From an uncultured Clostridium sp. (GTDB taxonomy: Bacteria; Bacillota; Clostridia; Lachnospirales; Lachnospiraceae), in the NCBI GenBank assembly GCA_946553025.1, contig CAMNRM010000034.1, forward strand, positions 1-54,255: 54,255 nucleotides of DNA, written 5' to 3'. This document shows, in pieces, positions 1 to 54,255 of the stretch. The notes under the pieces were generated by a model. It was not told the DNA's origin. It worked only from the letters and a program-made list of their open reading frames with translations, and made no database searches. Position 1 is the first letter of the stretch. Each line of letters opens with the position of its first letter. The position numbers and the translations under genes are program-made.

Positions 1-1
1 T

Positions 2-205
2 CTCCCCCGTGGTACCGATGCTTATAAGAAAATCTATAAACAGCGCACCGCCACGGAACGTATCAACAACCGCATCCTTAATGATTACGGCCTGCACCGC
101 ATGTTCATACATACAAAGGAGCATTATTCTTTCATGACAACCATGATCGGTATCTGCATCCATCTGGATGTACGCTATAAACAGCAGATGCAGGCAGCGG
201 CATAA
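2..205 (+). CDS. Transposase, C-terminal end (5' part outside window)
   Basis: An open frame enters from the left edge and stops with TAA at 203-205, giving about 67 residues. It contains RTATERINNRILNDYGLHRM, the Arg/Glu-rich stretch around the last catalytic glutamate that is typical of DDE transposases of the IS4/IS1182 type, followed by a helix and a short Ala/Gln tail. The start and the rest of the element lie outside the window, so completeness cannot be judged. It lies about 250 bases beyond the stop of sepF. The exact IS family is uncertain. Confidence 0.6.
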   Translation, partial: LPRGTDAYKKIYKQRTATERINNRILNDYGLHRMFIHTKEHYSFMTTMIGICIHLDVRYKQQMQAAA

Positions 206-461
206 ACCATATTTCCTATTTCGGGATTCTTTCAGGCCTGTTTTCCGACAGGCTTAAAAGCCATGCCCATTTTTATTCTTTATGCTCTCCGAACCGTTCA
301 GATCCCACAATTATCCATCCCTTATCCCACGCATTTCTGAAAATCAACCCTTCCCTGCCTATTCACTATTGAGTTTCCGAGAATGCTCTAAACGTAAGTC
401 GAAAAAGCAAAGTAAATAAGGGAACCGCCCATATGACAGTCCCCCTTCTTCATGTATTTTG
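206..461. other. Non-coding gap between transposase end and sepF
   Basis: No convincing gene on either strand. One small perfect hairpin (GCCTGT at 236-241 with ACAGGC at 248-253) lies just after the transposase stop and could belong to the right end of the insertion element. The second arm is not followed by a T-run, so I do not call it a terminator. The terminal inverted repeat of the element could not be recognised because the left end is missing. Confidence 0.4.
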
Positions 462-1037
462 TCACAGGCGGATATTCAGTCCGCCAAGGCCGCTTACGTT
501 ACTCATCGCACTCATGCTGCTCACATTACCCATACTGCCTGCGCTGCTGACACCGCCCACGTTACCGCCCGTAATAAATTCCTGGAAATCCCCGGAAAGT
601 TCCACTGACTGCGGGGTTGCAATAAAAATATAATTTGAAATTTTCTGCAGATTGCCTCCGATAGAGTAAGTTGCACCGCAGGTGAAATCGATAATTCTCT
701 GTGCCACTTCCATATGAATACCTTCCAGATTCAGCACAACTGCCTTTCCTGCAAGAAGATAATCACAGACTTCACTGGAATCCTCCATCGAACTGGGTTT
801 TACCATCGTAACTTCCATGCCCCTCCGCATCGGAACTACTTTATTATTTGTCCGGCTGCCGGAAAAACGGGACTTTGGTTCTTCATAGTCGTCATAATCA
901 TCTTCATCATCGCGGCGTCCGAAAAAACTTCTCCTCGGTCTTTCCTCTTCAAAAGAATCCTCATCGTCTAAGTAATAATCATCATCCTCTTCATCACTTA
1001 AACGCATTGTATTCATTAATTTGCTCAAAAGGCTCAT
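462..1037 (-). CDS. sepF: Cell division protein SepF
   Basis: SepF is a cytoplasmic protein that polymerises, binds the C-terminal tail of FtsZ and tethers the Z-ring to the membrane. The 191-residue product starts MSLLSKLMNTMRL, an amphipathic membrane-binding helix. A long acidic Asp/Glu/Tyr linker follows (about residues 13-60), then the SepF core with VVLNLEGI and the FTCGATYSIGGNLQKIS segment near residues 110-130. The tail is Gly/Ser/Met-rich. A longer frame exists to 1070, but GGAGAG lies 8 bases before the ATG at 1037 and the membrane helix should be N-terminal. It follows yggS by 19 bases, so the two are probably co-transcribed. ylmH and divIVA, often next in line, are not seen; transposase sequence occupies that side. 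Confidence 0.93.
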   Translation of the reverse strand: MSLLSKLMNTMRLSDEEDDDYYLDDEDSFEEERPRRSFFGRRDDEDDYDDYEEPKSRFSGSRTNNKVVPMRRGMEVTMVKPSSMEDSSEVCDYLLAGKAVVLNLEGIHMEVAQRIIDFTCGATYSIGGNLQKISNYIFIATPQSVELSGDFQEFITGGNVGGVSSAGSMGNVSSMSAMSNVSGLGGLNIRL

Positions 1038-1056
1038 TTTATGCTCTCTCCATTCT

Positions 1057-1737
1057 TCACCGGGAACCAAAGATATTCGTGCCTACACGAACCATCGTAG
1101 CACCCTCTTCGATTGCCACTTCATAATCACCGGACATTCCCATTGATAAGATATCCATACTAACATTATCAATGTTTTTCCATGCCGTGTCAACATAAAA
1201 TTCAAATAATTTTTTAAATACTTTTCGATTTTCTTCGGAAAATTCGACAAAAGGCGCAATTGTCATCAGACCGCGAATGTGAACATGAGGGAATTTACTG
1301 ATTTCTTTGGCTGCATCCATAACTTCTTCCAGCAGAAAACCGTATTTGCTTTCTTCCCTGGCTACATTGACTTCCAGAAGAATATCCACGCAAATTTCTT
1401 TCTTTGCACATTCCTCTTCAATTTGTTTCGCCAGACGAACCGAATCTACCGAATGAATCAACACCGCTTTATCGATAACCTGTTTTACCTTATTGCGCTG
1501 GAGATGGCCAATCATGTGCCAGCGGATATCTTCGGGCAGTACAGGCTGCTTTTCTAATATCTCCTGAACCTTGTTCTCGCCAAAGTCCCGGACACCTTCC
1601 TCGTATGCCTCCAAAAGCATGGATGCCGGCTTTGTCTTGCTTACGGCAATCAACGTTACCTCCTTGGGATCTCGTCCCGCACGAAGACAGGCCCCTTTCA
1701 CTCTCGCCTGAACATCCTTTAGTTGTTCTTTTACCAT
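1057..1737 (-). CDS. yggS: YggS/PROSC-family pyridoxal-phosphate homeostasis protein
   Basis: This is a PLP-binding fold-type III protein of 226 residues, the usual family length. It has no established catalytic reaction and is thought to buffer free pyridoxal phosphate. The PLP lysine is K34 in LIAVSKTKP. Family motifs follow in order: DFGENKVQE, WHMIGHLQRNKV near residues 72-83, HSVDS, LLEVNV, RGLMTI and LSMGMSGD with VRVGTNIFG at the end. It sits between the HlyD-like gene upstream and sepF downstream, the common yggS-sepF pairing in Firmicutes. Confidence 0.93.
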   Translation of the reverse strand: MVKEQLKDVQARVKGACLRAGRDPKEVTLIAVSKTKPASMLLEAYEEGVRDFGENKVQEILEKQPVLPEDIRWHMIGHLQRNKVKQVIDKAVLIHSVDSVRLAKQIEEECAKKEICVDILLEVNVAREESKYGFLLEEVMDAAKEISKFPHVHIRGLMTIAPFVEFSEENRKVFKKLFEFYVDTAWKNIDNVSMDILSMGMSGDYEVAIEEGATMVRVGTNIFGSR

Positions 1738-1775
1738 AATCTTTCCCCCTTAATCGTATATCATATTGGATGTAT

Positions 1776-3296
1776 TTATTGATAAATCTGCTTTCCTTCT
1801 TCCACCGTAGAGGCGTCTAAAACAATGTGGTCGTAAACGGCCAGTCCATAGCTTACGCCTTTTTTGATGGTGTAATATTCATCATTGGAAGCAAGAACTT
1901 CAATCTGTTTAAATATGGCATAGCCTTTATTAATATTGTAAACCCCCTGTAAAGCAGCGCTGGCACTGACCTGGAAGCGCCCCTCATTCTCTGCCGCCCT
2001 TGCTGCCTTTGATGCGTCCTCGTGGGTTTCTTCCATCGTTTCTCCTGCTGCATCCGGTGCCTCGTCTTCTGCGGCAATATTCGGCCCTGTAGGTTTTACC
2101 AGAAAATCTCCTGCGTTTATCTCACATTCCTGAATATCGATATAGTAGTATTCTTCCGTCGAATAATAAATCGTGGCAGGAACAAACATGACCGACGTTC
2201 CCTGGTCGGAATAGGTTTCTTTCATAAATCCTGTATCTGAACCCTTCTTATCACCGCCCTTGGCCAGGTAATCTAAAGGAACCAGATAAAAGGTCTTTTC
2301 GGTTACGGCACTGGCAGGAATCTTTAACCCGGTTATCCGTTCCGATTCAATTTCAAACTCGACAAAACGCTCCGATAAAAACTGAATCATATATTCCTGA
2401 AAATCCAGCTTCCCGTAAGGCTTCCCATCCTTGCCGATAATGGTAGAAAAGCTTCCTTCTGCCCTTAAACCCGATGCAGGAAAGGTAACTTTTAGCGAAG
2501 AAGCCTGTCCATAAGCGACGATGTCTTCCTCCGTCATCGGAAAGACAATCGACCAGTCATCGGAAGTAACAATTTTACACACTGGAGAGTTCGGGGGAAG
2601 CATCTCGTTTGACTTTACCCGGGTAAGCGATACCGAATAGGCTGTCTGGTCAAACATCTCTTCCGAAATCTGCGAAACATCCAAATCTTCATAGGAATCT
2701 ACAGCATAGGAAACAATCCCTGCCTGATCCGAAACGACCTGATGAAAATTTACTCCCTCCCGGGCCATCAGCTCATCCAGATTATCGAGTGTATTGAAAT
2801 TGGCATATTCCAATACCCGTGCTTCCAGAGAATATTTTCTGTCATAAACCGAACGGAAATTTTCATCCGTATAGGCTAAGCTGTACGAGGTAAGCTGCTT
2901 TTTTAAATCCAAAAGATTTTCCTCACTCAGCGCGGCACCGACTTCCGGATGTTCGGCAAGAAATCCTGACACCGATCCCATCTCGTCAATGGAATAAATA
3001 CAGGTGCCCACGCCGGCCCGCTTTCCCTCCCGGGTATAATAATTAATATATCCGGCCCGATCGGTATATTTTGTACTTTCCTCCCGAAGGATGATTCCGG
3101 TGTAAGCTTTTTCGTTGACAATGCCGCCTTCCACAACCTCGTACACCTGTATTTTTTCCCGCTTGAGATAGGTATAGACACTGAAGCTCATATACACAAA
3201 AATAATGGCAAAAATAATCATACCTACATTAATATTCTTCGGACGTCTGTAGCGTACAATCTTGTGGTTGCCTGTCTTTTTCTTCTGGCTGCCCAT
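1776..3296 (-). CDS. HlyD-like membrane-anchored envelope protein
   Basis: A 506-residue protein with a basic N-terminus (about residues 1-25) and one membrane segment (about 25-43, NVGMIIFAIIFVYMSFSVY). The large extracytoplasmic part begins with a beta-rich stretch (EVVEGGIVNEKAYTGIILR) like the lipoyl/barrel-sandwich domain of HlyD adaptors. A Glu/Ala-rich low-complexity stretch near residues 408-440 separates a final beta-rich segment. Clostridia often carry such a gene beside yggS and sepF, and no ABC or RND partner lies next to it here. This argues for an envelope or division role rather than a dedicated exporter, but that is inference. It probably heads the operon continuing into yggS and sepF. 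Confidence 0.7.
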   Translation of the reverse strand: MGSQKKKTGNHKIVRYRRPKNINVGMIIFAIIFVYMSFSVYTYLKREKIQVYEVVEGGIVNEKAYTGIILREESTKYTDRAGYINYYTREGKRAGVGTCIYSIDEMGSVSGFLAEHPEVGAALSEENLLDLKKQLTSYSLAYTDENFRSVYDRKYSLEARVLEYANFNTLDNLDELMAREGVNFHQVVSDQAGIVSYAVDSYEDLDVSQISEEMFDQTAYSVSLTRVKSNEMLPPNSPVCKIVTSDDWSIVFPMTEEDIVAYGQASSLKVTFPASGLRAEGSFSTIIGKDGKPYGKLDFQEYMIQFLSERFVEFEIESERITGLKIPASAVTEKTFYLVPLDYLAKGGDKKGSDTGFMKETYSDQGTSVMFVPATIYYSTEEYYYIDIQECEINAGDFLVKPTGPNIAAEDEAPDAAGETMEETHEDASKAARAAENEGRFQVSASAALQGVYNINKGYAIFKQIEVLASNDEYYTIKKGVSYGLAVYDHIVLDASTVEEGKQIYQ

Positions 3297-3365
3297 GAGA
3301 AGCCTCCTTCCCCTCCCGTTATTATAAAAGGAAGAAGAGAAAAATGCAAATACTTCCGTAAAAAA

Positions 3366-3392
3366 GCTGCTGCAAATATCTTTCGCAGCAGC
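3366..3392 (-). terminator. Rho-independent terminator after the P-loop gene
   Basis: A perfect 8-base-pair stem (GCTGCTGC at 3366-3373, GCAGCAGC at 3385-3392) with an 11-base loop. Read on the minus strand it is followed at once by TTTTTT. It lies about 20 bases after the stop of the small P-loop gene and separates that transcription unit from the HlyD-yggS-sepF unit. Confidence 0.85.
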
Positions 3393-3411
3393 AAATAAAA
3401 TCTATATATGC

Positions 3412-3831
3412 TTATAAAGAAAGAATCACGTCGCCTTTTGCATTATCCGGAAGCTCATCTGCATCCAATGATATGCTAAGTACGAATGTCACATGATACT
3501 TCTCACCGATTTTTTCCAAAGTTGCTATGGTCTGGGAGATATCCTCCCCTTCAAGTACGGCCAGCTTTAAAAAGCTGTCCAAGAACATAATCTCCAAGTC
3601 GTGATCCTGAGAAATAATACCGCTGATAAATCCGATAAAACTTTCGCTTGAACTTACAGGAAACTCATTAACATTAATTAAACGAATTTTGTTGCTCAGT
3701 TCATACATGTGCTTTGAACTTTTATCAAGATAAACGATAGAACCCTTCGCTGTCTTCACTGCTGCATTCGCTCTCTCCAGCAAATGTTTTGTTTTGCCTT
3801 TCCCCTTCTTACCTGCTATAATCTGAACCAT
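3412..3831 (-). CDS. Small P-loop ATPase-like protein, function unknown
   Basis: This 139-residue protein opens MVQIIAGKKGKGKTKHLLE, which contains a Walker A-like GKKGKGKT. A predicted Walker B-like strand follows near the middle (LEIMFLDSF). It is far too short for a hexameric secretion or PilT ATPase and looks like a minimal RecA-type nucleotide-binding domain. Such proteins have sometimes been labelled 'twitching motility PilT-like', which I would not trust. The frame could start at 3870, but GGAGGAG precedes the ATG at 3831. A plausible promoter lies upstream at 3856-3885, so it may be transcribed alone, ending at the 3366-3392 terminator. Confidence 0.7.
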   Translation of the reverse strand: MVQIIAGKKGKGKTKHLLERANAAVKTAKGSIVYLDKSSKHMYELSNKIRLINVNEFPVSSSESFIGFISGIISQDHDLEIMFLDSFLKLAVLEGEDISQTIATLEKIGEKYHVTFVLSISLDADELPDNAKGDVILSL

Positions 3832-3855
3832 AACAATCTCCTCCTTCGGCTTAAT

Positions 3856-3885
3856 TGTATAAAATGTCAATTAATTATAAAACAA
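3856..3885 (-). promoter_or_regulatory. Possible sigma-A promoter for the P-loop gene
   Basis: Read on the minus strand, TTGTTT (3885-3880) and TATACA (3861-3856) are 18 bases apart in a very AT-rich 85-base gap. The placement, 25 bases before the start codon at 3831, fits. Other AT-rich hexamers nearby make the exact choice uncertain. Confidence 0.4.
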
Positions 3886-3916
3886 TTATAGTATAAATAT
3901 CCAAAAAACGCAATGA

Positions 3917-4903
3917 CTAATTGACAATTTTCTGAATTATTTCTGTCATGTTATCATAAAGGTTCGGACGGCTGCTGGCTTTAAGCACCACGGAGATATA
4001 TTCCTTCTCCAATTCGTCCCGGCTTGCCATAATCAGGCAGTACCCGGCAGCATTCGTCGTCCCGGTCTTTCCGCCAAACACCGTCAGCCCTTGCGGCGTT
4101 TCCCTCTCCCCGGTCATAAACCAGTTTCCGCCCTTCCAGGTCTTTGATACCAATTGGCCATTGCCGTCAACATAATTGGCCGTGTAGGCTGTCGAACCGG
4201 TAACTTCGCGGAATTTCGGCTGCTTTAAGGCTTCATTAAAAATCAGGTAGAGATCGTAAGCGGTCGTCACATGTTCCTGGTTGGTTAAGCCGTGAGGGTT
4301 GGTAAAATGCGTGGACGTTGCGCCAAGACGCGCTGCCTCCGCATTCATCAGTTCGGCAAACTGATCAATGCTTCCAGCCATATGAACCGCGATCGCTGCC
4401 CCGGCATCATTTCCCGAGGGAAGCATAAGCCCGTATAAAAGCTGCTCCAACGTCAGGACATCTCCCGGATGGATCTCGCAGAGTGTAGCCCCCTGCTCCG
4501 TAATCACTGCTGCGTCCGTTACCGTTACCTCATCCGATAAATTTCCGTATTTAATGGCGATAAGTGCAGTCATCACCTTGGTTATGCTTGCCGGGTGGAG
4601 AACTTCAAAGGCATTTTTGCTGTAAAGCGTCTGGCTGTCCGTCAGGTTAAAGACGGCGGCAGCCTGTGCATTCACCACATCATCCGGTATCTGTGCCGCC
4701 TCGTCAACAACACAGAGATTGGCAGCAAAACCCTCGGCCCGTTCATCGGCCCGATCGTTTTCTTCCAGGGTAAAATCCCGCTCCGTCCACGTATAGGGAC
4801 GCTCAAGCTTTGACTGCCCGCAGGCCGCACAAAAAAGGGTGATCCAGACCAGACACAGGCCCAGGCCGATTCGTTTTTTTATGGATTGATTTCTGTCTGA
4901 CAC
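3917..4903 (-). CDS. D-alanyl-D-alanine carboxypeptidase (serine-type, DacA/DacF-like), probable lipoprotein
   Basis: This low-molecular-weight penicillin-binding protein removes the terminal D-Ala from peptidoglycan stem peptides outside the membrane. The 328 residues carry all three active-site motifs: SITK (106-109, catalytic serine and lysine), SGN (163-165) and KTG (279-281). The N-terminus has a basic stretch, a hydrophobic core and LFCAAC, with Cys28 a possible lipidation site. The -3 residue of the lipobox is not ideal. The C-terminal beta-sandwich domain of long DacA proteins is absent, so the protein ends shortly after the catalytic domain. It follows mgsA by about 55 bases and probably belongs to the same cell-envelope operon. 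Confidence 0.88.
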   Translation of the reverse strand: MSDRNQSIKKRIGLGLCLVWITLFCAACGQSKLERPYTWTERDFTLEENDRADERAEGFAANLCVVDEAAQIPDDVVNAQAAAVFNLTDSQTLYSKNAFEVLHPASITKVMTALIAIKYGNLSDEVTVTDAAVITEQGATLCEIHPGDVLTLEQLLYGLMLPSGNDAGAAIAVHMAGSIDQFAELMNAEAARLGATSTHFTNPHGLTNQEHVTTAYDLYLIFNEALKQPKFREVTGSTAYTANYVDGNGQLVSKTWKGGNWFMTGERETPQGLTVFGGKTGTTNAAGYCLIMASRDELEKEYISVVLKASSRPNLYDNMTEIIQKIVN

Positions 4904-4959
4904 GTTTTTCTTCTCCTGATTGATTCTTTTATGGGAAAAACTCCCGGATTAGAGCAAAA

Positions 4960-5355
4960 TCAGCGGTACATCTCCCGCCACTCCAAATCGCCGCGATCCA
5001 GGGCTTTAATCAGAAGTTCCGCGGTAGCCAGATTCGTAGCCAGAGGGATATTGTGCATATCACAGAGGCGAACAACGTTGTTGACATCCGGTTCATGAGA
5101 TTTTGCCGAAAGAGCATCGCGAAGAAAGATCACCAGATCAATCTCATTGTGCTCAATCTGTGCCGCCAGCTGCTGGCCGCCGCCCAGATGTCCTGCAAGA
5201 TACTTGTGCACATTTAAGTTGGCAACCTCTTCAATCAGCCGCCCTGTTGTTCCTGTAGCATAAAGTTCATTCTTGCTCAATATCCCCCGATACGCTATAC
5301 AGAAATTTTGCATTAGCTTTTTCTTTGCATCATGTGCGATTAACCCAATATTCAT
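4960..5355 (-). CDS. mgsA: Methylglyoxal synthase
   Basis: It converts dihydroxyacetone phosphate to methylglyoxal and phosphate, a bypass of lower glycolysis. The 131 residues begin MNIGLIAHDAKKKLM. Family motifs are ATGTTGRLIEE (33-43), LAGHLGGGQQLAAQI (53-67, phosphate and substrate binding) and LVIFLRDAL (74-82, including the conserved Asp80). A longer frame reaches 5607, but AGGAGG lies just before the ATG at 5355, and that ATG overlaps the rodA stop as ATGA, implying translational coupling. Its position after rodA matches many Clostridia. Confidence 0.95.
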   Translation of the reverse strand: MNIGLIAHDAKKKLMQNFCIAYRGILSKNELYATGTTGRLIEEVANLNVHKYLAGHLGGGQQLAAQIEHNEIDLVIFLRDALSAKSHEPDVNNVVRLCDMHNIPLATNLATAELLIKALDRGDLEWREMYR

Positions 5356-6506
5356 GTAATAACTCCTCCTTGATTGTGAGTATTCTTTCTCTGTAGTCCA
5401 ACATTTAATACAATTCCAATTCCTACATACATACTGAGCAGGGAACTGACCCCATAACTGATAAACGGAAGAGGAAGGCCGGTATTGGGGAAAAACTTTG
5501 AAGCCACGGCAATATTGGAAAAACTCTGAAATCCAATCAGTGCCGCCATCCCCGTGCAGAGCAGCTTTCCCGCCGTATCCCTGGCTTGTCTTGCCATCCA
5601 CAGACATTCATAAATAATCAAAAGGTACAGCCCGATAACCAAAAGGCTTCCCGCAAACCCCAGTTCTTCTCCGATAATGGCAAAAATAAAGTCTGTAGCT
5701 TCCTCCACCAGAAAATTTCCGTTTTTTACGGACGCAATGGTTGTATTATTTAATCCCTTTCCCCAGAGCTGTCCGGAGCCGATGGCAATGACCGAATTAT
5801 CCTGCTGAAGGTTATTTTCCTGGTATTTATCCGGATAGATAAAGCTTAAAATACGCTGTGCCTGATACCCTCTTAAAACAGGAATCATCTCATACTGCAA
5901 AAGATAAATAAATCCGGCAGCTATCGGCGTCAGGACAGCCAAAATACCGAAAATCCACCGGTAACTTAAACCGGCAACAAAAATCAGAGCGGTAAACACC
6001 ATAATAATTATCAAACTGGTGGAAAGATTTGGCTCAATTAAAATCAAAAGTACAGGAAAGCCAAAAAGAACGGCTGTAGCTGCCAGGATGGAAACCTGGT
6101 TAATCCGCTCCTGGTACTTGTGAAAATACCAGGAGAAGAAAACAATTAAGCCAATTTTCGTAAACTCTGAGGGCTGGAGCTGACCAAGAACAGGGACAAC
6201 AACCCAGCGGGTTGCACCGCCCCGGACCACACCGTTGACCAGTACCCAGACCAGAAGAGCGATGCAGGTTAAGTAAGCCAGAACACTTAACTTTAATATC
6301 CTGTGATAGTCCACCAGCGTCAGAACACCGGCAGCGATAATGCTTACAAAGATTCCCAGAACCTGACGGGTTACCCGGGAATCTTCCATCGATCCGTTTG
6401 CGGCGCTTTTAATCACCAGGACACCGATAAAGCTTAAGGCCAGCACATAAATTACCAGACGAAAATTAAAATTTCTCAGTTTATATTCTGAAAATAAAAA
6501 GATCAT
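5352..6506 (-). CDS. rodA: Rod-shape SEDS glycosyltransferase RodA (FtsW/RodA/SpoVE family)
   Basis: A peptidoglycan polymerase of the elongation machinery, working with PBP2 and the Mre proteins in the membrane. The 384 residues form about ten hydrophobic segments. Family signatures are GGATRWVVVPVLGQLQPSEF, where the loop places the protein in the SEDS group, and the C-terminal FPNTGLPLPFISYGVSSLL. The first ATG (6512) is too close to the AAGGGG ribosome site; the second (6506) is 8 bases away and overlaps the minE stop as ATGA. With minCDE just upstream and PBP2 further up, RodA is preferred over FtsW or SpoVE. Confidence 0.92.
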   Translation of the reverse strand: MIFLFSEYKLRNFNFRLVIYVLALSFIGVLVIKSAANGSMEDSRVTRQVLGIFVSIIAAGVLTLVDYHRILKLSVLAYLTCIALLVWVLVNGVVRGGATRWVVVPVLGQLQPSEFTKIGLIVFFSWYFHKYQERINQVSILAATAVLFGFPVLLILIEPNLSTSLIIIMVFTALIFVAGLSYRWIFGILAVLTPIAAGFIYLLQYEMIPVLRGYQAQRILSFIYPDKYQENNLQQDNSVIAIGSGQLWGKGLNNTTIASVKNGNFLVEEATDFIFAIIGEELGFAGSLLVIGLYLLIIYECLWMARQARDTAGKLLCTGMAALIGFQSFSNIAVASKFFPNTGLPLPFISYGVSSLLSMYVGIGIVLNVGLQRKNTHNQGGVIT

Positions 6507-6772
6507 GAACATTTCCCCTTATTCGATAAATCCAGAATCGGGAACGCAGCGTAAAGGGCATTTCCCGGGTGGCTGCTGACAATTTTTATCTCAATGCCTT
6601 CCCGGTCAATCTTCATGTATTTCGAGATGACACGAACCATGTCATCCTTCATCTTATCCAGCAGTTCCGGTGAACAGTTTGCCTTGTCCGTGACAAGAAC
6701 GACCTGAAGCCGCTTTTTCGCCAGGCTGCCGGAATGGTTTTTGGCGATTTTCTGAAATACACGAGCCATCAT
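6503..6772 (-). CDS. minE: Cell division topological specificity factor MinE
   Basis: MinE stimulates the MinD ATPase and drives the spatial pattern of the MinCD division inhibitor. The 89 residues match the family length. An N-terminal helix (ARVFQKIAKNHSGSLAKKRL) is followed by LQVVLVTDKANCSPELLDKMKDDMVRVISKY (split at the beta strand) and IEIKIVSS. Two adjacent ATGs (6772 and 6769) follow AGGAGGGG, and either could be used. The stop overlaps the rodA start. Confidence 0.93.
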   Translation of the reverse strand: MMARVFQKIAKNHSGSLAKKRLQVVLVTDKANCSPELLDKMKDDMVRVISKYMKIDREGIEIKIVSSHPGNALYAAFPILDLSNKGKCS

Positions 6773-6781
6773 ACACCCCTC

Positions 6782-7573
6782 CTAAGCTCTTCGCAAAAGG
6801 CTTGACAGCCTGCTCAGAAGCTTAGGCTGAGTGTCCAGGCTGAGGAAAGGAATCTGCTCTCCCATAAGTCTGCGGCAGATATTCAGATAAGCTTGTCCGG
6901 CCATGGAACCCATGCCCACCAGCGGTTCTCCCTGGTTGGTTGAAATCACTATCGATTCATCGTCCGGCACTACGCCAATCACATTCACCGCAAGAATATC
7001 CATGACGTCATCCATGGACATCATATCTCCCCGCCTGACCATGTCCATGCGGATACGGTTGACAATTAAATCAATCATGCCCATATCTGCCGCTTCCAAA
7101 AGACCGATAATCCGGTCGGCATCCCGTATGGCGGATACTTCCGGCGTCGTTACCACCAGCGCCCTCTCCGCCCCGGCAATGGCATTTTGAAAGCCTCGTT
7201 CAATTCCGGCAGGACAATCCAGCAGTATGTAATCAAATTCATCCCGCAGATCGTCTACCAGCTTTTTCATCTGCTCCGGGCTGACGGCTGTCTTGTCCCG
7301 GGTCTGTGCAGATGGAAGTAAATACAGGTTCGGATATCTTTTGTCCCTAATAAGGGCCTGCTTCATCCGGCAGTTGCCTTCCACCACATCGACCAGATTA
7401 TAGACAATCCGATTTTCCAGACCCATGACCACATCCAGGTTGCGCAGACCGATATCCGTATCGATCAGCACGGTTTTTTTCCCCAGGACAGCCAGTCCGG
7501 TTCCTACGTTTGCCGATGTCGTGGTTTTGCCGACCCCTCCTTTTCCAGAAGTAATAACAATGACTTCACTCAT
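6782..7573 (-). CDS. minD: Septum-site determining ATPase MinD
   Basis: A ParA/MinD-type ATPase that binds the membrane when ATP-loaded and recruits MinC. The 263 residues start MSEVIVITSGKGGVGKTTT, with the deviant Walker A lysine at K11 and the P-loop at residues 10-18. IDTDIGLRNLDVVMGLENR and YILLDCPAG (Walker B) follow. The C-terminus LSRLSSLLRRA is a short amphipathic membrane-targeting helix. The frame extends to 7591, but AGGAGG precedes the ATG at 7573. It stands 10 bases before minE. Confidence 0.96.
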   Translation of the reverse strand: MSEVIVITSGKGGVGKTTTSANVGTGLAVLGKKTVLIDTDIGLRNLDVVMGLENRIVYNLVDVVEGNCRMKQALIRDKRYPNLYLLPSAQTRDKTAVSPEQMKKLVDDLRDEFDYILLDCPAGIERGFQNAIAGAERALVVTTPEVSAIRDADRIIGLLEAADMGMIDLIVNRIRMDMVRRGDMMSMDDVMDILAVNVIGVVPDDESIVISTNQGEPLVGMGSMAGQAYLNICRRLMGEQIPFLSLDTQPKLLSRLSSLLRRA

Positions 7574-7637
7574 AACGATATCCTCCTGCAAAAACAGCTA
7601 TTTAATTGTACTACATATCGAATAATTTTTCCAGTAT

Positions 7638-8303
7638 TTAATGAAAATTTAACAGATGCAAAAAACTCTTTTTTAAACTTCTTGTGCAGATTGCTCCGTC
7701 CTCGACAACGGCTAACATCGGGCCTTTTCCCAGGCGCTTGTTCTTTTCGCCAATCCGGCTGGAAAAGTTGCCGATACGGATTTGAATCGGTGCCATATCC
7801 AGGGCAACCACAACCGCATCCGCATTTCCGTTGCAGCCTGCATAGACCGAACCCTTCAGTTCGCCCAGGACGATAATATTGCCTTTCGCGGTTATCCGGG
7901 CACCGTGGTTGACATCGCCGATAACCACAATGCTTGCCTCCGAGTCCAAGTTATCTCCGCGGTGAAGATCTCCCTTATAAAACTTACCTGTCTGTGCACT
8001 TAGTTCCATCAGCTTTTCATTCAGCGCATGTTCACAGCGGCGGATTTGCTCGCCGTTCTGGTCAATCAGACAGAGAATTTCCACCTGGGAACTGTCCATA
8101 ATGGCGTTCGCCACCTGAAACTCCTCTTCAGGGGTAAGACTGCGCCCCTCTAAAGCAAGGGCCATCTGCACGGCTCCCCAGAATTTTGCGCTTTCCCTGA
8201 ATTTTTTCTCAAGGTCGGCTAAAATCTGCGCAAAAGGAGCATTAGGGTCCAGATAGATCGTCATCCCCGATTTATTTCCTTTAATCATTATGGTACTGCG
8301 CAT
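7638..8303 (-). CDS. minC: Septum-site determining protein MinC
   Basis: It inhibits FtsZ assembly away from midcell together with MinD. The 221 residues have a variable N-terminal FtsZ-interacting domain (about 1-100) and the C-terminal beta-helix domain from about residue 110, seen in the regular repeats GDLHRGDNLDSEASIVVIG, VNHGARITAKGNIIVLGELKG and VYAGCNGNADAVVVALDM. GAGGTGAT precedes the ATG. minC, minD and minE are consecutive on the minus strand. Confidence 0.93.
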   Translation of the reverse strand: MRSTIMIKGNKSGMTIYLDPNAPFAQILADLEKKFRESAKFWGAVQMALALEGRSLTPEEEFQVANAIMDSSQVEILCLIDQNGEQIRRCEHALNEKLMELSAQTGKFYKGDLHRGDNLDSEASIVVIGDVNHGARITAKGNIIVLGELKGSVYAGCNGNADAVVVALDMAPIQIRIGNFSSRIGEKNKRLGKGPMLAVVEDGAICTRSLKKSFLHLLNFH

Positions 8304-8330
8304 AGATCATCACCTCAGTTTGTTTTTCCT

Positions 8331-11225
8331 TTAATCACCAATCGTAACATTTGAAGCTTCCAGTGCACCGGCATTTAAGATATCATCCAGGCTGGTATAG
8401 CCGTAGTAAAGCCGGTAGACATGTTTTGCCAGCATCGCCGCATTGGCAGAAGTATAACCGTAGGGAATATTTACGGTTACACAGATTTCCGGGCTGGCAA
8501 AGGGACCATAGGAGATAAAGAACGCATGGTTTCCTCTTACTTTTGATTCTTCTGCCGTACCGGTTTTTCCGGCGATCTCGATTTCAAGGTCGTTAAAAAT
8601 ACGGCTGTTGGTGATTACGTTTCTCATTCCCAGGGCTACAGCATCCCAGGTGGAATCCTGAATATTAATATGATCGCTGGCTTCCGGGGTAAAATCCCGA
8701 ACCAGGTTTCCGTCCGAATCGGTTTCCCGGTCAAGGAGGCTTAACTCAAACACGGTTCCCCGGTTGGCCAGTGCCGCCACATAGCGGGAAAGCTGTACAT
8801 TCGTATAGCTGTGGGTTCCCTGCCCCATCGCAGAACGCTCGGGGTCAATATCGGAAATCTCCGGGTCACGCTCGGAAATCTCCACACCGGAATCATGGTC
8901 AAGACCGAACATGGATGCATATTTTTTCAGGGCTTCCAGGCCCTTTCCGGTATTATACACCCCGTGTTCGTCCGTGGAAAGGCGATGGGCAACTTCCGAG
9001 AAATAGCAGTTGCAGGAGTTTTGAATACCTCCCACAATATCCAGTTCCCCGTGGTGTCCCGGACTGATCCAGCACCGGATAGGCTGTGCCACTTCCTCAT
9101 AAACTCCCGTACAGTTAATCTTTTCTTCCAGGCCAATCACGCCCTCTTCCAGCCCGGCAACCGCCGTAATCGGCTTAAATGTCGAACCGGGGGCCTTCTG
9201 TGCCTGTGTGGCATTATTGTACAGCGGCTGGGACAGGTCGTTTTGCAGCCGGGAAAAATAAGCGCTGTCCACCGTTCCCGACATCCGGTTATTATCGTAG
9301 CTTGGATAGGTAACCAGGGAAAGTACCTCTCCTGTCCGCACATTCGTGATAACACAGGAGCCGCTGCACGGATCTAAAGCAAGCTGTGCCGGCGTTATCT
9401 GAATCTTTGAAATCTTATCCAAAAGAAAGCTGTAAGCGTAGGCATCGCCGTTGCTGTGCAGGGCTGCAATCTGATCCGGTTCATTTTCCAAAACCCCCTG
9501 ATCGTACAGGGCAAGGCAGAGCTGACTTCCGGTCACGATATTATCATTAATCAAAAAGCGGTAAATTCTTTTGGTAAACCGGGCATCTTCCATAAGCTGT
9601 CCCAGGCAGTAATCCACAAGCTGCTGATAAATATCGTCAGCGCTGGAGTACTTATTATCTGCGTTTAACTTGGTTGTATCCACCCAGCTCTGTGCAATGC
9701 CGTCGTAGAGGTAATCGCGCAGGCTGATTTCATCGGCCTTCCATCCAAGGTAGGCTTCGCTGGTAATATCAATCTTGCTCTCATCGATAATGCCCACGGC
9801 AGAAGACGAAAGCCAGGTATAAATATAGACCATATAGTTGGCAAGATCCGGCGGCAGTTCCTGTATGGTTCTTGCCTGCGCACTCATCAGTTCCGCCCGA
9901 AGCTGTGCCATAATCCGTTCCCTGGAAGTTTCAAATGTACTTTGAATCTGCCGTTCCATCGCTGAGGCATCCTCTGCCTCAAAATGACTCAGAGAAAGGA
10001 CATTATTATTAATCAGCTGATAATAGGCATCCTTAATCGGAATTTTTAATTTACTGGAAGGCGTTCGTTCCGTATTTGGTTCATCTTCGGGAACCAGCCG
10101 GTCTACCAAAATTCCCGCAAGCTGCCGTTCAATCAGATGATAAATCCCTTTCTGCAGATCCGCATCAATTGTAAGATACAGGTCATTCCCCGCCTGGGCC
10201 TTGACCGTTTCCTTCACTTCCCGTATCCTTCCCCGGTTATCCACGTTGACGATCTGATAGCCGCGTTCTCCGTGAAGCGCCGTTTCCATCGTCGATTCAA
10301 TGCCAATCAGACCTACGGTGTCATTAATATCGTATTCCGGGTTTTCCTTCTGCAATTCTTCCAGTCTTTCCTTCTGCATCTTACCCGTGTAGCCGATAAT
10401 CGGAGCAAAATAAATACTGTCGTTGTAAACCCTTACGGAGGATTCTTCGATATTCACACCTAAAAGATAGGGCGTATTTTCCAGCACCTCGGCAACCGTT
10501 TCTTCATCCACCTGTGAGGCAACCACCGTGGACTGGTATCTCTGAAAAGAAACAAGGGACATGGTGTAGCGGATATTCATCAGCTTTAAGGCCGTTTTAT
10601 CATCCAGCATTACCGTATTACCCTTTTCGTCCTTTATCTCGTCCAGCTTGTAACCGTCTTTCCCTTTCCATCGGTTAAAAAGTTCTCTGGCGGTCACATT
10701 TACCGGAAGTTTTCCCACGATTTTATCGAATTTATCTTCTTCACTAAGTTCCTCGATGTACTTGCACCCGTAGATATCCCTGAGAAATCCCAGACGCCCT
10801 GTTTCCGTGGAGGATGTATAATAAAATTCCCCAAACTCATCCAGGCCAACTTCAAATTTCCCCTCGATCGCCACATTGTGTTTATCCAAAATATTCACCA
10901 GGCGCAAAAGCATCGCATTAAGATCCGCTGCTTCCCGATAATCGCCGGTATCCTGTACGGTAACGGAATAGGCCAGCTCATTATAAGCCAGAAGCTTTCC
11001 GTTTTTATCGTAAATATTCCCCCGTGTACCGGGTGTGTACATGGTTTTCTCGGTCTGTTGAATATATTTATTCAGCATATCCTCCCCACGGACAATCTGC
11101 AGCTTAAAAAGATGGGCAGCTAAAACCCCAAACATGCAGGTAAAAAGCACCGTTAAGGCGAATAGTCTGGAATAAGCAATTTTCTGGATAAAATCCTTCA
11201 GTATTTCCCATAAATCTCTGAACAA
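8331..11225 (-). CDS. mrdA: Penicillin-binding protein 2 (class B transpeptidase, elongation), unusually long
   Basis: It cross-links peptidoglycan in partnership with RodA. At 964 residues it is roughly 250-300 longer than typical PBP2. It has one N-terminal membrane anchor (about 18-40), then the pedestal region with GTRGNIYDKNGKLLAYN. The transpeptidase carries APGSTFKP (catalytic serine near residue 680), NSCNCYF (SxN motif near 737) and AGKTGTAE (near 886). The extra length is a helical, charged stretch at about residues 385-620 between pedestal and catalytic domain, with no motif I recognise. It lies 27 bases before minC and about 70 bases after mreD. Confidence 0.92.
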   Translation of the reverse strand: MFRDLWEILKDFIQKIAYSRLFALTVLFTCMFGVLAAHLFKLQIVRGEDMLNKYIQQTEKTMYTPGTRGNIYDKNGKLLAYNELAYSVTVQDTGDYREAADLNAMLLRLVNILDKHNVAIEGKFEVGLDEFGEFYYTSSTETGRLGFLRDIYGCKYIEELSEEDKFDKIVGKLPVNVTARELFNRWKGKDGYKLDEIKDEKGNTVMLDDKTALKLMNIRYTMSLVSFQRYQSTVVASQVDEETVAEVLENTPYLLGVNIEESSVRVYNDSIYFAPIIGYTGKMQKERLEELQKENPEYDINDTVGLIGIESTMETALHGERGYQIVNVDNRGRIREVKETVKAQAGNDLYLTIDADLQKGIYHLIERQLAGILVDRLVPEDEPNTERTPSSKLKIPIKDAYYQLINNNVLSLSHFEAEDASAMERQIQSTFETSRERIMAQLRAELMSAQARTIQELPPDLANYMVYIYTWLSSSAVGIIDESKIDITSEAYLGWKADEISLRDYLYDGIAQSWVDTTKLNADNKYSSADDIYQQLVDYCLGQLMEDARFTKRIYRFLINDNIVTGSQLCLALYDQGVLENEPDQIAALHSNGDAYAYSFLLDKISKIQITPAQLALDPCSGSCVITNVRTGEVLSLVTYPSYDNNRMSGTVDSAYFSRLQNDLSQPLYNNATQAQKAPGSTFKPITAVAGLEEGVIGLEEKINCTGVYEEVAQPIRCWISPGHHGELDIVGGIQNSCNCYFSEVAHRLSTDEHGVYNTGKGLEALKKYASMFGLDHDSGVEISERDPEISDIDPERSAMGQGTHSYTNVQLSRYVAALANRGTVFELSLLDRETDSDGNLVRDFTPEASDHINIQDSTWDAVALGMRNVITNSRIFNDLEIEIAGKTGTAEESKVRGNHAFFISYGPFASPEICVTVNIPYGYTSANAAMLAKHVYRLYYGYTSLDDILNAGALEASNVTIGD

Positions 11226-11294
11226 TGTTTACTTCTCTCCTCTTTCTGTCACGCCTGGTCAGAGGGACTACCCTGACAGGTAAAACCATGCCTT

Positions 11295-11813
11295 TCAGAC
11301 AATTTTGGTATCTCTGCGCTTGTCAAGCTCCTCCAGCTTCCGGCTGATAAATAAAAACAAACGGTAAATAAACAGGGTCGTTACCAGGCTGAAGATAATC
11401 TCCGGCAGCATAATCTTCCGGAAATAATAAAACAAATTCAGCTTTCCGCGGATTAAAAAACGGAATACATACATATACATGTTATACATCAGTTCATTGG
11501 CAATGCACAAAAACAGGGGCAGGGTAATGTATTCTTCATAATAATATTTGGTAAAGATCCCGTTAATATACCCGATGTAGATAAAAACCAGCATATAAAA
11601 GCCAAACGGCCCGCTGTAAAATAAGTCCAGCAAAAGCCCCGCAAACAGCCCGTACAGAATTCCCGCCCAGCTTCCATGGATAAATCCAAAGGAAAACGTC
11701 AAAATCAGCAGAAGATTCGGCGAAGCGGCCAGAAAAGGAATCATGGGAAAGACACAGGTCTGTATGGTAAAAGCTAAAACCATCAAAAGCAGATTAAGAA
11801 TAATCCTTTTCAT
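11295..11813 (-). CDS. mreD: Rod-shape determining membrane protein MreD
   Basis: A polytopic membrane protein of the elongasome. The 172 residues are nearly all hydrophobic, with five or six membrane segments and the family-typical FGFIHGSWAGILYGLFAGLL stretch. A basic cytoplasmic tail ends it. The start overlaps the mreC stop by four bases, which supports both the start and co-expression. It links mreC to PBP2. Confidence 0.88.
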   Translation of the reverse strand: MKRIILNLLLMVLAFTIQTCVFPMIPFLAASPNLLLILTFSFGFIHGSWAGILYGLFAGLLLDLFYSGPFGFYMLVFIYIGYINGIFTKYYYEEYITLPLFLCIANELMYNMYMYVFRFLIRGKLNLFYYFRKIMLPEIIFSLVTTLFIYRLFLFISRKLEELDKRRDTKIV

Positions 11814-12676
11814 GAACCGGCCCCCTCTCCCGCTTTTGCCTCCTCATCTCCGGTACTCTTCGTCCCGATAATAATCAAAACTTCCTGGAGATTGTCAAAA
11901 TTCGCCACAGGAATCAGATAACCGGATTTGGTCAGCCGCTCCGGGTCCATGGTCACATCGGCAGCATAGCCGATTAAGATCCCGGGAAGAAATTTTGAAC
12001 TGATATTGGAAGTAATAATCTGATCTCCCTCTTTGACGTCGCCGTTTTTGGTAATATTGGTAATCCGCAGTCTTCCCTCTTCAAATAAGGTCAAATCCCC
12101 CGCCACAATGCACCGATCGCCCGACTGCATCGCCATGGCGCTGACACGGCTGGAATCATCGATAATCGATCGAACCGTCGCATAATTTGCCCCCACATCG
12201 GTGACGATTCCCACAAGCCCGCCGCCGGCAATAACATTATTATCCACTTCCACACCGTCCGCGGAGCCTTTATTCACCCGAAAAACCTGAAACCAGTCCC
12301 CGGAGTCCTTTGCGATAATCCTTGCGCCGATTTTATCGTACTGCATATAAGTCTGGTCTAGCTGGTAGAGTTCACGCAGGCGGTTAAGTTCAAACTGGCC
12401 GGACTGAAGCCGGTTATTCTCTTCAATCAGCCCAGCCACCTCTTCCTTTAAGCGCTCATTCTCTGCCAGTGCTGTCTTTAAGTGGGTATAATCCCTGTAC
12501 TCCGTATAGATTCCGTTTCCCAGTGCATTTACACCGGTCTGAAGCGGGACAAGCACGTAACCGACCCCTGTTCGCAGAGGTTCGAGTATGCCGTCTTTAA
12601 ACGAAGTAACTATAATCAGCACGAAACAAAAAATGGTAAGGCCAATCAGAAGATATTTGCTGCGTTTCGTTTTCAT
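11810..12676 (-). CDS. mreC: Rod-shape determining protein MreC
   Basis: An extracytoplasmic scaffold that interacts with PBP2. The 288 residues contain an N-terminal membrane segment (about 9-26), a coiled coil (about 68-95, LAENERLKEEVAGLIEENNR) and the beta-rich MreC domain with NKGSADGVEVDNNVIAGGGL and VSAMAMQSGDRCIVAGD. radC lies 30 bases upstream, leaving no room for mreB between them. Confidence 0.92.
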   Translation of the reverse strand: MKTKRSKYLLIGLTIFCFVLIIVTSFKDGILEPLRTGVGYVLVPLQTGVNALGNGIYTEYRDYTHLKTALAENERLKEEVAGLIEENNRLQSGQFELNRLRELYQLDQTYMQYDKIGARIIAKDSGDWFQVFRVNKGSADGVEVDNNVIAGGGLVGIVTDVGANYATVRSIIDDSSRVSAMAMQSGDRCIVAGDLTLFEEGRLRITNITKNGDVKEGDQIITSNISSKFLPGILIGYAADVTMDPERLTKSGYLIPVANFDNLQEVLIIIGTKSTGDEEAKAGEGAGS

Positions 12677-12706
12677 TCCCTATGTTCCTCATTCTATAAA
12701 TTATGG

Positions 12707-13408
12707 TTATAACATTCCCTCATTCAGTAGGCTGATATATCTAGTATCGCCAATAATAATATGATCTAACAGTGAAATTCCCAGAACCTCCCCCGCAGCC
12801 TTCACCCGAAGGGTCAGCATCTTATCCTCTTTGCTGGGAGAAGGGTCCCCGCTTGGATGGTTGTGAACCAACACCAGGGAAACGCAGCCGCACTGCATCG
12901 CCTGTTTAAAAATCTCCCTGGGAGAAATCACCGCGGAATTAATCGTCCCCGTGCTCAGCACCACATCCCGAAGAAGCTTCTGCTTGGTATCAAAGTAAAG
13001 TCCCCGAACCTGTTCCTGCTCCAAATGGCGCATATCCTCCATACAGTAGGCAGCAATATCCGCCGGGTCCTGAAAGGCTTTCTGCCTTAATCCGGCAAAC
13101 TTTCCCTTCTTCCAGATCCTCCGGGACAGTTCCCCGATACAGAGCATCTGAACCGTCTTAACCTTGCCGATCCCCTCATAGCCTAAAAGTTCATCCCGGG
13201 TAAGGTGCAGAAGCCTTAAAAGTCCTCCTTCCGGGGAATTTAAGGCAAGGATCTCCGACGCCAGTTCCAGTGCATTGGCGTTTCTTGAACCGGTTCGGAT
13301 AATCACCGCCAGAAGCTGCGCATCGGTAAGCTTCTCCGCTCCTTCCGTTATGCAGAGCTCATAGGGGCGTTCCTGCAGGGGCAGATCTTTCATCGTATTT
13401 TTTTCCAT
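12707..13408 (-). CDS. radC: RadC family JAB-domain protein
   Basis: A 233-residue protein with an N-terminal helix-hairpin-helix region (LLGYEGIGKVKTVQML, about 70-85) and a C-terminal JAMM/MPN domain whose zinc-binding motif reads LVHNHPSGDPSPSKED near residue 180. The biochemical role of RadC is not settled; an older role in recombination repair has been questioned. The frame opens at 13498, but AAGGAGG lies before the ATG at 13408. radC heads the mre gene order in many Clostridia. Confidence 0.93.
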   Translation of the reverse strand: MEKNTMKDLPLQERPYELCITEGAEKLTDAQLLAVIIRTGSRNANALELASEILALNSPEGGLLRLLHLTRDELLGYEGIGKVKTVQMLCIGELSRRIWKKGKFAGLRQKAFQDPADIAAYCMEDMRHLEQEQVRGLYFDTKQKLLRDVVLSTGTINSAVISPREIFKQAMQCGCVSLVLVHNHPSGDPSPSKEDKMLTLRVKAAGEVLGISLLDHIIIGDTRYISLLNEGML

Positions 13409-13557
13409 CTTATCCTCCTTTATGGGCTTTTCCCTCTCCAAGTACGAATCCCGGGAAGATAATCCGGCCTGGGTTCTATCTGTCGCTGTTCCCGTCAAAT
13501 ATACCCTGATTTTATTCTAACATAAGTTTTATTTTCTGTACATGTTTTTCAAAATTT

Positions 13558-14862
13558 TTATAAACTTTTTAGCAGATTTTCCGCCGAAATAATCCCTTTT
13601 TCTGTCAATTTCTGCAAAGTTGTAATAATTCCCAGTTTTGCATGATACCAGGTCAGTCCGCCCTGGAAATAAACGGCATAGGGCGGCTTAATCGGGGCAT
13701 CGGCACTCAGTTCGATGGAAGCGCCCTGGACAAAAGCGCCCGCCGCCATAATCACCGGCGCATCATAACCGGGCATGTCCCAGGGTTCAGGGGTAACAAA
13801 GCTGTCCACCGGAGCCGCCGCCTGGATTCCCTCACAGAAAGCAATAACCCCTTCCGGCGTTCCAAAGGTAATCGCCTGGATAATGTCGTGGCGCTCCTCT
13901 TTCCCATTCGGCACCACCAAAAAACCTAAACGCTCATAGATATTGGCAGCAAAAACAGCACCCTTTAAGGCTCCAGCAACCACCGTAGGCGCTAAGAACA
14001 GCCCCTGGTAAAAGGAGGTATTCAGCCCCAGGCTTGCCCCCACCTCACGGCCAAGCCCCGGGGCGCTTAGACGGTAAGCCGCCCGCTCGATACATTCCTT
14101 TTTTCCCACAATATAGCCGCCGATGGGTGCCAGACCGCCTCCCGGATTCTTAATCAGGGAGCCGACCGCCATATCGGCCCCCACATCCGTAGGCTCTATG
14201 GTTTCTACAAACTCGCCGTAACAATTATCCACCATGCAGATAACCTCCGGCTTGATTTTCTTAATAAAATGGATTAATTCACCGATTTGGTCCACGGATA
14301 ATGTAGGACGGGTCGCATAGCCCTTGGAACGCTGAATCGTAACCAGCTTTGTCTTCGCATTCAATGCCTGCGCAATGCCGGGGTAGTCAAAACTCCCGTC
14401 GGCAAGCAGATCCACCTGGCGGTAGGTCACGCCGTACTCCTTTAAAGAACCCACAGACTCCCGGATTCCGATAACCTCCTCGAGCGTATCGTAAGGCTTT
14501 CCCACCGGAGAAAGCAGTTCATCCCCCGGGCGGAGGTTGGCAGAAAGCGCAATATGGAGGGCATGGGTGCCGCTGATTAAGTTTGGACGGACTAACGCCG
14601 CTTCCGTGTGGAAAATCGAGGCATAGACATCCTCTAACGTATCCCTGCCCAAATCATTATAACCGTAACCGGTGGTTGCCGCAAAATGAATATCGCTGAC
14701 CCGGTTATCCTGCATTGCCTTAATGACTTTTAACTGATTGCTTTCCGCCCGCTGGTCAATCCGGGCAAAACGTTCGGACAAATCGGCTTCTATATGCAGA
14801 CAGAAATCCAAAACTTCTTTTTGAATTCCCATCTCTTGGTATAATTTCCTGGTTTCCGTCAT
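13558..14862 (-). CDS. PLP-dependent enzyme of the methionine gamma-lyase / aluminium-resistance (YnbB) family
   Basis: This 434-residue fold-type I PLP protein is related to cystathionine lyases. Visible motifs are ATTGYGYNDLGRDTLE near the N-terminus, LISGTHALHIALSANLRPGD, VTIQRSKGYATRP, CMVDNCYGEFVE (the aspartate that contacts PLP) and SLIKNPGGGLAPIGGYI, whose lysine (near 236) probably forms the internal aldimine. Members have been annotated as aluminium resistance proteins and as carbon-sulfur lyases; the substrate is unknown here. The frame opens at 14958, but the ATG at 14862 has an AGGA site and matches the family start (MTETRKLYQEMG). It is not tightly linked to neighbours. Confidence 0.8.
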   Translation of the reverse strand: MTETRKLYQEMGIQKEVLDFCLHIEADLSERFARIDQRAESNQLKVIKAMQDNRVSDIHFAATTGYGYNDLGRDTLEDVYASIFHTEAALVRPNLISGTHALHIALSANLRPGDELLSPVGKPYDTLEEVIGIRESVGSLKEYGVTYRQVDLLADGSFDYPGIAQALNAKTKLVTIQRSKGYATRPTLSVDQIGELIHFIKKIKPEVICMVDNCYGEFVETIEPTDVGADMAVGSLIKNPGGGLAPIGGYIVGKKECIERAAYRLSAPGLGREVGASLGLNTSFYQGLFLAPTVVAGALKGAVFAANIYERLGFLVVPNGKEERHDIIQAITFGTPEGVIAFCEGIQAAAPVDSFVTPEPWDMPGYDAPVIMAAGAFVQGASIELSADAPIKPPYAVYFQGGLTWYHAKLGIITTLQKLTEKGIISAENLLKSL

Positions 14863-14979
14863 TATTTTCCTATCCTTTTCTTTTTGTTCCGGGAAAAATA
14901 AACTTGTTATTTTTTCCATTTTCTTTTCTATTTTGCATACTTTCCCCGGGATTGTCAATTTCTTTTCATTAAGTAATTC

Positions 14980-16584
14980 TTATTTTTTTGTTACAACGCC
15001 GCTGTGCGCATTCCATGATTTTTGCCGAAAACAGGAAATTAAATCGCTGACGGTCGCATTTTGGGCAGCGCTGGTATGCATCCCCATCCTGGCGGCAGCC
15101 TGCCGGGTTTTTTCTCCGATACAGACCGCATAAAGCCTTTCATAAGGGTAATCGCAGCCAAGCATCCGGCCAAAGCCCTCTACGGTGGAACTGCTGGTAA
15201 AGACGACCTTTGGCAGACGTTCATCCTGCTCTACCTTCATCAGGGACTGCATAAGGGCGGTGTTTTCCAGTGCGGATTTTGTCGTATAAACCGCCAGATC
15301 CGTAAAGGACAGCCCGGGATTTTTCTTTAATTCCTGCAAAAGTTCCTCACTCCCTATCGCCGATCGGGCAAGCAAAAGCCTTGTCCCTGCCGTAAGCTTT
15401 TGGGCAAGCAGACGCCCAAGGGAAATGCTGTCATACTGCTCTGGCATATAGTCGGCACGGATTCCTTTTTTCAGGAGTGCATCGGCCGTTCCCTGTCCGA
15501 TTACGGCAAATTTCATATGCGCCGCGGCCCGGACATCCCTTCCGCTTTTTAAAAGCTGCGAAAAAAAACATTCCACCCCGTAAGGCGAGGTAAAAACAAG
15601 AACCTGATACGTATTTAACCGGGCAAGTTCTGTTTCCACCAAAAGGCGCAGGGCTTTATCTTCTACGGGAACGGTTTCTATCGCAGGTACGGACCATACC
15701 TCTGCGCCCAGTGCCCTTAACCCCTCCTGCAATTCTTCCCCGCGTTCTAACGGACGTGTCACCAGGATTTTTTCTCCGGCTAACGGCAGCTTTTCATACC
15801 AGCTTAAGGTTTCATGCAGCCTGCAGACCTCCCCCACGACAATCACGGACGGGGGCTTAATCTTCTCCTTTTTTGCCTTTGCTGCCAGATCGGCAACCGT
15901 TGCCACCACCTTTTTCTGTCCTGCCGTCGTTCCCTGCTGCAAGATAGCGGCCGGCATGTCCTTATCGATACCGGCAAGGCAAAGACCTTCCATAAGTTCC
16001 TCTAACGCATGTACCCCCATAAGAAAGACCAGGGTTCCCCCTGCCTGCACCAGCGCCTTATAGGGAACTAAGCGGCTGTCTTTCTCATCCTTACATTCCT
16101 TTCCATGCCCGGTAAAGATATGAACGCCGGACACATAATCCCTGTGCGTCACCGGAATTCCCTGGTAGGCAGGAACGGCAAGCGCAGAGGAAATCCCGGG
16201 GACAATCTCAAAAGCTATCCCTTCCTTTTCCAGAACCTCTGCCTCTTCCCCTCCCCGCCCAAATAAAAACGGGTCGCCGCCTTTCAGCCGCACCACCCTT
16301 TTTCCAAGCCTTGCCTCACGAACCAAAATCCCATTAATCTCTTCCTGGGGAATGCTGTGATGCCCGGTAACTTTACCGACATGGATAAGCTTGCGTCCGG
16401 GCGGAATCTGACTTAATACCTCCTCCCCCACCAGCCGATCATAGACGATACAGTCGCAGTCCTTTAAAAGCCGCCGGGCCTTCACCGTTAAAAGATCCGC
16501 TGCCCCGGGCCCCGCTCCCACCAGCCAGACCTTTCCCGGACACTGTTTTTTCTGTTCTTTATGTTGAGTTCTGCTTTCTTCCAT
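14980..16584 (-). CDS. cobA-hemD: Bifunctional uroporphyrinogen-III C-methyltransferase / uroporphyrinogen-III synthase
   Basis: The HemD half closes hydroxymethylbilane to uroporphyrinogen III and the CobA half methylates it twice with S-adenosylmethionine to precorrin-2, the branch toward siroheme and corrinoids. The 534 residues begin with the methyltransferase (about 17-255: VWLVGAGPGAADLLTVKA, VRLKGGDPFLFGRGGEEAEV and a GTLVFLMGV segment). A HemD-type domain follows (about 270-525: ILVTRPLERGEELQEGL, VFTSPYGVECFF, VVFTSSSTVEGF). The fusion order is standard for Clostridia. It follows hemC by about 90 bases. Confidence 0.94.
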   Translation of the reverse strand: MEESRTQHKEQKKQCPGKVWLVGAGPGAADLLTVKARRLLKDCDCIVYDRLVGEEVLSQIPPGRKLIHVGKVTGHHSIPQEEINGILVREARLGKRVVRLKGGDPFLFGRGGEEAEVLEKEGIAFEIVPGISSALAVPAYQGIPVTHRDYVSGVHIFTGHGKECKDEKDSRLVPYKALVQAGGTLVFLMGVHALEELMEGLCLAGIDKDMPAAILQQGTTAGQKKVVATVADLAAKAKKEKIKPPSVIVVGEVCRLHETLSWYEKLPLAGEKILVTRPLERGEELQEGLRALGAEVWSVPAIETVPVEDKALRLLVETELARLNTYQVLVFTSPYGVECFFSQLLKSGRDVRAAAHMKFAVIGQGTADALLKKGIRADYMPEQYDSISLGRLLAQKLTAGTRLLLARSAIGSEELLQELKKNPGLSFTDLAVYTTKSALENTALMQSLMKVEQDERLPKVVFTSSSTVEGFGRMLGCDYPYERLYAVCIGEKTRQAAARMGMHTSAAQNATVSDLISCFRQKSWNAHSGVVTKK

Positions 16585-16671
16585 TATACCATCCTGTTTT
16601 CTTTCTCTTACCGCTTTTGGTTATTTCTTAAAATTAAGTAGTTCTTAAATGCAATAAATGCAATACTTTTC

Positions 16672-17568
16672 TTATCCGGCTATCTCCTTTAATGCCCTGG
16701 CAAGACGGACGCCCAACTCTTCCGGCGCATCTGCCTTTCCGGTCATCCGCAGTGTTTTTGCCACTCCCAGACATTCCCTGGCATACAGGCCGCGTATGCT
16801 TATCTGCCATTTGCCGGAATCTTCCTCAAAAACCTCCGCATACACCCCCACAGGCAGGGAACAGCCGCCGTTTAAATAGGACATAAATGCCCTCTCGGCC
16901 CGGGCGCAGATTTCGGCTTCCGGGTCAAAAAAGCCCTGCAGAAAACGATAATCTTCTCCATTTCGTCCCTGGACGCATAAAATCCCCTGACCGGCAGCCG
17001 GAATCATCTCCTCCACAGAAAAATAGCGGCTGATGCGGTGTTCAAGTCCCAGACGTTTCAAACCGGCGGCAGCCAGAACCAGGGCACCGTATTCCCCGGC
17101 ATCCAGCTTCTCCAGCCGGGTTAAAACATTTCCCCGCACGGTCTTGATTCCGGCTCCGGGATAAAGCTTTCTTAACTGCGAAATCCTGCGGTTGCTGGAA
17201 GAACCTATGGGCAGATGTCCGTCGTATACGGACACGCCGGGAGGAAGGACAAGAACATCCCTGGCATCCTCCCTCCGGGAATAGCCAAGCACCGGAAGTT
17301 TGGGTGAAATCTCCATCGGCATATCTTTTAATGAATGTACGGACAAATCCGTATCGCCGTTTAACAGGGCAATATCGAGTTCCTTGACAAACATACCCTT
17401 GCTGCCGACTTCATCCAGTTTTTTATGCAATATCTTATCCCCGGTCGTCACCACCTTCACCAGTTCTGCCTGACCGCCCTCCACATTTTTGCGGATATAT
17501 TCTGCCACAGCTTCTGCCTGAATACAGGCAAGCTCACTTTTTCTTGTTCCGATTTTAATTACGTTCAT
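16672..17568 (-). CDS. hemC: Hydroxymethylbilane synthase (porphobilinogen deaminase)
   Basis: It joins four porphobilinogens to hydroxymethylbilane. The 298 residues start IKIGTRKSELACIQA and carry VHSLKDMP, RGNVLTRLEKLDAGEYGALVL (shown in two family motifs) and YLNGGCSLPVGVYA. The cysteine of the last motif (near residue 235) holds the dipyrromethane cofactor. The product feeds the CobA-HemD fusion encoded downstream. Confidence 0.95.
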   Translation of the reverse strand: MNVIKIGTRKSELACIQAEAVAEYIRKNVEGGQAELVKVVTTGDKILHKKLDEVGSKGMFVKELDIALLNGDTDLSVHSLKDMPMEISPKLPVLGYSRREDARDVLVLPPGVSVYDGHLPIGSSSNRRISQLRKLYPGAGIKTVRGNVLTRLEKLDAGEYGALVLAAAGLKRLGLEHRISRYFSVEEMIPAAGQGILCVQGRNGEDYRFLQGFFDPEAEICARAERAFMSYLNGGCSLPVGVYAEVFEEDSGKWQISIRGLYARECLGVAKTLRMTGKADAPEELGVRLARALKEIAG

Positions 17569-17618
17569 AAGTTTCCTTTTCTATCCTGATTTGCCGAATA
17601 CTCGGCCTTTTATCTTCA

Positions 17619-17649
17619 TTAGGGCGTATAACTCCGTTAGGGCATATAA
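17619..17649. repeat. Short direct repeat over the bioY stop codon
   Basis: TTAGGGCGTATAA (17619-17631) and TTAGGGCATATAA (17637-17649) differ at one base and are offset by 18 bases. The second copy contains the bioY stop. It looks like a small tandem duplication. Confidence 0.6.
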
Positions 17650-18218
17650 AGTGTTTTTTTCACAATGCCCCGCAGTTTTGCCGCCACGCTCACCGCTGCC
17701 AGACAGAGTGCAAAATCTCCCCCCGCAGTCAGCAGAAAACAGTTAATAAAAAGAATCTGCCAGGTCACTTCCCGGGCAATGAAAAAGCGGCAGATAATAA
17801 AGAAATAAAGAATACCGATTCCATAGTACAGGCAAAATCCTGCCATGGATATGCCAAAAAGCTTTAAAAACCCCGCAGGCTGCACGCGCTCGCTTAACCC
17901 GGCCATAGCATAGGCAGCCGCAAAAAAACCCAGAAGATAGCCGAATGTCGGCCGGACAATATAGGAAGGGCCTCCCCCGGAAGCAAACACCGGAACCCCC
18001 ATTAGTCCCAAAAACAAATATACCGCAACGCTGGCACTGGCAAGCTTTTTATTCAGCAAAAGCCCCGCAAGCAGCACAAAAAACCACTGCAGCGTAAAAT
18101 GCATGGGCAGCGGCTGTGTGGGCAGTGTGATTTTCACCCACGCCCCGGCCGTAATCAGTGCAGCAAATAACCCGCCCACCGTCAGTTCCCGGATGGATAA
18201 TGCATTTTCTCTGATCAT
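17637..18218 (-). CDS. bioY: BioY family biotin transporter (ECF substrate-binding component)
   Basis: A membrane protein of 193 residues with about six segments and the family motif ASGGGPSYIVRPTFGYLLGF. BioY is the S component of biotin ECF transporters; no A or T components lie nearby, so it probably uses a shared ECF module. A GTG six bases upstream (18224) is an alternative start; the ATG at 18218 is better spaced from GAGGTAGG. It sits between cobI and hemC, within a cofactor operon. The last codons lie in a short direct repeat (17619-17649). Confidence 0.87.
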   Translation of the reverse strand: MIRENALSIRELTVGGLFAALITAGAWVKITLPTQPLPMHFTLQWFFVLLAGLLLNKKLASASVAVYLFLGLMGVPVFASGGGPSYIVRPTFGYLLGFFAAAYAMAGLSERVQPAGFLKLFGISMAGFCLYYGIGILYFFIICRFFIAREVTWQILFINCFLLTAGGDFALCLAAVSVAAKLRGIVKKTLYMP

Positions 18219-18224
18219 ACACAC

Positions 18225-18902
18225 CTACCTCACCAGAATAATCGTATAGTAGCCCGCCGTTTCCGGCATTTCCTGCACGGATAAATACATGCGTTCATCC
18301 TCCAGCCCGCAGTTTTCCACCATCACCGCGTCCGTCCCCCGTTCCTCTAAAAGCTTCTTTACCTCCGGCAGCCGGGAAGCCGCTTTCATTAATACCTTCG
18401 TTCCCGGATAATCCAGAGCCTCTTCGATAGAATAGGAAGACGGAAGAATATGAAGCTGCTGTGCCCGGTCGGCAAGGCTTTCTCCCCGTTTTGCCGCCGC
18501 TGCACAGAAAGAAGGAACACCGTTAATCATCTCTGCAGGATAACCCTGTTCTCTGACCATGCGGTGGATATAAATATAGGTGGAATAAATCGCAGGATCG
18601 CCCAGGGTAAGATAAGCGACATCCTTTCCTTTACAAAGACAGGCAATAATCTGTTCTGCCGCCCGCGCATAGTTTTTCTCTAATACTTCCCGATCCCTGG
18701 TCATGGGGGTAGATACATTTAAACATTCCTTTTCCGCAAGCCCCCTTACCATACCGCTGGCAATTTTATAACTCAGCGCGTGATCTCTGCCCTCGGCAGG
18801 AACGGCAATCACCGGACAGCGCTCAATCGTTTCTATGGCAAGGCAGGTCATCAGTTTTGGATTCCCCGGCCCTACGCCCACACCGTACAACGTCCCTCTC
18901 AT
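18225..18902 (-). CDS. cobI: Precorrin-2 / cobalt-factor II C20-methyltransferase
   Basis: An S-adenosylmethionine-dependent methyltransferase of the corrin pathway, 225 residues. It shows GTLYGVGVGPGNPKLMTCLA (family N-terminus), a PMTRD segment, VAYLTLGDPAIYSTYIYIH and INGVPSFCAAAAKRGESL, all typical of CobI/CbiL. The frame opens at 18998, but the ATG at 18902 has an upstream AAGG site and begins where the family begins. No other cob/cbi genes are in the window. The product would act directly on the precorrin-2 made by the downstream CobA-HemD. Confidence 0.9.
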   Translation of the reverse strand: MRGTLYGVGVGPGNPKLMTCLAIETIERCPVIAVPAEGRDHALSYKIASGMVRGLAEKECLNVSTPMTRDREVLEKNYARAAEQIIACLCKGKDVAYLTLGDPAIYSTYIYIHRMVREQGYPAEMINGVPSFCAAAAKRGESLADRAQQLHILPSSYSIEEALDYPGTKVLMKAASRLPEVKKLLEERGTDAVMVENCGLEDERMYLSVQEMPETAGYYTIILVR

Positions 18903-19100
18903 CCCTTCATCCTTTCCGCAATAAAGTGGGTATCTGCACACCGCAGATATCCGCCAGTCCATTACAGGAAAGTATATCATATTTTGGTTCTGTGTCAATA
19001 GGCCCGCGGCTCCGGTTTTGTTTCTTTGTTTTTATAAAAAAGACAAGAAAGTGCTATAAACAGGTTAAGTAATTCCCTGGAATTTTTCCGTCCTGTGTCC

Positions 19101-19106
19101 TATAAT
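19101..19106 (+). promoter_or_regulatory. -10 element before the AraC-type regulator
   Basis: A consensus TATAAT about 50 bases before the ATG at 19154. The -35 region at the normal distance (TGGAAT) is poor, which fits a promoter needing activation. It reads divergently from cobI. Confidence 0.4.
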
Positions 19107-19153
19107 AAACATGGTTAAACAAAACAGCAAGTCCAGGAAGGTTGTGCAAATAA

Positions 19154-19987
19154 ATGCCTGTGGAATTTAAACACGAATTAATCATCCCCAATGAAGATCT
19201 TCCCTTTAAACTTTTTTTGTTTGAGGGAAAGGACGGAAACTACAAACGAAGCAAACACTGGCACCGATCCGTGGAAATTTTTCTGGTGGTCAGCGGTCAT
19301 CTGGAATTTCTGATGAACAATGTGCGGATTCCCTTACATGCGCCGGACTTTGTTATTGTCAATCCTAATGAGGTTCATTCCATTGACGCGCCGGAGCCCA
19401 ATATGACGATTGTCCTTCAGATTCCCATAAGCTGTCTTTCCGGCTATATCCGTGAAAATGACTATGCTGTATTTTCCAAGCAGTCCGACGAGAACAACTT
19501 AAAACTGGTACAGTTAATTTCCCGGATTTATAAAACCTACCAGGCAAAAGCCTTTGCCTATGAACTAAAGGTGCAGAGCCTGTTTTTAGAACTGCTCTAT
19601 CTTCTGGTCACGGAATTTATGAATACGGAAAATGACCAGAACCTTATCCGGCAAAAACGCCATTTAGACAAGCTTTCGGATATTACAGCCTATATGAAGG
19701 CCAACTATAACCAGGAAATAACGTTGGAGGATGTAGCCCGCCGCTTTGGTTTTTCCCCTACCTATCTTTCCCGGATATTTAAGCGCTATGCGGACGTCAG
19801 CTATAAAACCTATCTTTTAGACCTTCGGACGGAATACGGCCTTCGGGAGATGTTAAACACCGATCACAGCTTATCGTCCATTGCCGTCAATCATGGTTTT
19901 CCGGACAGCCGCGCCTTTGCCAAAGCTTTTTCTAAACGCTACGGATGTCTGCCCAGTGAATATCGGAAGAACTATCATTTTTCATGA
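19154..19987 (+). CDS. AraC family transcriptional regulator
   Basis: 277 residues with an N-terminal cupin-like sensor domain (about 20-110; KHWHRSVEIFLVVSGHLEF is a typical beta-barrel start). A C-terminal double helix-turn-helix follows (about 178-277: ITLEDVARRFGFSPTYLSRI and a second one ending GCLPSEYRKNY). It stands 65 bases before xylB on the same strand and probably controls the xylB/isomerase pair in response to a sugar, which is inferred from position. Confidence 0.9.
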   Translation: MPVEFKHELIIPNEDLPFKLFLFEGKDGNYKRSKHWHRSVEIFLVVSGHLEFLMNNVRIPLHAPDFVIVNPNEVHSIDAPEPNMTIVLQIPISCLSGYIRENDYAVFSKQSDENNLKLVQLISRIYKTYQAKAFAYELKVQSLFLELLYLLVTEFMNTENDQNLIRQKRHLDKLSDITAYMKANYNQEITLEDVARRFGFSPTYLSRIFKRYADVSYKTYLLDLRTEYGLREMLNTDHSLSSIAVNHGFPDSRAFAKAFSKRYGCLPSEYRKNYHFS

Positions 19988-20052
19988 AAAAATAAAAAGA
20001 TTATAAATATAGAAAAACAATAATAATCAACATAGAAAGACGAGGAAAATGT

Positions 20053-21576
20053 ATGAAGTATTTGATTGGTATTGATGTGGGTACATCCGCCACAAAAACC
20101 GTGCTGTTTGACGAACTTGGCACGGTGATTGCCTCTGCTTCCCGGGAATACCCGCTTTATCAGCCGCAAAACGGCTGGGCAGAACAAAACCCCGGGGACT
20201 GGAGGGATGCCGTCCTTGCCACGGTCAGCGAAGTAGTGAAAAAATCGGCAGCAGAAAAAGAGGATATCCTGGGAATCGGCATTTCCGGACAGATGCACGG
20301 TCTGGTTATGCTGGATGAAAAGGGAGAGGTTATCCGCCCTTCCATTATCTGGTGTGATCAGCGCACCGGCGCAGAGGTCGAAGAGATGCTTAACCTTATG
20401 CCACGCGAGCGCTGGATTGCCATTACCGCCAACCCGCCCCTGACCGGATGGACTGCGGCAAAGATCCTCTGGGTGCGCAGGCACGAGCCTGAAAACTATG
20501 CCCGCTGCAGGCACATCCTGCTTCCCAAAGACTATATCCGCTACATCCTGACCGGCGTCTTTGCCACCGAGGTGTCCGACGCAAGCGGAATGCAGCTTTT
20601 AGACGTGCCGGGACGCTGCTGGTCGCAGGAGGTTCTTGACGTTCTTTCCATTGACCGGGATTTGCTGGGAACGGTGTATGAGTCCTGTCAGGTCACGGGA
20701 AACCTTCTTCCGGAAATTGCGGCAAAGACCGGATTAAGCACGAAAACCGTTGTTGTGGGCGGGGCCGGGGATAATGCCGCGGCTGCCGTGGGAACCGGGA
20801 TTGTCCGGGACGGGACGGCATTTACCACCATCGGCACTTCCGGGGTTGTCTTTGCCCACACCAGCAAAGTATCCATCGACCCGAAGGGCCGGGTACACAC
20901 CTGCTGCTGCGCGGTTCCCGGCGCATGGCACATCATGGGCGTTACCCAGGGGGCGGGACTTTCCCTGAAATGGTTTAAAGACGAGTTCTGCCAGGATTAC
21001 CTTGCCCGTGCCAAGAAAGAAGGCTGTGATGTCTACGACCTGATTAATGCGGATGTTTCAAAGATTCCTGCCGGAAGTGACCGGCTGATCTACCTTCCCT
21101 ACCTGATGGGTGAGCGCACGCCGCATCTTGACCCGGACTGCCGCGGCGTATTCTTCGGTCTTTCCGCCATCCATACCAAAAAACATCTGCTCCGTGCCGT
21201 GATGGAAGGTGTTTCCTATTCGCTCTGCGACTGCAACGAGATTTTAAAGGAAATGGGTGTGGAAGTCACCCAGATGATGGCCTGCGGAGGCGGCGGAAAA
21301 AGCCCGGTGTGGCGGCAGATGCTGGCAACCCTCTATCACTGCCCGGTAAAAACGGTTAAGCAGGATGAAGGCCCGGCCCTGGGTGTCGCCATCCTTGCCG
21401 GTGTAGGATGCGGACTTTATCCGGACATAGAAACCGCCTGTGACCGTATTCTCAGCGAAAAGAGCCATACAGAACCTGCTAACGAACTGACGGCTGTCTA
21501 CGACGCCTATCATCAGCTCTACCAGAAGCTTTACCAAAGCCTGAAAGAAGACTATAAAGCCTTGGCTCTTTTGTAA
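20053..21576 (+). CDS. xylB: Xylulokinase (FGGY family)
   Basis: It phosphorylates D-xylulose at C5 using ATP. The 507 residues open YLIGIDVGTSATKTVLFDELG (phosphate-binding strand, split here at the motif DVGTSATK), followed by ISGQMHGLVMLDEKG, IIWCDQRTG, SGMQLLDVPGRCWS, GGAGDNAAAAVGTG and the adenosine motif ACGGGGKSPVWRQML near residue 415. Length and motif order fit XylB rather than AraB or GlpK. GAGGAAAATGT precedes the ATG. It lies between an AraC regulator and a fucose-isomerase-like gene, all on the plus strand. Confidence 0.93.
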   Translation: MKYLIGIDVGTSATKTVLFDELGTVIASASREYPLYQPQNGWAEQNPGDWRDAVLATVSEVVKKSAAEKEDILGIGISGQMHGLVMLDEKGEVIRPSIIWCDQRTGAEVEEMLNLMPRERWIAITANPPLTGWTAAKILWVRRHEPENYARCRHILLPKDYIRYILTGVFATEVSDASGMQLLDVPGRCWSQEVLDVLSIDRDLLGTVYESCQVTGNLLPEIAAKTGLSTKTVVVGGAGDNAAAAVGTGIVRDGTAFTTIGTSGVVFAHTSKVSIDPKGRVHTCCCAVPGAWHIMGVTQGAGLSLKWFKDEFCQDYLARAKKEGCDVYDLINADVSKIPAGSDRLIYLPYLMGERTPHLDPDCRGVFFGLSAIHTKKHLLRAVMEGVSYSLCDCNEILKEMGVEVTQMMACGGGGKSPVWRQMLATLYHCPVKTVKQDEGPALGVAILAGVGCGLYPDIETACDRILSEKSHTEPANELTAVYDAYHQLYQKLYQSLKEDYKALALL

Positions 21577-21667
21577 ATTTTACAGAGTTCTGTCCGATAG
21601 CCGATAATTATAGAAAGCAAAAAGAAAACAACAATAAATCAAGTGTTAAGAAAGGGGAATATTTATC

Positions 21668-23152
21668 ATGAACAATATGCCTGAAGTTAAAATCGGTATT
21701 GTAGCCGTCAGCCGTGACTGCTTTCCGGAAAGCCTTTCCGTAAACCGGAGAAAAGCCCTGGTGCAGGCTTATAAAGAAAAGTATGACGCCAAAAACATCT
21801 ATGAATGCCCTGTCTGCATTGTAGAAAGCGAAATCCACATGGTGCAGGCGCTTGAGGATGTCAAAGCTGCCGGGTGCAATGCCCTGGTGGTTTACTTAGG
21901 AAACTTCGGTCCGGAGATTTCCGAAACCCTGCTGGCCAAGCATTTTGACGGGCCGTGCATGTTTATCGCCGCCGCCGAGGAAAGCGGAAACAACCTGATT
22001 CAGGGCCGCGGCGACGCCTACTGCGGTATGCTCAATGCCAGCTACAACTTAAAGCTGCGCAATATTAAAGCCTATATTCCGGAATATCCCGTGGGAACCG
22101 CCAAGGAATGTGCCGATATGATCGAAGAATTCCTTCCGATTGCCCGCGCCGTTATCGGACTTTCCTCGTTAAAGATTATCAGCTTCGGCCCAAGACCGCT
22201 AAATTTCTTAGCTTGCAACGCGCCCATCAAGCAGCTTTATAACCTTGGCGTGGAGATTGAAGAAAATTCGGAGCTGGATTTATTCGAGGCATTTAACGCC
22301 CATGCCGGGGATGCGCGTATCCCGGAAGTGGTAAAGGATATGGAGGAAGAACTGGGCAAGGGGAATAAAAAGCCGGAAATCTTAGAAAAACTTGCCCAGT
22401 ACGAACTGACCCTTCTTGACTGGATTGAGGCACACAGGGGCTACCGCAAATACGTGGCCATCGCCGGAAAATGCTGGCCTGCCTTCCAGACTCAGTTCGG
22501 CTTCGTTCCCTGCTACGTCAACAGCCGCTTAACCGGCCGCGGGATTCCGGTATCCTGTGAGGTGGATATCTACGGAGCATTGAGCGAATTTATCGGAACC
22601 TGTGTCAGTGAAGACGCTGTCACCCTTTTGGATATCAATAACTCCGTGCCCGCGGATCTCTATGAAGAAGATATTAAAAACGTCCATCCCTACACCCAGA
22701 GAGAAACCTTTATGGGCTTCCACTGCGGAAATACCAGCACGAAAAAACTTTCCTTCTGCGAGATGAAATATCAGTTAATTATGGCACGTTCCCTTCCGGA
22801 AGAAGTAACCCAGGGTACGTTAGAGGGCGATATCCTTCCCGGCGATATTACCTTCTTCCGCTTACAGAGTACAGCAGACAATATCCTACGCGCCTACATC
22901 GCCCAGGGAGAAGTCCTTCCCGTAGCAACACGATCCTTCGGTGCCATCGGTATCTTTGCGATTCCGGAGATGAACCGCTTCTACCGCCATGTTCTGATTG
23001 AAAAGAACTTCCCGCACCATGGGGCTGTTGCCTTTGGCCACTTTGGAAAAGCTATCTATGAGGTATTCAAATACATCGGTGTAGACGTAGAAGAAATCGG
23101 CTTTAACCAGCCTAAGGGAATGCTTTATAAGACGGAAAATCCGTTTGCCTGA
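21668..23152 (+). CDS. L-fucose/L-arabinose isomerase-fold protein (COG2407-like)
   Basis: This 494-residue protein has the isomerase fold. KIGIVAVSRDCFPESLSVNR and ALVVYLGNFGPE form the N-terminal domain, the middle carries SLKIISFGPRPLNFLACNAP, and the C-terminal metal region shows CEVDIYGALSEFI, DINN, FHCGNTS and HHGAVAFGHFG. The pattern fits the FucI-like family that has diverged from true fucose isomerase; the substrate is not readable from sequence. Following xylB by 91 bases, it may supply a ketopentose to the kinase. That would be a non-orthologous aldose isomerase, and it is inference. Confidence 0.78.
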   Translation: MNNMPEVKIGIVAVSRDCFPESLSVNRRKALVQAYKEKYDAKNIYECPVCIVESEIHMVQALEDVKAAGCNALVVYLGNFGPEISETLLAKHFDGPCMFIAAAEESGNNLIQGRGDAYCGMLNASYNLKLRNIKAYIPEYPVGTAKECADMIEEFLPIARAVIGLSSLKIISFGPRPLNFLACNAPIKQLYNLGVEIEENSELDLFEAFNAHAGDARIPEVVKDMEEELGKGNKKPEILEKLAQYELTLLDWIEAHRGYRKYVAIAGKCWPAFQTQFGFVPCYVNSRLTGRGIPVSCEVDIYGALSEFIGTCVSEDAVTLLDINNSVPADLYEEDIKNVHPYTQRETFMGFHCGNTSTKKLSFCEMKYQLIMARSLPEEVTQGTLEGDILPGDITFFRLQSTADNILRAYIAQGEVLPVATRSFGAIGIFAIPEMNRFYRHVLIEKNFPHHGAVAFGHFGKAIYEVFKYIGVDVEEIGFNQPKGMLYKTENPFA

Positions 23153-23190
23153 TAAAAGAAAAGAAAACGATCACAGAAAAACCGTCACAG

Positions 23191-23222
23191 AAAAAGGAAC
23201 TGCCTTCGGACAATTCCTTTTT
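23191..23222. terminator. Terminator between the xylB/isomerase pair and araD
   Basis: A stem of AAAAAGGAACTG with CAATTCCTTTTT around a CCTTCGGA loop, with one mismatch. The A-run and T-run on its two sides allow it to work in both directions between convergent genes. It lies about 40 bases after the isomerase stop and about 70 before the araD stop. Confidence 0.8.
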
Positions 23223-23289
23223 CTTCTTCACAAAATCCTGATTTCTGTTTTCTTTTAATGTATTCCTTTTCTATGCTTTCTTACCTTTT

Positions 23290-23985
23290 TTATTTTCCCT
23301 GCCCGTAGTAGGCATTCGGCCCGTGCTTGCGCATAAAATGTTTATCCAGCATACACTGCGGCGTGTGGCAGTCCGTATCCGGGCTTAATAATTCGGTCAT
23401 CATATTCATTTTGGCGACCTCTTCCATCACAACCGCATTGTAGACAGCCTGGGCGGCATCTTTTCCCCAGGCGAAAGGGCCGTGGTTTTTGCACAGTACT
23501 CCCGGAACATAGACGGGATTTTTGCCCGCAAATACTTCAATAATGCTTTTTCCCGTATTTTTTTCGTACCCTTCTTCAATTTCTTCCGGGGTAAGGTTTC
23601 TGGCGCAGGGGATTTCGCCGTAAAAATAATCCGCATGGGTTGTTCCGTAGCAGGGAATTGCCCGTCCCGCCTGGGCCCAGGAAGTTGCATGGGGGGAATG
23701 GGTGTGGACGATGCCGCCGATTTCCAAAAAAGCCTTATACAGTTCCAGATGCGTCGGTGTGTCGGAGGAGGGGTTAAGCTCCCCCTCCACTCTCTTTCCC
23801 TCCAGATCCATAACCACCAGCATTTCGGGCGTCAGTTCCTCATATTCCACGCCGCTGGGCTTAATTACAAACAAGCCCGAAGCCCGGTCAATTCCGCTTA
23901 CATTTCCCCAGGTATAGGTTACCAGCCCCCGCCGGGGAAGTTCCATATTTGCTTCCCACACCTGTTTTTTCAGTTCTTCCAACAT
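23290..23985 (-). CDS. araD: L-ribulose-5-phosphate 4-epimerase
   Basis: A class II aldolase-fold enzyme making D-xylulose 5-phosphate from L-ribulose 5-phosphate. The 231 residues have [11 protein letters not shown], the metal ligands in [16 protein letters not shown] (His94, His96) and [10 protein letters not shown] (His168), all family-typical. It is the last gene of the ara operon, 76 bases after araB. Confidence 0.95.
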
Positions 23986-24061
23986 ATTTTTACCTCACTT
24001 GAGTTTAAGCGTTTGATTTGCATAAAGTTGCTGCGTTCTGCCAAACGTTTTCTTTTTTCTG

Positions 24062-25672
24062 CTATTGCAAAGCCTCAACCGCCGCTTTCTCTACAGCCAG
24101 CCCGGCGCGGTAGCGTTCCATAAAGGCTTCAAAGCCTTCGCTGCCTTCTCTGCACGGTTCTTCGGTAAGACAGCCCTTTTTCCCGGCAAAAACTTCCCGC
24201 TCCAAATAATCCGCCAGGCTTTCACCGTCCTTTTTCCACAGCCGATAAGCCCCTAAAAGCGCACAGCCCCAGGCACCGCCCTCTCCTGCGGTTTCCATTA
24301 CGGTCACCGGCACGCCCGCAGCGTCGGCTAAAATCTTCTGTCCCACGCCTCTGGTTTTAAACAGTCCGCCGTGCCCCAAAAGCATATCCAGCTTCACCTG
24401 CTCTTCCTTAAACAGGATATCCAGCCCGGTCTTTAACGCTCCCAGGGAGGTGCAGAGATGGGTGCGCATAAAGTTTGCCAGGGACAATCGGCTGTCCGGA
24501 TGGCGCACAAACAGCGGCCGCCCTTCCTCCAGTCCTGTAATATGTTCTCCTGAAAAATAATTGTAAGCCAGCAGCCCTCCGCAGTCGGCTTCGCCTTCCA
24601 GGGCTTTTTTATAGAGTACCTCAAACAGTCGATCTGCGGAAATATCCATTCCCATGGCACGGGCAAATTCTCCAAACAGTCCCACCCATGCATTCAAATC
24701 CGAAGTACAGTTGTTGCAGTGCACCATACCCACCAGATCCCCGGAAGGTGTGGTGACCAGATCGATTTCCGGATGCACTTTTTTCAGTTCATGTTCCAGA
24801 ACCACCATGGCAAAGACACTGGTTCCGGCCGATACATTTCCCGTGCGGACACGAACGCTGTTGGTCGCCGTCATCCCGGTTCCTGCATCACCCTCCGGCG
24901 GACAAAGAGGAATTTTTGCCTGCAGTGTCCCGCTTGGGTCTAAAAGCCTTGCTCCTTCCTCGGTCAGTTCCCCGGCATCTTCCCCTGCGGTTAGCGCTTT
25001 GGGGAGAATATCACGCAGTTTCCACGGATAAGCTTTTTCGGCAATCAGTGCATCAAATTTTTCTACCATAGACTGGTCAAAATCGTGGGTGTGCATATCC
25101 GCCGGGAACATTCCGGCCACATCTCCGATGCCCAGAACCTTCTTTCCGGTCAGCTTCCAGTGAACATAGCCTTCCAGAGTAATCATATAGTCAATCTGCG
25201 GCACATGCTCCTCTTCCTTTAAAATTGCCTGATACAGATGGGCAATGCTCCAGCGCTGGGGAATCGGATACTGAAACAACTCCGTCAGCTTCCGGGAAGC
25301 CTCCCCAGTCATCGTATTTCTCCATGTGCGAAACGGTACCAGAAGCTTCCCGCCGCGGTCAAAGACCATGTAACCATGCATCATGGCGCTGATTCCGATT
25401 GCCCCGGGTTTTTCCAGGATTTCACCGTATTTATCTTTTACATCCGCAGACAACTTCCGGTAAGCATCCTGAAGCCCTCCCCAGATATCTTCTAAGGTAT
25501 AAGTCCACACCCCATCCTCCAGCCGGTTTTCCCAGTCATGGTTTCCCGCGGCAATGGGGGAATGATCCGCACCAATCAAAACTGCCTTAATCCGGGTGGA
25601 ACCCAGTTCAATTCCCAGTACAGTTCTGCCTTCACGAATCCACTGCCTGATTATTTCCTGCTTTGCTCCCAT
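24062..25672 (-). CDS. araB: Ribulokinase (FGGY family)
   Basis: It phosphorylates L-ribulose for AraD. The 536 residues open with the FGGY phosphate motif [16 protein letters not shown] and carry [26 protein letters not shown] and a C-terminal ATP motif [20 protein letters not shown] with [18 protein letters not shown]. The frame opens at 25699, but GGAGG lies six bases before the ATG at 25672. The sequence differs from E. coli-type AraB and resembles the clostridial group; assignment to L-ribulose rests partly on its place between araA and araD. Confidence 0.88.
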
Positions 25673-25751
25673 CTCTTTCCTCCATCTTTTCTTTATCATG
25701 AAGACCTGTCAGCGCCAAACCTACCGACGATTCGGCGCTTTTTACAGAAAT

Positions 25752-27245
25752 TTAGCGGAATGCTGCCTTATTCCAGCGAAGTTCATTTTTCAGACCGCGG
25801 ATCGTTGTATTCTGGTCAATATATACTGCTTCAATGCCCATAGCCTCTGCCCAGTCGCCCATCTGCTCGGCGCTTAAATCATAGGAGAATGCCGTGTGGT
25901 GTGCTCCTCCGGCTAAGATCCAGCTCTCTGCGCCGACGGTTAAGTTTGGCTGCGGCGTCCAGAAGGCTGTAGCCACCGGAAGCTTGGGCATGGGTTTTTC
26001 TACCTTCTTACAGTCCACGGTATTAATAATCAGCCTGAACCTCGTCCCCAGATCGATCAGCGATGTGGCAACGGCCGGTCCTGTCTTGGAGGTGAATACC
26101 AGCCTCGCCGGGTCTTCGCGATCGCCCATGGACAGCGGGCATACCTTAATCCCAATCGAGCCTTCGGCAATCGTCGGGCAAACCTCCAGCATGTGCGCCT
26201 GTAAGATGCCTTCCTTGCCGGGAACAAGATTGTATGTATAATCTTCCATAAAGGAGGTTCCCTTGGCATCCTTCATCCCCTGGGTCATCACCTTCATCAG
26301 GCGAACCATCGCTGCCGTCTTCCAGTCGCCCTCTGCGCCAAATCCATAGCCCTTTTCCATAAGACGCTGAATCGCCAGTCCGGGAAGCTGCTTTAATGCT
26401 CCCAAATCACCAAAATGCGTAACAATCGCCTGATAATCCTTCTCCTTTAAAAACCGCTCAAAACCAATTTCAATCCCTGCCTGAACAGCGACATGGCGGC
26501 GGAACTCTTTCTCGTCCCTTCCCTCGGCAAGAATTTCGTATTTATCGTAATACTCTTCGACCAGGGTGTTAATTTCCCCTTCGGCAACATCCTTCACATA
26601 ATCGGCAATCTCATTAACCGGATAGGCATCAACCTCCCAGCCAAATTTAATCTGGGCTTCCACCTTATCGCCCTCGGTTACGGCAACATTGCGCATATTG
26701 TCAGCCACACGGACAACACGAATATGGCTGCTTTCCATAATACCCACGGCAGTCCGCATCCATCCGGCAATGCGTTCCTGTACGTTTTTATCGCTCCAGT
26801 GTCCCATAATCACCTTGCGCGGGATTTCCATCCTTGTCACCATGTGGCCGTATTCCCGATCACCGTGTGCGGACTGGTTCTCGTTCATAAAGTCCATATC
26901 GATCGTGTCGTAGGGAATCTCCTGGTTAAACTGGGTGTGGAAATGCAGCAGAGGTTTGCGAAACTCTTTAAGCCCTAAAATCCAGGACTTTGCCGGAGAA
27001 AATGTGTGCATCCAGGTAATAACTCCGGCACAGTTTTCATCGCTGTTTGCCTCGTTAAACAAACGGCGGATGGAAGTATTGTCAATCAGGGTCGGCTTCC
27101 ATACCAGGCTGTAGGGCAGAAGACCCGACTGATTTAATGCATCTACAATCTTTCGGGAATGTTCGGCTACCTTGGCCAGGCATTCGTCACCGTATAAATC
27201 CTGAGAACCTGCGGCAAACCAAAACTGATATTGTTTTTCTTTCAT
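25752..27245 (-). CDS. araA: L-arabinose isomerase
   Basis: It interconverts L-arabinose and L-ribulose using a divalent metal. The 497 residues begin QFWFAAGSQDLYGDECLAKV and contain WMHTFSPAKSWILGLKEF, LHFHTQFNQEIPYDTIDMDF, GHWSDKNVQERIAGW and GAEGDWKTAAMVRLMKVM (metal-site glutamate), ending in ILAGGAHHTAFSYDL. The open frame runs back to 27389, but GGAG lies at the right distance from the ATG at 27245 and the protein starts like AraA there. The long upstream frame is a structured non-coding leader. Confidence 0.97.
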   Translation of the reverse strand: MKEKQYQFWFAAGSQDLYGDECLAKVAEHSRKIVDALNQSGLLPYSLVWKPTLIDNTSIRRLFNEANSDENCAGVITWMHTFSPAKSWILGLKEFRKPLLHFHTQFNQEIPYDTIDMDFMNENQSAHGDREYGHMVTRMEIPRKVIMGHWSDKNVQERIAGWMRTAVGIMESSHIRVVRVADNMRNVAVTEGDKVEAQIKFGWEVDAYPVNEIADYVKDVAEGEINTLVEEYYDKYEILAEGRDEKEFRRHVAVQAGIEIGFERFLKEKDYQAIVTHFGDLGALKQLPGLAIQRLMEKGYGFGAEGDWKTAAMVRLMKVMTQGMKDAKGTSFMEDYTYNLVPGKEGILQAHMLEVCPTIAEGSIGIKVCPLSMGDREDPARLVFTSKTGPAVATSLIDLGTRFRLIINTVDCKKVEKPMPKLPVATAFWTPQPNLTVGAESWILAGGAHHTAFSYDLSAEQMGDWAEAMGIEAVYIDQNTTIRGLKNELRWNKAAFR

Positions 27246-27271
27246 GATGTTGTAATCTCCTTTTTTTACTT

Positions 27272-27366
27272 TAAAAGTCCGCCGCCGATTAGGCGGCATA
27301 AGTTCAGGTATTCCAAGTGCGCCCAGCAGACTTTTACTTATGGTGGTGCACTCACTTGTGGGCGCA
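27272..27366 (-). promoter_or_regulatory. Structured leader before araA (candidate cis-regulatory RNA)
   Basis: Within 95 bases there are four complementary pairs: TAAAAGTC (27272-27279) with GACTTTTA (27329-27336); a GC hairpin GCCGCC (27281-27286) with GGCGGC (27292-27297); CATAAGT (27297-27303) with ACTTATG (27336-27342); and TGCGCCCA (27318-27325) with TGGGCGCA (27359-27366). Several cannot form together without crossing, which suggests a pseudoknot or alternative folds. The element lies between the upstream permease stop (27429) and the araA ribosome site. It matches no riboswitch class I recognise. Confidence 0.5.
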
Positions 27367-27428
27367 TGATGGTTTATTTTGTTGTCCACCTGTATTTACG
27401 GTAAACCTTCCTGTGCGATAAGCCTTTA

Positions 27429-28439
27429 TTATTTCTTGCGGGCCAGAATCACACTCTGGATAATTAAGAATACGCACAGCATGGCAGCCACGGTAATTCC
27501 CGTCCACCACGCCTGATCCAAACCAATCGAAGATACGATGTTCTGGATGGTGCTTAACGATAAAACGCCGACAAAGGTTCCGAAGATATTGCCCACGCCG
27601 CCGGTTAAAAGCGTTCCGCCGATAATTGACGAAGCGATGGCATTCATCTCCATCCCGCTTGCATGGGAGGCCGAACCGGAGCCTACGTGCAAAAAGTACA
27701 CATAACCGCCGATACCGGCTAAAAGTCCGCACAGAAGATGGGATAAAAATCTCGTCCGCTTAACGTTAATACCCAGCATCAGAGCACTCTGACGGTTTCC
27801 GCCCACCGCATAAAAGCTTCGTCCCAGTTTGGTATAGCGAAGGACGAAAAAGAGAATCAGAACAATCAGCAGGGCAACCATAACGCCGATTTCCACATAG
27901 GCGTTTACATACTTGCCCAGCTTATTCACCGTGCCAAGTCCCGGGACATTAATCCGGGTTCCTTTTAAGGCGACAAAGGCTTCATTGGCCACGTTAAAGG
28001 GGGCCGTATGAACGATGGTGGTCATGCCGCGGGCAAAGAACATTCCCGCCAGCGATACGATAAAGGGCTGGATATCCAGATAGGCAACCAGATAACCCTG
28101 AACCGCGCCGAACAAAAGACCGATCCCTAAAGCAAGCAGCAGAGAAACAAATACATTTCCGCCCTGATAATCCAGATATACCGCACAGCTCATGCTGACT
28201 AAGGCCACCACGCCGCCCACGGAGATATCGATTCCGCCGGTAATCATCACAATACTCATCCCGCAGGAGGTAATAATCAATGCCGCATTGGCGTTTAAAA
28301 TATTAAAAAAGGTCTGCGGCTTTAAAAAGCCTTTCTGTAAAAAGAGCATTGCGCCCAGATACATAACCGCGAACACAACCACTGTAATCATCAGCAGGAG
28401 GTTCGTATCGGTCATTTTGATTTTTTTCCCTTTTGCCAT
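27429..28439 (-). CDS. Sugar ABC transporter permease (YjfF-like)
   Basis: A BPD_transp_2-type membrane permease of 336 residues with about nine or ten hydrophobic segments. It shows GGIDISVGGVVALVSMSCAV near residue 70 and the coupling region GGNRQSALMLGINVKRTRFL. The first permease gene is immediately upstream, with a two-base gap. Two non-identical permeases with one double ATPase is the YtfQRT-YjfF (galactofuranose/arabinofuranose-type) arrangement. The neighbouring araBAD genes make L-arabinose the probable substrate. Confidence 0.88.
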   Translation of the reverse strand: MAKGKKIKMTDTNLLLMITVVVFAVMYLGAMLFLQKGFLKPQTFFNILNANAALIITSCGMSIVMITGGIDISVGGVVALVSMSCAVYLDYQGGNVFVSLLLALGIGLLFGAVQGYLVAYLDIQPFIVSLAGMFFARGMTTIVHTAPFNVANEAFVALKGTRINVPGLGTVNKLGKYVNAYVEIGVMVALLIVLILFFVLRYTKLGRSFYAVGGNRQSALMLGINVKRTRFLSHLLCGLLAGIGGYVYFLHVGSGSASHASGMEMNAIASSIIGGTLLTGGVGNIFGTFVGVLSLSTIQNIVSSIGLDQAWWTGITVAAMLCVFLIIQSVILARKK

Positions 28440-28440
28440 A

Positions 28441-29490
28441 TCAGCCGACCCCCTTTTGCTTTTTCATCAGTTTAAGCAGCTTATCCTTGACCGTCGGTGC
28501 ACTGAATACCACCAGAAGGATAACCACGATGGCCTTGTACGCCGGAAGTGCATCCGAAGATACATTGAATTTATACAGTGTCGTCGTTAAAAACTGAATA
28601 ACATAGGCACCGACAATGGATGCCATAATATTAAACTTTCCGCCGCTTAGCACGTTTCCGCCTAAGGCAACAGCGAGGATGGCGTCCATCTCGATATCCT
28701 TGGCGATAACCGAGTAGTTGATGGTGGATAACCGGCTGGTTTTAATTAAGCCGACCACCGCCACGCAAAGCCCCAGGATAACGAAGCTCAGCCATTTGAT
28801 AAAGGTAGGATTTAAACCGTTTAACCGCGAGGAACTTGCATTAATGCCCACAGCCTGGGTGTAAAGGCCAAGGGTTGTAAACTTTAAGACCAGCATGGTA
28901 ATGACAATGCACAGTACAGCCAGGAAAAACGGCGTGGGAATCGGGATTCCCGGGATAAAACCGCCGAAGTAGGTAAAGGTCGGCTCGGTGATAATCGGCA
29001 GTTCGTTATTGTTAATCCATGCGGCAATCGAGCGCCCCGCCGTGTATAAAATCAGGGTCGCCACCATGGGCTGGATATTAAAGACAGCCACCAAAATGCC
29101 GTTAAAGGCACCAAACAGCATGGCTACAACACATGCCGCCAAAAAGCCCACGATAATCGGTGCCTTTAACGTTCCGTCGCCGCCAAGGCCGACCAGCACG
29201 CGGAGGATCACGGAACCTGCGATAGCCACCGCCGCCCCCACGCTGATATCCTGTCCGCCGGAAGCCGCAGTGACTAAGGTCATGCCAATCGCAAGGATGG
29301 CTACCTCGGAGCCGTAGTCGAGAATCGTCATCAGGTAGCCCGTCAGCACCGGGTCGCCCGTGCTGTTATGTCCCAGGGTAATCTTAAAAAACGAAGGGTC
29401 AAGAATGAGGTTAAACAGCGCTAACAGCACTAACGCCGCAATGGGAATAAAAATCTGTCTGGATGCAAACAGACTGTTTTTCTTTGTCAT
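28441..29490 (-). CDS. Sugar ABC transporter permease (YtfT-like)
   Basis: 349 residues, BPD_transp_2 family, with an N-terminal basic stretch, roughly ten membrane segments, the AASGGQDISVGAAVAIAGSV motif and the coupling helix AVGINASSSRLNGLNPTFIK. The ATG overlaps the ATPase stop by one base (TAATG), implying coupled translation. It pairs with the YjfF-like permease downstream. Confidence 0.88.
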   Translation of the reverse strand: MTKKNSLFASRQIFIPIAALVLLALFNLILDPSFFKITLGHNSTGDPVLTGYLMTILDYGSEVAILAIGMTLVTAASGGQDISVGAAVAIAGSVILRVLVGLGGDGTLKAPIIVGFLAACVVAMLFGAFNGILVAVFNIQPMVATLILYTAGRSIAAWINNNELPIITEPTFTYFGGFIPGIPIPTPFFLAVLCIVITMLVLKFTTLGLYTQAVGINASSSRLNGLNPTFIKWLSFVILGLCVAVVGLIKTSRLSTINYSVIAKDIEMDAILAVALGGNVLSGGKFNIMASIVGAYVIQFLTTTLYKFNVSSDALPAYKAIVVILLVVFSAPTVKDKLLKLMKKQKGVG

Positions 29491-30998
29491 TACATTTCAC
29501 CTCCTGCAATGGTTTCCATGACCTTGGCCTGGGTCAGATCCGCACCGGAAAGTTCGCCAACTACCTTGCGGTCACGCATCACGACCAGACGTGAACAGGT
29601 TCTAAGCATTTCGTCGGTTTCCGAAGAGATAAAGGTCACGCTCATTCCCTCCGAAGCCAGCTTCAGTACAAGTTTCTGAATTTCAATCTTCGTTCCGATA
29701 TCAATTCCGCGGGTCGGTTCATCCAGGATAAGGTATTCCGGGTGCGTTAAAAGCCAGCGCCCTAAGATAACTTTCTGCTGGTTTCCGCCGGAAAGCGATT
29801 TAATCGGCGTATCCGCGGAGGCAGTTTTTACCTCCAAAAGCTTGATGTACTCATCGGCAAACTTATTGGCTTCCGCCCTGGAAAACGGCCTGAAGAAGCC
29901 ACGAAGCACCTGTGCCGCCAGGATGATATTGTCACGCACGGAAAGATCGCCCACGATACCGTCAATCTTGCGGTCCTCCGGGAGGTAGGCAATGCCGTTT
30001 TTCATCGCATCTAACGGCTTGGTCAGCTTAACTTCTTTTCCCTTCATCTTCACCCTGCCGCCGATCACCTTATCGGCACAGAAGATGGCACGCACACACT
30101 CGCTCCGCCCCGAACCTAAAAGCCCGGTAAACCCGTTGACCTCGCCTTTTTTAATGTGAAAGTCAAAAGGCTTGATTCCCGCATCGCTCTGTAAGCCCTC
30201 CGCTTCAAAAACAACTTCATCATCGCCGTGATAAACCTGGTTTTCGTCCTTGATCTCTTCCATATCGTCAAGTTCCTTGCCCAGCATCTTTGCCACCAAT
30301 TTGACCCGGGGAAGATCTTCAATCACGTACTCGCCCACCAACTGTCCGTCGCGGAGAACCGTAATCTTGTCACACACCTCGTAGACCTGATCCAAAAAGT
30401 GAGTAACAAAGATAATCCCCACGCCCCGGCTGCGCAGATCGCGCATCAGCCCAAAGAGCTTTTCCACCTCAGACTCATCCAAAGAGGAGGTCGGCTCATC
30501 TAAAATCAGCACCTTGCAGTCCATATCCACGGCGCGGGCGATGGCTACCATCTGCTGGATGGCGATGGAACAGTCCGAAAGCTGCTGCGCCGCCTTTGCC
30601 GGAATCCCTAAGTTTTCCAGAATCTTATCGGCTGCCGCGTTCATCTTTTTCCAGTTCGTCAAAACATCCTTTCCCCGCCCGATGTACATATTTTCTGCCA
30701 CGGTCAGGTTCGGGCAGAGGGTAATTTCCTGATACACCGTACTAATGCCCAAGTTCTGGGCATCCTGCGGGGATTTAATCACAGCGGCTTTTTCCAGACC
30801 CTCTAAAAAGATTTCTCCCCCGTCCTTTTCATAGACACCGGTCAGCACCTTAATCAGCGTGGACTTTCCGGCTCCGTTCTCCCCCATCAGCGCGTGAATT
30901 TCCCCTTTGCACAGAGTAAAATCCACCCCCTGTAAGGCTTTGACTCCCGGGAAGGTCTTTACAATACCCTTCATCTCTAATACAGCATTCTTTTTCAC
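29490..30998 (-). CDS. Sugar ABC transporter double ATPase (YtfR/RbsA-like)
   Basis: Two fused ABC domains. The first has MGENGAGKSTLIKVLTGV (Walker A), signature SDCSIAIQQMVAIARA and VLILDEPTSSLD. The second has a degenerate GLLGSGRSECVRA loop, SLSGGNQQKVILGRWL and LILDEPTRGIDIG, the usual pattern of carbohydrate (CUT2) importers. The start is uncertain: the frame allows GTG at 31010, but that overlaps the AAAGGG ribosome site, so the in-frame GTG at 30998, 11 bases downstream, is chosen (502 residues). It follows the binding-protein gene after a strong hairpin. Confidence 0.9.
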   Translation of the reverse strand: MKKNAVLEMKGIVKTFPGVKALQGVDFTLCKGEIHALMGENGAGKSTLIKVLTGVYEKDGGEIFLEGLEKAAVIKSPQDAQNLGISTVYQEITLCPNLTVAENMYIGRGKDVLTNWKKMNAAADKILENLGIPAKAAQQLSDCSIAIQQMVAIARAVDMDCKVLILDEPTSSLDESEVEKLFGLMRDLRSRGVGIIFVTHFLDQVYEVCDKITVLRDGQLVGEYVIEDLPRVKLVAKMLGKELDDMEEIKDENQVYHGDDEVVFEAEGLQSDAGIKPFDFHIKKGEVNGFTGLLGSGRSECVRAIFCADKVIGGRVKMKGKEVKLTKPLDAMKNGIAYLPEDRKIDGIVGDLSVRDNIILAAQVLRGFFRPFSRAEANKFADEYIKLLEVKTASADTPIKSLSGGNQQKVILGRWLLTHPEYLILDEPTRGIDIGTKIEIQKLVLKLASEGMSVTFISSETDEMLRTCSRLVVMRDRKVVGELSGADLTQAKVMETIAGGEM

Positions 30999-31106
30999 CC
31001 GAAATGTCACCCCTTTCCATTTTCTTTTTTCCGTCTTTTTTCACAACTTCTTCTTTACAACTTTTTCTTTATGACTTAACTTCCCACGGTCTGAACTTTC
31101 CAGGAA

Positions 31107-31153
31107 ACAGGCGCAGACGTAGACATCCTTTGCTTATGTCACGCTGCGCCTGT
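31107..31153 (-). terminator. Strong hairpin between binding protein and ABC ATPase genes
   Basis: ACAGGCGCAG (31107-31116) pairs perfectly with CTGCGCCTGT (31144-31153). An inner GACAT/ATGTC stem extends it. On the minus strand it is followed by only TTTCC, so it may be a leaky terminator or an mRNA-stabilising structure that keeps the binding protein more abundant than the membrane components, as in other importer operons (inference). Confidence 0.65.
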
Positions 31154-31217
31154 GTTCATGCTGTGTCAGCCGTAAATGATTCGTGCTTCTGTGCGTTCAC
31201 AGTAATCTTTTAGCAGT

Positions 31218-32312
31218 TTAAATACCGTAATTATTTACATCATCTTCGGTGATTTCTTCTGCGTCAAAGCCCTTCTCATCCATGATAATGGTCTTTTCGG
31301 CGATTTCTTCGCCGCTCATCACCTGCTTAATCACCTTGTCAATATAGGCAGCCTGGAACGGATTGCACTGTCCGTCGTAGTTCCAGTTTCCGGCAAGCAG
31401 TTCCTGTAATGCCCACTTATTGCAGTCAAAGCCCATAACGATAACGTCCTTGCCTACGCCGTGGGAGATATTGGCCTTATCGAGAGCAGCTACCGCGCCC
31501 TTGGCCATATCGTCGTTTTCTGCGTAGATAACGTTAAATTCGGTACCGGAGTCGATAACAGACTGTACGATCTGCTGTGCCTTTTCAGAGTTCCACTCTG
31601 CGGTCTGCTGGGTTACTAAGTTCCAGGAACCTTCGGCGGCTACCTTATCGTCTAACGCCCCGGTACGTCCCTGCTGTGCGGCGGAACCCATAACGCCCTG
31701 GATATGGATGATGTTATAGCTGTCAAGCCCCTGTCCGGCCAGCCAGTTCACTGCGGTTTCGCCTTCCTTTGCCATATCGGATACGATAGAAGCTAAGTAG
31801 AGATCTTCGCTCGCGTCGATGGTACGGTCGAAGAGGATAACACCGATTCCGGCGTCATTGGCATCCTGCAGTACGCTGTCCCAGCCGGAGGTATCTGCTG
31901 CGGATAAGAGAAGGAAGTCTACCTCATCCTGGATAAATTTCTGCGCTGCGGTAATCTGCTCGTCATTCTTTAAGCTGTAGGCAAAAGATGCATCATAGCC
32001 GTTTTCTTTGGTAAACATCTTCTTTAAGTCTGCGTCATTGGCTGTACGGTAGCCGGACTCATTCGGATCGTTATTGATAATGCCGACTTTAATCAGTTCG
32101 CCGTCGGCTGCAGGAGCAGGAGCCTCTGCTTCTTCCGGCGCTTCGGTTTTAACCTCTGCCTCGGTTTCTTTTGGTGCTTCAGCTTCGGCCTGGGCTGCTG
32201 TAGTTGCCGGTGCTGCCGTGGTTGCTGCGGTCTGGCTGGAACTGCCGCATCCTGCAAGGCTTGCTGCGGTCATTGCTGCGGTCAACATTAATGCAATTGT
32301 TCTTTTTTTCAT
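31218..32312 (-). CDS. Sugar ABC transporter substrate-binding lipoprotein (YtfQ-like)
   Basis: 364 residues with a lipoprotein signal (MKKRTIALMLTAAMTAASLAGC; lipobox LAGC, Cys22 given in two parts). A low-complexity Ala/Thr/Glu/Pro linker of about 45 residues follows, then a periplasmic-binding type I (ribose-type) fold with KVGIINNDPNESGYRTANDA and QDEVDFLLLSAADTSGWDSV. FMN-like or sugar ligands cannot be told apart by eye; homology to YtfQ suggests a furanose pentose or hexose. GGAGG precedes the ATG at 32312. It is the first gene of the minus-strand ara operon. Confidence 0.92.
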   Translation of the reverse strand: MKKRTIALMLTAAMTAASLAGCGSSSQTAATTAAPATTAAQAEAEAPKETEAEVKTEAPEEAEAPAPAADGELIKVGIINNDPNESGYRTANDADLKKMFTKENGYDASFAYSLKNDEQITAAQKFIQDEVDFLLLSAADTSGWDSVLQDANDAGIGVILFDRTIDASEDLYLASIVSDMAKEGETAVNWLAGQGLDSYNIIHIQGVMGSAAQQGRTGALDDKVAAEGSWNLVTQQTAEWNSEKAQQIVQSVIDSGTEFNVIYAENDDMAKGAVAALDKANISHGVGKDVIVMGFDCNKWALQELLAGNWNYDGQCNPFQAAYIDKVIKQVMSGEEIAEKTIIMDEKGFDAEEITEDDVNNYGI

Positions 32313-32373
32313 GTTCTTTACCTCCACATTTTGTTCTCGTGTAAATCGTTCAGGTTTTCTTTCCTGTGCCTAA

Positions 32374-32403
32374 AGTTTAGCAGAATCTGCCCGTGCAAAT
32401 CAA
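32374..32403 (-). promoter_or_regulatory. Promoter of the ara transport operon
   Basis: Minus strand TTGATT (32403-32398), an 18-base spacer and TAAACT (32379-32374). The spacer contains the perfect palindrome GCAGA-A-TCTGC (32380-32390), a possible operator. The transcript would start about 55 bases before the binding-protein ATG. Confidence 0.5.
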
Positions 32404-32435
32404 TTTTAAGCCTTCCGAAAAACGGCAGTTTGGCA

Positions 32436-32468
32436 GTTGTTTACAATACAACTTTGGCATGTTATAAT
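32436..32468 (+). promoter_or_regulatory. Promoter and palindrome upstream of the AraR-type gene
   Basis: TTTACA (32440-32445), 17 bases, TATAAT (32463-32468): a near-consensus sigma-A promoter. The -35 box lies inside GTTGT-N7-ACAAC (32436-32452), similar in kind to the TTGT/ACAA half-sites of AraR operators though with wider spacing. Autoregulation is likely but inferred. The leader to the araR ATG would be about 210 bases. Confidence 0.6.
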
Positions 32469-32612
32469 CAATAAATAGTACAACTTTTTGCAAATGGGGA
32501 TTTTTTTCCTGAAAGGTAGAATATTTTACGATTTAAGCGGAAAAAAGATAAAAAATCACGGCCGACAGCATTTGTGCAATTTGACGGATTTTTGTTTTTA
32601 TGAGGATTTTTT

Positions 32613-32798
32613 ATGGCTGTTTTTGTGAAAATCTATGGATGGGATTTTTTCTTCTTTTGTTTTTTCACCAAAAAAAGGGGGATTTTTTATGCTGAAATAC
32701 GAATGGCTGCTTCGGCGTCTGGAAGCCTTAATCCAGAAAAATATCCGCGAGGGAATCAACCGCCTGCCTTCCGAAAGCGAACTCTGTGCCCGCTATAA
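32613..32798 (+). other. Possible upstream ORF overlapping the araR start
   Basis: A 61-codon frame begins at an ATG preceded by GAGGA at a 6-base distance. Its start context (GGATTTTTTATGG) copies that of araR (GGATTTTTTATGC). It begins with a phenylalanine-rich stretch (DFFFFCFF) and overlaps araR in another frame. It could be a translated leader that tunes araR expression, or the chance product of a repeated T-rich motif. Confidence 0.25.
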
Positions 32799-33774
32799 AC
32801 TCAGCCGCCAGACCGTGCGCACGGCGCTGAATATCCTGGAAAACGAGGGCTATATCGTAAAAAAACACGGAAGCGGATCGTATATTACCGGGTATCTGGG
32901 TAAATCCAGGGGAAATGAAATCGGCGTTCTTATCTTAGACGAACAGGAATACATCTATCCGGGCATTATCCATGATATCCGCAAGACCCTTGCAAAAGAC
33001 GGATTTTCCTGCACCGTTTTTTCGACCCAGAACAGTATCAGCCAGGAGCGAACCATCCTTTTAGAACTGCTGTCGAAGCCGCCGCGGGGGCTGATTGTCG
33101 AGGGCTGCAAAACGGCGCTTCCCAACCCCAACATCGACCTCTACCGCAAGCTGATGAAAAAAGGCTGTGAACTGGTCTTTTTATTTAACTACTACCCCGC
33201 GCTGCCGGACTGTCTTTTTATCAAAGACGATAACTATTCCGGAAGCGCCCTTTTAGTCCGCCATCTCGCTGCACAGGGACACACCCTGATCGGCGGCATC
33301 TTTAAATCCGATGATATGCAGGGAATCGAGCGCTATCAGGGCTTTGTGGAAACCCTTCGCGATCTGGAACTTCCCATAACCGATAAACATATCTTCTGGT
33401 ATAACTCCCGCAACTTAGACAAGCTGCTGACCCAAAAAGACACCCGTTTCCTGCTGGAGATCGTGCAGGATACTTTAGCGGCCTGCACGGCGGTTGTCTG
33501 CTATAATGATATTATTGCCTATCATCTGATTAATGTCCTTCTGGCTTTGGGCTACCGGCTTCCGGAAGATATGGCAGTGACGGCATTTGACAATACCTAT
33601 TTCAGCAATTCCGATATCTTAACCATTACCACCCTTTCCCATCATCCGCACGAGATGGGAACCCATGCCGCAGAGGCGATGCTGCATAAACTAAAAGGGC
33701 TTCCGGTACACAGCCTGGAAGCCCGATGGAACTTAAATCAAAAAGAAAGCACAGAAAAAAATAACCAGACGTAG
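32689..33774 (+). CDS. araR: GntR-LacI type arabinose repressor (AraR-like)
   Basis: 361 residues: an N-terminal GntR winged helix (about 5-70: GINRLPSESELCARYKLSR, QTVRTALNILENEGYIV) joined to a LacI-type sugar-binding domain (about 80-350: EIGVLILDEQEYIYPGII, VTAFDNTYFS). This hybrid layout is that of AraR of Bacillus and Clostridia. The open frame extends to 32635, but GGGGGA precedes the ATG at 32689. It is divergent from the ara operon, in keeping with local control by L-arabinose. Confidence 0.9.
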   Translation: MLKYEWLLRRLEALIQKNIREGINRLPSESELCARYKLSRQTVRTALNILENEGYIVKKHGSGSYITGYLGKSRGNEIGVLILDEQEYIYPGIIHDIRKTLAKDGFSCTVFSTQNSISQERTILLELLSKPPRGLIVEGCKTALPNPNIDLYRKLMKKGCELVFLFNYYPALPDCLFIKDDNYSGSALLVRHLAAQGHTLIGGIFKSDDMQGIERYQGFVETLRDLELPITDKHIFWYNSRNLDKLLTQKDTRFLLEIVQDTLAACTAVVCYNDIIAYHLINVLLALGYRLPEDMAVTAFDNTYFSNSDILTITTLSHHPHEMGTHAAEAMLHKLKGLPVHSLEARWNLNQKESTEKNNQT

Positions 33775-33818
33775 AACACCGCATAAGGATTCCTGTGCCC
33801 GGCGGTATCCCAAACAGC

Positions 33819-35432
33819 CTACTTACGCTCTGCCCGATACTCCCTGGGATTGCATCCCTGAAGCTTTCGGAAGACAAAACTGAAATAGTGCGAATCCCGG
33901 TAGCCCACCTCCCTGGCAATCTCCCCGGAGGGCTTATCCGTCTGCCGAAGAAGCTTTTTTGCCTTTTCAATGCGCTTTTCGGTCACATATTCAATAAAGG
34001 TCTTCTGCATGTTCTGGCTGAAAACCGTGCTGAGATAATTCGGACTCATCCCGGTCTGTTCAGCCACCAGGCTTAAGGACAGGGACTCCTGATCGAAATG
34101 TTCATCAATATAATCCAGGGCTTTTTTAAACAGCTTATTTCCCTGGTAATTATTGATTTGGTCGCGGATACGCATAGCCGTCTGCAGCATGGAGATAAAA
34201 TATTCGTACAGCTCCTCTTCATTGTCATGCACCATCTGCGCACGCTGCTTTATCTCTTCGAGATAGCTATCCTGTTCCGCGCCGATCGATTCCAAAAAAG
34301 TGACTGCGGCAACACGGATATTAAAAAAGACATAGCCGCGAAACATCAGGGACTTGAGCGCATGGCGGATGTTGGCAAAGTAGGACTCGGCAAAATCATG
34401 GATTTCGTTTTCATTGCCCCTAAAGAGAAAGTCCCGAATGATTTCCGGGTCCATCTGCAGAAAATCCACATTGTCCATCCCTTTTTCTCCCTGGACGGAC
34501 AGGTATTCGGACAGCGTTTTTTCCGTAAGAATATGGGTGTCCGGCATAACAAACCGATAGGCAAAGTAATGGCTTGCCTGCAGGTAGCACTGCGGAAGCA
34601 TACTGAGCCGTTCCACGACTTCTCCCACGGCGACATACCAGCTTATCCGGCTTTCTTCCGGAATGCAGACTCTGCGTATATGGTCTAAGCCGTTTTCCGC
34701 CAGCTTTTCCATCTGCGCTTCTTCGGATTTAATTAAAACGCCGTAGCTGTTGACATTTAAACGAAATAAAATATACTGCGGATGCCGGAGAAAATAGTGG
34801 AAGATCTCATCCTGCCTGCGCAGAAAAAAGTTCTGGTCGGTGCCGGATGTCTGGTTTTCTTTTTCGTAAAAGGAAAACAGCAGAAGGTTGTAACACGGCG
34901 CATCAATCTGCAAAGACAGTTTTGCCGCTTCCTCGTAGATTTCCTTAACGGACAGCTTTCCGTCCAGAATCTTTTCAAAAAACCGGCGCAGGGAAAACTG
35001 TTCAAACTCCTGCATCTCATCCTGAAACCGGGTCTGATAATCTTTTTGTTCCATATCCTGTTCAATTTTTTCCTTGATTTCCAGCAGAACATTTCTAAGG
35101 GCGGCGCGGGTAATCGGCTTTAAAAGATATTGATCCACCCCGGCTACAATCGCCCGGCGGGCATATTCAAAATCGTCGTAACCACTGATAATAATGATTT
35201 TTGTCCGCGGAAATTCCTCCTTAACCATCTCGCTTAAAGAAAGTCCGTCCATAAACGGCATCTTAATATCCGTAATCAGCACATCGGGCTTGAGTTTGCG
35301 GATCATGGGAAGAGCCATCTCCCCGTCGCTGGCTTCCCCGATAAAGCGGTAGCCGTACTGCTCCCAGGGGATTTTATCCCGCAGCCCCTCCCTTATCACA
35401 CGTTCATCTTCAACCAAAAATACTTTTAACAT
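33819..35432 (-). CDS. Response regulator with AraC-type output domain (YesN-like)
   Basis: 537 residues. The receiver domain (1-120) has VEDE and the phosphoacceptor Asp55 in VLITDIKMPFMDG, with QYLLKP. A linker region of about 300 residues follows, and a C-terminal AraC-type double helix-turn-helix closes the protein (about 435-537: LSLSLVAEQTGMSPNYLSTV and IAREVGYRDSHYFSFVFRK). It lies 50 bases after a substrate-binding lipoprotein gene and two genes after a histidine kinase. The trio is a sugar-sensing three-component system probably acting on the ara transporter. Confidence 0.93.
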   Translation of the reverse strand: MLKVFLVEDERVIREGLRDKIPWEQYGYRFIGEASDGEMALPMIRKLKPDVLITDIKMPFMDGLSLSEMVKEEFPRTKIIIISGYDDFEYARRAIVAGVDQYLLKPITRAALRNVLLEIKEKIEQDMEQKDYQTRFQDEMQEFEQFSLRRFFEKILDGKLSVKEIYEEAAKLSLQIDAPCYNLLLFSFYEKENQTSGTDQNFFLRRQDEIFHYFLRHPQYILFRLNVNSYGVLIKSEEAQMEKLAENGLDHIRRVCIPEESRISWYVAVGEVVERLSMLPQCYLQASHYFAYRFVMPDTHILTEKTLSEYLSVQGEKGMDNVDFLQMDPEIIRDFLFRGNENEIHDFAESYFANIRHALKSLMFRGYVFFNIRVAAVTFLESIGAEQDSYLEEIKQRAQMVHDNEEELYEYFISMLQTAMRIRDQINNYQGNKLFKKALDYIDEHFDQESLSLSLVAEQTGMSPNYLSTVFSQNMQKTFIEYVTEKRIEKAKKLLRQTDKPSGEIAREVGYRDSHYFSFVFRKLQGCNPREYRAERK

Positions 35433-35482
35433 AGTCTTCCTCTTTCTTTATTCCGTCACGGTTTCCTGTATTTACAGCAACC

Positions 35483-36520
35483 CTATTCTCCGCTCTCCTT
35501 TAACAGATACGCACTTACATTTTCCCGGGTAAACACCCTTTCCGGGACAAAGTAAAGCTTGGCCACGGCTTCTTTGCTTTCTATCTTTTTAATCACTTTT
35601 TCCACATATTCTCCCTGGTTGGGATTGCACTCCACGTCTGCGGCTATCAGCCCCTCTTCCACCAGTTTCAGCGCGTTTTTTACCGCGTCAAAAGAAATTA
35701 TAATGATCCCGTCTTCCCCGCCGATGGGGATTTTCTCTTTTTGCAGCGCTTCAATAGCGCCAAAGGTCATATCGTCATTCTGGGAAATCAGCACGTCGAT
35801 CGTTTTATAGCGCTTTAGCAGGCGCTCCATCTCCTCTTCCCCCTTGGCCGTGGTAAACTGTGCGTCTGCCGATTCCAGAATATTCCAGTTTTTATGTGTT
35901 TCGGCCACCGAAGCAAAGCCCTGCGTCCGCCCAAGGGTTGAGGTTGCACCCTTCGTTCCCTGAAGTATGGCGATATGAACCGTATCCTTTGTGTTTTTTC
36001 GCTGTGAAAGACACTCTTCCAACGCTTCCCCGGCCATCCTTCCCTCATGAATAAAATCCGATCCAATCCAGGTCACATATAAAGAATCATCCTGCACCTT
36101 GACCTTTCGATCGATTAAAATCACCGGAATATTCGCCTCCTTTGCCTCCTGGAGCACGGTATCCCACCCGGTTTCAGTGATGGGAGAAAAGACAATATAA
36201 TCCACACGCTGGGAAATAAAGCTGCGGATCGCCTTGATCTGGTTTTCCTGCTTCTGCCTTGCGTTCTTAAAAATCAGAAAGTATCCGTTTTCCTTGGTAA
36301 ACACCTCCTGAATGGATGCCGTATTTGCCGTGCGCCACACGGATTCACTTCCCACCTGGGACACCCCTACCACAATCAGGTTTTTATCTATCGGCGTTAT
36401 CGCATCCCCTTCACTGCTCTCAAAAGAAGCCCTCCTGCATCCAAAGAGCAGACACGGGATAAGAAAAAATGCCAAAACCGTCAAAAAACATCGTATTCTG
36501 TTTCCTGTCCAATCCTTCAT
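35483..36520 (-). CDS. Sensor-associated substrate-binding lipoprotein (YtfQ/XylFII-like)
   Basis: 345 residues with a signal ending in LLFGC (Cys28, probable lipidation) and a ribose-type periplasmic-binding fold (LIVVGVSQVGSESVWRTANT, VDYIVFSPITETGWDTVLQE, IPVILIDRKVK). It resembles the transporter's own binding protein, including the ESVWRTAN and GWD segments, but is encoded between a histidine kinase and a response regulator. Its start overlaps the kinase stop by four bases. It probably presents the sugar to the kinase sensor rather than to the permease. Confidence 0.88.
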   Translation of the reverse strand: MKDWTGNRIRCFLTVLAFFLIPCLLFGCRRASFESSEGDAITPIDKNLIVVGVSQVGSESVWRTANTASIQEVFTKENGYFLIFKNARQKQENQIKAIRSFISQRVDYIVFSPITETGWDTVLQEAKEANIPVILIDRKVKVQDDSLYVTWIGSDFIHEGRMAGEALEECLSQRKNTKDTVHIAILQGTKGATSTLGRTQGFASVAETHKNWNILESADAQFTTAKGEEEMERLLKRYKTIDVLISQNDDMTFGAIEALQKEKIPIGGEDGIIIISFDAVKNALKLVEEGLIAADVECNPNQGEYVEKVIKKIESKEAVAKLYFVPERVFTRENVSAYLLKESGE

Positions 36521-38022
36521 CCTTCTTCCGGCTCCTCTCTCCTGGTTATCGCAGGGATGGTCAGCTCCACCCTGGTTCCCTTCCCCTCTTCCGACCAGAT
36601 CTTCATTCCGTAATCCGGGCCGAAACGCATGTGTATCCGCTCATTGACATTGGCAAGCCCAAAACCGCGGCTGGTTTCACTGCACGGGCGTTCGATTTCT
36701 TTCTGCAGATGCTCCAGACTCTCCTTATCCATCCCCACCCCGTTATCACAGACTTCCAGATACAGGTTTTCTCCCTCTTTCTTTCCGGTGATATGAATAA
36801 AGCCCCGGGCACGTTTATATTTAATTCCGTGATAGAGAGCATTTTCCACCAGAGGCTGCAGGGTCAGCTTTAAAATCTGGTAATCGTACAGGGACGGATC
36901 GATACGGATTTCATAGTCTAAGATATCCCGGTAGCGCACCTCCTGAATTTCCAAATAACTGCGGATGTGCTGCCGTTCTTCCCGAAGAGAGATAAATTCC
37001 CTGCCCCGGCTCAGTACCAGGCGGAAAAAGTCCGAGAGCGCGACCACCATCTCCACCGCTTCCTCCTCCTTGTTTCCCTCAATCAGCCAGACAATGGTAT
37101 CTAAGGTATTATATAAAAAATGCGGATTAATCTGCTCCTGCAAAAGCCGCAGATCCAGCCAGCGCATCCGCTGTTCATCCTCCTTGGTCTTTGTAATCAG
37201 GGTCTGTATCTTTTCTGCCATATCATTAAAACTGTGCGCCAGCGTTTCGATTTCATCGTTGGAATTAACCTCGGCATGGGCATCAAAATCCCCCTTGGCA
37301 ATTTTCTGCGTGGCATCATACAAGACCTTAATCGGGCGGAGGATTCCCGAAGTGACAAAAAAGGTCACCGCAATAACCGCCGCGGCCAGAAGCGCAGCCA
37401 GAACGCCGCAGATAATAATAAAGCTTTGTATCCGGCGGTGCAGGTTTTCATTAATCTCCTCCATGCTCCGGGTCTGGTAATAAATATAGTACTGGATATT
37501 TTCCTGAATCAGTTCGGTGAGGATGTAAATATTATTATCCAGTTTTTCGATATTTTCATCATAGCGTCCGCCGATGCGGATATTTTCCAGGACATCATCG
37601 ACACGTTTTTCCAGGGTATCGATATTTCGGTTTAAGTTTTCCAGCCAGACCTTGCTTTCCGGTTCCGTCGTCACTGCAATCAGCCTGGTAAAATCATCCC
37701 GAAGATCGCCAATCAGCAAATAAGGATCTTTTAAGGTTTCATCCTCATGAATATCCTCATAGGCAATATAGCCCACCACCAGCTTATAGAGGCTTTCATC
37801 GACTTCTTCTTTAAAATTCAGATTGTAGTTATTGGCAATGGTCATGCTGCTGACGATCTGGTCATAGGTGCGGCTGTAATTCGTCATGGAAAGCAGCAAA
37901 ATAACGGCAAGGACAAGGAAGGGCAGCGCTGCCCCGGCCGCCAGCATCAGGATTTTATTTTTAATCGAAAACCGGACAACGGACTCCTGCACGTCCTTTT
38001 TTCGGAAAATGGGCTTTTTCAT
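36517..38022 (-). CDS. Sensor histidine kinase (YesM/LytS-type)
   Basis: 501 residues: TM1 (about 18-45), an extracellular sensing region (about 46-200), TM2 (about 203-226), a HAMP domain (about 230-285) and a HisK_5 dimerisation segment with EQINPHFLYNTLDTIVWLI (phospho-acceptor His near 318). An HATPase domain ends it, with VENALYHGIKYK, CDNGVGMDKESL and GFGLANVNERI. The frame begins with TTG at 38028; the ATG at 38022 with AGGAG upstream is preferred. It heads the three-gene operon on the minus strand. Confidence 0.93.
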   Translation of the reverse strand: MKKPIFRKKDVQESVVRFSIKNKILMLAAGAALPFLVLAVILLLSMTNYSRTYDQIVSSMTIANNYNLNFKEEVDESLYKLVVGYIAYEDIHEDETLKDPYLLIGDLRDDFTRLIAVTTEPESKVWLENLNRNIDTLEKRVDDVLENIRIGGRYDENIEKLDNNIYILTELIQENIQYYIYYQTRSMEEINENLHRRIQSFIIICGVLAALLAAAVIAVTFFVTSGILRPIKVLYDATQKIAKGDFDAHAEVNSNDEIETLAHSFNDMAEKIQTLITKTKEDEQRMRWLDLRLLQEQINPHFLYNTLDTIVWLIEGNKEEEAVEMVVALSDFFRLVLSRGREFISLREERQHIRSYLEIQEVRYRDILDYEIRIDPSLYDYQILKLTLQPLVENALYHGIKYKRARGFIHITGKKEGENLYLEVCDNGVGMDKESLEHLQKEIERPCSETSRGFGLANVNERIHMRFGPDYGMKIWSEEGKGTRVELTIPAITRREEPEEG

Positions 38023-38035
38023 CAGCAACTCCTAT

Positions 38036-38064
38036 TTGACAGATAGTAAAAATATCTTTATAAT
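38036..38064 (+). promoter_or_regulatory. Consensus sigma-A promoter of the DUF362 gene
   Basis: TTGACA (38036-38041), exactly 17 bases, then TATAAT (38059-38064). Both hexamers are perfect. It begins 14 bases from the divergent histidine kinase start, so expression of the DUF362 gene is expected to be strong and independent of the ara genes. Confidence 0.85.
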
Positions 38065-38128
38065 ACTCCTATAAGCAAAAAAAAACAACCAAAAACAGAA
38101 AATTTTCTGAAAACGATGAGGTGAATCC

Positions 38129-39013
38129 ATGGAAAAAGCAAAAGTGTATTTCACAAAAGAAATTACGCCGGAGGCTGTAATTAAGATGTACAAAGCGCTG
38201 GGAAAGGAACTGCCGGGAAAGGTGGCCGTTAAAGTTCATTCCGGCGAAAAGGGAAATCAAAACTATCTTCGCCCGGAATTTATGCGGCCCATGGTCGAAG
38301 CCGTAAACGGAACGATTGTGGAATGCAACACCGCCTACGACGGTGCCAGAAATTCCACCGAAAAACACAGACATCTGATGGAAGAACACGGGTGGAGCAA
38401 ATATTTTAAGGTTGATCTGATGGATGCCGAAAAGCCGGATCTCATCCTCCCGGTTTCGGGCGGAAAAGTGCTGAAAGAAAACGCGGTTGGCAAAACGATG
38501 GCAAACTACGATTCTCTGCTGGTGCTGTCGCATTTTAAGGGGCATCCCATGGGCGGCTACGGCGGCGCGTTAAAGCAGCTTGCCATCGGCTGTGCTTCGA
38601 GCGAAGGAAAATCCCTGATTCACTCCGGCGGCTTTACCGACGACCAGACAATCGTGTGGGATCATGTCCCGGCGCAGGAAGTCTTCTGTGAGGCCATGGC
38701 AGACGCCGCGGGAAGCGTTATGGAGTTCTTTAAGGGCAACACCGCCTTTGTCAGCATGGTCTGCAACCTGTCCGTAGACTGCGACTGCTGCGCCGTAGCC
38801 GAAGATCCCTGCATGAAGGATATCGGCATCCTCTCCTCCCTCGACCCGGTGGCCTTAGACCAGGCATGTATCGACTTAATCTACCAGTCCAAAGATCCGG
38901 GACGCGACCACTTTGTTGAACGTGTGGAAACCCGCCACGGCATCCATACCATTGAAGCCGCAGCAGAACTGGGATACGGCGTGCGGGAGTATGAACTGAT
39001 TTGTGTTGATTAA
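38129..39013 (+). CDS. DUF362 domain protein, cysteine-rich
   Basis: 294 residues matching the DUF362 family: VAVKVHSGEKGNQNYLRPEF at the N-terminus, VLSHFKGHPMGGYGGALKQL centrally and a cysteine cluster VDCDCCAVAEDPCMKD near 222-237 followed by SLDPVALDQACIDLI. Members occur fused to or beside 4Fe-4S ferredoxins; the precise reaction is unknown to me. No CXXCXXCXXXC ferredoxin motif is present here. It is transcribed away from the sensor operon and followed by a terminator. Confidence 0.82.
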   Translation: MEKAKVYFTKEITPEAVIKMYKALGKELPGKVAVKVHSGEKGNQNYLRPEFMRPMVEAVNGTIVECNTAYDGARNSTEKHRHLMEEHGWSKYFKVDLMDAEKPDLILPVSGGKVLKENAVGKTMANYDSLLVLSHFKGHPMGGYGGALKQLAIGCASSEGKSLIHSGGFTDDQTIVWDHVPAQEVFCEAMADAAGSVMEFFKGNTAFVSMVCNLSVDCDCCAVAEDPCMKDIGILSSLDPVALDQACIDLIYQSKDPGRDHFVERVETRHGIHTIEAAAELGYGVREYELICVD

Positions 39014-39027
39014 TATTTTGCTATTAT

Positions 39028-39061
39028 AAAAGCCCCTGTCTTAGCTTAGGACAGAGGCTTT
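39028..39061. terminator. Bidirectional terminator between DUF362 gene and mcrC
   Basis: AAAGCCCCTGTC pairs with GACAGAGGCTTT (one mismatch) around TTAGCTTAG. The stem is followed by T-rich sequence on the plus strand and lies between two convergent stops, so it can serve both. Confidence 0.85.
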
Positions 39062-39069
39062 CTTTGTTC

Positions 39070-40128
39070 TTATACTCCAAAATACTCCTTTACAATCCCG
39101 TCAAGCTGTGCCCTAATCACCCGAAAATCCGCAGATAAATCCAGTGTTTTTGCGCCAATCTTATTCCCGTCGATGGTAAATGCACAGTCCGGGGTAATGG
39201 CCTCGTCGGTTTTGGCATAGAGCAGCAGCCCGGCTACCTTACCGCTGTGTTCCTTATCCTGGTTCTTTACATAGGCAAAAATCTGGTACAGATTCGCGGA
39301 ATGCAGAGTCTGCTTATCAAAATAGTTCTGCAAGGTTCTCCCATAATATTTCGCGTCGATAATCAGGATTTTTTCTCCCAGACGCAGAAAAATATCCGAC
39401 TGCATCGCCGGAAGAAAGGAAAGGGACGCCGGGTCTTGCTTTCCGGTTAAGTTCCAGGTAATCCGGGCGGATTTTATCTCGGTAAGATAGCCATGGTGCT
39501 GCCGGTAATATTCCAGAATAAACCGCTCATACAGCCTTGCCATGTGCTCATCGGAAAACGCCGCCATCTTATAATTCCCGTCCTCCGTCGTCTGAAGCAT
39601 CCCTTCCAGGACAAAAAAGCAGAGATTTAAAAGCATCTCATAGTTTTTATTCCCTCTCTGATAATACAGCCGCCCCCAGGGAATAGCCAAAGGATTTAAA
39701 AGGCTGACCCCGTCAAAAAACAGTCCCAGCTTCTGCAATGCCTTCTTCCGCCGTTCGTCCACCCCGGGATCACGAAGCAGATAATATATGGTTGTCTTTA
39801 AGATTTGATTGTAATCGTTGTCTTCTGTCAGTTCATCAAAAACACAGGCGAGTTTCTGTTTTCTCAACACCTGGTGATGAAACGTTTTCGGCAAATCCAG
39901 CTTTCCCCGCATTACCGTAAGATCTTCCCTTTGCTCACGATACTCCCGGTAAAGCCCCTGCTTTATCTGCCGGGCAATTCCCCTGGCAAGGATGGCGGCA
40001 AATAAATCCTGCACCTGTTTAAACTCTTCCGCCGCCACCTCTTCCATATCCGTCTGTTTCAATACCTGAAAGGCATAGGAAAGCATATAATAAATATTTT
40101 TGATATAAATCCCCTGTCTATTCGTCAT
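39070..40128 (-). CDS. mcrC: McrC-like subunit of a type IV (modified-DNA) restriction system
   Basis: 352 residues. McrC partners the GTPase McrB and provides DNA cleavage. The N-terminal part (KNIYYMLSYAFQVL) is typical of the family; a PD-(D/E)XK nuclease core lies C-terminally, with Asp in QSDIFLRLG and the D-A-K triad in ILIIDAKYYGRTL. The ATG at 40128 is preferred over TTG at 40131; it overlaps the mcrB stop by 11 bases. With mcrB it forms a complete two-gene McrBC system. Confidence 0.9.
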   Translation of the reverse strand: MTNRQGIYIKNIYYMLSYAFQVLKQTDMEEVAAEEFKQVQDLFAAILARGIARQIKQGLYREYREQREDLTVMRGKLDLPKTFHHQVLRKQKLACVFDELTEDNDYNQILKTTIYYLLRDPGVDERRKKALQKLGLFFDGVSLLNPLAIPWGRLYYQRGNKNYEMLLNLCFFVLEGMLQTTEDGNYKMAAFSDEHMARLYERFILEYYRQHHGYLTEIKSARITWNLTGKQDPASLSFLPAMQSDIFLRLGEKILIIDAKYYGRTLQNYFDKQTLHSANLYQIFAYVKNQDKEHSGKVAGLLLYAKTDEAITPDCAFTIDGNKIGAKTLDLSADFRVIRAQLDGIVKEYFGV

Positions 40129-42613
40129 CAAACACCCCGCGCAGCTTCTTTTCCCAGTTTTTTAATTTTTCCGGCTCGTCAAACCAGTATTCCGCCAGGG
40201 TTGGAAGAAGATCAAAGGCAACCACGGCACGCATCCAGTCCTCAGTGCACTCCCCTGCCTTTCTCCCGCAGAAATAGCTGTGACCGATGCAAAAACCACG
40301 GCCCAGAGAGTTATCCCGGGCAATCTCTTTATTCAGTGCCTTTACCTGGTCAATTAAGGCGTCAAAGGTTTCATTGGCAAATCCTTTCTGATACTGCAAA
40401 AAACCATCCGAAGTAAACCCCGGTTCCAGTTCAAAAAAACCAAACCGCCTGCGCAGGGCATAGTCAATCATGGCAAGACTGCGGTCGGCTGTGTTCATCA
40501 TACCGATAATGTAGAGGTTCTCCGGGACAAAGAAGGGCTGTCCGCTGTAGGCTAACGTCATCTTGCTCCCCCGGTAATCCTTTTCCATAAGCATCAGAAG
40601 TTCTCCGAAAATCTTACTTAAATTTCCCCGGTTAATTTCATCAATTAGGAAGAAATACGGCTTGTCCGGATAAGCTGCCGCCTTTTGACAGAAGCGGTAA
40701 AAAATCCCCTCCGTCAGCTTAAATTCCGCCCCGTCCGGCCGATAGCCCATAACAAAATCCTCATAGGAATAGTTTTGATGAAACTGCACCATCTCTACCC
40801 GGTCATCGTCCTGCTCTCCCATCATCACATAGGCAAGCTTTTTTGCGGTAAAGGTCTTCCCAACCCCCGGCGCTCCCTGAAGGATGATATTCTTTTTATT
40901 CCAGAGAAGGGCTTCTAAAACCTCCAGGCGCTCTTTGGTCATAAAGACGGTGCGCAGAAAATCTTCCTTGCTGTACTTGGGAATTCTTACCCCGGGATCT
41001 CTTTGTCCGTCTGCATTAAGCCACCAGTAGCCGTGCCCAAAAGCCTCCCTGCTAAACAGTTCTCCCAGGCTCATCTGAAAATAAGGCGATAAAATCAGTT
41101 CCTCAAACAGAGGTTCATCGCTCTTATCCACCTTGATGCAGGTAGAATTTTCATTCGGCGTCCACCATTTCTTCGTCCCGGTATAGGCAGCCTGGGATTT
41201 TGCCCGGGCAATCAGCCGGTACTCCCGCTCATACCAGCCTCCCTGCAGTTCCGGATTCGGAAGGGCTTTATCGCCGGTAAACTGCCCTAAAAGCTGAACA
41301 TGCTTTCCATAGCAGAGATAAAAATAATCGCCCCGGTGAATGGCATCCATAAATGCCTGTCCCTGCGTCGTCCTGGAAACCGCCTTGGCCTTGGTCGCAC
41401 TGTGCACAACCACGACGCTGCGGTTTTCAAAGATGATTTTCTTTGCATCCGAAATCCCTGTATTTTCCGTGCCGTGGCTGATTTTCCAGATGGCGGGCGT
41501 GCGGTCCACATACAGCAAAACATCCGACAAATCCGTCTGCTCTAACGCCTCCAAAAGTTCCGGGCGAAGCCTCCAGGTAAAGCTTCCCTCACCCGGACTC
41601 TCCGTCGTTTTGCCAAGGTAGAGAATGGGCCACCATTTGACGGTTTTAGGGTTTTTTGTACTGTCCGTCGCCAGCGGACACTTGGTCTTTTCCGCTACCC
41701 TGCGGGCTAAGGAAGAAGAACCGCTGTTGTAAAAATTGCTGCTCTCACCGTACTGGAGAGAAAGCTGCTTGCAGGTCGCCTGCCCGCCGTAGTCCTTTAT
41801 CCTCTTCATAATCTGGAGAGCATTGGGCGTAAATACCGATGCATCCTGTAAAAGCTCCATCCAGTCCGAAACCGTAAGTTCTGGGGAATAATCCGTGGGA
41901 AACCATCCTTCCTCCCGGGGTTTTTCTTGCTCCTCCTGATAAAAGCGGCTTAAATAAAAGCCAAAATCCATCGTCAGCGTTTTCCGTTTGGGGTCAGGGT
42001 AGCAGGATTTATCTAAAGCGGCATCAAACAGAGAAGCAAGTTCACTGTCCCCGCAAAGCGCCGCGCAAAGTTCATCGTACATCCGATATCCGGCAAGCAT
42101 ACTTTCCGCCAGCCCGTCCCGCCGGGGCACATCATCAGCTTCCAGCGCCAGGGCAACCTCCCGGAAAATCTCATATTTATAGATATAATACTTGTCCGGG
42201 TAGCGCAGCCAGAGATAGGTGCTGATAGCATTGGTATTCTGATAATGGCTTCTCCAGGTGCCGTCATCGTGCTTCACCCGCAGAACTTCCGCCGCATTCT
42301 GAAACGCCTCCACGCGCTCGCTAAGGTCGCTTCCCTCATAAAAAAGGTCGGAAAACATCTGCCGGACGTATTCATCGTCAGCCTTGGCAAAATGAAGGAT
42401 CATGGTTCGGGGATAAGCATAGCCGGAAGCCAAAAGGTTAAAGGTCTTACCTGTCGCCTGCTTAAACATCTCGCCGAAATTTTCGGCATCCATATCCCAG
42501 TGTTTTTGAAAATGCAAAACCGCTTCCCATTTATACTTTTCATCCTCCCAATGCTTTGGAAAATAATCTTTATATCCCGTAAGCACCGACTGTAATTTTT
42601 CCAGATTAATCAT
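40118..42613 (-). CDS. mcrB: McrB-like AAA+ NTPase with extended N-terminal region
   Basis: 831 residues. The C-terminal AAA+ domain (from about 555) contains LQGAPGVGKTFTAKKLA (Walker A), FFLIDEINRGNLSKIFGELL (Walker B) and the McrB signature MNTADRSLAMIDYALRRRFG. The N-terminal half is unusual: residues about 1-220 form an aromatic-rich domain, followed by a central stretch, then a segment near 410-500 (FYLCYGKHVQLLGQFTG, GWYEREYRLIA) that resembles EVE/PUA-like modified-base readers. The N-terminus probably chooses the target. No ribosome site was tested closely for the ATG at 42613. Confidence 0.85.
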   Translation of the reverse strand: MINLEKLQSVLTGYKDYFPKHWEDEKYKWEAVLHFQKHWDMDAENFGEMFKQATGKTFNLLASGYAYPRTMILHFAKADDEYVRQMFSDLFYEGSDLSERVEAFQNAAEVLRVKHDDGTWRSHYQNTNAISTYLWLRYPDKYYIYKYEIFREVALALEADDVPRRDGLAESMLAGYRMYDELCAALCGDSELASLFDAALDKSCYPDPKRKTLTMDFGFYLSRFYQEEQEKPREEGWFPTDYSPELTVSDWMELLQDASVFTPNALQIMKRIKDYGGQATCKQLSLQYGESSNFYNSGSSSLARRVAEKTKCPLATDSTKNPKTVKWWPILYLGKTTESPGEGSFTWRLRPELLEALEQTDLSDVLLYVDRTPAIWKISHGTENTGISDAKKIIFENRSVVVVHSATKAKAVSRTTQGQAFMDAIHRGDYFYLCYGKHVQLLGQFTGDKALPNPELQGGWYEREYRLIARAKSQAAYTGTKKWWTPNENSTCIKVDKSDEPLFEELILSPYFQMSLGELFSREAFGHGYWWLNADGQRDPGVRIPKYSKEDFLRTVFMTKERLEVLEALLWNKKNIILQGAPGVGKTFTAKKLAYVMMGEQDDDRVEMVQFHQNYSYEDFVMGYRPDGAEFKLTEGIFYRFCQKAAAYPDKPYFFLIDEINRGNLSKIFGELLMLMEKDYRGSKMTLAYSGQPFFVPENLYIIGMMNTADRSLAMIDYALRRRFGFFELEPGFTSDGFLQYQKGFANETFDALIDQVKALNKEIARDNSLGRGFCIGHSYFCGRKAGECTEDWMRAVVAFDLLPTLAEYWFDEPEKLKNWEKKLRGVFDDE

Positions 42614-42673
42614 AGGTAGTTCCTCTGCTTTTATGTTTTGTTTTATCGTCCTGCTCTCTTCTTGTCAATCTGT

Positions 42674-43420
42674 TTAAATCAATTTTTTAATCTGTTCAAC
42701 ATATACCTTCACTTCTTTCCCACCAGATAGTTTATCCCTTTCTAATGCCTTAGAAAAATTATTGATATCACGAATAATCGATTGCTTATCATAGATATAG
42801 AAAATCAACTTTGAACATCTATAGAAAAAGGCATCTTCTCCCAATTCACGAAATAATTTATTTTCTGTATGATCTGCTCTTGTACATTTAAGTTCTATAA
42901 TCGTATCTTCCTCTTTTATCCAAATATCGCACCGGTCTGCCCCATATCCAATATCCTGGTATACTTCTCTTCGGGCAGAAGGATAGAGTGTTTTAATTAC
43001 TGCATACATTATATGCTGCAAATCATACTCATTGCAAATAACTATTTGTCTTAAACTTTCTTTTTTAAGTGTGGCTTTATTTCCTGGTAATTCAAAAAAC
43101 ATATTTTGCAGATATAATCCAAAGTTTTTAATCACTATTTCCAGAATATCGTCATGATATTTTTTACATTCTGGTTCTTTTTGTAAAGATATAATAGTTT
43201 TCTTTATGCAATAGCGGTATTTTTTTAACGTTTCTTCTGTTGACTCAAAAGGTGTATGAACAGCATAAAGCAACATTTTATATTGTTCTGTATGCAGATG
43301 GTTTTCGGAAACATAATGCAAAACTTCTGTTTTCCAATTTTCATAATTTTGGCAGAAATCTGAAAACTCGGAAATTTTTTCCAACTCCGCCCCGTTTTTT
43401 ATTAATTCCTCTTTATTCAT
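42674..43420 (-). CDS. PD-(D/E)XK nuclease, DpnII/MboI-like domain; partner of the upstream ATPase
   Basis: 248 residues, AT-rich coding. The N-terminal half is helical and charged with no motif I know. The C-terminal half has the nuclease core: Asp165 in ADRCDIWIK, Glu176 and Lys178 in TIIELKCTRAD, then ELGEDAFFYR (Glu195) and KLIFYIYDKQ. The order strand-D-strand-ExK, then E...D and an FxYD strand, is like the REase domain of DpnII/MboI-type proteins. It overlaps the ATPase gene upstream by 8 bases. Alternative: a nuclease with no defence role, which the neighbourhood makes less likely. Confidence 0.68.
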   Translation of the reverse strand: MNKEELIKNGAELEKISEFSDFCQNYENWKTEVLHYVSENHLHTEQYKMLLYAVHTPFESTEETLKKYRYCIKKTIISLQKEPECKKYHDDILEIVIKNFGLYLQNMFFELPGNKATLKKESLRQIVICNEYDLQHIMYAVIKTLYPSARREVYQDIGYGADRCDIWIKEEDTIIELKCTRADHTENKLFRELGEDAFFYRCSKLIFYIYDKQSIIRDINNFSKALERDKLSGGKEVKVYVEQIKKLI

Positions 43421-44615
43421 CTCTTCTCCATCTTAAATAAAATAAAAATAATGGTTCTTTAAATGTCAGCACCCTTTCCTTCCAGTCAAATACCCGTTCA
43501 GCCTCATACCCACTTTCTTCCAGAATAGAAAACATCGTATCTATCGTCTTTTCTATGGTTTGCATAGTTAGTTTATGCACCGTCTTTGCTTCATCTAAAA
43601 GTTTCCTTGCCCTTTCATAGATTTCGATAACAGTTATTGACTTTAATGGAGGATCTTTTCTTAATGTTTCCAGTACAAGCCCATAGCGATCTACCGATAA
43701 ACCATCCTTCAGATAATAAACGGCTCTTTTTTGCCCGCGGGAAGGCGGACCTGACAGAAGCTTTGCAAATAATTCCTGATAGGGAAGAAAATCTGCTTTT
43801 AAATAACAGCTTTTTGCAATATCTTCTTCTCTTAACTGCCTGTCTTCTGCAATATAATAACCAATATTTTCACAAATGGACTGCATCGTTTGCGGAGAAT
43901 TAATACACTCAACAACTAATCGGTTAATTAATGTTTCATTGGCAGATATTCCGAGTTTAAGAAAACCTTTTTTGGGAATTTCTGCCAGTTCTTCATCTTT
44001 CCACGGCTTCATCGTTATATTCATAATTCTCCCCTGCAAATCCGGATTGTTTTTTACCGTTTCATCTACCCGGTGCGGAAGCGATACAATAATTGCTTTT
44101 AAATCATAACGAATCGCCTCTTTCAACTGACAGGCTGCATCGTGCTGCATTCGTTCACTTGCATAGTGAAAGTCATCCAATAAAAGAACTTTTTTATTTT
44201 CTATAAAATAACGCATTACCCGTTCTTTATTGGTTTGGTACTGTGAAGTATATTTTGTTCCCGCCTGCTCTCCCTGACTATAGACTGCACTTTCATTTTG
44301 TACTTCACCACGCAGGGGAATATCTACTTTCTTTGCGACTACTGTCCAAAAATCATTCTCACCTTTAAAATCATTTCCTGTCATGGATACAAGTTTATCT
44401 CTTCCAATAGTTGCTTCGCATAAAACTGTCTTTCCAATTTTTGATGGGCCATCAATCACCGTTAAATATCCCATCTGTTTCAATGCCATAGCTAATCTTT
44501 CCTCATAAGTAAAATCACCGGAACTTTTTCTGTTGACATAAGTATATGACGGAAAAGTTGCCGAGGAAAAAACAGAACTGAAATTATAATCCATATTCAT
44601 ATTTTCTGTTGCCAT
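43413..44615 (-). CDS. P-loop ATPase, partner of the nuclease (candidate defence protein)
   Basis: 400 residues. It has a Walker A (GPSKIGKT, residues 56-63) and Walker B (VLLLDDFHY, 143-151), then DLKAIIVSLPHRVDETVKN and a helical region from about 210 (PWKDEELAEIPKKGFLKLG, NSPQTMQSICENIGYYI), as in ORC/STAND-like AAA+ ATPases. The tail (residues 300-400) resembles a winged-helix segment. The GGGAGG site precedes the ATG. It is AT-rich compared with mcrB and mcrC. I do not recognise a named defence system for this pair. Confidence 0.65.
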   Translation of the reverse strand: MATENMNMDYNFSSVFSSATFPSYTYVNRKSSGDFTYEERLAMALKQMGYLTVIDGPSKIGKTVLCEATIGRDKLVSMTGNDFKGENDFWTVVAKKVDIPLRGEVQNESAVYSQGEQAGTKYTSQYQTNKERVMRYFIENKKVLLLDDFHYASERMQHDAACQLKEAIRYDLKAIIVSLPHRVDETVKNNPDLQGRIMNITMKPWKDEELAEIPKKGFLKLGISANETLINRLVVECINSPQTMQSICENIGYYIAEDRQLREEDIAKSCYLKADFLPYQELFAKLLSGPPSRGQKRAVYYLKDGLSVDRYGLVLETLRKDPPLKSITVIEIYERARKLLDEAKTVHKLTMQTIEKTIDTMFSILEESGYEAERVFDWKERVLTFKEPLFLFYLRWRRDE

Positions 44616-44655
44616 TCATCCTCCCTTAATTTTAGCTTTACTTTGTACTGACAAA

Positions 44656-44689
44656 ATTATAGCATAAAATATACCTTTAATATACCTTT
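44656..44689 (-). promoter_or_regulatory. Promoter with tandem repeats before the ATPase-nuclease module
   Basis: Minus-strand -10 box TATAAT at 44661-44656. The -35 zone is replaced by two copies of ATATACCTTT (44669-44678 and 44680-44689) spaced 11 bases, one helical turn. This looks like an operator for a DNA-binding protein. The transcript would begin about 40 bases before the ATPase ATG. Confidence 0.5.
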
Positions 44690-44725
44690 TTTTACTTTTT
44701 TTCACCTTTTTTATTATAGATAAAA

Positions 44726-44751
44726 ACCGGCAGACATCAACATCTGCCGGT
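44726..44751 (-). terminator. Terminator of the lacZ-symporter-permease operon
   Basis: ACCGGCAGA (44726-44734) and TCTGCCGGT (44743-44751) form a perfect 9-base-pair stem, with TTTTTA following on the minus strand. It lies 25 bases after the purine permease stop and separates that operon from the defence genes. Confidence 0.9.
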
Positions 44752-44775
44752 ACATCAACAAGAATACTACAAAAA

Positions 44776-46170
44776 TTATATCAGAACATATTTCAAAATA
44801 AAGAACCCTGCCAAAAAGTACATCAGCAAACTGATTTTTTTCTCCTTCGCATGGCCGCTGATCAGGTTAATGATGACGTAGGAGATAATTCCCATAGCAA
44901 TCCCTTCCGAGATGCTGTACATAAACGGCATGGCAATCAGGCAGATATAGCAGGGAATGGCTTCGGTGTAATCATTAAAATCCACTTTCAGGATGGAAGT
45001 AACCATCAAAAACCCTACCACAATCAGCGCCGGTGCCGTGGCAAAGGAAGGAATTGCCAGGAAAATAGGTGACAAGAACAAAGATAAGCCAAAAAGCACA
45101 GCAGCCACAACCGCCGTCAGTCCGGTACGCCCGCCCTCGGCCACGCCGGAAGCACTCTCCACAAAGGTAGTCGTCGTCGATGTTCCAAATACCGCACCTG
45201 CTGCAGTACCCACGGCGTCAGCCATCAATGCGCCCTTAATATGCGGCAGTTTCCCGTCCTTATCCAGCATGTCCGCCTTGGAGGCAACGCCAATCAGGGT
45301 TCCTAAGGTATCAAACATATCCACAAACAGAAAGGCAAACATAATGGTCAGGAAGTTTAATGTAAAGATACCGCCAAAATCCATCTTTAAAAATGTAGGT
45401 GCCATGCTGGGAATCCCAAAGCCGGAGCTAAAATCAGGGAGAACACTGAACATCCCCAGTTCTGCATTCGGACGATATAATCCGGTCAGTTCACAGAGCA
45501 TTCCAAGTGCCCAGGTAATTAAAATTCCCCACAAGATATTTCCCTTGATATTCTTTACTAAAAGCACCGCCGTAATTAAGATACCGATAAATGCCAGAAG
45601 TACGGTAATCCCCTCGGAAGAAAAATTCCCGGACTTTATCGAAGCGGTAAAGGAATAAACCGATACCAGCGTGGCGCTGTCCACAACAATCTTTGCATTC
45701 TGTAAGCCGATAAATGCAATAAAAAGTCCGATTCCCGCAGATACCGCATGTTTTAAGTTCATGGGGATAGCATTAAAGATGGCTTCCCGTACATTCGTCA
45801 GCGAAAGAACGATGAAAATGATTCCTTCGACAAATACCGCCGCCAGAGCCATTTCCCAGGAATAACCCATCTGCAGGACAACCGTGTAGGCAAAATAAGC
45901 GTTTAATCCCATTCCCGGTGCCAGAACAAACGGATAATTGGCCAGGGCAGCCATTAACAGCGTGGCAACCAACGATGCCAGGGCTGTCGCGGTAAATACG
46001 GCTCCCCGATCCATACCGGCAACGCTGAGAATATTCGGGTTTACCGCCAGAATATATGCCATCGTCATAAACGTCGTAATTCCTGCAATAACCTCGGTCT
46101 TTACGTCCGTGTGGTGCTTGGAAAGATGAAATGTCTTTTCCAGAAATGATTGATTTGTGTTGTTTTTCAT
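44776..46170 (-). CDS. NCS2/AzgA-type purine permease (guanine/hypoxanthine)
   Basis: 464 residues, about 12-14 membrane segments. Family signatures are TEVIAGITTFMTMAYILAVN, GMGLNAYFAYTV, GTSTTTTFVESASGVAEGGRTGL and DMFDTLGTLIGVA, all of the AzgA/PbuG branch. GGAGGTGG precedes the ATG at 46170; an upstream GTG is possible. It begins 23 bases after the GPH symporter stop and so is transcribed with lacZ, an odd partner. No purine riboswitch is visible ahead of it. Confidence 0.9.
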   Translation of the reverse strand: MKNNTNQSFLEKTFHLSKHHTDVKTEVIAGITTFMTMAYILAVNPNILSVAGMDRGAVFTATALASLVATLLMAALANYPFVLAPGMGLNAYFAYTVVLQMGYSWEMALAAVFVEGIIFIVLSLTNVREAIFNAIPMNLKHAVSAGIGLFIAFIGLQNAKIVVDSATLVSVYSFTASIKSGNFSSEGITVLLAFIGILITAVLLVKNIKGNILWGILITWALGMLCELTGLYRPNAELGMFSVLPDFSSGFGIPSMAPTFLKMDFGGIFTLNFLTIMFAFLFVDMFDTLGTLIGVASKADMLDKDGKLPHIKGALMADAVGTAAGAVFGTSTTTTFVESASGVAEGGRTGLTAVVAAVLFGLSLFLSPIFLAIPSFATAPALIVVGFLMVTSILKVDFNDYTEAIPCYICLIAMPFMYSISEGIAMGIISYVIINLISGHAKEKKISLLMYFLAGFFILKYVLI

Positions 46171-46193
46171 TCTCGCCACCTCCTATTCCATCA

Positions 46194-47576
46194 TTATACC
46201 TCAGGAGATGAAGAAAGGGAAGCCTTAATCTTTGCATTTGTTTCTTCGACATTCATCCGGGAAAGCACCAGCATAATTACGATATTGATTACCAGAGGAA
46301 GCCATAAGTACATCACATGCAGCATACGGATACAGGAATCCGGCTGAACAGCCAGCTTTCCGTCGAACTTACTGAACTCCAGCATCCATCCCGCAATCGC
46401 CGTTCCGATGCCGCCGCCGACCTTCACCCCAAGGGAAGTACAGGAATACATCGTTCCGTCCACCCGTTTTCCTTTCGTTAAATACGTATATTCCGAACAT
46501 GAGGCAATCACCGCATTCATATCGCCCTGCCACGGCCCCTGCCCCAAGGCTGCCACCGCCGTAAACAAAAGCATTAGCGCCACGCTTCCCTGGTAGGCGG
46601 CAAAGACCACAAGCCCTCTTCCGACCACCGCCAGGATATAGCCCCTTAAATTCAGCTTATACATCCCTTTCCACCGCCCGACAAGGGTTGGCGTAAAGAT
46701 TAATGCAATAATCAGCGGAATATTGATGGCCCAGGAAAATACACCGTAGAGGTTTTCATTCTTCAGCACATAGGTCATGTAATAAATCCCGGCATTAATC
46801 ATGGCCCCGTAAAGCTGCTGTAAGATATAGACACCGCAGATCATCAGGTAAAACTTATTGGCAATCAAAAGCTTAAACGCCTCTGCCAGCCCAAATTTCT
46901 CACCCTCGGTTTTCTTTTCCTCCCATTCTTTTTCATGAAGTTCTTCTTCCGAAAGTTCCTTAACCGAAAATACGGAAACCGTATTGACAATCAGTCCAAT
47001 CACCGCATAGACGATGGCAACCGTCCTCCAGGCCGCCGCTCCTCCTCCGCACATGGCAACAAAACCTATGGTTACGGACTGGATAAATAAACTGGTGGAA
47101 AAGGCAAAAATAAACCGGTAAGAACCCATCTGCACCCTTTCCTTGCTGTTTTTCGTCACCAGAGAAGTAAGCGCCGAGTATGCAATATTATTGGCCGTAT
47201 AAAACACGCCGTTTAACAGGGTATAAGCGATAAAAAACCATGTATACTGCGCCGTGCTCCCCCAGCCGGTGGGAACGGCAAAAATCGCCGCAAGCGTAAC
47301 CGCACATCCGATATAGCCGTAAAGCATCCACGGCCTGGCCTTGCCCATTTTAGAATGTGTACGGTCAATCATCGAGCCGAAGAAAATATCGGTAAACCCG
47401 TCAAATAATTTCGACACCGCAATCAGCGTTCCCACAATCCCCGCCGAAAGCCCGATGGTATTGGTCAGATAAATCATAACAAACGAGGACAAAAACGCAT
47501 ACACAACATTGCCCGCAATATCCCCCGAGCCGTACCCGATTTTATTATACCATTTTAAATATGTCTTCTCTCCCAT
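46194..47576 (-). CDS. GPH-family sugar:cation symporter (MelB/LacS-like)
   Basis: 460 residues, 12 predicted membrane segments. KIGYGSGDIAGNVVYAFLSS at the N-terminus and the cytoplasmic loop SKLFDGFTDIFFGSMIDRTHSKMGKARPW (shown by its GFTDIFFGSMID and GKARPW motifs) are diagnostic of the glycoside-pentoside-hexuronide family. No C-terminal IIA domain is attached. Its position right after lacZ supports beta-galactoside uptake, possibly lactose or another galactoside. Confidence 0.9.
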   Translation of the reverse strand: MGEKTYLKWYNKIGYGSGDIAGNVVYAFLSSFVMIYLTNTIGLSAGIVGTLIAVSKLFDGFTDIFFGSMIDRTHSKMGKARPWMLYGYIGCAVTLAAIFAVPTGWGSTAQYTWFFIAYTLLNGVFYTANNIAYSALTSLVTKNSKERVQMGSYRFIFAFSTSLFIQSVTIGFVAMCGGGAAAWRTVAIVYAVIGLIVNTVSVFSVKELSEEELHEKEWEEKKTEGEKFGLAEAFKLLIANKFYLMICGVYILQQLYGAMINAGIYYMTYVLKNENLYGVFSWAINIPLIIALIFTPTLVGRWKGMYKLNLRGYILAVVGRGLVVFAAYQGSVALMLLFTAVAALGQGPWQGDMNAVIASCSEYTYLTKGKRVDGTMYSCTSLGVKVGGGIGTAIAGWMLEFSKFDGKLAVQPDSCIRMLHVMYLWLPLVINIVIMLVLSRMNVEETNAKIKASLSSSPEV

Positions 47577-47629
47577 TTTAATCCCCTTTCTTTGAGCTTC
47601 TTTATTTTTATCCTTCCTTGTTCCCTGAA

Positions 47630-50600
47630 TTAATCCCTGCAGATAAACGGCACAAGCTTAAACGAAAAACAAAACGCAGCGTCATCAAAGCGATATTTGT
47701 CCAAAAGTTCTGGCCCGCAGCTGTTAGATCCGATTCCGTTCATCGCATAATCCAGGCAAAATACCGTGTTTTTTGAGCGCTCTAACGCAAAATAATGGGC
47801 TTTTTCCTCCAGTTCTTCCTGGGTGTAGACCGATACGTTAAAAGAAAAACTCTGCTCTGCCGCAGCCGCAAGCCCCAATCTCCCGTCACAGATTTCCACA
47901 TAATCACAGTCAAAATGGCTTCCGTTTTCCTGCGGACGAAGATAGTCTTCATGCATCGAAAAAACCTTTCCGCAGTATAAGCCGTGACTTGCCGCCCTGT
48001 GCTTATCGCGGTAGCTTTCCATCGGCCCATAGCCGTAATAGGAAACATCCTCAAAGCTATCCGGAAGAAATAACCGCACCCCAAACCGCGGAAGTTCCGG
48101 AAATTCCTTATTCCGCACCACATCCATAACGACCGAAATTCCTCCGCAGTAATCAATCGTCCAGACTGCTTTTATCTCCATCATACGGGAAACGGATGCC
48201 GCCGAAACCGACATTGTGCTGGTTAAGATAATTCCCTTTGCAGACTGCCTTACCTGCGTATCGTAAGCCCGAACATAAGCCTCATGGTAATGCGCCCTCT
48301 TCCACTCCGCCTTAATATACATATCATTATCCACAGGTGCCCGCCAGAGATTGATCTCCATAGGCTGTTCAAGATATTCTTTTCCGGCATAATTCAGGCG
48401 CTCAAACAGTCCGTTTTTCTTATTGTAGGTGTAGAAGAAATTTTTTCCTTTGATCGCTGCATAAGTGTCGGTTTCTTTTATCTGCAGGATACCGTCCTGG
48501 TCCGTTCCCGAATTCATCCACTTTAACGCCGTCTGGTTCCTTTTATCCTTATTTTCAAGCAGGATCTCGTCAAAGCCAAGGATGTGCCCCGCGGGAATCA
48601 TCGGTGCTCTTGCTGTCTTTGTATAGATAATCTTCAGATAAGCCCTTCCCTTTTCGGGAACATCAATCTCCAGCTTTTCCGATGCCTCGCCGTGAGGCTC
48701 TACCGAAAATGCAGGAATCGTTCCAAAGGCAATACAGACCCCGTCGCAGCTCACCTCATAGCTGATAGCTGCAGCATCCTTTAAATCCGTAAAATCCAGA
48801 TAATTATGAAAAGTCAGTTCCATCGTTTCCTGGTTAAAAGCCACAACCCTTGCCGGGCGGTGCACATTTTTATATTCCAGAAGCCCGGTGTGCGGAGTGC
48901 GGTCGGGGTAAACCAGGCCGTCCATACAGAAATTGCCGTCATGAATCTTTTCTCCAAAATCGCCCCCGTAGAGCAGCTTTGTCTTTCCGTCTGCCGTCTT
49001 CCCGGCATCTATCCCGTGATCGCACCACTCCCACACAAAACCACCGCACATCTTATCCCGGCTGTGTATAAGCTGAAAATACTCTTCAAAATCACCGGGG
49101 CCATTGCCCATAGAATGACAGTATTCCACAAGAAGAAACGGCTTACTCCCGTCTTTTTCAAAATATTCCCCGATTTCTTCCAGCTTTGGATACATCCTGC
49201 TGTATAAGTCCAGATGGGAATAATCATAGGTTTTATCCTTATTTCGATACCTTGCACTCTCATAGTGGGTGATGCGTTCCGGGTCAAAATGCTTCGTCCA
49301 TTCCAGCGCTTTTTCAAAATTGCACCCGTAAGCACTCTCATTTCCCATTGACCAGATAAGAATACATGGACGGTTTTTATCCCGCTCGACCATAAGCTTC
49401 ACCCGGTCTAAAATCGCCTGCTCCCATGCCGGATCATCGGCAATTTTCTCATTCCACCGCTGAAAACGGTTCTCATCCGTATCTTCTTTGTAATACAACA
49501 TACAGGGTCCATGGGCTTCGATATCCGCCTCATTCACCACCATAAATCCGTACCGGTCGCAAAGCTGATAAAAATAAGGAGCATTTGGATAATGGCTGGA
49601 ACGAATGGCATTAAAATTATGCTGTTTCATCAGAGTAAGATCTTTAAGGATGTGTTCTTTGCTTACCGTAAAACCGGTTACCGGGTCAAAATCATGGCGG
49701 TTTACCCCGTGAAGCTTGATCTTCTGCCCATTAAGGTAAATCACCCCGTCACGGATGGCTAAGCTTCGCAGACCTATGTAATCGGTAATGGTTTCCTCCT
49801 TCGTTTCCATCACCAGCGTATATAAATAGGGGTTTTCTGCATTCCATAAAACAGGATCAGGGATGGTCAGAAGAAGCTCAACGGATTTGCCTTCGGTTTT
49901 CACTTTACCTTCGGCTGCCGGCTGGACTTCCGCTTTGCCTTCGGCTACTGGCTGATTTTCCTGATTATAAATTGAAATAACGGTATCTGTCGGCTGGTTA
50001 AAGTAGGAAAGATGCAGCCGGACTTCGGCTTCCTTTTCACCGATCTTTGTGGTTACACGATAGTCATAGATAAACTGCTGCGGGCGTTTTAAGAGGTAAA
50101 CATCCCGGAAAATCCCGCTCATGCGAAACTTATCCTGATCCTCTAAATAACTGCCGTCACACCATTTTAAAACAAGGACAGCCAGGGTGTTTTTCCCTTC
50201 GCACAGCACATCCGTTACATCAAACGTACTCGTTGCATGGCTTACCTGGCTGTAGCCCATGTAGCGGCCGTTAAGCCATACATAAAAGCAGGAATCCACC
50301 CCCTCAAAATGCAGATAGGCCCTGGGGGCACGCTCATCCCTCTGATAGCAGAAATTACAGACATAGGCACCGCACGGGTTATCCTGCGGAACATAGGGCG
50401 GATCAAAGGGAAAAGGATAGCGGATATTGGTGTACTGCGGTAAGTCATACCCTTCCATCTGCCATACGCCGGGAACCTGAAGATCCACAAAACCGGAATT
50501 TATCGAAGCCTCATATTCCGGCGCAAAGAACTGGTCTTTAACTTCATGGATACTGGGGAAATACTTAAACTTCCAGATGCCGTTAAGCATCTGCATACGA

Positions 50601-50725
50601 TCCGAGTCTTCCCTGTGCTCAACCGGATCAGCCATTCTTTCGGATGCCGGAATATAATAGGCCCGGGCCGGCATCGTGTTCTCATGGAGAACCTTAAGGT
50701 CCTCATAGTACCTTGGTACAATCAT
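47630..50725 (-). CDS. lacZ: Beta-galactosidase, glycoside hydrolase family 2
   Basis: 1031 residues. Sugar-binding, immunoglobulin-like and TIM-barrel domains are followed by a Bgal small-chain domain, the LacZ layout. The catalytic acid/base is in IWSMGNESAYG (near 461) and the nucleophile in FLLVEYCHSMGNGPGDFEEY (near 532); HGVNRHDFDP is also typical. Residues about 257-280 carry a repeat (AEGK three times). The open frame reaches 50782; ATG 50725 with an AGGAGG site is chosen. It is transcribed with the symporter downstream. Confidence 0.95.
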   Translation of the reverse strand: MIVPRYYEDLKVLHENTMPARAYYIPASERMADPVEHREDSDRMQMLNGIWKFKYFPSIHEVKDQFFAPEYEASINSGFVDLQVPGVWQMEGYDLPQYTNIRYPFPFDPPYVPQDNPCGAYVCNFCYQRDERAPRAYLHFEGVDSCFYVWLNGRYMGYSQVSHATSTFDVTDVLCEGKNTLAVLVLKWCDGSYLEDQDKFRMSGIFRDVYLLKRPQQFIYDYRVTTKIGEKEAEVRLHLSYFNQPTDTVISIYNQENQPVAEGKAEVQPAAEGKVKTEGKSVELLLTIPDPVLWNAENPYLYTLVMETKEETITDYIGLRSLAIRDGVIYLNGQKIKLHGVNRHDFDPVTGFTVSKEHILKDLTLMKQHNFNAIRSSHYPNAPYFYQLCDRYGFMVVNEADIEAHGPCMLYYKEDTDENRFQRWNEKIADDPAWEQAILDRVKLMVERDKNRPCILIWSMGNESAYGCNFEKALEWTKHFDPERITHYESARYRNKDKTYDYSHLDLYSRMYPKLEEIGEYFEKDGSKPFLLVEYCHSMGNGPGDFEEYFQLIHSRDKMCGGFVWEWCDHGIDAGKTADGKTKLLYGGDFGEKIHDGNFCMDGLVYPDRTPHTGLLEYKNVHRPARVVAFNQETMELTFHNYLDFTDLKDAAAISYEVSCDGVCIAFGTIPAFSVEPHGEASEKLEIDVPEKGRAYLKIIYTKTARAPMIPAGHILGFDEILLENKDKRNQTALKWMNSGTDQDGILQIKETDTYAAIKGKNFFYTYNKKNGLFERLNYAGKEYLEQPMEINLWRAPVDNDMYIKAEWKRAHYHEAYVRAYDTQVRQSAKGIILTSTMSVSAASVSRMMEIKAVWTIDYCGGISVVMDVVRNKEFPELPRFGVRLFLPDSFEDVSYYGYGPMESYRDKHRAASHGLYCGKVFSMHEDYLRPQENGSHFDCDYVEICDGRLGLAAAAEQSFSFNVSVYTQEELEEKAHYFALERSKNTVFCLDYAMNGIGSNSCGPELLDKYRFDDAAFCFSFKLVPFICRD
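49886..49954. repeat. Intragenic tandem repeat in lacZ
   Basis: TTTGCCTTCGG (49886), TTTACCTTCGGCTGCCGG (49904) and TTTGCCTTCGGCTACTGG (49934) are imperfect copies spaced 18 and 30 bases. They encode PVAEGKAEVQPAAEGKVKTE (in part), an insert in a loop between two domains. Confidence 0.6.
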
Positions 50726-50845
50726 TTTCTTCCTCCTTTTATGCACTTTTTTGTCTGAACATATTTTTCTTCTGCACGCCATTGGAATAATCTTCTGTAT
50801 TTTTCCCTTTTTTATGGCATAATTCTATAATTTCTGCCAAAAAAA

Positions 50846-50889
50846 GTCCATAAATAGGATTGGACAAAATATGCACAAAATGATACAAT
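50846..50889 (+). promoter_or_regulatory. Promoter and inverted repeat before the AraC gene, between divergent lacZ and araC
   Basis: TTGGAC (50860-50865) and TACAAT (50884-50889) with an 18-base spacer. GTCCA (50846-50850) and TGGAC (50861-50865) form an inverted repeat that overlaps the -35 box, a plausible AraC-type site. Confidence 0.45.
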
Positions 50890-50931
50890 AAGGGTATAAC
50901 AAAGGTAAACGGCATTTGCCAAGGAGGGATT

Positions 50932-51855
50932 ATGTATCTGAACTCGGGTTATCTGAATAATTCACACCTGGATTTTAAAGATAAGAGCAGACCGCTAATC
51001 GTGGGAAGCTGCGGCACTTATCATCTTTTCACGCGCCCAAAGCTTCCCACCTACCGTCCGCGGGGAAGAGTTGATTTTCAGATTCTCTATGTTGCTTCCG
51101 GAATTGCACATTTTCATTTTGATCATGAAGAAAACGAAACCATCGTAACCGCCGGAAACATGGTTATCTACCGGCCAAAAGAATTTCAAAAATATGAATA
51201 CTACGGCGTTGACCAGACCGAAGTGTATTGGGTTCATTTTACGGGAAATAATGTAAAGAATATTCTGAGAAGCTATGGCATAACCGACGATCTGCGCGTC
51301 TTTTACACAGGAACCTCTCTGGAATATGAACGAATATTTAAACGAATGATCGCCGAACTTCAGCGCTGCCCGGCTAACTATGAAGAGATGCTCACCCTGC
51401 TTCTGCGCCATCTCTTTATCCTGATCCACCGGCGGATTTCCAAACCCCGCGTGTTAAAAGACGAATACTTAGACAGCGAAATGGATCTGGCCGCCCAGTA
51501 TTTTAACGACCACTATCACCTGGATATCCAAATCGAAGACTACGCCGCTTCCCGCGGCATGAGCGTAAGCTGGTTTATCCGCAATTTTAAAGCCTACACC
51601 AATACCACGCCGCTGCAGTACATCCTCTCCATCCGCATCGCCAACGCGCAGGTGCTCCTGGAAAACACGACCTACAGCGTTGCTGAGATTGGACGTATTG
51701 TGGGATATGAAAACCCCCTGTACTTCAGCCGGATTTTCCGGAAGCAGAAGGGGATATCGCCTTTGGGGTATAGGAAGAGGGTTGGGAATTATCCCCTTTC
51801 CCAATATCACTCTCCGGAAGATTCTGCTCTCCCCAGGCTTTCATATAGCGAATAA
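50932..51855 (+). CDS. AraC family transcriptional regulator (lacZ-associated)
   Basis: 307 residues. A cupin-type sensor domain (about 35-150: VDFQILYVASGIAHFHFD, VTAGNMVIYRPKEFQKY) and a double helix-turn-helix (about 185-285: ISWF-type recognition segment and the family tail AEIGRIVGYENPLYFSRI). AGGAGGG precedes the ATG. It is divergent to the lacZ operon and probably regulates it. The last 20-odd residues (VGNYPLSQYHSPED...) lie beyond the usual end and overlap a convergent HxlR gene, so its native 3' end may have been lost. Confidence 0.88.
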   Translation: MYLNSGYLNNSHLDFKDKSRPLIVGSCGTYHLFTRPKLPTYRPRGRVDFQILYVASGIAHFHFDHEENETIVTAGNMVIYRPKEFQKYEYYGVDQTEVYWVHFTGNNVKNILRSYGITDDLRVFYTGTSLEYERIFKRMIAELQRCPANYEEMLTLLLRHLFILIHRRISKPRVLKDEYLDSEMDLAAQYFNDHYHLDIQIEDYAASRGMSVSWFIRNFKAYTNTTPLQYILSIRIANAQVLLENTTYSVAEIGRIVGYENPLYFSRIFRKQKGISPLGYRKRVGNYPLSQYHSPEDSALPRLSYSE

Positions 51856-52138
51856 CCTCCATAAAACGCAGGCCCAAATCCGACAAGGTATATTCCACCC
51901 GTGGCGGAATCTCCTTAAAGTCGTGCCGAATCAGGAAACCATCGGCTTCTAATTCTCTAAGCTGCTTCGTCAGAGAAGACTCGGTGATCTCCCCAAGCTG
52001 ACGGCGCAATGCTCCAAACCTGTGAATATCACAAAAAGCAATATAATATAAGATTTCCAATTTCCACTTTCCCCCCAGAATCCTCTGCAGGGTTGACATG
52101 GTTTTACAGCGCTCGATTGCTGTTTCGGTTTTTTTCAT
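51725..52138 (-). CDS. HxlR family winged-helix regulator
   Basis: 137 residues. ERCKTMSTLQRILGGKWKLE is the HxlR N-terminal signature, with Cys11 in the position used for redox or electrophile sensing in some members. SSLTKQLRELEADGFLIRHD and VEYTLSDLGLRFMEVIRYM follow. The frame could start at 52147, but ATG 52138 is best spaced from AGGAG. The last about 35 residues run antisense to the AraC gene (51725-51855) and look unlike the family. It is divergent to a radical SAM gene and likely controls it. Confidence 0.85.
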   Translation of the reverse strand: MKKTETAIERCKTMSTLQRILGGKWKLEILYYIAFCDIHRFGALRRQLGEITESSLTKQLRELEADGFLIRHDFKEIPPRVEYTLSDLGLRFMEVIRYMKAWGEQNLPESDIGKGDNSQPSSYTPKAISPSASGKSG

Positions 52139-52158
52139 GTGCATCATCTCCTGTTATT

Positions 52159-52198
52159 ATTATATGATAGAAGCGTCAAAAGGTCTTTTGCCGCTTCT
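52159..52198 (-). promoter_or_regulatory. hxlR promoter region with inverted repeat
   Basis: A consensus minus-strand -10 (TATAAT at 52164-52159) sits 21 bases before the hxlR ATG. Over the -35 area lies AGAAGCG-T-CAAAAGGTCTTTTG-C-CGCTTCT (52169-52198), two nested palindromes. It is probably an operator. Confidence 0.5.
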
Positions 52199-52206
52199 TA
52201 TGATAC

Positions 52207-52351
52207 AGATTGCTCTGCACTTCGTGCTCCCGCAATCTTAAAAACATTCAAAATCCGCCCTGTCGGGCTACTTTTTCATGTTTTTGGCGGGTCCCAAGTT
52301 CAAAAATTCTCCTGAAAGCAAGCTTTCGTCGAATTTTCGACCTTTTGACCC
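52207..52351. other. Highly structured non-coding interval between hxlR and the radical SAM gene
   Basis: Three adjacent foldable blocks. H2: AGATTGC (52207-52213) with GCAATCT (52232-52238), inner GCAC-TTC-GTGC. H3: AAAAACAT (52240-52247) with ATGTTTTT (52278-52285), inner GCCC-TGTC-GGGC; CCGCC (52255-52259) can also pair with GGCGG (52286-52290), crossing the first helix. H4: GGGTC (52289-52293) with GACCC (52347-52351), containing AAAATTC/GAATTTT and GAAAG/CTTTC. No open frame covers it. It could be a small RNA, a remnant of a mobile element end, or a composite regulatory site. I recognise no RNA family. Confidence 0.45.
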
Positions 52352-52385
52352 TGGTATCATTATATTTCCTTTACCAAAAAAAACA

Positions 52386-52437
52386 AGGTACTACAAAAAA
52401 GTACCGTACTTTTATTTTCTTTGTATCGTGATATAAT
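52386..52437 (+). promoter_or_regulatory. Radical SAM gene promoter with HxlR-like operators
   Basis: TATAAT at 52432-52437 with a poor -35 (CTTTTA region). Two overlapping palindromes lie just upstream and over the -35: GGTACT-ACAAAA-AAGTACC (52387-52405, slightly gapped) and AGTAC-C-GTACT (52400-52410). They are a plausible target for the adjacent HxlR regulator. Confidence 0.5.
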
Positions 52438-52462
52438 GGCAAAAAAACAAGGAGGTTTGATT

Positions 52463-53398
52463 ATGCACTACACAGGAACAATATGGAGGCCGCCTTATGA
52501 GGCTTCTTCGCTGCTGTTGGAAGTAACCGCAGGCTGTACCCATCATCAATGTAAATTTTGTACCCTTTATAGCGATTTGCCGTTTAAGTTCAGAATGTCG
52601 CCCCTTGCAGATATTGAAAGCGATTTGCTGGAAGCACAACTTTGGAGTACAGATCCCATTTCCATGCTGACAGCCCGCCTGCGGGGAAATCCCAGACCAG
52701 AGCACGTACAGAGGGCCTTCCTCACCGGAGCCAATCCCTTTGTGCTGAACAGCGAGCGATTGATGAACATCGCTGACCTAATTCACAAGTACATTCCTTC
52801 AATAAAAACGATTGGATGTTTTGCACGGATCACAGATATTGCAGGAAAGTCGGATGAAGAATTGGCTTCTCTTCATAAGACGGGATACGATGGGTTGACG
52901 ATAGGGATAGAAACCGGCGATGATAAAGCCCTGCTTTTTATGAATAAGGGCTATACTGCCGCCGATATTGTAGAGCAATGCCGCCGCTTGGATCGAACGG
53001 GCATTCACTACAGTTTTTTTTACCTGGTGGGGATCTCCGGTGCCGGACAGGGAGAAATAAGCGCAAAGGCAACAGCTGATGTCTGCAACCGGCTCCACCC
53101 AGCGCTGATTGGCGTCAATATGCTGACCATTTACCCGGATTCCGAACTTTATCAGGAAATTCAGCATGGCAGATGGGAGGAAGAAAGAGAGATTGAAAAA
53201 TACAGAGAAATTCGTACCCTGCTTAAACACCTGGAAATCCCTACCCAATTTGCAGCTCTGGGCGCTTCAAATGCCTTCCAGTTTCATGGAGATTTGCCGA
53301 AGGATAAAGAAGCCCTGATCAAGGCACTGGATAAGATTATTGAAACCGTAAAGGAAGAAGATTTGCGGGAATATCGTGTTAATCTGAATCATTTGTAA
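52463..53398 (+). CDS. Radical SAM protein (COG1032-like)
   Basis: 311 residues. The iron-sulfur motif is CTHHQCKFC (Cys25, Cys30, Cys33), a CX4CX2C spacing rather than the common CX3CX2C, but seen in several radical SAM families. GIETGDDKALLFMNKGYTAA and LTIYPDSELYQEI follow the TIM-barrel pattern. No substrate-domain is evident. AAGGAGG precedes the ATG at 52463. It stands divergent to an HxlR regulator and probably responds to the same signal. The reaction is unknown. Confidence 0.83.
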   Translation: MHYTGTIWRPPYEASSLLLEVTAGCTHHQCKFCTLYSDLPFKFRMSPLADIESDLLEAQLWSTDPISMLTARLRGNPRPEHVQRAFLTGANPFVLNSERLMNIADLIHKYIPSIKTIGCFARITDIAGKSDEELASLHKTGYDGLTIGIETGDDKALLFMNKGYTAADIVEQCRRLDRTGIHYSFFYLVGISGAGQGEISAKATADVCNRLHPALIGVNMLTIYPDSELYQEIQHGRWEEEREIEKYREIRTLLKHLEIPTQFAALGASNAFQFHGDLPKDKEALIKALDKIIETVKEEDLREYRVNLNHL

Positions 53399-53470
53399 AA
53401 CCTTTCATGGCAAAAAGCTGGTTATTATGCCATAATCAAAGAAGCAACCAACAATTTTCAGAGAAAATGG

Positions 53471-53643
53471 TTGAACATGATGAAAACAGAGCGTTATGCT
53501 ATGTCTGATGATTTTACTACATCCTACAATGAAATCCGTCCTGAATTGCAGGGAAGCATCCTGCGGGGCATTTTAGGCAGCCTTGCAGGAATGGTTATCT
53601 GCACCCTGCTTCTGCTGTTTGGCGGGTTATTTCATACAGGAAG
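53471..53643 (+). pseudogene. Truncated membrane protein ORF
   Basis: An open frame of up to 69 codons (MKTERYAMSDDFTTSYNEIR, then a predicted membrane helix, GILGSLAGMVICTLLLLFGG). It runs to a stop at 53680, but the last 16 codons are antisense to an RHS fragment, so the native gene must end or have been broken near 53640. The N-terminal part resembles no family I know. It is probably a decayed gene fragment. Confidence 0.4.
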
Positions 53644-53838
53644 GTTCAGTATCATGCCTCCAAAAGCACTGTACCGATAATGATTTCTGACTTTTCCAAC
53701 ACGATCCGAAAGTAACGCTGTGCTCCGTTGTTCATCCTGGTGGTAATAATACAGTTCTCCTCCTATCTGAGCCGCTTTTATGCCACTCCCCAGATAGTAG
53801 TTTACTTTTTTTCCATTACTCCCTTCATAATAATTCTA
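53632..53838 (-). pseudogene. RHS/YD-repeat protein fragment
   Basis: On the minus strand an open stretch of about 69 codons, not starting with ATG, reads YYLGSGIKAAQIGGELYYYH, then DEQRSTALLSDRVGKVRNHY and RYSAFGGMI before a stop at 53632-53634. These are the end-of-core motifs of RHS proteins (YYxHxDxxxS and the YxAFG consensus). The frame is closed at both ends by stops (two just upstream, near 53840), so it is a remnant and not a gene. It indicates a past polymorphic-toxin locus. Confidence 0.65.
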
Positions 53839-53845
53839 TCACTAT

Positions 53846-54255
53846 TTAACATTGTACTAACAATCCTGCATTTTTAAAATCGCTTGATATGAAAACAAAT
53901 AAAATGGGCATTGCGCCTAAATTTAAAACAAATGGCTGGAAATTACAATGAAGTTGTAAAAGAAGTTTCCACTCTCCTTCAGGCCATTCATCACCTCGAA
54001 AAAAATCAGGCGTTCCTCCTATTTTATCTGTATCAACTAATTCATTATACCTAGATCTTTCATTGTCATCTAATTTCTGATATTTACTGCTTGTAATAAA
54101 CTCGGGATCACTTCCTTCTTTTAAAATTGGAATATATTCAAATCTTCCATTGTTACTATCAAATAAAGTAGGACCTTCTATACATTCTTCATTATACACT
54201 TCATCTTGTGAGTTAAAAGTTTGTAACACTAAGAAACCATGGAATCCCACGGTTT
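53846..54255 (-). CDS. DUF1963/YwqG-like protein, 5' end outside window
   Basis: The frame is open to the right edge and stops at 53846-53848; at least 134 residues are present. A central segment DKIGGTPDFFRGDEWPEGE, followed by WKLLLQLHCNFQPFVLNLG and PILFVFISSDF, matches the conserved part of DUF1963/YwqG proteins. A GTG at 54250 is an internal codon candidate, not a secure start. Members often occur near polymorphic toxins, and this one lies directly upstream of an RHS fragment. AT-rich coding compared with the core genome. Confidence 0.6.
   Translation of the reverse strand, partial: TVGFHGFLVLQTFNSQDEVYNEECIEGPTLFDSNNGRFEYIPILKEGSDPEFITSSKYQKLDDNERSRYNELVDTDKIGGTPDFFRGDEWPEGEWKLLLQLHCNFQPFVLNLGAMPILFVFISSDFKNAGLLVQC

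Follow-up and report, generated by a model that had tools for sequence, protein, structure and literature searches.

A rare, co-inherited ATPase-nuclease gene pair as a candidate DNase-effector defence module

Two overlapping genes of an uncultured Clostridium sp., one encoding a P-loop ATPase and the other a PD-(D/E)XK nuclease, constitute a real, rare and co-inherited two-gene unit, a conclusion that is well supported. The pair is probably a self-contained module of DNase-effector defence of the abortive-infection type; we infer that the nuclease is active, that the ATPase controls it in response to a trigger, and that the pair protects against phages or plasmids. An earlier note on this DNA had proposed a two-gene defence module: the two-gene unit stands, given the adjacency, the co-variation, the ATPase tree and the catalytic residues, while the anti-phage role is plausible only.

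Results

The window, by which we mean the whole 54,255-nucleotide stretch of DNA that was analysed, carries the pair on its minus strand. The ATPase gene (43413..44615; 400 aa), recognized by its ORF, Walker motifs, profile matches and structure model, is followed by the nuclease gene (42674..43420; 248 aa), which was recognized by PF18742 and the invariant D, E and K residues and encodes a protein of the DpnII-MboI fold with a helical N-terminal region. The ORF coordinates place an 8-bp overlap between them on the same strand (43413..43420), in agreement with the earlier note, which had also correctly described the pair as more AT-rich than mcrB/mcrC (GC content of 34.4%, or 0.344, vs 47.8%, or 0.478, in the remaining window) and as lying directly upstream of an McrBC pair. 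The gene for an McrB-like AAA_5 protein (40118..42613, minus strand) begins 60 bp after the nuclease stop codon, and it is followed by the McrC gene (39070..40131, minus strand), identified by profile match. The McrB-like product matched AAA_5 with an E value of 1.3e-24 and the NCBIfam McrB model with 310.9 bits, under its cut-off of 637; McrC matched PF10117 (E 8.3e-38) and scored 378 bits against the NCBIfam McrC model, over its cut-off of 338. Pfam searches of the four contiguous genes detected neither a cognate DNA methyltransferase nor an Argonaute domain. On the other side of the pair, a TATAAT sequence (44656..44661, minus strand), read directly from the DNA 46 bp upstream of the ATPase start codon, is the likely -10 element, and is absent among the sigma-70 pairs listed by a promoter scan of the window. 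Just upstream of it lies the promoter repeat reported earlier, a perfect tandem 11-bp repeat (AAAGGTATATT x2 on the minus strand; 44668..44689). Farther upstream, an intrinsic terminator-like hairpin with a T run (44726..44751, minus strand; one found vs 1.0 expected in shuffles) might separate the pair from the permease gene that lies upstream. That permease is present in 6 of 10 same-genus genomes, and no empty site could be read because, beyond the permease, the last 24 kb of the window shares only one 100-bp stretch with those genomes. Matches to the gene on the downstream flank, which looks DUF362-like by eye, had at most 51% identity.

The nuclease matched PF18742 (DpnII-MboI) with an E value of 3.1e-29 and 101.9 bits (cut-off 27), as the earlier note had expected, and also PADLOC models named Aga_Helical-REase (E 1e-12). 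The catalytic residues named in that note, D165, E176 and K178, are invariant in an alignment of eight nucleases and are kept in all 15 intact pairs examined. When a profile of the eight nucleases was used to search the PDB, the sole match below E 0.1 was EcbAgaN (23wq; E 4e-12), and window residues D165, E176 and K178 align with D298, E309 and K311 of that protein, the positions being counted along the printed alignment. The excerpted text of PMC10620215 describes EcbAgaN as an Mn-dependent DNase that cuts both ssDNA and dsDNA non-specifically, with alanine at D298, E309 or K311 abolishing DNA cleavage; once its Argonaute partner is triggered, genomic DNA is broken down by the nuclease and the cell dies, and the two proteins have little effect when each is alone. 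Judged by this alignment, the window nuclease has a domain homologous to that of a DNase whose role in defence is established by experiment. The excerpts of PMC7159879 and PMC11090510 make no mention of DpnII. The structure model of the nuclease (pLDDT 51.9) was too poor for use, and a fold comparison made with it, which returned chiefly helical matches over the N-terminal 89 residues, was set aside.

Both ATP-binding motifs that had been read from the ATPase sequence are present, the Walker A sequence GPSKIGKT at residues 56-63 and the Walker B-type sequence VLLLDDFHY, and the Walker GKT and DD residues are kept in the ATPases of all 15 intact pairs, GPSK-GKT and DD being invariant. The Pfam match that had been expected for the nuclease was obtained, but the ATPase reached AAA models at sub-threshold level only, the best being AAA_22 (E 1.5e-4; 22.5 bits vs a threshold of 27). 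The PADLOC profile PDC-S59, a model for which no cut-off is given, matched the window ATPase in two stretches (E 1.7e-18; the better covering positions 124-261 of 428), the paralogue in the same genome (E 1.6e-20) and a lone plasmid-type ATPase in G458 (E 1.3e-10). A PDB sequence search with the ATPase yielded matches at chance level, with RuvB the best (E 0.14), and no recognized sensor domain was found in the protein. The AlphaFold model has a pLDDT of 65.8 and a pTM of 0.40, with P-loop residues 56-60 below 50 and residues 281-390 between 74 and 93 in ten-residue blocks; the order of helices and strands in this C-terminal part reads as a winged helix. Foldseek ranked Cdc6/Orc1, PABY2304, SSO1545 and RuvB among the highest and also listed a maltose-system regulator entry; because TM scores were about 0.25, only the general class is supported. 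Since the structure models are weak, the assignment to AAA+/STAND is based on motifs and low-TM matches, by which the protein appears to consist of an AAA+/STAND-like NTPase domain and a C-terminal winged-helix-like domain.

The earlier note had called for a count of how often homologues of the two genes adjoin, and the homologues proved not to be consistently apart. Collected through searches with the ATPase alone, the clade comprises 21 full-length ATPases (window, L008-L016, L058-L063, L072, L079, L084, L119 and L120), and in 21 of 21 a nuclease sequence lies directly downstream, intact in 17 and disrupted in 4. Three rows were removed before counting, L001, which is the window itself, and L002 and L071, which represent the same place as L009; L084, whose ATPase is identical to that of L079, was counted as a second record. 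The broken or partial ATPases of L064, L065 (G397 contig 28) and the plasmid fragments L075 and L082, and a 36-residue ATPase match in G316, lie outside the 21. The statistics for 15 intact pairs omit L084, the four loci with a disrupted nuclease and L119, which was found later. Among these 15 pairs, in which identities fall to 33% for the ATPase and 25% for the nuclease, the 8-bp overlap recurs in 8, and pairwise protein distances of ATPase and nuclease are correlated (r=0.96; permutation p=2e-4). An ATPase tree of 32 rows places all 21 pair-bearing sequences on one side of a single branch, away from the 11 lone rows; the support for this branch (94/96) is just below the starring threshold of the tool. 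The same genome carries a second pair on contig C61, with an ATPase 38% identical to that of the window. A search of 397 family genomes with the nuclease profile uncovered 14 nuclease genes (15 rows, since one broken gene accounts for two of them); 10 adjoin an ATPase and 4, in G142, G063, G094 and G256, do not, those in G142 and G063 being full-length genes in genomes that have no ATPase-profile match. Conversely, no nuclease match was found in the stretches fetched around lone plasmid ATPases of Selenomonas, Niallia and Actinomycetota, nor in those of two Paenibacillus plasmid fragments with an ATPase. The partnership is thus tight in one clade, and each part has relatives elsewhere.

The distribution of the pair is rare and patchy. 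The ATPase was detected in 5 of 61 relatives, 12 of 397 family genomes (partial and weak matches included; 9 genomes match with more than 470 bits) and 3 of 291 class genomes, the genome of origin being counted. The nuclease was likewise detected in 12 of the 397 genomes of the family, whereas 1 of 299 phylum genomes, the genome of origin, had it. The PDC-S59 profile matched in 4 of 299 phylum genomes and none of 14 control genomes. Intact pairs are carried by a Clostridioides phage (CP067352; 113 kb) and by an IMG/VR contig whose ATPase is identical to that of the phage, and a record of a large Paenibacillus plasmid contains a pair as well. Each of the two window proteins has matches among phage protein families of unknown function; viral scans with single proteins found no relatives, and both scans with alignments recovered one contig.

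The position of the window pair raised the question of a four-gene composite, in which the pair would be an accessory of the modification-dependent restriction system McrBC. The genes share a strand, the gap is the short one given above, and a terminator scan of the window detected no terminator-like site in it. However, the 20 other pair loci, fetched as stretches of 8-21 kb, all lack tblastn matches to the window McrB and McrC, as does the stretch of L064; McrC is missing from 10 of 10 same-genus genomes, among them G008, which carries a close homologue of the pair; and the GC content of the pair differs from that of mcrBC. The composite suggested in the earlier note was consequently rejected, and we consider it highly improbable.

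Flanks read by eye showed that, among the intact pair loci, a known defence system adjoins the pair in the window only; many of the intact pairs among the loci listed stand alone amid metabolic or housekeeping-looking ORFs, and a PADLOC scan of two pair neighbours, in L059 and L072, gave no match. In G305, the broken ATPase L064 has jetC-jetD (Wadjet) on one side and an OLD-like gene on the other. Of the nuclease relatives outside pairs, L054 adjoins a PDC-S02/YhcG gene and L057 an ArdC/YodL mobile-element gene; L055 is flanked by a type IV restriction helicase and a PDC-S50 gene, L056 follows a type IIG restriction-modification gene at a distance of 12 bp, and L083, on a Klebsiella plasmid record, is next to AbiEii/AbiEi genes. 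The lone ATPases of three plasmids (L073, L077 and L081) lie near methyltransferase or restriction genes. Other neighbours of lone plasmid ATPases, the partition and umuDC genes, are in accord with a different role, in which a DNA-bound, Cdc6/RuvB-like AAA+ protein and a nuclease would act in repair, recombination or mobile-element maintenance, as are the closest structural neighbours of the ATPase (Orc1/Cdc6, SSO1545, PABY2304 and RuvB). The very patchy distribution, the AT-rich composition at unrelated sites and the fact that the nuclease has a proven defence effector as a homologue argue against such non-defence DNA processing, which we judge quite unlikely.

Four of the 21 clade loci carry a disrupted nuclease gene. 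About residues 101-168 are missing in L010, 437 bp (codon 74 to about 219) in L015 compared with its near copy L013, and roughly residues 114-206 (L013 numbering) in L063; each of these deletions removes the region of the catalytic aspartate and leaves the ATPase in front intact, and the three look separate because each has a close tree relative with an intact nuclease. In L120 the nuclease has a frame break. None of the pair loci has an intact nuclease behind a broken ATPase; of the loci with a broken ATPase, L065 has no nuclease and L064 retains one 31-residue match (E 0.005). Repeated loss of the nuclease agrees with a cost of carrying the effector, although it is no proof of cost since several loci are draft assemblies. 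One-sided loss of this kind, together with carriage on a phage and a large plasmid, could also be accounted for by an addiction or toxin-antitoxin-like unit, in which the ATPase would be the antidote to a toxic nuclease and selection would favour maintenance of the carrier DNA and not defence. Such a unit is hard to reconcile with the full-length nucleases of G142 and G063, with the lone ATPases that have no nuclease match in the fetched stretches, or with the finding that most pair loci lie outside phage or plasmid records, and it is in our estimation unlikely. The disruptions and the AT-rich composition might alternatively point to a horizontally acquired cassette that is decaying and now functionless, with the phased A/T elements of its promoter (see below) being merely UP-element-like or curved DNA; as all 15 intact pairs conserve the catalytic and Walker residues at identities down to 25-33%, and the two proteins co-vary (r=0.96), this is very improbable.

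Many of the pair promoters in Clostridia contain TWAAA elements arranged at steps of approximately 10, 20 and 30 bp. Pooled self-matching of 14 promoters gave peaks at lags 10, 20 and 29-31 (0.41, 0.39 and 0.38) and troughs at lags 15 and 25 (0.28 and 0.29), the controls being flat near 0.31. The 14 promoters exceeded 83 AT-rich control upstream regions with a Mann-Whitney p of 2e-6, a value that is optimistic because the pair promoters are partly related. In a dinucleotide-shuffle test, 13 of 18 pair promoters vs 12 of 112 controls reached p<=0.05, and 11 of 18 vs 3 of 112 reached p<=0.01. L008 (short upstream region), L015 (a near copy of L013) and L064 were omitted from both analyses, and L079 and L072 additionally from the pooled one. 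The periodicity statistics were devised after the arrays had been seen, and only L119 and L120 were examined afterwards, L120 having an array with p 0.007 and L119 a weak one with p 0.033. In 8 of 15 Lachnospiraceae pair loci, no other stretch of the surrounding 8-20 kb has a 10-bp periodicity as strong as that of the promoter. No standout promoter array was seen by this locus-wide ranking in the lone-ATPase plasmid loci or the Paenibacillus pair; the Clostridioides phage promoter gave a shuffle p of 0.01, but failed the local-lag and locus-wide tests. A promoter motif considered before, GGTRW, reached p<=0.05 in only 3 of 21 loci and was replaced by the periodicity tests.

The array in the window promoter is a short form of the phased array, comprising the two perfect 11-bp units and degenerate neighbours. 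It gave a p of 0.11 over 150 bp in the shuffle test, lay near the control mean in self-matching and was outranked by 34 more periodic stretches elsewhere in the window; it reached significance solely in the local test, as a lag-11 stretch (p 0.005).

Among the controls, the highest self-matching was that of the region upstream of L066, a distant ATPase relative without a nuclease, and this region is also one of the three controls with a shuffle p<=0.01.

Discussion

The pair most probably operates with the ATPase as sensor and the nuclease as DNase effector, because D165, E176 and K178 fall on the catalytic residues of EcbAgaN. By inference from that system, the window nuclease would be a DNase effector and the ATPase would take the place of Argonaute as sensor. 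In the model that we favour, the ATPase, with its AAA+/STAND-like core and C-terminal winged helix, serves as both sensor and regulator, and the DpnII-MboI-fold DNase is held low or off in the resting state. A trigger from a phage or from invading DNA would cause the ATPase to assemble with the nuclease or to release it, and the nuclease, once active, would attack DNA with little discrimination, resulting in abortive-infection-type immunity.

The promoter arrays could be sites for the winged helix of the ATPase, sites for another regulator, or curved or UP-element DNA, all of which are candidate readings. STAND or initiator ATPases assemble on direct DNA repeats. Were the ATPase to assemble on the helically phased TWAAA array in its own promoter, sensing of infection might be linked to release of transcription and to activation of the nuclease, a tentative proposal that we think rather unlikely to be correct. 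It would amount to a DNase effector governed by an ATPase sensor tethered to the array, and our literature search found no array-tethered design for an immune module.

As the earlier note had stated, the pair goes without a known name: the libraries searched returned only the uncharacterized PDC-S59 and the Pfam DpnII-MboI and Aga_Helical-REase models. A literature search, with most subscription papers and bioRxiv preprints outside its coverage, found no paper on the pair. If the defence reading is true, an unrelated ATPase also drives a nuclease domain otherwise known for the killing step of Argonaute immunity, one effector is swapped among different sensors, and the ATPases of PADLOC PDC-S59 gain a partner as well as a function that can be tested. 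The phasing of the promoter arrays would then raise the new question of how a costly nuclease module stays silent in gut Clostridia.

PDC-S59 is a single-gene phage-defence candidate of PADLOC, the window ATPase matches parts of its profile, and we know of no nuclease partner or mechanism for it. Our literature search found no paper on PDC-S59 by name; PDC stands for "phage defence candidate" in the excerpted text of PMC11514479. A close system on the nuclease side is EcbAgaN/EcBPAN, a long-B Argonaute with a PD-(D/E)XK DNase, which, as far as the excerpts of PMC10620215 describe it, shares with the window pair a homologous nuclease domain with the same D...E-x-K spacing and a two-gene layout of sensor plus nuclease, but has an RNA-guided Argonaute as partner where the window pair has a P-loop ATPase. 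Of the 390 aa of EcbAgaN, only the C-terminal domain (259-368) matches; the window nuclease has 248 aa. DUF4297-HerA is likewise a two-gene ATPase and nuclease system, and its complex cuts dsDNA and confers phage resistance according to the excerpts of PMC11291478; it differs in that the window pair has no HerA or DUF4297 Pfam match at E values up to 1. The type II restriction enzymes DpnII and MboI belong to the same nuclease fold family (PF18742), but the window nuclease has an ATPase partner and no methyltransferase in the four contiguous genes. MalT-type STAND regulators and Orc1/Cdc6-type initiators assemble on repeated DNA sites. They appear to resemble the window ATPase in combining a P-loop domain with a winged helix, a likeness of low-TM structure only, and the window ATPase differs in being paired with a nuclease. 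What is new is the pairing of this ATPase with this nuclease; the kind of system is already known.

The nuclease gene of the pair, but not the ATPase gene, carried internal deletions at three homologous loci (L010:11172-11657, L015:10085-10321 and L063:9853-10203). The three deletions look separate, and each has removed the region around the residue equivalent to the catalytic aspartate, D165, of the window nuclease, with the ATPase gene left intact in every case.

The 150 bp 5' of the ATPase genes, which come first in the pair, contain TWAAA elements that recur with a phase of about 10 bp and form arrays upstream of the −10 box. Such arrays were found at L014, L016, L059, L060, L061, L062 and L063, among other loci, and periodicity was significant in 13 of the 18 pair promoters tested. 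A striking 10-bp array with units of the AAGAATAAAAGTGAATAAA type also precedes a distant ATPase relative that lacks the nuclease (L066:9139-10257, genome G012); an AAA_14/DUF4143-like gene, read by eye, lies near this lone gene.

Genomic settings and partners

The pair is present a second time in the window's own genome (G000), in divergent form, on contig C61 (8076-9994; L016:8076-9994); the ATPase of this copy is 38% identical to that of the window, and the context of the copy differs from that of the window pair. At three loci from two different genera (L013, L015 and L061), a gene read by eye as spmA-like lies upstream of the pair, and this neighbourhood is perhaps a recurrent insertion site. 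An intact pair in genome G759 (L119:170-3948) is flanked by transposase-like ORFs, likewise read by eye.

In genome G305 (L064:9324-15121), a broken pair-type ATPase gene lies directly 3' of Wadjet jetC-jetD and is followed by an OLD-like ATPase gene. In genome G094 (L056:3968-8053), a type IIG restriction-modification gene is followed, 12 bp on, by a DpnII-MboI nuclease gene; here the same effector fold has another partner.
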